A stretch of DNA of 33,611 bases. It comes from Pseudomonadota bacterium (GTDB lineage Bacteria; Pseudomonadota; Gammaproteobacteria; Steroidobacterales; Steroidobacteraceae). The translations under genes were made by a program, and so were the position numbers. Below are positions 1 through 33,611 of the stretch, in pieces. The number at the start of each line of letters is the position of its first letter. The first letter of the stretch is position 1. The notes under the pieces are model-generated. The model was not told where the DNA came from and searched no databases. It was given only the letters and a program-made list of their open reading frames with translations. The stretch spans positions 1 to 33,611 of the forward strand of contig JAJYUL010000040.1 of assembly GCA_021792555.1 (NCBI GenBank), written 5' to 3'.

Positions 1-111
1 GAGCACCTCAGCGCCGCGCACCAGCACCGCACCCACCGGCACCTCCCCGGCCCGGCCCGCCTGCTCGGCCTGCTCGATGGCGAGGCGCATGAATTCGATG
101 TCACTGGCCAC
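1..111 (-). CDS. tadA: tRNA adenosine(34) deaminase TadA, 5' end only
   Basis: Only the first 37 codons are in the window; the gene runs off the left edge. The product deaminates the wobble adenosine of tRNA-Arg(ACG) to inosine. Visible residues read [14 protein letters not shown] and then EVPVGAVLV, the conserved start of the cytidine/deoxycytidylate-deaminase fold in TadA; the catalytic HAE and PCxxC motifs lie outside. I chose the GTG at 111 because an AGGAG sits seven bases upstream (119-123). An ATG at 90 is an alternative without such a site. With the GTG start the gene overlaps the 3' end of xseA by 11 bases, which suggests translational coupling. Identification comes from this short stretch only. 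Confidence 0.75.
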
Positions 112-1501
112 GCGTGCGCTCCTGCGCGCCCGGACCGCTCGCAGCGGTCACGCTCGCGCGCAGCCGCCCGCTCGCGAGGCGCGCCTCGATCTGCTCGCCG
201 GGCGCAACCGCCGCGGCATCCCTGAGCACGGTGCCGTCGGCGCGGGTCACGATGGCAAAGCCCCGCGCCAGCGTCGCAAGCGGGCTGGCGGTCTGCAGCG
301 TGCGCTCGGCCAGATTCATCCGATGCTCCAGCCGTGACAGCTCTGCGCTCATCTGCCGCTCGAGCCGCGCCGCCAGCGCCTCGATGCGCGCGCGCAGCTC
401 CTGCGTGAGCCGCTGCGGCGAGTGCGGCACGAGGCGAGTCTCGGTCGAGGCAAGTCGATGCCGCGCAACGTGCAGCGTGCCGCGCATGGCAAGCGCGAGC
501 CGCTGCTCAAGATCGTCCAGGCGCTGCGCCTGATGGACCAGGCGCAGCCCCGGATGCGCCTGCTTCAGCCGCGCATTGGCCGCCTCGAAACGCGCGAGCG
601 CCGCACGCAGGTCACGGCGCACCGTCGCGCTGATGCGGCCGGCCGTGCGCGCCAGCGCCTCGAGCAGCGCCCTGCGGTCGGGAACGACCAATTCAGCAGC
701 GCCCGAGGGCGTGGGCGCGCGCGCATCGGCCGCGAAGTCCGCGATGGTGAAGTCGATCTCATGACCCACGCCGCTCACGACGGGGATGGCGCAGGCGCGG
801 ATCGCGCGGGCCACGCCCTCGTCGTTGAACGCCCACAGGTCCTCGAGCGAGCCGCCGCCACGGGCCAGAACCAGCACGTCGCAATCGGCACGCTGGGAGG
901 CGAGCCTGAGCGCTTCGACGATCGCGGGCGCGGCAGCCGCCCCCTGAACGGGCACCGGGTAGAGGCGAACTGCGGCCGGCGGGAAGCGCCGCGCGAGGAT
1001 ATTGAGCACATCGCGAATCGCCGCACCCGTCGGTGAGGTCACGACCCCGATACGGCGCGGGAAGCGCGGCAGCGCGCGCTTGGCCTCGCGCGCGAACAGG
1101 CCCTCGGCCGCGAGCTTCGCCTTGAGGCGCTCGAACTCACGCTGCAGCGCCCCGATGCCGGCCTCCTCGAGGTGCTCGACGATGAGCTGATAGTCCCCGC
1201 GCGGCTCGTACAGGCTCACCCGGCCCCGGGCGAGGACCTGCTGCCCGGCTTTCGGTGCGAAGCCGACCGCCGCGTTGCGCATCCGGAACATGGCGCAGCG
1301 CACCTGCGCATCGCGGTCCTTGAGGGAGAAGTACCAGTGCCCCGAGGCGGGCTGGGACAGGTTCGAGAGCTCCCCCTCGACCCATACCACCCCGAGACCC
1401 CGCTCGAGCAGCCCGCGCACCTCCCGATTCAGCCGGGTGACCGTAAATACGGTAGGACCGGACCCGGCCGCCTCGAATCCGGTGAACTCTACGCTGGACA
1501 T
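101..1501 (-). CDS. xseA: Exodeoxyribonuclease VII large subunit
   Basis: Large (catalytic) subunit of ExoVII, which with several small XseB subunits degrades single-stranded DNA to oligonucleotides in the cytoplasm. The 466-residue length fits the family. An N-terminal OB-fold spans about residues 18-115, with the hallmark W-V-E-G-E-L-S-N and GHWYFSLKD segments. The catalytic region (about 130-340) contains [31 protein letters not shown] and [13 protein letters not shown], all diagnostic of XseA. The C-terminal part is a long, Arg/Ala/Leu-rich helical region that in this family binds XseB. xseB is not in the window. The gene is divergent from guaB with only 55 bases between the start codons, and its 3' end overlaps tadA. 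Confidence 0.97.
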
Positions 1502-1522
1502 GCACGCACCATACCACCGAGG

Positions 1523-1551
1523 TTTACCCGGGGGCGCGCCATGCGTAAAAT
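1523..1551 (+). promoter_or_regulatory. Candidate sigma-70 promoter of guaB (leaderless mRNA)
   Basis: TTTACC at 1523-1528, 17 bases of spacer, then TAAAAT at 1546-1551. The start site would fall about 6-7 bases further on, at or next to the A of the guaB ATG (1557). No Shine-Dalgarno sequence is visible before this ATG, which fits a leaderless transcript. Assigned by eye from hexamer similarity and spacing. Confidence 0.5.
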
Positions 1552-1556
1552 TAGCT

Positions 1557-3023
1557 ATGCGAATTCTCGAACAAGCCCTGACGTTCGACGACGTCCTGCT
1601 CGTCCCTGCCTATTCCGAGGTCCTGCCCCGCGAGGTGGACCTGTCCACCCAGCTGACCCGGCGCATCCGCCTGAACCTGCCTCTGCTGTCGGCCGCCATG
1701 GACACGGTCACCGAGGCGCGCCTGGCGATCACCATCGCCCAGGAGGGCGGCATCGGCATCGTGCACAAGAGCATGAGCATCGAGGCTCAGGCGCGCGAGG
1801 TCAGCCGCGTGAAGAAATTCGAAAGCGGCATCATCAAGGACCCGATCACCGTCCCGCCCACCATGACCATCCGCGAAGTGCTCGACCTGACGCACTCACG
1901 CGGCATCTCCGGCGTGCCGGTCGTGCTCGGCCGGAAGGTCGTCGGGATCGTCACCCACCGGGACCTGCGCTTCGAGCAGAAGCTTGACGCTCCGGTCTCC
2001 TCGGTCATGACCCCCAAGGAACGCCTGATCACGGTGCGCGAGACGACGCCGAAGGAAGAGGTGCTGGCGCTGCTGCACAAGCACCGCATCGAAAAGGTTC
2101 TGGTGGTCAACGGCGAGCAGGAGCTCGCCGGGATGATCACCGTCAAGGACATCCAGAAGGCTAAGGAATTCCCCCGCGCCTGCAAGGACGAGGGGGGCCG
2201 GCTGCGCGTCGGCGCGGCAGTCGGCACCACGGCCGACACGATGGACCGCGTCGCGGCGCTGCGCGAGGCAGGCGTCGATGTGATCGTGGTCGATACCGCG
2301 CATGGACACTCGCGTGGCGTCATCGATACGGTCACGCGCATCAAGGCGCGCTGGCCCGAGCAGCAGGTGATCGCCGGCAACATTGCCACCGCCCAGGCCG
2401 CGCGCGCCCTGGTCGACGCCGGGGCCGATGCCGTCAAGGTGGGCATCGGGCCGGGCTCGATCTGCACGACACGCATCGTTGCCGGCGTGGGTGTGCCGCA
2501 GATTTCCGCGGTGGCCAACGTCGCCGACGCGCTGCGCGACACCGATGTGCCGCTGATTTCCGACGGCGGCATCCGCTTCTCGGGCGACATCGCCAAAGCG
2601 CTCGTCGCCGGCGCCCATGCGGTGATGATCGGCAGCCTGTTCGCCGGCACCGAGGAGTCCCCGGGCGAGGTCGAGCTCTACCAGGGCGCCTCGTACAAGT
2701 CCTACCGGGGCATGGGCTCCCTCGGGGCGATGGCGGAGCGCTATGGCTCGGCCGACCGCTACTTCCAGGATGCGGCCACCGAGCTCGAGAAGCTGGTGCC
2801 GGAGGGGGTCGAGGGACGCGTGCCCTACAAGGGCAGCGTCGTCACCATCCTGCAGCAGCTGGCCGGCGGACTGCGTGCGGCCATGGGCTACACCGGCAGC
2901 CACAATATCACTGAGATGCGCACGCGCCCGGTGTTCGTGCGCGTAACGAGCGCGGGCATCCGCGAGAGCCACGTCCACGATGTGAGCATCACCAAGGAGG
3001 CGCCCAATTACCGGGTGTCCTGA
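1557..3023 (+). CDS. guaB: Inosine-5'-monophosphate dehydrogenase
   Basis: Oxidises IMP to XMP with NAD+, the committed step toward GMP. From the ATG at 1557 the protein has 488 residues, equal to the Escherichia coli enzyme; it starts [17 protein letters not shown], as most IMPDHs do. The open frame extends upstream, but those codons lie over xseA and the intergenic region and match nothing. A TIM-barrel (residues 1-90 and 210-488) is interrupted by two CBS domains at about 92-205, the usual nucleotide-responsive regulatory module. The catalytic loop [11 protein letters not shown] carries the nucleophile Cys303. [14 protein letters not shown] binds the phosphate and GYTGS lies near the C terminus. 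guaA follows 54 bases downstream, so the two genes form a guaBA operon. Confidence 0.98.
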
Positions 3024-3036
3024 CTTTTACCTGAAC

Positions 3037-3052
3037 GCCCCGCGCACGGGGC
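3037..3052 (+). other. Hairpin between guaB and guaA
   Basis: GCCCCG, loop CGCA, CGGGGC: a perfect 6-bp GC stem in the 54-base guaB-guaA gap. There is no U-tract after it, so it is unlikely to stop transcription fully. It could protect or mark a processed 3' end. Confidence 0.4.
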
Positions 3053-3077
3053 ACACCGCCGAGCAGACCCGCCCCGC

Positions 3078-4688
3078 ATGAACCGCCCGACTCCGGTCTC
3101 CGCCCCCGCGCCGCACCGGGATATCCACGCCGACCGCGTCCTCATTCTCGACTTCGGCGCGCAGTACACCCAACTCATCGCGCGCCGCGTGCGCGAATTC
3201 GGCGTGTACTGCGAAATCCACCCCTGGGACATCACCGACGAGGAAGTCCGCGCCTTCAGGCCCCGGGGCGTCATCCTCTCGGGCGGGCCGGAATCGGTCA
3301 CCGCCGCCGATGCGCCCAAGGCGCCGCCTGCAGTCTTCACGCTCGGGGTCCCCGTGCTCGGCATCTGCTACGGCATGCAGACCATGGCCCAGCAGCTCGG
3401 CGGACGGGTCATCGGCTCCACCGAGCGCGAATTCGGCTACGCGGAAGTGACGCTCACCGCTCCGTGCCGCCTGCTCGATGGCATCGAGGACCGGCGCGAC
3501 GGCAGCGGCCGGCCCGTGCTCGATGTGTGGATGAGCCACGGCGACCGGGTGGGCGCGCTGCCGGAAGGATTCACCGGCTTCGCCGCCACCGGCTCGATTC
3601 CCTTTGCCGCCATGTGCGACGAGCAGCGTCACTTCTACGGCGTGCAATTCCATCCGGAAGTGACGCACACCACCCAGGGGGCGCGGCTCCTTGAGCGTTT
3701 CGTGCGCGAGATCTGCGGTTGCGCGGCGCTGTGGAGCACCGGCAACATCATCGAGGATGCGATCGAGCGGGTGCGCGCGCAGGTCGGCGGCGGCAAGGTG
3801 CTGCTCGGGCTGTCCGGCGGGGTCGACTCCTCGGTGGTCGCGGCCCTGCTGCATCGGGCCATCGGCGATCAGCTGGTGTGCGTATTCGTCGACCACGGAC
3901 TGCTGCGGCTCGGCGAAGGAGACCAGGTGATGGACACCTTTGCCGAGCACCTCGGCGTGCACGTCATCCGCGTGGACGCCGAGCAGCGCTTCCTCACTGC
4001 GCTCGCGGGCGTCACGGACCCCGAAGCGAAGCGCAAGATCATCGGCCGAACCTTCGTTGAGGTGTTCGATGAGCAGGCGCAGCGGCTCACTGGCGTCGCC
4101 TTCCTCGCCCAGGGCACGATCTATCCGGACGTCATCGAATCGGCCGGCGCCCGCACGGGCAAGGCGCACGTCATCAAGTCCCATCACAACGTCGGCGGGC
4201 TGCCGGAGAAGATGCACCTGCAGCTCGTCGAACCGCTGCGCGAGCTGTTCAAGGACGAGGTGCGCCGTCTCGGCATCGAGCTCGGCCTGCCTCGCGCGAT
4301 GGTCTACCGGCACCCCTTCCCCGGCCCCGGGCTCGGCGTGCGCATCCTTGGGGAAGTGCGCAAGGAGTACGCCGAACTGCTGCGCCAGGCGGACGCGATA
4401 TTCATCGATGAGCTGCGCCGCCACGAGCTCTACGACCGCACCAGCCAGGCATTCGCGGTGTTCCTGCCGGTGCGCTCGGTCGGCGTGATGGGCGACGGCA
4501 GGCGCTACGATTACGTGGTCGCGCTGCGTGCTGTGGAAACGATCGATTTCATGACCGCGCACTGGGCGCGGCTGCCGTACGAATTCCTCGACCTGGTCTC
4601 GCGGCGGATCGTCAACGAAGTGGCGGGTATTTCGCGCGTCGTCTACGACATCAGCGGCAAGCCGCCGGCGACCATCGAGTGGGAGTAA
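3078..4688 (+). CDS. guaA: GMP synthase (glutamine-hydrolysing)
   Basis: Converts XMP to GMP using ATP and glutamine; last step of guanylate synthesis. 536 residues (E. coli 525), the excess being a short N-terminal extension before [19 protein letters not shown]. The class I glutamine amidotransferase domain spans about 20-215, with nucleophile Cys97 in GICYGMQ and the His192/Glu194 pair in VQFHPEVTH. The ATP-pyrophosphatase domain follows, with P-loop SGGVDSS at 246-252. The C-terminal dimerisation/XMP-binding part contains [15 protein letters not shown] and ends in the conserved PPATIEWE. It lies downstream of guaB in the same operon and leads directly into the next gene. Confidence 0.98.
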
Positions 4689-4693
4689 ACGCA

Positions 4694-5260
4694 GTGTCCG
4701 AACCCCGGTCCGAGCTCGCCATGCACGCGCATTACATCGTCCCTGTCCTGGTCGTCCTGTTCATCCTCTGGCGCATCTACATCCGCATGCGCCGCTCGTT
4801 CGGCCGCCAGCGCGTGCAACCCCGGCGGATGACGGTGCGTATCACGCTGCTCGCGCTCATCGGCATCCTGGTGCTCGGCGCGAGTCCTAATCTGTGGGCA
4901 TTGGGCGCTGTACTCGCGGGCGCCGCCTGCGGCGCGCTGCTCGGACTCCTCGGACTGCGGCACACGCAATTCCAGAGCACCTCCGAGGGACGCTTCTACA
5001 CGCCGCACACCTACATCGGCCTGAGCGTGACGGCATTGTTTCTCGGCCGCCTCGTCTATGACGCGCTGCTGTTCTCCCATGACATGCAGGCCTTTTCCGC
5101 CGGCCCGGCCGGACTCGCCATCGCGGAACAATCAAACCCACTGACGCTCGCGCTCACCGGCGCCGTCATCGCGTACTACCTCACCTATTATCTCGGCGTC
5201 TTGCGCAGAAGCCGCCAAGCAGTGCCCGAAACGCCGGTGCTGCAGACGACACCCGAATGA
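4694..5260 (+). CDS. Small multi-pass membrane protein, function unknown
   Basis: A 188-residue hydrophobic protein with about five predicted membrane helices (near residues 12-30, 48-66, 67-88, 112-130 and 150-170) and a basic segment RRSFGRQRVQPRR after the first. The overall look recalls DUF1453/CcdC-like integral membrane proteins, but I cannot confirm the family. I chose the GTG at 4694, five bases after the guaA stop. GGGAG at 4681-4685, inside the last guaA codons, would serve as its ribosome-binding site. A GTG at 4679 overlapping guaA and an ATG at 4721 are alternatives. The spacing implies coupling to guaA. No catalytic motif is evident. Confidence 0.75.
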   Translation: MSEPRSELAMHAHYIVPVLVVLFILWRIYIRMRRSFGRQRVQPRRMTVRITLLALIGILVLGASPNLWALGAVLAGAACGALLGLLGLRHTQFQSTSEGRFYTPHTYIGLSVTALFLGRLVYDALLFSHDMQAFSAGPAGLAIAEQSNPLTLALTGAVIAYYLTYYLGVLRRSRQAVPETPVLQTTPE

Positions 5261-5290
5261 GGGCGCGCCGCCGCGCTGCGCTCGGCGCCC
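5261..5290. terminator. GC-rich inverted repeat between convergent genes
   Basis: GGGCGC at 5261-5266 pairs with GCGCCC at 5285-5290, with a GC-rich interior. It fills the gap between two converging genes. No U-tract follows in either direction, so a terminator role rests on position only. Confidence 0.3.
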
Positions 5291-5291
5291 G

Positions 5292-5579
5292 CTAAACTCC
5301 GAGTTCCTCCGGCGCAAGCTCTCCGAGAATCGGCTCGGCGGTGCGGTGCGCGCGCATGCGGCCGCGCATCAGTGTCCACGCCGCCGCGCAAAACACCAGC
5401 ACGTTCGCCACGATGACCGGCGCAGCCGCAATCCACACGCCGTAGAGGATCCAGAGCGCCGAGCCGAACATCTGCAGACCGCGCAGCACGGTGGCCCTGG
5501 AGAAAAAATACGACGCCACGAACACTGCCGTCGCCGTCCAGCCGAGCGCCTCGCTGACCGGGATCGCCGCGGCCGTCAT
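5292..5579 (-). CDS. Small YgjV/SemiSWEET-like membrane protein
   Basis: A 95-residue protein with three apparent membrane helices (about residues 8-25, 31-50 and 54-70) and a short polar tail. The arrangement ALGWTATAVFVASYFF, then SALWILYGVWI, then ANVLVFCAAAWTL resembles the three-helix PQ-loop/SemiSWEET unit and the YgjV inner-membrane family. This is a fold-level resemblance and no substrate can be inferred. Its ATG overlaps the stop of the upstream HAD phosphatase gene in an ATGA (5578-5581 region), so the two are translationally coupled. The open frame continues upstream, but there it is a shadow of the phosphatase gene. Confidence 0.7.
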   Translation of the reverse strand: MTAAAIPVSEALGWTATAVFVASYFFSRATVLRGLQMFGSALWILYGVWIAAAPVIVANVLVFCAAAWTLMRGRMRAHRTAEPILGELAPEELGV

Positions 5580-6394
5580 CAGGCGGCCGCCGGCGGCGCC
5601 GGCGTCTCCCGCAGCAGCACGCGATCGGTGCGCGCCTTCTCCCAATCCTCGAGCCTCAAGCCGTTGGCTTCCAGCACCCTGCGGATCTCGGCGGTGCGCA
5701 TGCCGAGCACCTGATCGAGCACCGGCACCAGCACGCTGCACGCATTGTCGCTCAGCACGGTGCAGCGGGCGATGCGCGCGAGCTGGCGGTTCTCCGATAC
5801 GGCGATGGTGAAGCCGTCCCCATTGTTGACATGCAGCATCACATGCACGTCCGAGCTCCCGTCGCCGACATAAATGATGCGGTCGGCCGGAATTTCATGC
5901 TCGCGGCTGAGCTCGTCGATCACGGCGACCTTGCCGTAGCCGGCCACGACTCGCCGGATGCTGCTGACCTCGCCCGAGCCGCAATCGTATTCGAATTCCG
6001 TGCCATAGATGTTCTCGGGCGGAACGATACCCTCGAGCGCCGAGACCACCACTTCGCGCGGCGCGGCGGACACCACGAAGAACGAGAACCGCTCCGTCCC
6101 GATACCGTTGTGCAGCACGTTGACCAGTGCCGGCAGCGCACTCTTCAGCCGCACGCGCTTTCCGGCCTCGATCAAATGCTCGCGCCGCACGCCGCGGAAA
6201 TCCGGATCGTGCCGGATCAGGTAGGCGAGCTCTCCGCCCTGCTGCACGAGATTACTGCGCGCCAGGCCGGCGACCTTGTGCTCGAAATCCCCCACCCCGA
6301 GCAGCTGCGCGAGCACGTGACCGGAATCGTTGTAGCTCAACGTCTGATCGAAATCGGACGCGAGCATGAAGTGCCTGTCCACCGTCGGCTGCAT
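5579..6394 (-). CDS. HAD-superfamily phosphatase
   Basis: A 271-residue haloacid-dehalogenase-type hydrolase, probably a cytoplasmic phosphomonoesterase similar to the phosphoserine-phosphatase-like group. Motif I is DFDQT (Asp14 nucleophile, Asp16 acid/base). Motif II is the Ser in FFVVSAAP. Motif III is a Lys in the central region. Motif IV is GDGSSD, binding Mg2+. The segment between motifs I and II is helical and fits a C1 cap. The substrate is unknown. GAGGAG about ten bases upstream of the ATG supports the start. It is followed, with an ATGA overlap, by the small membrane protein gene. Upstream (6395-6639) I see no gene or clear promoter. Confidence 0.85.
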
Positions 6395-6639
6395 CTCTGG
6401 TCGGCTCCTCAGCGCGGCTGACGACGCCGCATCGATCGACGGGCGGACTGCCCGCGCGCGCTCACGTTAGCAAATCAGGCTGCGCAATCAAGCGAATTAG
6501 CGCGACCGCCGCCTGAGATGCTTTCATGCCGGCGTCACGCAACGGTAACGACGACGTCACACGCCAAGCGGTCGCGTGGCGAGAACCGTGACGGCACGTA
6601 CAGGAAGTCGCAATGTGCCACTGCAAGCCCAGTTGCCCG

Positions 6640-7088
6640 CGATCGGAAGCGCTGCGTTTCCCGCTGATCGCGCAGCAGAGGGCGGTCGATCTGCTGCGCG
6701 TACTATCCGATATCCCCGGCCGTCACGCCGCTCGCGCGGAAGTGTTCCTTCCAGCCGCTGGCTACCTCGGAGATCATACTCACATCGTGCAGTGCGTCAT
6801 CCCTCGAGAGGGAGAACAGGCGGGGCGTCGAAAGGGTGCTCTCCACGGTTGTGCCCCCGCCTTGAGACCCACGCGCAGCTGTTTGATTCCGAGCGCCTAT
6901 CCCGAAGGCAGCACATCGTACGCGGGCGGCAGAGCATGCCGCTGCCGATCCGTCATGGGGAGCGCATGATTGTTTTCGTGAGGTCCGCACTGTCGAGCAG
7001 GCTGTTGAGCACCATGCGGCGGAGCAGTTCGCGCATGTCGGCGAGGTGCCGCGCGCCGAGGCCGGGCGGGGCTTTTTGGCACACAGAT
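6640..7088 (-). pseudogene. Degenerate C-terminal remnant of a HipA-family toxin kinase
   Basis: Reading the minus strand in shifting frames recovers consecutive HipA-like blocks: HLADMRELLRRMVLNSLLD; a shift near 6985; then HENNHALPMTDRQRHALPP followed by AYDVLPSG; an in-frame TAG at 6897-6899 exactly where the family usually has Gln; ALGIKQLRVG; a second shift near 6860; then ESTLSTPRLFSLSRDDAL and SEVASGWKEHFRASGVTAGDI; a TAG at 6703-6705; then AQQIDRPLLRDQR. Intact HipA proteins carry the same order (RRMVFN, DDHEKNHAL, PAYDVLPSG, WKxHF, IDRPFLxEQR). The remnant covers only the last 140 or so residues; the kinase N-lobe and the hipB antitoxin gene are absent. Two stops and two frameshifts mean no HipA product. 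It explains most of the gene-free stretch 6395-7128; the rest of that stretch shows nothing recognisable. Family assignment is from memory of conserved motifs. Confidence 0.75.
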
Positions 7089-7128
7089 AGCTGACCAAAC
7101 TACTGAAATTGAGCAATTCTGTTTGACG

Positions 7129-8106
7129 TTATAGCGTTCCGGTCGGCCCTCCTCCCGCCACAGCGCGGCCCAGTTTCAGCAGGCTCTCGCTCCAGCCCTG
7201 CTCCATGCCGGCCAGCATGGCCGTCACAAGCTCACCGGCCCCGGTGGCGCGGGTGCGCAAGGTCATTCTCGTTCTTCCGCCGATATCTTCGAAGGTAACC
7301 GTGGTGAGTCCCTCGAGAGTGACATTGCCGGCCGCATCGAGCGCGTTGTTGGTGAAGACCAGCCGCGAGGGCCTCTCGACCTCGAGGTACTCGCCGCCGG
7401 CAGGGTGATCGCGACCGATCATGGCCGCAAGTTCGTCGTTGGCGCGCATGGTGAGCCTCCATTTGCCGCCGACGCGCGCATCGAGCTGGCATTGCGGCAC
7501 GGTGAATCCCGCCGGACCGAACCACCGCGCGAGGTGCTCAGGATCCGTCCAGGCCCGAAAGACCAGTTCTCTGGGCGCCGCGAGCATCCGCGTGAGCGTG
7601 ATTTCGCGGCTGTGGATGCGCTGATCTTTCGCCGGGAGCGAGGCCGCGAGTTGATCCACCAGCCCGTTCGTGCCCTCCTCCCGCGCGCCTTCGTCTTGGT
7701 AACCGTTCAGGAACACCCCCTGCTCGGTGATGATGAGCCGCGTACACCCCTCATGGGGACGGAACTCCACGGTGACGAGCGATACGGAGATCTTCAGCTC
7801 CTCGAGATACATCTCGTAGACGTAGACGATGCGCCGCTGCGGCACGATGTCCAGGTATTGGGCGCGAAAATCGGTGGTGCGCACCGCGGGACGGTTGCGG
7901 TGCGCACCCTCCTGCCAGCGGCAGTGGAGGCGCTCGTGTCCGCCGACCCGGAAATCGAAGGCCCGAGCCAGCACCTCGGTCTGCGGAGCGCTGAACCAAC
8001 GCGCCTTGCCTTCGGCCGTGGCGAAGGCCGCGTACACCTGCGCGGGCGGCGCGTCGATCAGACGCTCGACGAGAAAGGAGCCGTGCTCCGCATTGTGATC
8101 CGACAT
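7129..8106 (-). CDS. Tandem SRPBCC (AHSA1-like) domain protein
   Basis: A 325-residue protein made of two START-like SRPBCC/AHSA1 domains in one chain: residues about 10-160 (VERLIDAPPAQVYAAFATAE...ARWFSAP) and about 168-310 (TRMLAAPRELVFRAWTDPEHLARWFGPAGF...). Each has the typical opening strand, the pair of helices with a W-F motif, and the long C-terminal helix (GMEQGWSESLLKL). Such proteins bind hydrophobic ligands; the ligand here is unknown. They are often encoded next to an ArsR-type regulator, usually as separate single-domain genes, so the fusion is notable. GGAGG just upstream of the ATG supports the start. It follows arsR by 28 bases and is surely in its operon. Confidence 0.88.
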   Translation of the reverse strand: MSDHNAEHGSFLVERLIDAPPAQVYAAFATAEGKARWFSAPQTEVLARAFDFRVGGHERLHCRWQEGAHRNRPAVRTTDFRAQYLDIVPQRRIVYVYEMYLEELKISVSLVTVEFRPHEGCTRLIITEQGVFLNGYQDEGAREEGTNGLVDQLAASLPAKDQRIHSREITLTRMLAAPRELVFRAWTDPEHLARWFGPAGFTVPQCQLDARVGGKWRLTMRANDELAAMIGRDHPAGGEYLEVERPSRLVFTNNALDAAGNVTLEGLTTVTFEDIGGRTRMTLRTRATGAGELVTAMLAGMEQGWSESLLKLGRAVAGGGPTGTL

Positions 8107-8134
8107 GATGACCTCCAGAGGACTTGTTGGTCAC

Positions 8135-8500
8135 TCACTTGCGGCGTTTGGCGCCGCTCGTGACCCCCGGGGCGGGCGCCGCGCCGCTTTGCATCTCCCG
8201 CAGGTAGCTCTCGAGGCGCTCGAGCCGCTCGTTCCAGAGGCTGCGGTAAGTCTCGATCCACTCATCGACGCTCTTCAGTCCCTTGGGCACGATCCGCGCG
8301 GGCCGGAACTGGGCATCGCGTCCGCGGCAGATCAGACCGGCGCGCTCAAGCACCTTCAGATGTTTCGAGACGGCCGGCAGGCTCATCTCGAACGGCTCGG
8401 CCAGCTCGCTCACCGTCGCCTCGCCGCTCATGAGCCGCGCGAGGATCCCCCGTCGCGTCGGATCGGCCAGGGCCTGGAAGGTCCTGCTGAGAGCATCCAT
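8135..8500 (-). CDS. ArsR-family winged-helix repressor
   Basis: A 121-residue DNA-binding regulator. It starts MDALSRTFQALADPTRRGIL, the standard opening of the ArsR group found next to SRPBCC genes. The recognition helix is in TVSELAEPFEMSLPAVSKHLKVL (about residues 30-52), followed by the wing (ERAGLICRGRDAQFRPARI). No metal-binding CxC motif is present, so this is not a classical arsenic sensor. The C-terminal half (WIETYRSLWNERLERLESYL) is a dimerisation helix. It probably represses its own operon with the SRPBCC gene through the dyad at 8507-8532. No Shine-Dalgarno sequence is visible ahead of the ATG; the bases before it are TTTATAA. Confidence 0.92.
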   Translation of the reverse strand: MDALSRTFQALADPTRRGILARLMSGEATVSELAEPFEMSLPAVSKHLKVLERAGLICRGRDAQFRPARIVPKGLKSVDEWIETYRSLWNERLERLESYLREMQSGAAPAPGVTSGAKRRK

Positions 8501-8506
8501 TTATAA

Positions 8507-8532
8507 ACCGTCTGGTTAATTAACTATTCGGT
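8507..8532. promoter_or_regulatory. Probable ArsR operator (26-bp dyad)
   Basis: ACCG, four bases, GTTAATTAAC, four bases, CGGT: a fully symmetric interrupted palindrome starting six bases upstream of the arsR ATG. It is the only AT-rich block for hundreds of bases on either side. Size and position suit an autoregulating ArsR dimer; binding is inferred. Confidence 0.55.
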
Positions 8533-8579
8533 AAACTAATATCCACGGCCAAGCCGGTCAAGCGCCTCGAAAGGTACCG

Positions 8580-9248
8580 TCAGCGTTGGCGGGCGCGAGG
8601 CGGACGAGCGAAGGCCGCGCGCTTCGCCGGTGCTGGGGCCGCCGGGCGCCTGAAGCGCTCGCGGGCGCGCTCGGCGTCTGCCCGGATCACGCAGCCGTGC
8701 GCATGGTCGTTGACCAGACCCATCGCCTGCATGAACGCGTAAACGGTGGTGGGGCCGACGAACCGCCAGCCGAGCCGCTTCAGCGCCTTGGAGAGCGCGA
8801 CCGATTCGGGCGAGGTGGGCGCCGTGCTCGGGGCGCGGCGGCGTCCGGGCTCGGCCTCGTATCGCCAGATGAATGCCGCGAGCGAGCCTTCGCGAGCGAT
8901 CAGCTCCTGCGCGCAGCGGGCGTTGTGGATCACCGCTTCGATCTTGCCGCGGTGCCGCACGATGCCCGAGTCCCGCAGCAGCCGCTCGACGTCGCGCGCG
9001 CCGAAGCGGGCGATCCGCTCGTAATCAAAGTGGTGGAACACCGTACGGAAGCGCTCCCGCTTGGCGAGGATGGTCCGCCAGCTCAATCCGGCCTGGAAGC
9101 CCTCGAGGCTGAGCTTCTCGAACAGCCGCCGGTCGTCGCCGACCGGGAAGCCCCACTCGGCGTCGTGATAAGCGGTGTACTCGGGCGTCGCGACGCACCA
9201 GCGGCAGCGCCGCTTGCCGTCCGGCCCCTTGACCGCGGCGGCCGTCAA
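8580..9248 (-). CDS. tag: DNA-3-methyladenine glycosylase I
   Basis: Base-excision repair enzyme that removes 3-methyladenine from alkylated DNA. Family hallmarks: RCRWCVATPEYTAYHDAEWG (Zn-binding Cys and the Y-H-D-x-E-W-G signature), LFEKLSLEGFQAGLSW with the base-specific Glu, and FVGPTTVYAFMQAMGLVNDH (helix-hairpin-helix region and distal Zn-site His). The start is uncertain. No ATG or GTG is in frame and no ribosome-binding site is clear. I give the TTG at 9248, which leaves a short leader before the conserved Cys. A TTG at 9320 would add an Arg/Pro/Gly-rich extension that matches nothing in the family. The C terminus carries an Ala/Arg/Pro-rich tail beyond the fold. It is divergent from gcdH and lies upstream of arsR in the same direction. 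Confidence 0.92.
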   Translation of the reverse strand: MTAAAVKGPDGKRRCRWCVATPEYTAYHDAEWGFPVGDDRRLFEKLSLEGFQAGLSWRTILAKRERFRTVFHHFDYERIARFGARDVERLLRDSGIVRHRGKIEAVIHNARCAQELIAREGSLAAFIWRYEAEPGRRRAPSTAPTSPESVALSKALKRLGWRFVGPTTVYAFMQAMGLVNDHAHGCVIRADAERARERFRRPAAPAPAKRAAFARPPRARQR

Positions 9249-9386
9249 GGCGCCGCGCCCAGGTCCGCCCCGCGGCCGAAACGGCCGGACCGGGCGCCGA
9301 TTCCCTCCGCGCGACCGCAAGTCATTGTTTTCTCATAATGATTCGTCACGCTCAACCCCACGGCAAGGGGCTGCGGGCGCCCCGCC

Positions 9387-9412
9387 GATACCCTACCGTC
9401 GAGTAGGGTATC
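9387..9412. promoter_or_regulatory. Perfect 10-bp inverted repeat upstream of gcdH
   Basis: GATACCCTAC, spacer CGTCGA, GTAGGGTATC. The arms are perfect and the left arm begins 96 bases upstream of the gcdH start, between the divergent tag and gcdH genes. Length and spacing fit an operator for a dimeric repressor such as a TetR or FadR type. It could also form a hairpin, but no U-tract follows. The cognate regulator is not in the window. Confidence 0.5.
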
Positions 9413-9482
9413 ATCGCGCCGCGCGCCCGCCGCTCCGGCGGCAGCGCCGCAGTCCAGCCTGGTTTCATGGGAGTTGATTGCA

Positions 9483-10652
9483 TTGACCAAACCCACTCTC
9501 GACCCCCTCGATCTGTTCGCTCTGCGCGACTCGCTCACCGAAGAGGAGCGCATGGTACAGGACTCGGTGCGCCGGCTCGTCGATGAGCGCGTGCTGCCCA
9601 TCATCCGCGAATGCTTCGAGGAGCACCGCTTCCCGCGCGAGCTCGTCCCCGAACTCGCCGCGCTCGGACTGCTCGGCTCCTCGCTGAGCGGATACGGCTG
9701 CGCGGACCTCAACGCGGTCTGCTACGGGCTTATCTGCCAGGAGCTCGAGCGGGGCGATTCAGGCATCCGCAGCTTCGTCTCGGTGCAGTCCTCGCTGTGC
9801 ATGTACCCCATTCACACCTATGGCTCGCCCGAGCAGAAGGAAAAATACCTCCCGGGCATGGCCCGGGGGGAACTCATCGGCTGCTTCGGGCTCACCGAGC
9901 CGCAGGGCGGCTCCGACCCCGCCAACATGAAGACGCACGCGCGCCAGCGGGGCCGCGACTGGGTCCTGAACGGCTCGAAGATGTGGATCACCAACGGCTC
10001 GATCGCCGATGTGGCGGTGGTCTGGGCGCAGACCGACGACGGCATCCGCGGCTTTCTCATCGACAAGGGCACGCGCGGCTTCACCGCGCAGCTGATCGAG
10101 CGCAAGTTCTCCCTGCGCGCCTCGGTGACCTCGGCGCTGTTCTTCGACGACGTGGCGGTGCCGCCGGAGAACGTGCTCCCGGGCGTGGTGGGCTTGAAGG
10201 GGCCGCTGTCCTGTCTGACGCAGGCCCGCTACGGCATCGCCTGGGGAGTCGTCGGCGCGGCGCAGGCGTGCCTGGCGCAGCTGCTCGATTACACCGGCGG
10301 GCGCGAGCTGTTCGGCCGCCCGCTCGCGCAGAACCAGGCGGTGCAGATCCGTCTCGCCGAAATGGCCCGCAAGATCGCCGGCGCGCAGCTCATGGCACAC
10401 CAGCTCGGCCGGCTGAAGGATCGCGGCGCGCTCGATCCGATCCAGGTGTCCCTCGCCAAATGGAACAACTGCCGCGCGGCACTCGAGGTCGCACGCGAGT
10501 GCCGCGACCTGCTCGGCGGCGCCGGCATCAGCGCCGAGTACGCGCCCATCCGCCACATGCTGAATCTCGAGAGCGTCATCACCTACGAAGGCACCGAGAC
10601 CATCCATCAGCTCTCGGTCGGGCGGGCGCTGACCGGCCTGAACGCCTTCTGA
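9483..10652 (+). CDS. gcdH: Glutaryl-CoA dehydrogenase
   Basis: FAD enzyme that oxidises and decarboxylates glutaryl-CoA to crotonyl-CoA in lysine, tryptophan and aromatic catabolism; electrons go to ETF. About 389 residues with the full acyl-CoA dehydrogenase fold. The catalytic base is in TYEGTETIHQLSVGRA (near residue 369). GcdH-specific features are the Arg in GIRSFVSVQSSL (near 96) and the sequence CFGLTEPQGGSDP. WITNGSIADVAVVWA is the flavin-contact strand. The start is TTG at 9483, with GGGAG at 9469-9473 placed nine bases upstream; a TTG at 9474 is too close to that site. A perfect inverted repeat upstream suggests regulation by substrate. It stands alone, convergent with der. Confidence 0.93.
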   Translation: MTKPTLDPLDLFALRDSLTEEERMVQDSVRRLVDERVLPIIRECFEEHRFPRELVPELAALGLLGSSLSGYGCADLNAVCYGLICQELERGDSGIRSFVSVQSSLCMYPIHTYGSPEQKEKYLPGMARGELIGCFGLTEPQGGSDPANMKTHARQRGRDWVLNGSKMWITNGSIADVAVVWAQTDDGIRGFLIDKGTRGFTAQLIERKFSLRASVTSALFFDDVAVPPENVLPGVVGLKGPLSCLTQARYGIAWGVVGAAQACLAQLLDYTGGRELFGRPLAQNQAVQIRLAEMARKIAGAQLMAHQLGRLKDRGALDPIQVSLAKWNNCRAALEVARECRDLLGGAGISAEYAPIRHMLNLESVITYEGTETIHQLSVGRALTGLNAF

Positions 10653-10654
10653 AC

Positions 10655-10674
10655 AACGGCGCCCGCGGGCCGTT
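10655..10674. terminator. Hairpin between convergent gcdH and der
   Basis: AACGGC and GCCGTT close a stem with CCCG/CGGG inside, separated by one bulged G. It sits in the 21-base gap between two converging genes and reaches the der stop codon. There is no U-tract, so its role as a two-way terminator is inferred from position. Confidence 0.4.
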
Positions 10675-12056
10675 CAGCGCCGGGAGCGCGCGCGCGCGCG
10701 CCCGCGCCTCGGCGCGGGCGCCGAGCGCATGCGTTTGCCGGGCTTGTCGTAGGGATTCTGATCCGTCCGGTACTCGATCACCACCGGCGTCGCGAACAGA
10801 TCGAACCGCTTGCGGAACACATTGGTGAGATAGCGCGTATAAGCCCCCGGCACGGAGGCCGTCTGGTTGCCGTGGATCACGACGCGCGGTGGATTGCGTC
10901 CGCCCTGGTGCGCATAGCGCAGCTTGATGCGCCGGCCGTGCACGAGCGGCGGCTGATGGACCGTGATGGCGTGCTCTAGCGTGCGGGTCAGCTCACGGGT
11001 CGGCATCTCACGCATGGCCGCATCGTAGGCGCGCAGCGTGGAGTGCACGAGCTCGCCCACGCCCGTGCCGTGGCGCGCCGAGATGAAATGCAAGGGTGCG
11101 AACGGCACGAAATCAAGCTTCAGCGCGAGTTGGCGGTGAATGTCCTCGCGCTGCTCCGGCGCGATGCCGTCCCACTTGTTGACCGCGATGATCAGCGCCC
11201 GCCCACGCTGAAGGGCGATGCCGAGCACGCTCGCATCCTGCTCGGCCACCGTGTCATGGGCGTCGAGCACCAGAATGACCACATGGGCCTCGTCGATGGC
11301 CTGCAGCGTCTTGGCGACGCTGGCGCGCTCGATCGCGTCCTCGACGCGCGCGCGGCGGCGCACGCCGGCCGTATCGATCAGCAGAAAGCGCCGCCCATCG
11401 CGCTCGAAGGGCACGAGAATGCTGTCGCGGGTCGTGCCCGGCTGATCGCTCGCGATCACACGCTCCTCCCCGAGCAGCCGGTTGACCAGAGTCGACTTGC
11501 CGACGTTGGGGCGGCCGATGACGGCGATGCGCACCGCATCGGCGTCCTGCTCCGCGCCCGCCGCCGGCTCCAGGCCGCACAGCACCTGCTCCATGAGCGA
11601 CTCGCAGCCCTGGCCGTGGCTCGCGGAAATGCCGAGCGGCTCGCCGAAACCGAGCGCGTGGAACTCCGCCCCGACGATCTCCGAATCCAGACCCTCGGCC
11701 TTGTTCAGCGCGAGCGTCACCGGCTTGCCGCAACGGCGCAGCTCGCGGGCCACGAAGTGATCCTGCGGCGTCAGGCCGGCGCGCGCATCGACCACGAACA
11801 CCAGGCGGTCGGCCTCCTGCACGGCCCGCTCGGTCTGGGCGCGCATCTGCGCCTCGATCCCGCTCGGGTTCTCGACCAGCCCGCCCGTGTCCACCACGAC
11901 GCACGGCACGGGCCCGACCTTGCCGAAGCCGTACTGGCGGTCACGGGTCAGGCCGGGCACGTCGGCGACGATCGCGTCCCGCGTACCGGTGAGCACGTTG
12001 AACAGCGTGGACTTGCCGACGTTCGGCCGTCCAACCAGGGCAACAACCGGCAGCAT
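10674..12056 (-). CDS. der: GTPase Der (EngA), 50S ribosome assembly
   Basis: Essential tandem-GTPase needed for maturation of the large ribosomal subunit. 460 residues. First G domain: P-loop GRPNVGKST at 9-17, DTGG G3 motif and NKAE in place of NKxD. Second G domain: GRPNVGKST at 181-189, DTAG and NKWD. A C-terminal KH-like domain (about 350-435) contains the region PPLVHGRRIKLRYAHQGGRNPP, followed by a very basic Arg-rich tail. The tail is encoded by an alternating GC run at about 10687-10700. The gene is 21 bases downstream of bamB, its usual gammaproteobacterial partner. Confidence 0.98.
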   Translation of the reverse strand: MLPVVALVGRPNVGKSTLFNVLTGTRDAIVADVPGLTRDRQYGFGKVGPVPCVVVDTGGLVENPSGIEAQMRAQTERAVQEADRLVFVVDARAGLTPQDHFVARELRRCGKPVTLALNKAEGLDSEIVGAEFHALGFGEPLGISASHGQGCESLMEQVLCGLEPAAGAEQDADAVRIAVIGRPNVGKSTLVNRLLGEERVIASDQPGTTRDSILVPFERDGRRFLLIDTAGVRRRARVEDAIERASVAKTLQAIDEAHVVILVLDAHDTVAEQDASVLGIALQRGRALIIAVNKWDGIAPEQREDIHRQLALKLDFVPFAPLHFISARHGTGVGELVHSTLRAYDAAMREMPTRELTRTLEHAITVHQPPLVHGRRIKLRYAHQGGRNPPRVVIHGNQTASVPGAYTRYLTNVFRKRFDLFATPVVIEYRTDQNPYDKPGKRMRSAPAPRRGRARARSRR

Positions 12057-12077
12057 GCGCGCTGCGTCCGTCCAGCC

Positions 12078-13286
12078 TCAGCGACGCGGCGAGACGCGGA
12101 AGGCGGTGATGTCCCCGACGTCGTTGATCACAACGACCTCGTTGCCGATCACCACCGGTGGATTCGACACGCGCACTCCGCCCGTCTCGGCCCGCGCCTC
12201 GAACGCCCCGGTGCGCTTGTTCAGCCAGTGCACATAGCCCTGGTAGTCCGCGACGATCACCGCATCATCACTGACGGCCGGCTGCGTCAACGAGCGGTAG
12301 CGCAACGCCGGCTGGCGCCAGATCACGGCGCCGTTCTTGCGGTTCAGCGCCTCCACCGCGCCATCCGCGGTCGACATGTAAACGGCGTGCTCGCCGAGTG
12401 CGAGGCCGCGGAAGCTGGAGGCTTTGTGCGACCACCAAGGCTGGCCGCTCTGCAGCGCCAGCATGTCGACCGTGCCGTGATAGCCCACCGTATAGACGTC
12501 CTTGCCGGCGACGATCACCGCCCCGTGAACGTCAGCGAGACGCTCTATCGCGGTACGTCCGGTCGGCTGCGACACCGTCGCGAGCCACATCTGTGAGCCG
12601 TCGGACTCGTTCACCGCCAGGACCTTGCCGTTGGCGAAGCCGCTGATCACCATGTGATCGGCGATCACCGGGATCGCCGCGCCGCGCAGCGACAGAGAGG
12701 GCATGTGCTGCTGAGTCTCCCACAGCTCGTGGCCGTTCTTGGGCGAGAGCGCGTGCAGCACGCCGTCGATGGTGCGCACGGCGATCAGGCGCGCGGAGAC
12801 CCCGGGCGAGGAGATCACCGCATCGGGCAGGCGCACCGTCCAGAGCACCTTGCCCGTGTCCGCATCGAGCGCGACGACCTGTCCGTCGGTGGCGCCGAGC
12901 ACCATGAGCTTGCCGTACAGCGCCGGGCCCCCGCCGAACGGGATGTGGGTGTCGGTGCGCCACAGCTGCCGGCCGTTGCGCGCATTGAAGGCGGCGACCA
13001 CACCGTCGTGCCCCGAAGCGAAGAGACGCTCACCTTGCACCACGAGCCGCAGGCCGAGCAGCAGCGCCCGCGTCTTCGAATCGCCGAAGCCCCAGAAATT
13101 GAACAGATGGAAGCCGCCGACCGACGCGGTCCAGATCTTGCGCACGCGCAGCGTGGCCTTGATGGGCGCGAGCTTGGCCGGCTGATCCACCTCCTTGTGC
13201 GAGCAGGCGGCCAGCAGCCAGGTTGCCGCGAGCGCCGCGGCCCAGAATCGCATCGATCGCTTGGTTTTCGTGTGCAAGAGTCTCAT
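12078..13286 (-). CDS. bamB: Outer-membrane assembly lipoprotein BamB
   Basis: Lipoprotein of the BAM complex that supports BamA in inserting beta-barrel proteins into the outer membrane. 402 residues. A signal peptide ends in the lipobox LLAAC, so the mature protein is lipidated on Cys. The rest is an eight-bladed propeller of PQQ-like repeats, each with a G-x-x-x-W or A-x-D-x-x-x-G-x-x-x-W pattern (for example VVALDADTGKVLWTV, VVAAFNARNGRQLW). The first ATG at 13286 has a GAGCGGG upstream. An ATG at 13256 would begin directly at the signal peptide (MRFWAAALAATWLLAAC) and may be the true start. It lies between yfgM and der. Confidence 0.96.
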   Translation of the reverse strand: MRLLHTKTKRSMRFWAAALAATWLLAACSHKEVDQPAKLAPIKATLRVRKIWTASVGGFHLFNFWGFGDSKTRALLLGLRLVVQGERLFASGHDGVVAAFNARNGRQLWRTDTHIPFGGGPALYGKLMVLGATDGQVVALDADTGKVLWTVRLPDAVISSPGVSARLIAVRTIDGVLHALSPKNGHELWETQQHMPSLSLRGAAIPVIADHMVISGFANGKVLAVNESDGSQMWLATVSQPTGRTAIERLADVHGAVIVAGKDVYTVGYHGTVDMLALQSGQPWWSHKASSFRGLALGEHAVYMSTADGAVEALNRKNGAVIWRQPALRYRSLTQPAVSDDAVIVADYQGYVHWLNKRTGAFEARAETGGVRVSNPPVVIGNEVVVINDVGDITAFRVSPRR

Positions 13287-13313
13287 CCCGCTCGGTATTC
13301 GGTTCGGCCGGCC

Positions 13314-14018
13314 TTACTTGGCGCCCGCCGGCGCGGCCGCGCCCGCCGCCGCGTGCGCAGCGGGGGCTTTGGCGGACTCACCGGGCAGATTGGCGGCCAG
13401 GTCGGAAATCTCGAGGGCCAGCAGATGCTGGTTGGTCTCCCCGCCCGGATCGCTCGCGCGCGCGAGCCGGTACTGGGCGAGCGCCTCGCGCTTCTCGCCG
13501 AGGGCGTAATACGCATCCCCGCGCACGACCGCATAGCGCGGCGCAAAGGCGCCCGGATCGACCGCCCCGAGCGTCGCGAGCGCCAGCTTCGGTTGATGCA
13601 GCGCGATCTGCACGCGCGCCAGGCGCAGCCGCGCGATCAGCCCGAGGATAGGGTCGTGCGGGTGCTGCATCACCGCGCTGAGTTCGCCGGCCGCGCGGCT
13701 GAGGTGCCCGGTCTGCACGAACACACCGGCGGAGGCGAGCCGGGCCTGATCGGCGTACGGAGTGTCCGCGTACTGCCGCTCGATCTTCCCGGCCAGGCCG
13801 AACGCGCCGGCCTGGTTGCCCTTGGCGAAGGCGTTCTGCATCTGCGCATACAGCTGGCTGGCGGCCAAGTCACGCCCGTCGACGTGCCCCTGCCACCAGC
13901 GGTAGCCGCCCAGGCCGAGCGCGGCGATCGCCACGCCGACGAGCATGGCCGGCCCATTGGTGCGCAGCCACGCCAGCAGCGCTTCCCACTTCTCACGTTC
14001 ATCAAGATAGCTGTCCAC
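13314..14018 (-). CDS. yfgM: YfgM-like periplasmic TPR protein (ancillary SecYEG factor)
   Basis: 234-residue inner-membrane protein: a short cytoplasmic N terminus (MDSYLDEREKWEALLAWLR), one membrane helix at about 24-43 (MLVGVAIAALGLGGYRWW), and a periplasmic TPR-like helical domain (about 50-210). It ends in a low-complexity Ala/Pro tail. In E. coli, YfgM associates with SecYEG and the PpiD chaperone. The match is by architecture, the typical D-E-R-E-K-W-E start, and position between hisS and bamB. The gene is 15 bases downstream of hisS and 27 upstream of bamB. Confidence 0.93.
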   Translation of the reverse strand: MDSYLDEREKWEALLAWLRTNGPAMLVGVAIAALGLGGYRWWQGHVDGRDLAASQLYAQMQNAFAKGNQAGAFGLAGKIERQYADTPYADQARLASAGVFVQTGHLSRAAGELSAVMQHPHDPILGLIARLRLARVQIALHQPKLALATLGAVDPGAFAPRYAVVRGDAYYALGEKREALAQYRLARASDPGGETNQHLLALEISDLAANLPGESAKAPAAHAAAGAAAPAGAK

Positions 14019-14033
14019 GACCCCTCCTCGAAT

Positions 14034-15323
14034 TCAGGTGTGCACGGCGGTAGCGGCCAGAGCCGTTTCGATCGCCGCGGCCAGATCGGGCAGCGGACTC
14101 TCGCTCTGACCGGCATCCCGGCGCAAAGGTTTCAAGGCCGCCACGCCACGCGCCAGTTCGTCGTCTCCCAGGATCAGCGCCAGCGCTGCGCCGCTGCGGT
14201 CGGCGCGGCGGAACTGCGCCTTGAAATTCCCGCCGCCGAGATTGAGCTCGAACCGCCGGCCGGGCAGCGCATCGCGCAGCTGCTCGGCGAGCTCGAGGCC
14301 GAACGCCGAGGCGCGCTCGCCGCTGACGACAATATAAACATCCGCGGCCGGGGACGCAGCCGGCGGTCCCGCCTGCGTGAGCAGCGCAACCAGCCGCTCG
14401 ATCCCCATGGCAAAGCCGATTCCGGGGGTACTCTCGCCGCCCAACTGGCTGATCAGCCCGTCGTAGCGCCCGCCGGAGCATACGGCATCCTGGGCGCCGA
14501 GCGCGTCGGTGATCCATTCGAACACCGTACGGCTGTAGTAGTCGAGGCCGCGCACGAGGCGCGGATTGACGCGAAAGGGGATACCGAGCGCCTCGAGCGC
14601 GGCGCACAGGGCTTGAAAGTGGGCCTGCGACTCAGGATCGAGGTGATCGGTCAGCACCGGCGCGGCGTCGATCAGGGCGCGCATCTCGGGGTTCTTGCTG
14701 TCGAGCACGCGCAGCGGATTGCCCTCCAGGCGGCGCCGGCTGTCGGCATCGAGCTGTCCATGATGCGCGCGCAGATACTCGACCAGCTTCTCCCGGTACG
14801 CGCGCCGCGCCTCGGGCGTGCCGAGGGAATTGATCTCCAGACGCACCCGCGCGATACCCAGCCGCCGCCACAGGCGCGCGGCGAGCGCGATCAGCTCCAC
14901 GTCGACGTCCGGCCCGGGAAACCCCACCGCCTCGACGCTGATCTGGTGGAACTGCCGGTAGCGGCCCTTCTGCGGCCGCTCGTGGCGAAACATCGGCCCG
15001 GCGCACCAGAGCTTGTGCCGCTGGCCGCGCAGCATACCGTTGGAGATGAGCGCGCGCATGACGCCCGCCGTGCCTTCCGGGCGCAGCGTCAGGCTCTCTC
15101 CGCCCTGGTCGGTGAAGGTGTACATCTCCTTCTCGACCACGTCGGTGTACTCGCCGATCGCGCGCTTGAACAGCTCCGTGCGCTCGAGCACCGGCACGCG
15201 GATCTCCTGATAGCCGTAGTCGCCCAGCAACTCCCGCGCAGCGCGCTCGATGGTCTGCCAGGCGATGATCTCCCCAGGCAGTACATCGTTCATGCCACGC
15301 ACGGGTTGGATCTGTTCGGTCAA
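14034..15323 (-). CDS. hisS: Histidyl-tRNA synthetase
   Basis: Class II synthetase charging tRNA-His. About 429 residues, the usual size. It starts MTEQIQPVRGMNDVLPGE. Motif 2 contains LWCAGPMFRHERPQKGRYRQFHQ. His-specific motifs are LVRGLDYYSRTVFE and CSGGRYDGL; GIGFAMGIERL is motif 3. The C-terminal anticodon-binding domain follows (about 330-425). I chose the TTG at 15323, with GGAGG (15326-15330) five bases upstream; it begins one base after the rodZ stop codon. The frame is open further upstream, but those codons overlap rodZ and are not conserved. The near-overlap implies co-translation with rodZ. Confidence 0.97.
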   Translation of the reverse strand: MTEQIQPVRGMNDVLPGEIIAWQTIERAARELLGDYGYQEIRVPVLERTELFKRAIGEYTDVVEKEMYTFTDQGGESLTLRPEGTAGVMRALISNGMLRGQRHKLWCAGPMFRHERPQKGRYRQFHQISVEAVGFPGPDVDVELIALAARLWRRLGIARVRLEINSLGTPEARRAYREKLVEYLRAHHGQLDADSRRRLEGNPLRVLDSKNPEMRALIDAAPVLTDHLDPESQAHFQALCAALEALGIPFRVNPRLVRGLDYYSRTVFEWITDALGAQDAVCSGGRYDGLISQLGGESTPGIGFAMGIERLVALLTQAGPPAASPAADVYIVVSGERASAFGLELAEQLRDALPGRRFELNLGGGNFKAQFRRADRSGAALALILGDDELARGVAALKPLRRDAGQSESPLPDLAAAIETALAATAVHT

Positions 15324-15324
15324 C

Positions 15325-16179
15325 TCATCCTCCAGCGTGCCGCGGAGCGGGCGAGATCCGCCCGTTTGCGGCGACAGCGATCGACACGGCATGGTCCCGT
15401 CCCACGTACGGCGCGAACGAGGCGGCATGCCCGTTCACCGTGAGCGTCACGCCGTCGGCGTAGCCGAGCACCACGTGCAGCGGCGCAGGGCCGGTAAAGG
15501 TCTTGCTCACACCGCCCGGCACCATGCCGCGGTACAGATGGTGCCCCGCAGCATCACTCACCCCGACCCAGCTCGCGGCTGGAAAGCTCAGTGTGACGCG
15601 CACACCGCCCTGCACCGTCGCCGCCGCCGTGGCCGGCGCCAGCTCTGGCACCCCGCCGGCAGCACCCGGCACAGCCGCGGGAGGCGCGCGCTCGGCGGGC
15701 TGCGCGCCGTGCACAAGAGGCCGCTGCGGCGCAGTCGGCGGCGCGAGAGCCGTCACCGCCTGACCTCTGTGGATGCGCGACCAGCCCCACCACACCAGCG
15801 CGGCCACGGCGAGCACGAGGACCGTCATGATCACCCCGGCGGCCAGCGCGCCATAGCGGTCTTCCCCGGCGGTGACGTGCGGCACGCGCGTCAGGTCAGG
15901 CGCCGGGATGGCCGCGACCGACGCCAGCTGCTCCTGCAGCTGCGCGGCCGGCTCCCCGAGCAGCTCGGCGTAGCGGCCGAGATAGCTCTTGACATAGATC
16001 GGCGCGCCCAGGGCATCGAACCGCTCGGCTTCGAGCGCCTCGAGCGTCTCGCCCGACACGTGCAGCCGCAGCGCCGCCTGCGCGATGCTCAAGCCGGCGC
16101 GCTCGCGCGCGCCGCGCAGTCGCGCACCGATGCCGCAGCCGGCCTCGCGGCGCGGCTCGCCGCCTGATTCTTCCGCCAT
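15325..16179 (-). CDS. rodZ: Cytoskeletal/cell-shape protein RodZ
   Basis: Bitopic inner-membrane protein that links MreB to the elongation machinery. 284 residues. The cytoplasmic part has a Xre-like helix-turn-helix (about 17-80: LRGARERAGLSIAQAALRL... then the signature YVKSYLGRYAELLG). One membrane helix lies near 115-140 (YGALAAGVIMTVLVLAVAALVWW). A Pro/Ala-rich periplasmic linker follows, then the C-terminal DUF4115 beta domain (about 190-280). The start ATG at 16179 (MAEESGGEPRREAG) is four bases after the pilF stop codon; upstream in-frame codons overlap pilF. hisS starts one base after its stop. Confidence 0.94.
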   Translation of the reverse strand: MAEESGGEPRREAGCGIGARLRGARERAGLSIAQAALRLHVSGETLEALEAERFDALGAPIYVKSYLGRYAELLGEPAAQLQEQLASVAAIPAPDLTRVPHVTAGEDRYGALAAGVIMTVLVLAVAALVWWGWSRIHRGQAVTALAPPTAPQRPLVHGAQPAERAPPAAVPGAAGGVPELAPATAAATVQGGVRVTLSFPAASWVGVSDAAGHHLYRGMVPGGVSKTFTGPAPLHVVLGYADGVTLTVNGHAASFAPYVGRDHAVSIAVAANGRISPAPRHAGG

Positions 16180-16183
16180 CACG

Positions 16184-16966
16184 CTAGCCCGGATTGCGCC
16201 CGAGAGCGGCCAGTGCGTGTGCCTGCGCCGAGTCGGGAAAATCGAGTTGCAGGCGCCGCGCATACAGCTGTGCGGCGAGCGCATCGCCCTCGGCGCGCGT
16301 GACCTTCACCGCAAGCAGCAGCATGTCCGGCGTCTCGCTGTTGGCGGCCAGAAACTTCCTGATCAGCGCGTGCGCCTGTTTGAGCCGCCCCTGCTTGTAA
16401 TCGAGATGGGCAAGCTGCCAGGCGGCCTGCTCGAAGCCCGGGCTCACTGCAAGCGCCGCCGCGAACATCTTGGCCGCCTCAGCATCCTGGTGGGCCACGC
16501 GCAGGCAGACCCCCGCATTGTTGTACGCCGCCGCCGGCGTCAGGTAGAGCGGATTGCGGGCGGCCTCGAGGAAGTATTTGACGCCCTCGGCGGTACGCCC
16601 AACGTTGCACAGGTACACGGCGTAGTCGTTTTCGTAATCCGGATTGTGCGGCGCGAGGCGCAGCGCCGCGCGGAACTCGCGGTCGGCGCGCGCCGGCTGG
16701 CCGAGCCGCTCGAACAGCAGCGCGCGCGCGCTGTGCACGTTCGGATCGTTGGGGTTCTCGCGCAGCGCCCGATCGAGCTTGCGTTTGGCGACCGCGAGCT
16801 CCCCGCGCTGCAGGTAGGCGATGCCGAGCTCGGTGTTGAATACCGCCGCCTGGTGGCGATCGCGCACCAGCTGCGGGTTGCTGCAGGCGGCGAGCACGAG
16901 CGCGGCCACGAGGCCGAACGCGCCGGCGAGCGCGCCACGCACGGCCCAGGCGCCGCGGCTGCTCAT
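16184..16966 (-). CDS. pilF: Type IV pilus biogenesis lipoprotein PilF/PilW
   Basis: Outer-membrane pilotin that in type IV pilus systems helps the secretin PilQ localise and multimerise. 260 residues: a signal peptide ending in LVLAAC (lipobox), then about six TPR repeats, for instance [23 protein letters not shown], the [11 protein letters not shown] block, and [22 protein letters not shown]. The conserved N-D-Y/NNAG pattern is typical of PilF/PilW. The ATG at 16966 overlaps the rlmN stop (ATGA). The position between rlmN and rodZ is the standard gammaproteobacterial one. No other pilus genes are in the window. Confidence 0.93.
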
Positions 16967-18081
16967 GCCTGCACCGCCAGGCCGAATGCGCGGCTGCCGA
17001 GGCGCACAGTGGTGCGGTCGATGACCCGCCCGGCGAGCTGGCCGCACGCCGCGTCGATGTCATCCCCGCGGGTGCGGCGCACCGTGGCCAGCACGCCGCG
17101 ACGCAGCAGCTCGTCGCGAAATGCCTGCACCGCCTCGCCGCCGGAGCGCCGGAAGCGCGAGCCGGGGAACGGATTGAACGGGATGAGATTGACCTTGGCC
17201 GGATGGCCGGCCAGGAGCTTCGCCAGCGCGCGTGCCTGCGCGCGCGAGTCGTTCACGCCCTCGAGCAGAACGTACTCGAACGTGACGCTGCGGCCGTTGC
17301 GCTCGTCGATGTAGTGCCAGCACGCCTCGAGCAGCTCGCCGATGGGGTGCTTGCGATTGATCGGCACCAGCTCGTTGCGCAGAGCATCGTCGGGCGCGTG
17401 CAGCGAGACGGCGAGCGCCACGTTGCTGTGCTCGGCGAGCTTGTAGATCTGCGGCACCAGCCCCGAGGTGGACAGCGTCACTCGCCGCCGCGACAGGTCG
17501 AACCCGAAGTCATCGAGCAAGATGTCGAGCGCCGGGACGACGTTGCGGAAGTTGGCGAGCGGCTCGCCCATGCCCATCAGCACCACGTTGGTGACGGCTC
17601 GCTCGCGGGCGAGGTCGGCGACGGTGCCGGCGAGCTCGCGGTTCGCCAGCCACACCTGACCAACGATCTCGGCGGTGGTCAGATTGCGGTTGAAGCCCTG
17701 CTGGGCGGTCGAGCAGAACGCACAGTCGAGTGCGCAGCCGACCTGCGAGGAGATGCACAGCGTCGCCCGATCGGGCTCCGGGATGTAGACCATCTCGAAC
17801 GCCTGGCTGCCGTCGGCCCGCAGCAGCCACTTGCGCGTGCCGTCGGCGGAGCGCTGCTCGGTGATGATCTCGGGCGCACGCACGCAGGCGCGCGCCGCGA
17901 GCTCGGCGCGGAACGACTTGGCGAGGTCGGTCATGCGCTCGAACGACGGCTCGGCGCGCTTGTACACCCACTGCATCAGCTGGCGCGCCCGAAACGGCTT
18001 GCTGCCGAGCTGCGCCACGAACTGCTCGAGCTCGCTGCGGGGCAGTCCCAGCAGATTCGTGGTCGTGGCGGGCTCGCTCAT
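16963..18081 (-). CDS. rlmN: 23S rRNA A2503 / tRNA A37 C2-methyltransferase RlmN
   Basis: Radical-SAM enzyme that methylates C2 of A2503 in 23S rRNA and A37 in some tRNAs. 372 residues from the ATG at 18081 ([21 protein letters not shown]). The [4Fe-4S] cluster motif is Cys116, Cys120 and Cys123 in CALDCAFC. The methyl-carrying Cys lies near residue 346 in [24 protein letters not shown] is the SAM-binding GGE-like region. The frame extends upstream over ndk, but that part is not RlmN-like. The gap to ndk is 16 bases, and the stop overlaps pilF. Confidence 0.97.
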
Positions 18082-18097
18082 GGGCTTCGAGGCAGCC

Positions 18098-18526
18098 TCA
18101 GCCGCGGGGCTGCAGCTCCGTGACGCTGAAGAAATAGGCGATCTCGCGGGCGGCGGTATCGGCGGCGTCGGACCCGTGCACCACGTTGCGCTCGATGCTC
18201 TCGGCGAGGTCGGCGCGGATGGTTCCGGGTGCGGCTTTCTTCGGATCGGTGGCGCCCATGATTTCGCGGTGGCGCGCGATCGCATTTTCGCCCTCGAGCA
18301 CCTGCACCATGACCGGTCCGGAGGTCATGTAGCGCACCAGGTCCTTGAAGAAGGGCCGTTCGCGGTGCACGGCGTAAAAGCCCTCCGCCTCGCGCTCGGA
18401 CAGCCGCATCATGCGGGCGGCGATGATGGCGAGGCCTGCCGTTTCGAACCGGCGATACACCTCGCCAATGAGATTGCGGGCGACGCCGTCGGGTTTGACG
18501 ATGGACAAAGTGCGCTCGAGCGCCAT
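18098..18526 (-). CDS. ndk: Nucleoside diphosphate kinase
   Basis: Transfers the gamma-phosphate of ATP to NDPs through a phospho-histidine. 142 residues, as in E. coli. It starts [18 protein letters not shown]. The catalytic His is in [12 protein letters not shown] (near residue 117), and the Kpn loop and the MVLEGENA-like segment are present. I chose the ATG at 18526; the longer frame before it lies in the leader region, which carries a promoter and a palindrome. AAAGGTC upstream may be a weak ribosome-binding site. It starts a new block after the 207-base gap from iscA and leads into rlmN. Confidence 0.97.
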
Positions 18527-18577
18527 TCGGATTGACCTTTCGGGAGCTGAATGCTGAACGGAATATGCCGCTACCGC

Positions 18578-18595
18578 CCGTCCCCGCGGGGACGG
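18578..18595. other. 18-bp perfect palindrome in the ndk leader
   Basis: CCGTCCCC-GCGGGGACGG is self-complementary over 18 bases with no spacer. As RNA it could fold into a 7-bp stem with a CGCG loop, about 50 bases upstream of the ndk start and just downstream of the predicted promoter. Operator or leader hairpin; undecided. Confidence 0.45.
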
Positions 18596-18620
18596 CCGGC
18601 GGACCGGCATCAAGCGTTAC

Positions 18621-18650
18621 AGTCTACCCGGTGATCCTGCCGGGAGGCAA
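18621..18650 (-). promoter_or_regulatory. Candidate sigma-70 promoter for ndk
   Basis: Minus strand: TTGCCT (18650-18645), 18-base spacer, TAGACT (18626-18621). Each hexamer matches four of six consensus bases. Transcription would start near 18614, giving an ndk leader of roughly 90 bases containing the palindrome. Confidence 0.4.
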
Positions 18651-18733
18651 TTTGGCGCGCCGCGTCGAAGTGGCGGATTGGACACGTTTTTTACGGAATT
18701 CCGCCCCCGAACGCCGCCGGCGGCGCGCGCCGG

Positions 18734-19057
18734 TCAGACCGAGAAGCTCTCGCCGCAGCCGCATTCGCCCTTGATGTTCGGGTTGCGGAAGCGGAACGCC
18801 TCGTTCAGCCCCTGCTTGACGAAATCCACGGTCGTGCCGTCGATGAGCGGCAGGCTCTGCGGGTCGACGAAGACTTTGACCCCACGGTCCTCGAAGACCA
18901 CGTCCTCCGGGTGCTGCTCATCGGCATAATTGACGACATAGGCGAAACCGGAACAGCCGGTCTTGCGCACCCCGAGGCGCAGTCCGAGGCCGTGCCCGCG
19001 GGCGGCGAGGAAGTTCTGGACCCGGTGTGCGGCGGATTCGGTGAGTGAGATGGCCAT
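18734..19057 (-). CDS. iscA: A-type iron-sulfur carrier IscA/ErpA-like
   Basis: 107-residue Fe-S cluster carrier that passes clusters to apo-proteins. The three ligand Cys are present: one in GCSGFAY (near residue 35) and two in CGCGESF at the C terminus. It starts [13 protein letters not shown], standard for the family. A longer frame continues upstream over the cysteine desulfurase gene, but that is a different-frame shadow. The gene follows the desulfurase by 32 bases, so they form one unit. The rest of a canonical isc operon (iscR, separate iscU, hscB, hscA, fdx) is absent here. IscA versus ErpA cannot be settled by sequence alone; the neighbour favours IscA. Confidence 0.92.
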
Positions 19058-19089
19058 GGCGGTAGCGAAAGAGGACCCGAGGGATGATT

Positions 19090-20574
19090 CTACACCCCAG
19101 GCCAGCGCCGCTGGCAGTCGCGAAGCGCATCCTCGAGCGTGAGCAGGCGTCCGAGCTTCTCCGCGGGCACCCCAAGCGTCTCGGCCCACTGCGCCGGGGT
19201 GCCGGGAATGAGCGCAGCGTGCGTGCTGCCGGGCAGGCGCTCGGCGAGCCACGCCGCTACCGCCAGGGTGTGCGGGCATCCATACACCCGATGCGTCACG
19301 CTGCTGACCCGTCCGGCGCGGACCTGCAGCCGGAAACGGATCCACACCTCGCGACCCGGACCGCCGGCTTCGCCGACCACCTCGTCGCCGGCCGAGACCG
19401 TCGGCCGTTCCGTTGCGGGCGACAATGCGCGCAGGCGCTCGACCTCGCGCCGCACGGCCCGGGCGGCCGCGTCGATATCGTCCGTCGACGTAAAGCGGCC
19501 GAAGCTGAAGCGCAGCGAGCTCTGCGCCAGCTCGGTGTCCCGCCCGAGCGCGCGCAGTACGTAGGACGGCTCGCCCGAGGCGGAGCTGCAGGCCGATCCG
19601 GTCGAGAGGGCGAGCTCCCCGAGTGCGCTGACCAGGCTCTCTCCTTCGACGCCTTCGAAAGACACGTTGAGAATGCCGGGCACGCGCTCCGCGCCCTCGC
19701 CGTTGAGGTATACGCCCCCGATCGCGCGCAGCTGCTCCCAGAGGCGCTCGCGCAATGCCGTGAGGCGCGGCCCTTCGCTCCCGAGCGCCCCTCGGGCGAG
19801 CGCACAGGCCGCCCCGAAGCCGATGACCTGGTGGGTCGGCAGCGTCCCCGGTCGCAGCCCCCGCTCCTGCCCGCCGCCGAACAGCAGCGGCAGGAGCCGC
19901 GCACGCACCCCCGCGCGAACGTACAGCGCCCCGATGCCCTTCGGGCCATAGAGCTTGTGCGCGGTGAAGGACAGCAGGTCGACCGGCAGATCGTGCACTG
20001 CGATCGGGAACTTCCCGGCCGCCTGCGCCGCATCGGTGTGATAGAGGATGCCCCGCTCGCGGCACAGCGCGCCGATTGCGGCGACGTCCTGGATGACCCC
20101 GGTCTCATTGTTGACCCACATGACCGACACCAGGACGGTCTCGGGGCGCAGCGCCTCGGCCACCGCGCGTGGATCGATCCGTCCGGTCCGCTCCGGCCCC
20201 ACGAGTGTGACGGCAAAGCCCTCCTTCTCCAGGCGCTTGCACGGATCGAGTCCCGCCTTGTGCTCGATGCGCGAGCTCACTAGGTGCCGCCCCCGATCGG
20301 CCTGGGCGCGCGCGGCCCCGAGGACGGCGAGATTGTCGGACTCGGTGGCCCCGGAGGTGAAAACGATCTCCTCGCCCGCCGCACCGATCAGCGCGGCCAC
20401 CTCGCTGCGCGCCGCCTCGATGCGCTCGGCGGCGCGGCGTCCGAACGGATGCAGCGAGGACGGGTTGCCGCAGCCGGCCTCCTCCGCCAGTGAGCGCGTC
20501 ATTGCGCCAATCACGGATGGGTCGACGGGTGTGGTGGCGGCATAGTCGAGGTAGATAAGGTCGTTTGCGTTCAT
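19090..20574 (-). CDS. iscS: Cysteine desulfurase IscS with C-terminal IscU-like domain
   Basis: PLP enzyme that takes sulfur from cysteine for Fe-S cluster assembly. 494 residues, some 90 more than a usual IscS. The desulfurase domain (1-385) has His105 in IEHKAG, PLP Lys207 in [18 protein letters not shown], and active Cys329 in [17 protein letters not shown], close to the E. coli numbering. The tail (about 395-494) looks like the NifU-N/IscU fold: [32 protein letters not shown], then [13 protein letters not shown]. Cys433 and Cys487 fall where IscU has its second and third cluster ligands. The first ligand site reads GEAGGPG, with no Cys. This may be a degenerate scaffold or a sulfur-transfer domain; that is inference. 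It is the first gene of the isc unit with iscA. Confidence 0.9.
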
Positions 20575-20712
20575 CGCTGCTGAAGCCCGCGCTGGGCCGG
20601 CGAGGCGGCCGGTCAGGGCCGCGTGATCGGGCCATTGTGCGGCCGGCGCACGCTCCTCTCCAGCCCCGATGAAGGCACCGGGCCGCTAAGCGATGCATTA
20701 TATCTATTTCGA

Positions 20713-20741
20713 TTACGTCAAAGATGCAATTGCTTTATATT
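20713..20741 (+). promoter_or_regulatory. Weak candidate promoter of the sulfur cassette
   Basis: An unusually AT-rich block (20695-20745) precedes the dsrE-like gene. TATATT at 20736-20741 is a good -10; TTACGT at 20713-20718, 17 bases upstream, is a poor -35. The weak -35 would suit an activator-dependent promoter, or another sigma factor is used. Confidence 0.35.
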
Positions 20742-20797
20742 AGAACCTGCTCAATCATGCCGGCCTGCACTGATCCCCACTCACACAGGACGCGACC

Positions 20798-21358
20798 ATG
20801 AAGATTCGAACCGCATTGCTCTCGACACTCGCACTCGGCCTCACCGCCGTGGGCGCCGCCTTCGCCGCCGCCCCGGCGAGCGGTTTCTGGCACTACCCGG
20901 TGATCAAGGGCTATGGGCCGGAGCACACCTGGCCCGGTGTTGTCGTGCGTCCGTCCGCCGGCGCGACTTACAAAGCGCTGTTCGATCTGACCCAGGGCAA
21001 GCCGCAGGCCACCAAGGTCAACCCGGGGCTCGATCACATCGCGCGCACGATCAACATCTTCGCCGCCGCCGGCGTGCCCCTGAAGCACATGAAATTCGCC
21101 GTGATCATCCACGGACCGGCCACGCCGATCGTGCTGAGCGCCGCGGCCTACCAGGCGAAATTCGGCCATCCCAACCCCAACCTCGCGCTCATCGCCACGC
21201 TGCGCAAGGCCGGCGTCGATCTGCTGGTCTGCGGCAACGCGCTCGGCGACATGCACTTCACCCCGGCCGAGGTGAACCCGGACATCCACGTCGCGCTCTC
21301 GGCGCTGTCCACGGTGATCATCATGCAGAACCGCGGCTACGCCCTGGTGCGCATGTAA
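20798..21358 (+). CDS. Periplasmic DsrE/DsrF-like sulfur-relay protein
   Basis: 186 residues with a Sec signal peptide (MKIRTALLSTLALGLTAVGA, cleavage near AFA-AAP), so the protein acts in the periplasm. The mature part is a DsrE-type domain (COG1416-like). It has HIARTINIFAAAGVPLKHMKFAVIIHGPA, then NPNLALIATLRKAGVDLLVCGNAL with the single conserved Cys, and ends in the family-typical LQ-x-x-G-Y-A segment (IMQNRGYALVRM). In DsrE relatives this Cys carries persulfide sulfur. Together with the downstream oxidoreductase this suggests handling of periplasmic sulfane sulfur or thiosulfate, which is inference. It is the first gene of a three-gene plus-strand operon and is divergent from iscS. Confidence 0.85.
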   Translation: MKIRTALLSTLALGLTAVGAAFAAAPASGFWHYPVIKGYGPEHTWPGVVVRPSAGATYKALFDLTQGKPQATKVNPGLDHIARTINIFAAAGVPLKHMKFAVIIHGPATPIVLSAAAYQAKFGHPNPNLALIATLRKAGVDLLVCGNALGDMHFTPAEVNPDIHVALSALSTVIIMQNRGYALVRM

Positions 21359-21415
21359 CTACCCGGCCGCCGCGGCGAGGCTCCGGCCGCGCCGCGGCGG
21401 CAGAGGAGAACTTCG

Positions 21416-22414
21416 ATGCATCCGCTGCGCATGACTTGGCTGGCGGGCTGTGTGCTCGCCGCGACCCTGTGCGGGCCCGCCCGCGCCGCCGACCTCGGCA
21501 AGCCGGTGACACCCCCGCGCTACGCCGAGCGGCTCTACCCGCCCTGGTCGCACGGGGAGAACAACCCGGCGCTCAACCAGGGACTTCAGTTCACCGTGCC
21601 CGAAGTGGACGTCATGGCGGACTTCCACGGCAGCCTCAACCATCCGGCGCTCGTGATCTACGTCGGCGGCAACTACTACTTCGCGATGGCACCGTTGGTG
21701 AAGGCGTTCGAGGCGGAGCATCCGCGGCTGCGCGGCCGGATCTTCTACGTGACACTGCCGCCCGGTCTGCTGATTCGCGCGATGCAGCTGGGCAACACGT
21801 TCACCTCGGGCAACCTCACCTTCACCATCGCACCCGACGTGTACGCGGCGGGACTGAAGAAAGTGCAGGCCCAGATCGCCTCCGGTCGGCTCGCCTCGCC
21901 CGCCGTGCCCTACGTCACCAACGACCTGACCATCATGGTGCCGGCCGGCAATCCGGCGCATATCGCAGGGCTGGCCGACCTAGGCAAGCCCGACGTGCGT
22001 CTGGTGATGCCCAATCCGGCCTGGGAAGGCGTGGCGCGGCAGATCAAGCTGGCCCTGATCAAGGCGGGCGGGCCGGCGCTGGCGCATACCGTGTACGTGA
22101 GCAAGGTTGCCGATGGCAGGACGATCCTGACCCACATCCATCACCGTCAGACCCCGCTCTTCCTGATGCAGGGGCTGGCCGATGCCGGTGTGACCTGGAA
22201 GTCCGAGGCGATCTTCCAGGAGCAGATCGGACATCCGATCAGCCACGTGGACATTCCGGCCAGCCAGAATGTCACGGCGGTCTACGCCGCTGCGGTGGTG
22301 CGCGGTGCGCCGCACCCGCGGGCCGGCCGCGCCTGGATCGCATTCCTGCGCTCACCCGCGGCGCAACGCATCTTCGCCCGCTACGGGTTCAAACCCGCCG
22401 CTGGCGTTCGCTAG
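21416..22414 (+). CDS. ModA-like periplasmic substrate-binding protein
   Basis: 332 residues. A signal peptide (MHPLRMTWLAGCVLAATLC, cleavage after ARA) precedes a type 2 periplasmic-binding fold of the sulfate/molybdate class: LVIYVGGNYYFAMAPLVKAFEAEHP at the start, NDLTIMVPAGNPAHIAGLADL at the first hinge, and VRGAPHPRAGRAWIAFLRSPAAQRIFARYGF at the end. ModA and Sbp proteins share these last two patterns. No permease or ATPase gene accompanies it, so it may work as a binding partner or sensor and not in uptake. The ligand could be thiosulfate or another oxyanion, judging only from the neighbours. GGAGAA lies upstream of the ATG, and the DoxDA gene follows 38 bases later. Confidence 0.82.
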   Translation: MHPLRMTWLAGCVLAATLCGPARAADLGKPVTPPRYAERLYPPWSHGENNPALNQGLQFTVPEVDVMADFHGSLNHPALVIYVGGNYYFAMAPLVKAFEAEHPRLRGRIFYVTLPPGLLIRAMQLGNTFTSGNLTFTIAPDVYAAGLKKVQAQIASGRLASPAVPYVTNDLTIMVPAGNPAHIAGLADLGKPDVRLVMPNPAWEGVARQIKLALIKAGGPALAHTVYVSKVADGRTILTHIHHRQTPLFLMQGLADAGVTWKSEAIFQEQIGHPISHVDIPASQNVTAVYAAAVVRGAPHPRAGRAWIAFLRSPAAQRIFARYGFKPAAGVR

Positions 22415-22452
22415 GCACCCCAGCCCATCGGTAACCTCCCGCGGAGAACACC

Positions 22453-23532
22453 ATGACTTCACCGACCCTCCCGCGCGAACCGGCCGCGGACACATCCGGC
22501 CTGTGGCGCCAGCTCGCGCTGGCGCTGCTCGCGGTGCGCTTCGTGCAGGGCTGGATCTACTGGGGCGGCGGCAGCCGCCGCTTCATCTACGCCCCCGCGA
22601 AGCTTGATCCGCACGCGCACAGCTGGATGGCCAACAAATTCCAGACGGCCATGCCGGGGGCGATCCTCGGCATGGGCCACGTGGTCGACTACCTGCTGCA
22701 CCACTTCGCCCTGCTGTACGCCGGGGTGATCGTGTTCAGCGCCGCGGAGCTGATCTTCGGACTGTTCCTGCTGTTCGGCTTCATGACCCGCCTCTCGGCG
22801 CTGGTCACGGTCGGGCTCAGCTTCGTGCTGATGCTGCTGTTCGGCTGGCAGGGCGCGACGTGCATCGACGAGTGGACCATGGCGTCGGCCAACTTCGGCA
22901 TGGGCGTGGCGCTGTTCCTGGCCGGCGCCGGCGCATACTCGATCGACGCCTGGCTGCTCCGACGGCATCCGCAGCTCGCGAGCGCGCGATGGTTCCAGTG
23001 GTTCGGCAGCGGCCCTTGGCCCGCGCCCCGGCTCAGGCGCTGGAGCCTGATCAGCGGCGCGGCCACGGTGCTGTTCGTCGTGCTGACCTACAACTACTAC
23101 CGCGGCTCGGTGCTGACGCCGTTTCACGGCGGTCCGGTCAGCCCCGCCGCGCATCACATCAGCCTCTCGGCCGGCCAGTTGAATTCCGACGGCAGCGTGC
23201 GCTTCACCGCCTATCTGGACGCCGGCACGCCGGCGGCGCCGGAGAACGTGGTGCGCGCGGACCTGTACGGACCGGCGAACGTCGCGGTGGAGCACTGGGA
23301 TGGGGCCGCCCTGGCGGCGCTGCCGCCGAGCGCGTTCGTCAATGATTACCAATACAACCAATTCGGACCGGGCTATGCGGGCATCACCGCGAAAGTCGGG
23401 GCGCGCGCGAGCATCACGCTGCCGCCGGCGCAGCCCGGCCTGCATCTGCCCGCCGGCAGCTATCGCCTGGTGCTGCACTCCGTGAATGGCCGCCCGTACA
23501 CGATCGCGCTGAGGTTGGCCTCGGGAAACTGA
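22453..23532 (+). CDS. doxDA: Thiosulfate:quinone oxidoreductase, DoxD-DoxA fusion
   Basis: Membrane enzyme that oxidises two thiosulfate to tetrathionate and reduces quinone. 359 residues. The N-terminal DoxD domain (about 15-175) has four membrane helices. It contains the family blocks VRFVQGWIYWGGGSRRF, YAPAKLDP and FGWQGATCIDEWTMAS, with a conserved C-x-D-E-W. A fifth helix lies near 198-217 (LISGAATVLFVVLTYNYY). The C-terminal DoxA domain (about 235-359) is a beta-rich extracytoplasmic part, ending SYRLVLHSVNGRPYTIALRLA. In archaea DoxD and DoxA are separate subunits; the fused form is known in acidophilic sulfur-oxidising bacteria. The start ATG has GGAGAAC upstream. It is the last gene of the cassette. 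Confidence 0.88.
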   Translation: MTSPTLPREPAADTSGLWRQLALALLAVRFVQGWIYWGGGSRRFIYAPAKLDPHAHSWMANKFQTAMPGAILGMGHVVDYLLHHFALLYAGVIVFSAAELIFGLFLLFGFMTRLSALVTVGLSFVLMLLFGWQGATCIDEWTMASANFGMGVALFLAGAGAYSIDAWLLRRHPQLASARWFQWFGSGPWPAPRLRRWSLISGAATVLFVVLTYNYYRGSVLTPFHGGPVSPAAHHISLSAGQLNSDGSVRFTAYLDAGTPAAPENVVRADLYGPANVAVEHWDGAALAALPPSAFVNDYQYNQFGPGYAGITAKVGARASITLPPAQPGLHLPAGSYRLVLHSVNGRPYTIALRLASGN

Positions 23533-23536
23533 GGCC
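23517..23536. terminator. Hairpin at the end of doxDA, convergent region
   Basis: GGCCTC, loop GGGAAACT, GAGGCC: a perfect 6-bp stem spanning the doxDA stop codon, facing the converging outer-membrane gene. No U-tract. Probable transcript end by position. Confidence 0.4.
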
Positions 23537-23553
23537 CCGGCGCGTCGATCCGG

Positions 23554-24282
23554 TCAGAACCGCACGGCGATCCCGAGGTTGACCACCGGATACCAGCCGA
23601 GGACGTCGAGCTTGTGCTGCAGCCGCTGCCGCTCGGCCCGCAAGTCGCTCTGCGCCGCTGCGCACAACGGACTGCCCGGCGGGGCGGCCGGGCCGCACTG
23701 TGCCGTGAGCGTCACCTGCGGTGCGCCGCCGTAAATCGCGCCGATGTCGAACAGGAAATGCACCCGGCCGCTCCGCCCGGCCGGATTGCCCCAGCCGAAA
23801 CCCACATAAGGCCCGACGGCATGCGCGAACTTCGCCTCTCCCGTGAGCGAGCCAATCTGCTGCGTGGTGTAGGTGTTACCGTTCAGCGTGTACGCGCCCT
23901 GAGCCGGCTGGCCGACGACGTCGAGCTTGGTGCCGTCATACGCGACGCCGGCAGTGAGGTGAAAGACGCCTCTGAACGGGTACCAGTCGAGCAGCGCGCT
24001 GGCGATGCCGAGCTTGAGCCGGCCGTGGTAGTCGACGTCGCTCGTGCTCAGGGAATGATTGATACCGAATCCACTGTAGCCGAGACGCACACCCCACTGT
24101 CGCGAGAGGCCCCAGTCCAGATCCAATCCGACCCCGGGAGTGCCCGCGCGCAGCGCCATGGCGAAGCGCGGAGCGGCCGCCGAGACGCGCGGCAGAAGGG
24201 ACGCGGCAAGCGCGAACAGAACCACCAGGACAGCCGCGGGCCAGCGCCGTGCGGCGGGGGAAAGGCGGGGTGGATGAGACAC
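23554..24282 (-). CDS. Outer-membrane beta-barrel protein
   Basis: 242 residues. A signal peptide runs through LVVLFALAASLLPRVSAAA. The mature part alternates polar and hydrophobic residues in short strands (RFAMALRAGTPGVGLDLDWGLS, WGVRLGYSGFGINH, FHLTAGVAYDGTKLDVVG, AVGPYVGFGWGNP) and ends VVNLGIAVRF with a C-terminal Phe, the recognition signal for the BAM complex. The pattern fits an eight-stranded barrel. Two Cys (CGPAAPPGSPLC) in a loop could form a disulfide. I do not recognise a specific family or ligand. GGAGG before the ATG supports the start. It is convergent with doxDA. The 192 bases upstream of it (24283-24474) hold a strong GC palindrome near 24308-24324 and no gene. Confidence 0.8.
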   Translation of the reverse strand: MSHPPRLSPAARRWPAAVLVVLFALAASLLPRVSAAAPRFAMALRAGTPGVGLDLDWGLSRQWGVRLGYSGFGINHSLSTSDVDYHGRLKLGIASALLDWYPFRGVFHLTAGVAYDGTKLDVVGQPAQGAYTLNGNTYTTQQIGSLTGEAKFAHAVGPYVGFGWGNPAGRSGRVHFLFDIGAIYGGAPQVTLTAQCGPAAPPGSPLCAAAQSDLRAERQRLQHKLDVLGWYPVVNLGIAVRF

Positions 24283-24474
24283 GAGACCTCCGCGGTGCGC
24301 ACTGCAGCGGCCGGTCCGGCCGCCGCCCGGCGGCCGCCGCGGACTCGCATCGAGCGTGCGCAGGCCGCATCACCCTAGCGAAACTCCCCGCCGACCGACC
24401 GAGAAGCGCATCACGTTCGGCGCTCGCAAAGCGCGCCCGCGCCGTATGGGCGAGGCGTGCCGCGGGAGCCGCTC

Positions 24475-25218
24475 TCAGGGGTCCTCGCGCTCCCCGGCGC
24501 GCCGCCGGCGCCGCTGAACGGCGGTGAGGAAGCCGCGCAGGATATTGACCTCGTTGCGATCGAGCTCGGCGCGCTGCAGGAAGCGGCGGATGCGCCCCAT
24601 CAGGTGGGTGCCGCTCTGGGTGCGATCACGGAAGTCGACTTCCTCGAGCACCTGAGCGAAGTGCTCGTACAGACGCTCGAGCTCACCCGGATCGGCGAGC
24701 GGTCCGGCGGCGGGAGCCGGATCGATGCGCACGCCGCCGGCCCGGAATAGCTCATAGGCGACGATCTGCACCGCCATGGCGAGATTGAGCGAGGGGTAGG
24801 TCGCGCTGGCGGGGATGCGCACCAGCAGATGCGCGGCCTCGAGCTGCTCGTTGGTCAGCCCCGCGCGCTCGGAGCCGAACAGCACCGCCACGGAACCGCG
24901 ACGGGCTTCCTGCAGCAGCCGCTCGGCCGCCGCGCGCACGTCCGCGACCCGGAAATACTGATCGCGCTCGCGCGAGGTGGTGGCCGCGACGAATCCGCAG
25001 CCCTCGAGCGCCGCGGACAGCGAGTCGACCACGCGCGCATTGGCGAGCACGTCATCGGCGCCTGAGGCTCGGGCCGTGGCCTCCGGGTCCGGGAACTGGC
25101 GCGGGCTGACCAACACGAGCTGCTCGAGGCCCATGTTCTTCATGGCGCGTGCCACGGCGCCGATGTTGCCCGGATGCGAAGGCTCTACCAATACGATGCG
25201 GATCTGCGCTGTGTCCAT
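24475..25218 (-). CDS. trmJ: tRNA (Cm32/Um32) 2'-O-methyltransferase TrmJ
   Basis: SPOUT-class enzyme that methylates the ribose of nucleotide 32 in several tRNAs. 247 residues (E. coli 246), starting MDTAQIRIVLVEPSHPGNIG. Trefoil-knot motifs: GNIGAVARAMKNMG, VAVLFGSERAGLTNEQL and IPASATYPSLNLAMAVQIVAYEL. The C-terminal helical extension, with LMGRIRRFLQRAELDRNEVNILRG, is specific for TrmJ. The ATG at 25218 is chosen over upstream in-frame codons, which lie in the gap after the permease gene. In many gammaproteobacteria trmJ lies next to suhB; here an amino-acid permease gene separates them. Confidence 0.95.
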   Translation of the reverse strand: MDTAQIRIVLVEPSHPGNIGAVARAMKNMGLEQLVLVSPRQFPDPEATARASGADDVLANARVVDSLSAALEGCGFVAATTSRERDQYFRVADVRAAAERLLQEARRGSVAVLFGSERAGLTNEQLEAAHLLVRIPASATYPSLNLAMAVQIVAYELFRAGGVRIDPAPAAGPLADPGELERLYEHFAQVLEEVDFRDRTQSGTHLMGRIRRFLQRAELDRNEVNILRGFLTAVQRRRRRAGEREDP

Positions 25219-25293
25219 CGTCAATACCCTGGCGTGCCGTGACGCCCGAGCGCGCGCCGGAGCGCGCATCGCGGGCAGTCCGGCGCCGCCGGC

Positions 25294-26772
25294 TCAGCGT
25301 ACGGGCTCGGCGACCCTGGTGCGCAGCTTGCTGTGCCGATAGCCGTAGAAACCGTACACCAGCACGCCGATGGCCGTCCACACGATCAGACGCACCCAGG
25401 TGCTGCCGGGCAGTTTGTAGATCATGAACCCGCACACCGCGGCCCCGAGGGTGCACGTGAGCCACGGCACCGGAACGCGGAACGGCCGCTCGAGATCCGG
25501 GCGCGTATAGCGCAAGACCAGCACGCCGATGCAGACCGTGACGAAAGCCATGAGGGTGCCGATCGAGACCAGCTCGCCGAGCAGATCGACCGGAAACAGC
25601 CCGCCGATCACCGCCGCACTCACGCCGGTCACGACCGTCCCGACGGACGGCGTACGGAACTTGGCGTGGATGCGTCCGAACACCGGAGGCAGGAGCCCGT
25701 CCTGCGCCATGGAGTAGAAGATGCGCGCCTGCGCGATGGTCATCACCAGCATGACCGAGGTCATGCCGAGAATCGCGCCGAGGTCGACCGGAACGCTGAA
25801 CCAGCGCAGCTGCGGATAGGTATCGAGCGCCAGCGCGATCGGCGCAGCGACGTTCAGGTGCTTGTAGTTCACCATCCCGGTGAGCACCGCCGAGACCGCC
25901 ACGTAGAGCAACGTGCAGATGACGAGGCTCGAGAGAATGCCGATCGGCATGTCGCGCTGCGGGTTCTTCGCTTCCTGCGCAGTGGTCGAGATCGCATCGA
26001 AGCCGATGTACGCGAAGAAAATCACCCCGGAGGCCGTGAACACCCCGCTCCAGCCGTACTGGTCTGGCTCTCCGGTGGGCGCCGGAATGAACGGATGCCA
26101 GTTGGCATGCTGGATGAAGCCCATGCCGAGCACGATGAACAGCACCACCACCGCGACCTTGAGGGTGACGATGACGGTATTGAACTCGGCGGATTGCTTG
26201 ATGCCGATGTAACACACCGTCGCCAGCGCGAGCACGATCAGCACCGCCGGCACGTTGAGAATGGCCCCCGAAGTCACCACCGAGAAGCTGTTGGGCGCGG
26301 CCTGCATGAACGGCGCATGCGAGAGCGCGTAGGGAAGGTGCATCCCAAAGGTCCCGAGCAGGCGCGCGACGTAACCCGACCAACCGACCGACACCGTCGC
26401 CACCGCAAACAGATACTCGAGCACCAGGTTCCAGCCGATGAACCACGCGATGCCCTCGCCGAGCGTGGCGTAGGTATACGAGTAGGCGCTGCCGGACACC
26501 GGAATCATCGCCGCGAATTCGGCGTAACACAGCCCCGCGAACGCACAGCCGATGCCGGCGATGATGAACGAGAGCACCAGCGCCGGCCCCGCATATTGCG
26601 CGGCCGCCACGCCGGTGAGCACGAAAATCCCGGTACCGATGATCCCCCCGATACCGAGCATGGTGAGCGCCGTGGCCGAAAGCGTGCGCTTGAGCTGATG
26701 CCCCTCAGCGTCCGACGCGTCCGCCGCCTCGATTTCGGCGACCGATTTTGTTGCAAAAATCTGGCTTATCAT
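25294..26772 (-). CDS. APC-superfamily amino-acid permease
   Basis: 492-residue inner-membrane transporter with about 12-13 hydrophobic helices. It belongs to the cationic-amino-acid-transporter-like (CAT/YfnA) branch. The N-terminal helix has the unwound substrate motif GIGGIIGTGIFVLTG; FAYIGFDAISTTAQEAKNPQRDMP is diagnostic for the branch, and GTLMAFVTVCIGVLVLRYTRPDLERPFRVP closes the core. It probably imports amino acids by proton symport; the substrate cannot be read from sequence. The ATG at 26772 (MISQIFATKSVAEIEA) is preferred; a start at 26817 would add 15 residues with no conserved sequence. It lies between suhB and trmJ in the same direction. Confidence 0.93.
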   Translation of the reverse strand: MISQIFATKSVAEIEAADASDAEGHQLKRTLSATALTMLGIGGIIGTGIFVLTGVAAAQYAGPALVLSFIIAGIGCAFAGLCYAEFAAMIPVSGSAYSYTYATLGEGIAWFIGWNLVLEYLFAVATVSVGWSGYVARLLGTFGMHLPYALSHAPFMQAAPNSFSVVTSGAILNVPAVLIVLALATVCYIGIKQSAEFNTVIVTLKVAVVVLFIVLGMGFIQHANWHPFIPAPTGEPDQYGWSGVFTASGVIFFAYIGFDAISTTAQEAKNPQRDMPIGILSSLVICTLLYVAVSAVLTGMVNYKHLNVAAPIALALDTYPQLRWFSVPVDLGAILGMTSVMLVMTIAQARIFYSMAQDGLLPPVFGRIHAKFRTPSVGTVVTGVSAAVIGGLFPVDLLGELVSIGTLMAFVTVCIGVLVLRYTRPDLERPFRVPVPWLTCTLGAAVCGFMIYKLPGSTWVRLIVWTAIGVLVYGFYGYRHSKLRTRVAEPVR

Positions 26773-26834
26773 TCCGGGACTGTACACAAGACGTTCCCGG
26801 ATTGCGAGCCGGCCCATCCGGCCGAAAAGGCAAC

Positions 26835-27641
26835 TCAGCGCGCGCGCAACTCCGCGGGCACGTAGGGCGCGAACAGCTCGATCAGCGCGGCGTAGACCCT
26901 CGGATTGCCGGCGACGACGTGACCGCCCTGACGGTACTCCTCGCCGCTCAGCGTGCCGATATGCCCGCCGGCCTCCTGCACCAGAAGCGTGCCGGCGGCG
27001 GTATCCCAGGGGGACAGCCCCAGCTCCCAGAAACCGTCGATGCGGCCGGCGGCGACGTACGCCAGGTCGAGGGCCGCAGCGCCCGGCCGGCGGATGCCGG
27101 CGGTGCTCTGCGTCGCCGCCTTGAGCATGGCGAAGTACGCATCCAGGTAGCGCTCGTTGGCACGAAACGGAAAGCCCGTGCCGATCAGCGCACCCTCCAG
27201 GGTGCGCTGTTTGCTCACCCGCATGCGCCGGTTATCGAGGTGTGCGCCGCCGCCCCGCGATGCCGTGAACAGCTCCTGGCGCATCGGGTCGTAGACCACG
27301 GCATGCTCGAGGCGGCCCTTGTGCTCGCAGGCGATCGACACGGCGAACACCGGAAAGCCATGCAGAAAGTTGGTCGTGCCGTCGAGCGGGTCGATGATCC
27401 AGCGGGTGTCGTTCTCGCCCTGCGCGCCGCCTTCCTCGGCGAGGATGGCGTGCTCGGGGTAGTGGCGGTGAATGATGCCGACGATCTCCGCTTCGGCCGC
27501 CCGATCCACTTCGGAGACGAAGTCGTTGCGGCCCTTCGCCGTCACCGTCAGCGACTCGAGGTTGTTCAGGCTGCGCACGATCACCTCGCCGGCGCGGCGG
27601 GCGGCGCGAACCGCGATGTTGAGCAGTGCGTGACCGGCCAC
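26835..27641 (-). CDS. suhB: Inositol-1-monophosphatase SuhB
   Basis: Mg2+-dependent phosphatase; in E. coli it also acts in rRNA antitermination complexes and RNase III-related processing. 268 residues. It starts (GTG at 27641) MAGHALLNIAVRAARRAGEVI. Metal and substrate motifs: LAEEGG, then WIIDPLDGTTNFLHGFP, then LSPWDTAAGTLLVQEAGG. All metal ligands of the family are in place. The gene begins nine bases after the secF stop codon, so it is probably the tail of the queA-tgt-yajC-secDF operon. The link between secF and suhB is common in some lineages but not in E. coli. Confidence 0.96.
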   Translation of the reverse strand: MAGHALLNIAVRAARRAGEVIVRSLNNLESLTVTAKGRNDFVSEVDRAAEAEIVGIIHRHYPEHAILAEEGGAQGENDTRWIIDPLDGTTNFLHGFPVFAVSIACEHKGRLEHAVVYDPMRQELFTASRGGGAHLDNRRMRVSKQRTLEGALIGTGFPFRANERYLDAYFAMLKAATQSTAGIRRPGAAALDLAYVAAGRIDGFWELGLSPWDTAAGTLLVQEAGGHIGTLSGEEYRQGGHVVAGNPRVYAALIELFAPYVPAELRAR

Positions 27642-27650
27642 GCGCCGTCC

Positions 27651-28586
27651 TCAGGGCAGGGAATCGACCGCGGTCTTGCGCGCGGACGGAAAGATGTGCT
27701 CGGCCGTCAGACCGCACTCGAGCGCGATCGCGCTGGAGATGTAGATCGACGAGTACGTGCCGGCGAGGATGCCGATCAGCAGCGCCGCGGAGAACCCGCG
27801 CAGCACCGGCCCGCCGAGCACGAGCAGCGCCACGACCACGATGGAGGTCACCACCTTGGTCATGATGGTTCGCGACAGCGTCTGGTTGATCGCCTGATCA
27901 AGCACGACGTTCGGCTCAAGGCGCCGGTTGCCCTCGAACCGCTCGCGGATACGGTCGAACACCACCACGGTGTCGTTCAGCGAATAGCCGATCACCGCCA
28001 GCACCGCCGCAACCACGTTCAGATCGAAGGAAACCTGGGTGAGGGCGAAAAAGCCGAGCACCAGGATCGGATCGTGCATCACCGCGAGAATGGCTCCGAG
28101 GGAGAGCCTCCAGGTGTGGAATCGCCAGGCGATGTACAGGAAGATGAACAGCAGCGTGAAGCCGAGCGCCCATGCCGCGCTCTTCTTCAATTCCGAGCCG
28201 ACCTGCGGACCGACGACCGAGAGCGACTGCACCGTCGCCCCCGGGTTCACCTGCTTCAGCGCGCCCTCCAGCCGGTCGCGCAGCTCGGCCGACGTCTGCT
28301 GCCGTTCGGGCGGCAAGCGGATGGCGATGACGCGCGAGGAGCCGACGTACTCCACCACCGCGTCATGGAACCCCGCGGCGGCGACCTGCGCGCGCACCGG
28401 CTCCAGATCCACGGATGCCGGGAAGCTCGCCTGCACCGTGACGCCGCCGGTGAAATCGATGGCCAGGTTCAGGCCGCGGGTGAACAGCAGCACGAGCGAG
28501 GCGATCATCAGCGCAATGGACAGTCCAAACCACACCTTGCGTGTGGCCATGAACTGGAAGTTGGTTTGATGGCTGAAAAATTCCAC
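27651..28586 (-). CDS. secF: Protein translocase subunit SecF
   Basis: With SecD it uses the proton gradient to drive late steps of protein export at SecYEG. 311 residues with six membrane helices. The first helix is KVWFGLSIALMIASLVLLF, then the F-T-G-G-V signature (LAIDFTGGVTVQASFP). A periplasmic P-type domain spans about 50-130. The C-terminal five-helix bundle contains GYSLNDTVVVFDRIRE, the RND-type block specific to SecF. The start is GTG at 28586 with AGGGGAAG upstream. The gap from secD is nine bases. Confidence 0.97.
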   Translation of the reverse strand: MEFFSHQTNFQFMATRKVWFGLSIALMIASLVLLFTRGLNLAIDFTGGVTVQASFPASVDLEPVRAQVAAAGFHDAVVEYVGSSRVIAIRLPPERQQTSAELRDRLEGALKQVNPGATVQSLSVVGPQVGSELKKSAAWALGFTLLFIFLYIAWRFHTWRLSLGAILAVMHDPILVLGFFALTQVSFDLNVVAAVLAVIGYSLNDTVVVFDRIRERFEGNRRLEPNVVLDQAINQTLSRTIMTKVVTSIVVVALLVLGGPVLRGFSAALLIGILAGTYSSIYISSAIALECGLTAEHIFPSARKTAVDSLP

Positions 28587-28595
28587 GTACTTCCC

Positions 28596-30470
28596 CTAGA
28601 TGTGCAGCCGGGCGATCTTGCGCCGCCCGCCGTACATGAGTGTCACCAGGGCGCGGCTGCCCATCAGCGAAGTGAACATCGAAGTCACAATGCCGAGGAC
28701 GAGCACGACGGCGAAGCCGCGGATCGCGCCGGTGCCGAAGATCCACAGCACCAGCCCGGCGATCGCGGTGGTGACGTTGGAGTCGGCGATCGCCGAGAAG
28801 GCCTTCTCGAAGCCGGCCCGAATCGCAGCTTGCGGCGAGACCCCCTTGCGCAGCTCCTCGCGGATGCGCTCATAGATGAGCACGTTCGCGTCGACCGCGA
28901 TGCCGACCGTGAGAATGATTCCGGCGATGCCCGGCAGCGACAGCGAGGCGTGCATCATAGACAGCAGCGCCGTCAGCAGCACCACGTTCGCGACCAGCAC
29001 CGCGTCGGCGACCAGGCCGAAGATCTTGTAGTAGACGGCCATGAACAGCAGCACCCCAGCCATGCCGATCACGAGCGCCATGATGCCCATGTGGATGTTC
29101 GCCGCGCCGAGGCTCGGCCCGATGACGTTCTCCGACACGGGAATGATGGGCGTCACGAACGATCCGGAGCGCAGCAGGATCGCCAGATCCTGCGCTTCTG
29201 CGAGGGTGAGGCCGGTGATCTGGAAGCGGTCGCTGAACACCCCGTCGATGGTCGCGTCGTTGATTACCTTTTCGGTCGTGACCTCGTGCGTCTGCTTCTT
29301 GCCGTCGACCTCCCGGGTCACGCTGTGCTTGGTGATCAGCACCACACCCATCGGCTTGCCGACGTTCGCCTTGGTGGTGCGCAGCATGTTCTCGCCCGCC
29401 CGGCTGTCCAGGGTCACGTTGACCGCCGGTCCTTGCGTGCTCTCGCCCACGGTGGCATTGGTCAGCTGATCGCCCGTGGCGATCACCTCGCGCTTCAGCA
29501 GCACCGGCTGGCCGTCCCAGGTGTCGGTGTAGAGCTTGTCGCCGAGCGGAACGTTGCCAGTCTGCTGGGCCTCGAGCGCGTTGTTCTCCACGTCGTTCAG
29601 GTGAAACTCCAGCGTCGCGGTCTGGCCCAGCAGGTTTTTGACCTCGGCGATGTTCTGGATGCCGGGCAACTGCACGTCGATACGGTCGTTGCCCTGCCGC
29701 TGCACGATCGGTTCGGAAACCCCGAGCTGATTGGCCCGGTTGCGCAGAATGGAGATGTTCTGCTCGATGGCGTAGTTCTCGCGCGCGCGGATCTTCTCCG
29801 CCGGCATGGTCGCCTGGATGACCGCGCCCCCGGACTGCGCGCTGGTGGTGATGGTCAGGCCGCGCAGCGGATCGGCGATCGCGCGCTTGGCTGCGGCCAG
29901 GTCTGCCTGCGGCGCGAGGGTGATCTGGATGGTGTTCGGCACCGCGCTGCCGTCGGTGGCGATGTTGGTGACGCTCGCGACCGGCACCTTCGCTTCCGCC
30001 AGCGCCCGGGACGCATCCTGCGTGTAGGTCTGCAGGATCTGGCGCACCGCGCTCCTGATGTCGACCTGGTACAGCAGATCCAGCCCGCCGCTCAAATCAA
30101 GGCCGAGCGGCATGGGTCTCAAGCCGAGGTCGCGCAGCCACGCCGGGGTGCGCGGCACGAGCGTCTTCGCCGAGATGTAGGTCTTCTGGAACTTGGCGTC
30201 GATGGCGTCGCTGCCGCGCAGCTGATCGGGCACCGACGCGAACCGCACGATCAGCCGGCCGTTCTGCACGTACGCCCTGCGGAACGGAATCTTCTGTTGC
30301 TGCAGGAAGCCGGTGATGGTGTGCATCTCGGCAGCCGTCACCGCCGAGTGGTCCGCATGCGCCAGCTGCAGAGCCGGGTCCTCGCCGAATACGTTCGGCA
30401 GCGCGAACAGCAGGCCGAGGGCCAGCACGAGCGCGATCAGGATGTACTTCCAACGGGCGTATTCGAGCAT
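28596..30470 (-). CDS. secD: Protein translocase subunit SecD
   Basis: Large partner of SecF in the SecDF export motor. 624 residues (E. coli 615). Helix 1 (WKYILIALVLALGLLFALP) is followed by a large periplasmic P1 domain (about 30-445) with LGLDLSGGLDLLYQVD and the repeat-like P1 base and head. The five-helix C-terminal domain contains GIAGIILTVGIAVDANVLIYERIREELR, the SecD signature with the proton-relay Asp. The ATG at 30470 follows the yajC stop codon by three bases. Confidence 0.98.
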   Translation of the reverse strand: MLEYARWKYILIALVLALGLLFALPNVFGEDPALQLAHADHSAVTAAEMHTITGFLQQQKIPFRRAYVQNGRLIVRFASVPDQLRGSDAIDAKFQKTYISAKTLVPRTPAWLRDLGLRPMPLGLDLSGGLDLLYQVDIRSAVRQILQTYTQDASRALAEAKVPVASVTNIATDGSAVPNTIQITLAPQADLAAAKRAIADPLRGLTITTSAQSGGAVIQATMPAEKIRARENYAIEQNISILRNRANQLGVSEPIVQRQGNDRIDVQLPGIQNIAEVKNLLGQTATLEFHLNDVENNALEAQQTGNVPLGDKLYTDTWDGQPVLLKREVIATGDQLTNATVGESTQGPAVNVTLDSRAGENMLRTTKANVGKPMGVVLITKHSVTREVDGKKQTHEVTTEKVINDATIDGVFSDRFQITGLTLAEAQDLAILLRSGSFVTPIIPVSENVIGPSLGAANIHMGIMALVIGMAGVLLFMAVYYKIFGLVADAVLVANVVLLTALLSMMHASLSLPGIAGIILTVGIAVDANVLIYERIREELRKGVSPQAAIRAGFEKAFSAIADSNVTTAIAGLVLWIFGTGAIRGFAVVLVLGIVTSMFTSLMGSRALVTLMYGGRRKIARLHI

Positions 30471-30473
30471 GGC

Positions 30474-30806
30474 TCAGGCGCTTTTCAGGGTGCCCTTGGG
30501 CATCAGGGCGCTCACTTGGACCTTCTGCACCTTCAGGCGCACGCCCTCGGCCACCTCGAGCGTGACGAAGTGCTCGCCGACCTCGCTGATGCGCCCGAGC
30601 AGCCCGCCGCTGGTGACGACCTCGTCGCCCGGGGCGAGCTTGGAGACCAGCGTCTGGTGCTCCTTGGCCTTCTTCTGTTGGGGCCGGATGAGCAGGAAGT
30701 AGAAAACGACGATGAACGCGCCCATCACCAGGAGGGGCGCAAGCTGGCTACCGCCGGCCGCCGGGGCGGCGGCAGCGGCCCAGGCCGTGGGAATCAAAGC
30801 ATTCAT
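30474..30806 (-). CDS. yajC: Sec translocase accessory protein YajC
   Basis: 110 residues, as in E. coli. A hydrophobic start (MNALIPTAWAAAAAPA) and one membrane helix (LAPLLVMGAFIVVFYFLLIRPQQKKAKEH) are followed by a small beta domain (LAPGDEVVTSGGLLGRISEV, then FVTLEVAEGVRLKVQK). The R-P-Q-Q-K-K motif after the helix is diagnostic. It is part of the SecDF-YajC complex at the inner membrane. The ATG at 30806 fits the family start; the frame is open upstream, but into the tgt gene. It lies 64 bases downstream of tgt. Confidence 0.96.
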   Translation of the reverse strand: MNALIPTAWAAAAAPAAGGSQLAPLLVMGAFIVVFYFLLIRPQQKKAKEHQTLVSKLAPGDEVVTSGGLLGRISEVGEHFVTLEVAEGVRLKVQKVQVSALMPKGTLKSA

Positions 30807-30870
30807 GTTAATGATCCTCGAGACCACCTCCAGGGCCCGAACAACCGGCCCCGGGGGCGAAGGGGCGGCA

Positions 30871-32040
<1,170 letters not shown>

Positions 32041-33105
32041 TCACCGCGCGCCGGGCGGCTGCGCCGCAGCGAGCCCGGAGGCGAGAAACATCGCGTCTCC
32101 GTAGCTGAAGAAGCGGTATTGGGCCGCCACCGCGTGCCGGTAGGCGCGCAATACCGCCTCGCGGCCGGCGAACGCGCACACCAGCATCAGCAGCGTGGAT
32201 TCGGGCAGGTGGAAGTTCGTCAGCAGAGCCTCCACGACCTGGAAGCGGAAGCCGGGGCGGATGAACAGGCGCGTCTCCCCCGACCAAGGCTCGATGCCGG
32301 CCGCGCCACGCTGCGCGGCCAGAAGCGCCGCAGATTCGAGCGCGCGCACCACCGTCGTGCCGACCGCCACGATGCGCCCCCCCCTGGAGCGTGCGCGGGT
32401 AATTGCCTCGCAGGTGCGGGCGCTGACGGTGATCCGCTCTGCGTGCATCACATGCTCATCGATGTGCTCGACGCGCACGGGCTGGAAGGTGCCGGCGCCC
32501 ACGTGCAGCGTTACGAAAGCCGTCTCGACCCCGCGCACGGCGATGGCTTCGAGTAGCGCCTGGTCGAAATGCAGGCTTGCGGTGGGTGCGGCGACAGCGC
32601 CGGGCTCACGGGCGAACACGGTCTGATAGCGCTGTCGATCCCACTCCTCCGGCGCACGTTGAATATACGGCGGCAGGGGCACCTCGCCCCAGCGGTCGAA
32701 GAACTCAAGAACCGGCCCTGGCATGCGCACCCGCCACAGGTCCGCTTCCCGCTCAAGCACCTCGAGCGAACCGCCCGCCGTGACGATCAGGAGGCCCGGG
32801 CGGATCGGCTTGCTCGCACGCAGCTGTACGAGCGCCTCGCGCTCAGCACAGGCCCGCTCGAGCAGCACCTCGACCTGCCCTCCGGACGGCTTCGTGCCGC
32901 GCAGCCGCGCCGCCACCACCCGGGTGTCGTTGAGGATGAGCAGATCCCGGGGGTCCAGCAGCTGCGGCAGGTCCCGCACCCCGCGGTCGGCCCAGGCCCC
33001 CGTCTCGCGATCGAGCGCGAGCATGCGGCTTGCCGAACGCACTTCGAGCGGGCTCTGGGCGATCCGCTCGGGGGGCAGGGGATAGGAGTAGTCACTGCGA
33101 TTCAC
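32041..33105 (-). CDS. queA: S-adenosylmethionine:tRNA ribosyltransferase-isomerase
   Basis: Builds epoxyqueuosine by moving the ribosyl group of SAM onto preQ1-34 in tRNA. 354 residues (E. coli 356). It starts MNRSDYSYPLPPERIAQSPL. Conserved blocks: ASRMLALDRETGAW, DLLILNDTRVVAARLRG, LTLHVGAGTFQPVRVE-like (FVTLHVGAGTFQPVRV) and LLTNFHLPESTLLMLVCAFAG. The GTG at 33105 best fits the family; a GTG at 33120 would add five residues. Neither has a clear ribosome-binding site. It is the first gene of the queA-tgt-yajC-secD-secF-suhB operon and is divergent from the tRNA-Leu gene. Confidence 0.96.
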   Translation of the reverse strand: MNRSDYSYPLPPERIAQSPLEVRSASRMLALDRETGAWADRGVRDLPQLLDPRDLLILNDTRVVAARLRGTKPSGGQVEVLLERACAEREALVQLRASKPIRPGLLIVTAGGSLEVLEREADLWRVRMPGPVLEFFDRWGEVPLPPYIQRAPEEWDRQRYQTVFAREPGAVAAPTASLHFDQALLEAIAVRGVETAFVTLHVGAGTFQPVRVEHIDEHVMHAERITVSARTCEAITRARSRGGRIVAVGTTVVRALESAALLAAQRGAAGIEPWSGETRLFIRPGFRFQVVEALLTNFHLPESTLLMLVCAFAGREAVLRAYRHAVAAQYRFFSYGDAMFLASGLAAAQPPGAR

Positions 33106-33146
33106 CCGCGCATGGTACACGGTGGGACCGGGCTTCCGGGCGCCCG

Positions 33147-33175
33147 TATCCAGCGCGCCGCCACCCCCGTATACT
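33147..33175 (+). promoter_or_regulatory. Promoter of the tRNA-Leu gene
   Basis: TATACT at 33170-33175 is a good -10 sequence; TATCCA at 33147-33152, 17 bases upstream, is a weak -35. Initiation would fall near 33182, about five bases before the tRNA 5' end. A GC-rich discriminator (CCCGCC) follows the -10, as in stringently controlled stable-RNA promoters. Confidence 0.55.
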
Positions 33176-33186
33176 CCCGCCTCAGT

Positions 33187-33501
33187 GCCCGAGTGGCGGA
33201 ATTGGTAGACGCAGCGGACTCAGACCAGACAACTTGAGCCCTCACGGAGAAATTCGCGAGGTGAAGCCCGTCAAACTCGGTAGAGGCCCTGAGGTTCTCG
33301 AGCTCATGCCGAGCCAAGCCCCGCAGCCCGCGGGGAAGGTGTAGAGAGCAGACGGCGGGCACCTACGGCCGCAAGGCTACGGTGAAGGCGTGCTCCAGCC
33401 CACGAACCCGGCCGGCTCTGGCCGCCGGGGCGACGAAAGTCGAAGCGGGATGAAAATCCGCCGCCCTTAAAAGCGTGTCGGTTCGACTCCGACCTCGGGC
33501 A
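33187..33501 (+). tRNA. tRNA-Leu(CAA), interrupted by a group I intron
   Basis: Two exons, 33187-33221 and 33453-33501, give an 84-nt tRNA; CCA is not encoded. The acceptor stem GCCCGAG pairs with CTCGGGC, the discriminator is A, the D arm starts GCGGAATTGG, and the T arm is GTCGG/CCGAC with loop TTCGACT. The anticodon stem GCGGA (33214-33218) pairs with TCCGC (33457-33461). Joined, the loop reads CTCAAAA, so the anticodon is CAA. The long variable arm (CGC...GCG) is right for leucine. The interruption falls after wobble base C34. Without splicing the anticodon arm cannot form, so the tRNA depends on intron removal. Confidence 0.93.
33222..33452 (+). ncRNA. Group I self-splicing intron (231 nt) in tRNA-Leu
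   Basis: Compact group I intron, most like the IC3 type found in bacterial tRNA genes. P1 is exon C32-U33-C34 plus AG with UUGAG (33234-33238). P2 is CCUC/GAGG (33240-33243, 33258-33261). P3 is CCGUC/GACGG (33268-33272, 33351-33355). J3/4 is AAA. P4 is CUCGG/CCGAG (33276-33280, 33309-33313). P5 has a GAG/CUC stem. P6a is CCCCGC/GCGGGG. P7 is GAGCA/UGCUC (33346-33350, 33391-33395). P8 is CACC/GGUG, capped by a GCAA loop. P9 is CCCGG/CCGGG. A last hairpin is CGAC-GAAA-GUCG. The intron ends in the required G (33452) before exon AAAA. No reading frame, hence no homing endonuclease, fits inside. Confidence 0.9.
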
Positions 33502-33611
33502 GACCCACCTCCTTTCGCTGGCGTTCGCTGGCCTCCACCAGCCTCCTCACAGTGCGCCAGCCGCCGGAGCGACCGCCCGAAGTTGACGGGCCGGTATCGA
33601 CCCCTATGCGG

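Follow-up and report, generated by a model that had tools for sequence, protein, structure and literature searches.

The window analysed here, i.e., the whole stretch of 33,611 nucleotides (contig 62 of genome G000), carries at 33187-33501 a tRNA-Leu(CAA) gene that is interrupted between C34 and A35 by 231 nt. Run plainly, ARAGORN gave no tRNA in the window, as foreseen in the first-pass annotation, which had warned that tRNA finders may miss this gene; with introns allowed, the program recovered the split gene and its 231-nt insert, and on the sequence without the insert it returned a regular tRNA-Leu(CAA). The boundaries first drawn for both tRNA halves and the insert proved right to the base (Table 1). 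Beyond the divergent neighbour queA follow tgt, yajC, secD, and secF in that order (secF by Pfam). A simple scan found no promoter-like site upstream of the split tRNA, and no homing-enzyme open frame fits in the 231-nt intron.

Table 1. Features of the split tRNA-Leu(CAA) gene and its neighbour in the window
Feature	Position	Strand	Basis
tRNA-Leu(CAA) 5' half, ending at C34	33187..33221	+	ARAGORN, introns allowed; also on joined halves
Group I (IC3-like) intron, 231 nt, starts with A, ends with G (omega-G)	33222..33452	+	ARAGORN, UAA-intron profile, covariance model
tRNA-Leu(CAA) 3' half, starting at A35	33453..33501	+	Sequence and ARAGORN; CCA unencoded
P1: exon C32-U33-C34 (33219-33221) with internal guide GAG (33236-33238)	33219..33238	+	Sequence; 94/94 CAA loci
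P3 5' strand GCCCGUC, partner 33354-33360	33266..33272	+	Pair counts, 98.3% of cells paired, 34 CAA introns
P4 5' strand CUCGG, partner 33309-33313	33276..33280	+	Pair counts, 34 CAA introns
J4/5: UAGA, then G (+5, partner U at 33304)	33281..33285	+	J-region parses
J5/4: U (-5), then CAUG	33304..33308	+	J-region parses
P7 5' strand GAGCA (guanosine-binding helix), partner UGCUC 33391-33395	33346..33350	+	Pair counts, 34 CAA introns
P8 hairpin	33361..33383	+	Pair counts, 34 CAA introns
P9-region GAAA hairpin CGAC-GAAA-GUCG	33431..33442	+	Pair counts, 34 CAA introns
queA, divergent neighbour of split tRNA-Leu(CAA)	32041..33120	-	NCBIfam

Identity of the insert

Searched over the window, Rfam gave no match at the gathering threshold, and RF00028 gave none at E ≤ 10 on 33100-33611 nor at E ≤ 1 across the whole genome. 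The same model picked up three sister introns in tRNA-Leu(CAA) genes (L058, 36 bits, E 1.3e-5; L064, 32.2 bits, E 1.7e-4; L035, 28.9 bits, E 1.7e-3), all under its 50-bit cut-off, and found nothing up to E 0.1 in four of the seven loci tested (L087, L042, L034, and L138). According to the available part of one source, a single alignment like RF00028 is improbable to cover group I diversity (PMC6125680).

A covariance model was built on the core (P3-P8/P7) of 16 tRNA-Leu(UAA) introns of other loci, none of them from a CAA gene. It scored 87.2 bits on the window (E 2.4e-20, spanning 33263-33401), matched 15 of 18 further loci, and found nothing in three empty-site loci (L009, L010, and L011). 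A sequence profile of UAA introns, with the three UAA introns nested in the CAA group omitted, matched the window at E 8.3e-30 over 33210-33462. The group I covariance score proposed in the first-pass annotation as a check thus gave a mixed outcome: RF00028, silent on the window, speaks against the intron, and the weak sister matches and the strong score of the UAA model speak for it.

A hand-drawn group I scheme of 66 pairs, with P7 as a pseudoknot, was applied to 34 CAA introns. In place, it left 91.3% of cells paired versus 29.8 to 42.7% when slid, a count that is favoured because the scheme was drawn from one row; both partners had changed in 32 of the 66 pairs, more than in any of 500 shuffles. 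Within these 34 introns, no both-side change was seen in P1 and no variation in P7, which is 100% paired and invariant, and relative to UAA introns P7 is altered on both strands (GAGCA/UGCUC versus, e.g., GACUG/CAGUC). Pair counts and model score together describe a conserved P3-P8 scheme with the P7 pseudoknot. The folding energy of the window copy was unremarkable against shuffles (z -1.48). The terminal guanosine is present (G at 33452); in the other loci this base is no independent test, because the search pattern demanded G.

These sequence comparisons place the window insert among group I introns of the tRNA type (IC3-like), with homology to those of tRNA-Leu(UAA). The name IC3 is that of the subgroup of tRNA-Leu introns at the 34/35 site, the cyanobacterial ones among them; the sequences compared here came from sources other than cyanobacteria. 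Altogether, ARAGORN and the UAA covariance model bear out what had been read from the letters, namely, that the anticodon loop of tRNA-Leu(CAA) contains a group I intron after position 34 with a terminal G, and the homology of this intron to those that occupy the corresponding place in tRNA-Leu(UAA) is upheld by trees, UAA profile, and UAA covariance model.

A C-G pair at the 5' splice site

The exon end C32-U33-C34 stands opposite GAG in 94 of 94 CAA loci (including L005 and its copy L109, both read by eye as C, the script having parsed an upstream GAG), whereas all 22 UAA introns examined have CUU opposite GAG, with the usual U.G. Since base 34 is C opposite an unchanged guide G, the splice-site pair is C-G and not U.G, a consequence that the first-pass annotation passed over; in the window it is followed by the pair A1-U. 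In the parts available, two sources describe the U-G splice-site pair as "critical and highly conserved", with an exon end that is virtually always U and exceptionally C (PMC4227781), and as a strong requisite (PMC6274277). The canonical U.G pair is therefore a near-universal but non-absolute feature, from which the CAA introns depart with C-G.

This departure would vanish if the true 5' splice site lay elsewhere, e.g., after U33, where the exon would end in U, as group I exon ends nearly always do in the accessible text of PMC4227781. We regard such a site as highly improbable: with AAAAUCC as the start of the 3' exon, a cut at U33 would shorten the anticodon loop to six bases, and in no register of the guide GAG does U33 face a G next to a G that faces C32. 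Joining C34 to A35, on the other hand, gives a regular tRNA-Leu(CAA) that matches the empty sites base for base.

Distribution of the intron

Scanning one genome per species (84,980 species) for a tRNA-Leu(CAA) split by a gap of 208 to 238 bases gave 90 stretches. Three of them (L076, L080, and L107) were set aside as chance matches, and the other 87 are real tRNA-Leu(CAA) introns spread over many families, so that the window intron is no isolated curiosity. The labels of its tree neighbours suggest a Steroidobacteraceae-like host for the window. With whole-genome loci added, the set comprises 94 CAA loci (some genomes counted twice) and 84 distinct introns of 216 to 250 nt. Carriers are mostly beta- and gammaproteobacterial, and their families include Comamonadaceae, Alcaligenaceae, Burkholderiaceae, Lysobacteraceae, Rhodanobacteraceae, Steroidobacteraceae, and Nevskiaceae. 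Single copies are labelled Alphaproteobacteria (L035), Bdellovibrionales (L092), and Mycobacterium (L044), the last being a MAG contig of 4.8 kb that is probably mis-binned, its intron being of burkholderial type.

The intron is patchy. Pattern surveys found it in 2 of 274 genomes of the class, the window's included, and the UAA intron in 6 of 274; other surveys gave 1 of 115 in one order (the window's own genome) and 1 of 8, and longer inserts were seen in 2 of 398 genomes in the phylum. Within the window's genus, G069, G091, and G054 have the CAA intron, while G038 and G018 have an uninterrupted gene. Synteny was rejected as a marker: queA was found in 30 of the 87 CAA-intron stretches (23 within 1.5 kb, all divergent) and was not found in 57. 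In one empty-site locus (L010, genome G011), the sequence downstream of the tRNA-Leu(CAA) resembles, on inspection by eye, the beginning of a phage-type integrase, which would suit a tRNA that serves as an attachment site.

A literature search conducted below full-text level and largely outside subscription papers returned no report of a group I intron in tRNA-Leu(CAA). The window thus carries a tRNA intron of group I with a C-G splice site, and its host isoacceptor is one unreported in the literature searched.

Relationship to tRNA-Leu(UAA) introns

In the window's genome, the tRNA-Leu(UAA) gene likewise has an intron at 34/35, of 264 nt (C5:87235-87586; L154/L159), which RF00028 misses too at E ≤ 1. 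Outside the P1 and J columns its best CAA match reaches 61%, so the two introns of this genome are not recent copies of each other. The tRNA-Leu(UAA) gene is likewise split in G069, G091, G054, and G038, and G018 is without either intron. One Burkholderiales MAG (L058) carries both split genes about 325 bases apart.

In our trees, the CAA group lies among proteobacterial and phage UAA introns, hence the CAA introns most likely come from tRNA-Leu(UAA). Outside the CAA set, the closest kin in a comparison without cyanobacterial introns were tRNA-Leu(UAA) introns from proteobacteria and viruses. The transfer from a cyanobacterial or plastid UAA intron envisaged in the first-pass annotation stands as far as kinship with UAA introns is concerned, but its donor does not: the direct donor was probably neither a cyanobacterium nor a plastid.

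The trees further suggest that introns moved between UAA and CAA genes. With P1 and J left aside, one UAA intron (L138) shares 86% identity with CAA introns, which suggests movement back from CAA to UAA. A single origin of all CAA introns was rejected (p 0.042 on the full set of columns; p 0.0015 once P1 and J were dropped). Constraints that were not rejected are the main CAA group without the three nested UAA introns (p 0.384), the main group plus L035 (p 0.188) or plus L092 (p 0.186), and the group without L138 (p 0.31). The placement of L023, L028, L035, and L092 is uncertain owing to long branches.

The splice-site receptor J4/5-J5/4

In the Tetrahymena ribozyme, A207 and A114 in J4/5 recognise the U-G pair, as given in the part of PMC10020454 available. 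We numbered the J bases +1 to +5 after the P4 5' strand and -5 to -1 before the P4 3' strand; the pairs +3/-3 and +4/-4 would correspond to the tandem A.A receptor, an equation made by position. At +5/-5, the 84 CAA introns have G/U (81) or A/U (3), the 24 UAA introns C/C (17) or A/C (7), and the five tRNA-Ile(CAU) introns A/C (4) or C/C (1). Hence J5/4 position -5 is a pairable U in 84 of 84 distinct C-G introns and C in 29 of 29 bacterial U.G introns. Position -4 is A in 28 of the 29 U.G introns versus 55 of the 84 CAA introns (the others being 17 C and 12 G), and the window intron itself has C at -4 and G at +3. Two further CAA copies that came to light later (L171, read by eye, and L172) also have U at J5/4.

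A rule strict in both directions, by which U.G goes with C and C-G with U, was perfect in the 113 bacterial introns but was broken by viral UAA introns: of the 42 from viral contigs, 20 have C at -5 and 21 have U, one being unparsed, and those with U belong largely to one phage-intron group. A huge-phage UAA copy (L217) has A and U at the J positions by eye. What remains is a one-sided rule in which C-G was never seen without a pairable U, whereas U.G was seen with both J types. On these sequence patterns, the J5/4 difference may compensate for the C-G pair or may simply accompany it.

Against a functional tie, J5/4 U and C-G could be linked through shared descent alone, to which we give even odds. 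The CAA introns fall almost entirely (82 of 84) in one tree group, most constrained-tree tests fail to reject fewer moves, and the phage UAA group combines U.G with a CAA-type J. Moreover, trees built without P1 and J provided three independent contrasts on firm branches, all concordant but too few for significance, and concordance went from 3.0/3 to 2.2/3 once 30 distinct viral rows were added, with none opposed and sign tests non-significant. Descent alone accounts less well for L035, which is otherwise UAA-intron-like yet has a CAA-type J, and for L138, which has a UAA-type J despite its otherwise close identity to CAA introns. Nor does it readily explain that in a scan of 218 columns, C-G versus U.G, positions -5 and +5 were the best separators (accuracy 1.000 and 0.982; next 0.947). 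All five tree-misplaced rows (CAA, L035 and L092; UAA, L138, L023, and L028) follow their host tRNA at -5/+5, as they do in 6 of the 218 columns, these two among them. The rejection of one CAA clade without the P1 and J columns (AU test) points the same way.

A broader scenario, which we put forward as doubtful, is that introns pass from one leucine tRNA gene to the other, UAA or CAA, perhaps carried by phage tRNA genes, and that the receptor difference lets an intron cross the isoacceptor barrier, U.G tolerating either receptor and C-G needing the new one. Phage tRNA arrays with a split tRNA-Leu(UAA) are possible carriers in this respect.

A proposed model for splicing of the tRNA-Leu(CAA) intron

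We propose the following sequence of events. The exon end C32-U33-C34 would pair with the intron guide GAG, an external guanosine would cut after C34, and the freed C34 would attack after the terminal G, yielding a normal tRNA-Leu(CAA) and a free 231-nt intron. Such introns would descend from those at the same site of tRNA-Leu(UAA); upon the move to the CAA gene, U.G would have become C-G with the guide G unchanged, the splice-site receptor loop J4/5-J5/4 carrying a matching difference in the form of a pairable U at J5/4. We are confident in this reading as a whole, i.e., a UAA-derived group I intron between C34 and A35, spliced via a C34-GAG P1 and endowed with a matching J5/4 difference, and on the sequence evidence splicing is very likely.

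The distribution of intact copies points in the same direction. With one fixed pattern, no uninterrupted CAA copy was seen in the window's genome nor in 18 of 20 other carriers, and in four of four Vallotia symbionts (1.1 to 1.2 Mb) the split CAA gene is the only one that the pattern sees. In most carriers, the cell would thus probably be left without this tRNA if the intron did not splice. UUG can in principle also be read by tRNA-Leu(UAA), which may make the CAA tRNA dispensable, and the insert could then be a decayed, non-splicing relic in a tRNA pseudogene, with the UAA tRNA reading both leucine codons. The failure of RF00028 on the window copy, a splice-site pair that is not U.G, and the coexistence of an intact tRNA-Leu(CAA) in two of the 20 carriers, both Bordetella (L170, Bordetella genomosp. 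12, and G500, Bordetella sp. BOR01), would fit decay. We nevertheless find it very improbable, given that 84 distinct sequences, drawn from numerous genera, keep both tRNA halves and the core intact, that the other 18 carriers and the window's genome show no intact copy by pattern, and that the UAA tRNA of the window's genome is itself split, so that no spare is visible.

Significance

The recognition of the 5' splice site by group I ribozymes is a textbook question with the U.G wobble at its centre. The CAA introns offer 84 distinct natural C-G sequences, and their close relatives with U.G sometimes share a cell with them (the window's genome; L058). Since these differ from their U.G relatives in identifiable receptor bases, the role of J4/5 becomes directly testable. 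Plain tRNA finding and the Rfam cut-off miss such genes, and genomes will therefore appear to be without tRNA-Leu(CAA).

Comparison with known introns

tRNA-Leu(UAA) group I introns are known from cyanobacteria and plastids, and a tRNA-Ile(CAU) group I intron is known from Azoarcus. The window intron resembles those of tRNA-Leu(UAA) in its 34/35 site, size, core, terminal G, and guide GAG. It differs from them in its CAA isoacceptor host and in C-G instead of U.G; CAA introns have U at J5/4 with G or A at J4/5 whereas UAA introns have C with C or A, and the P7 of the main CAA group is also unlike that of UAA introns. tRNA-Leu(UAA) introns also occur in Beggiatoa and Thiomargarita, and tRNA-Ile(CAU) introns in Acidovorax and Burkholderia, as stated in the available parts of PMC4853749 and PMC8450103, respectively.

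The tRNA-Ile(CAU) introns are kin in their core, the UAA model scoring 108.9 bits on L133 and 46.7 bits on L123, and they share the C at J5/4 with UAA introns, but they are inserted after U36 and have a U.G splice-site pair. Among relatives we found five copies (L123-L126 and L027/L133), two of them in the window's genus (G054 and G069). Four of these tRNA-Ile(CAU) intron genes are wrongly labelled tRNA-Gln(CUG) by ARAGORN.

On viral contigs (L173-L214), tRNA-Leu(UAA) is split at 34/35 by group I introns in 42 of 43 stretches. Many lie in phage tRNA arrays, e.g., L179 6431-6693, with 22 other tRNAs and a homing endonuclease nearby, and L211 1650-1960, with 27. An uncultured 735-kb phage (LR756501.1, a record without annotation) has a tRNA-Leu(UAA) split by a 205-nt intron (L217 594-884). 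In Gordonia phage Daredevil (NC_048021.1, about 41.8 to 42.1 kb; L216 1074-1385), an unannotated tRNA, Lys(UUU) per ARAGORN, holds a 238-nt intron, which at E ≤ 1e-5 is the only match to the window intron among 50,697 phage records (one phage, two accessions). As of 2014, all known phage introns lay in protein genes despite many phage tRNA genes, according to the accessible part of PMC3984707.

Among bacterial group I elements, an exon end other than U is also seen in group B IStrons, and as described in the part of PMC4227781 available, their exon ends in G, their U-G pair is shifted, and their partner is a transposon. Unlike them, the CAA intron has no gene inside its 231 nt and keeps its C34-G pair in register.
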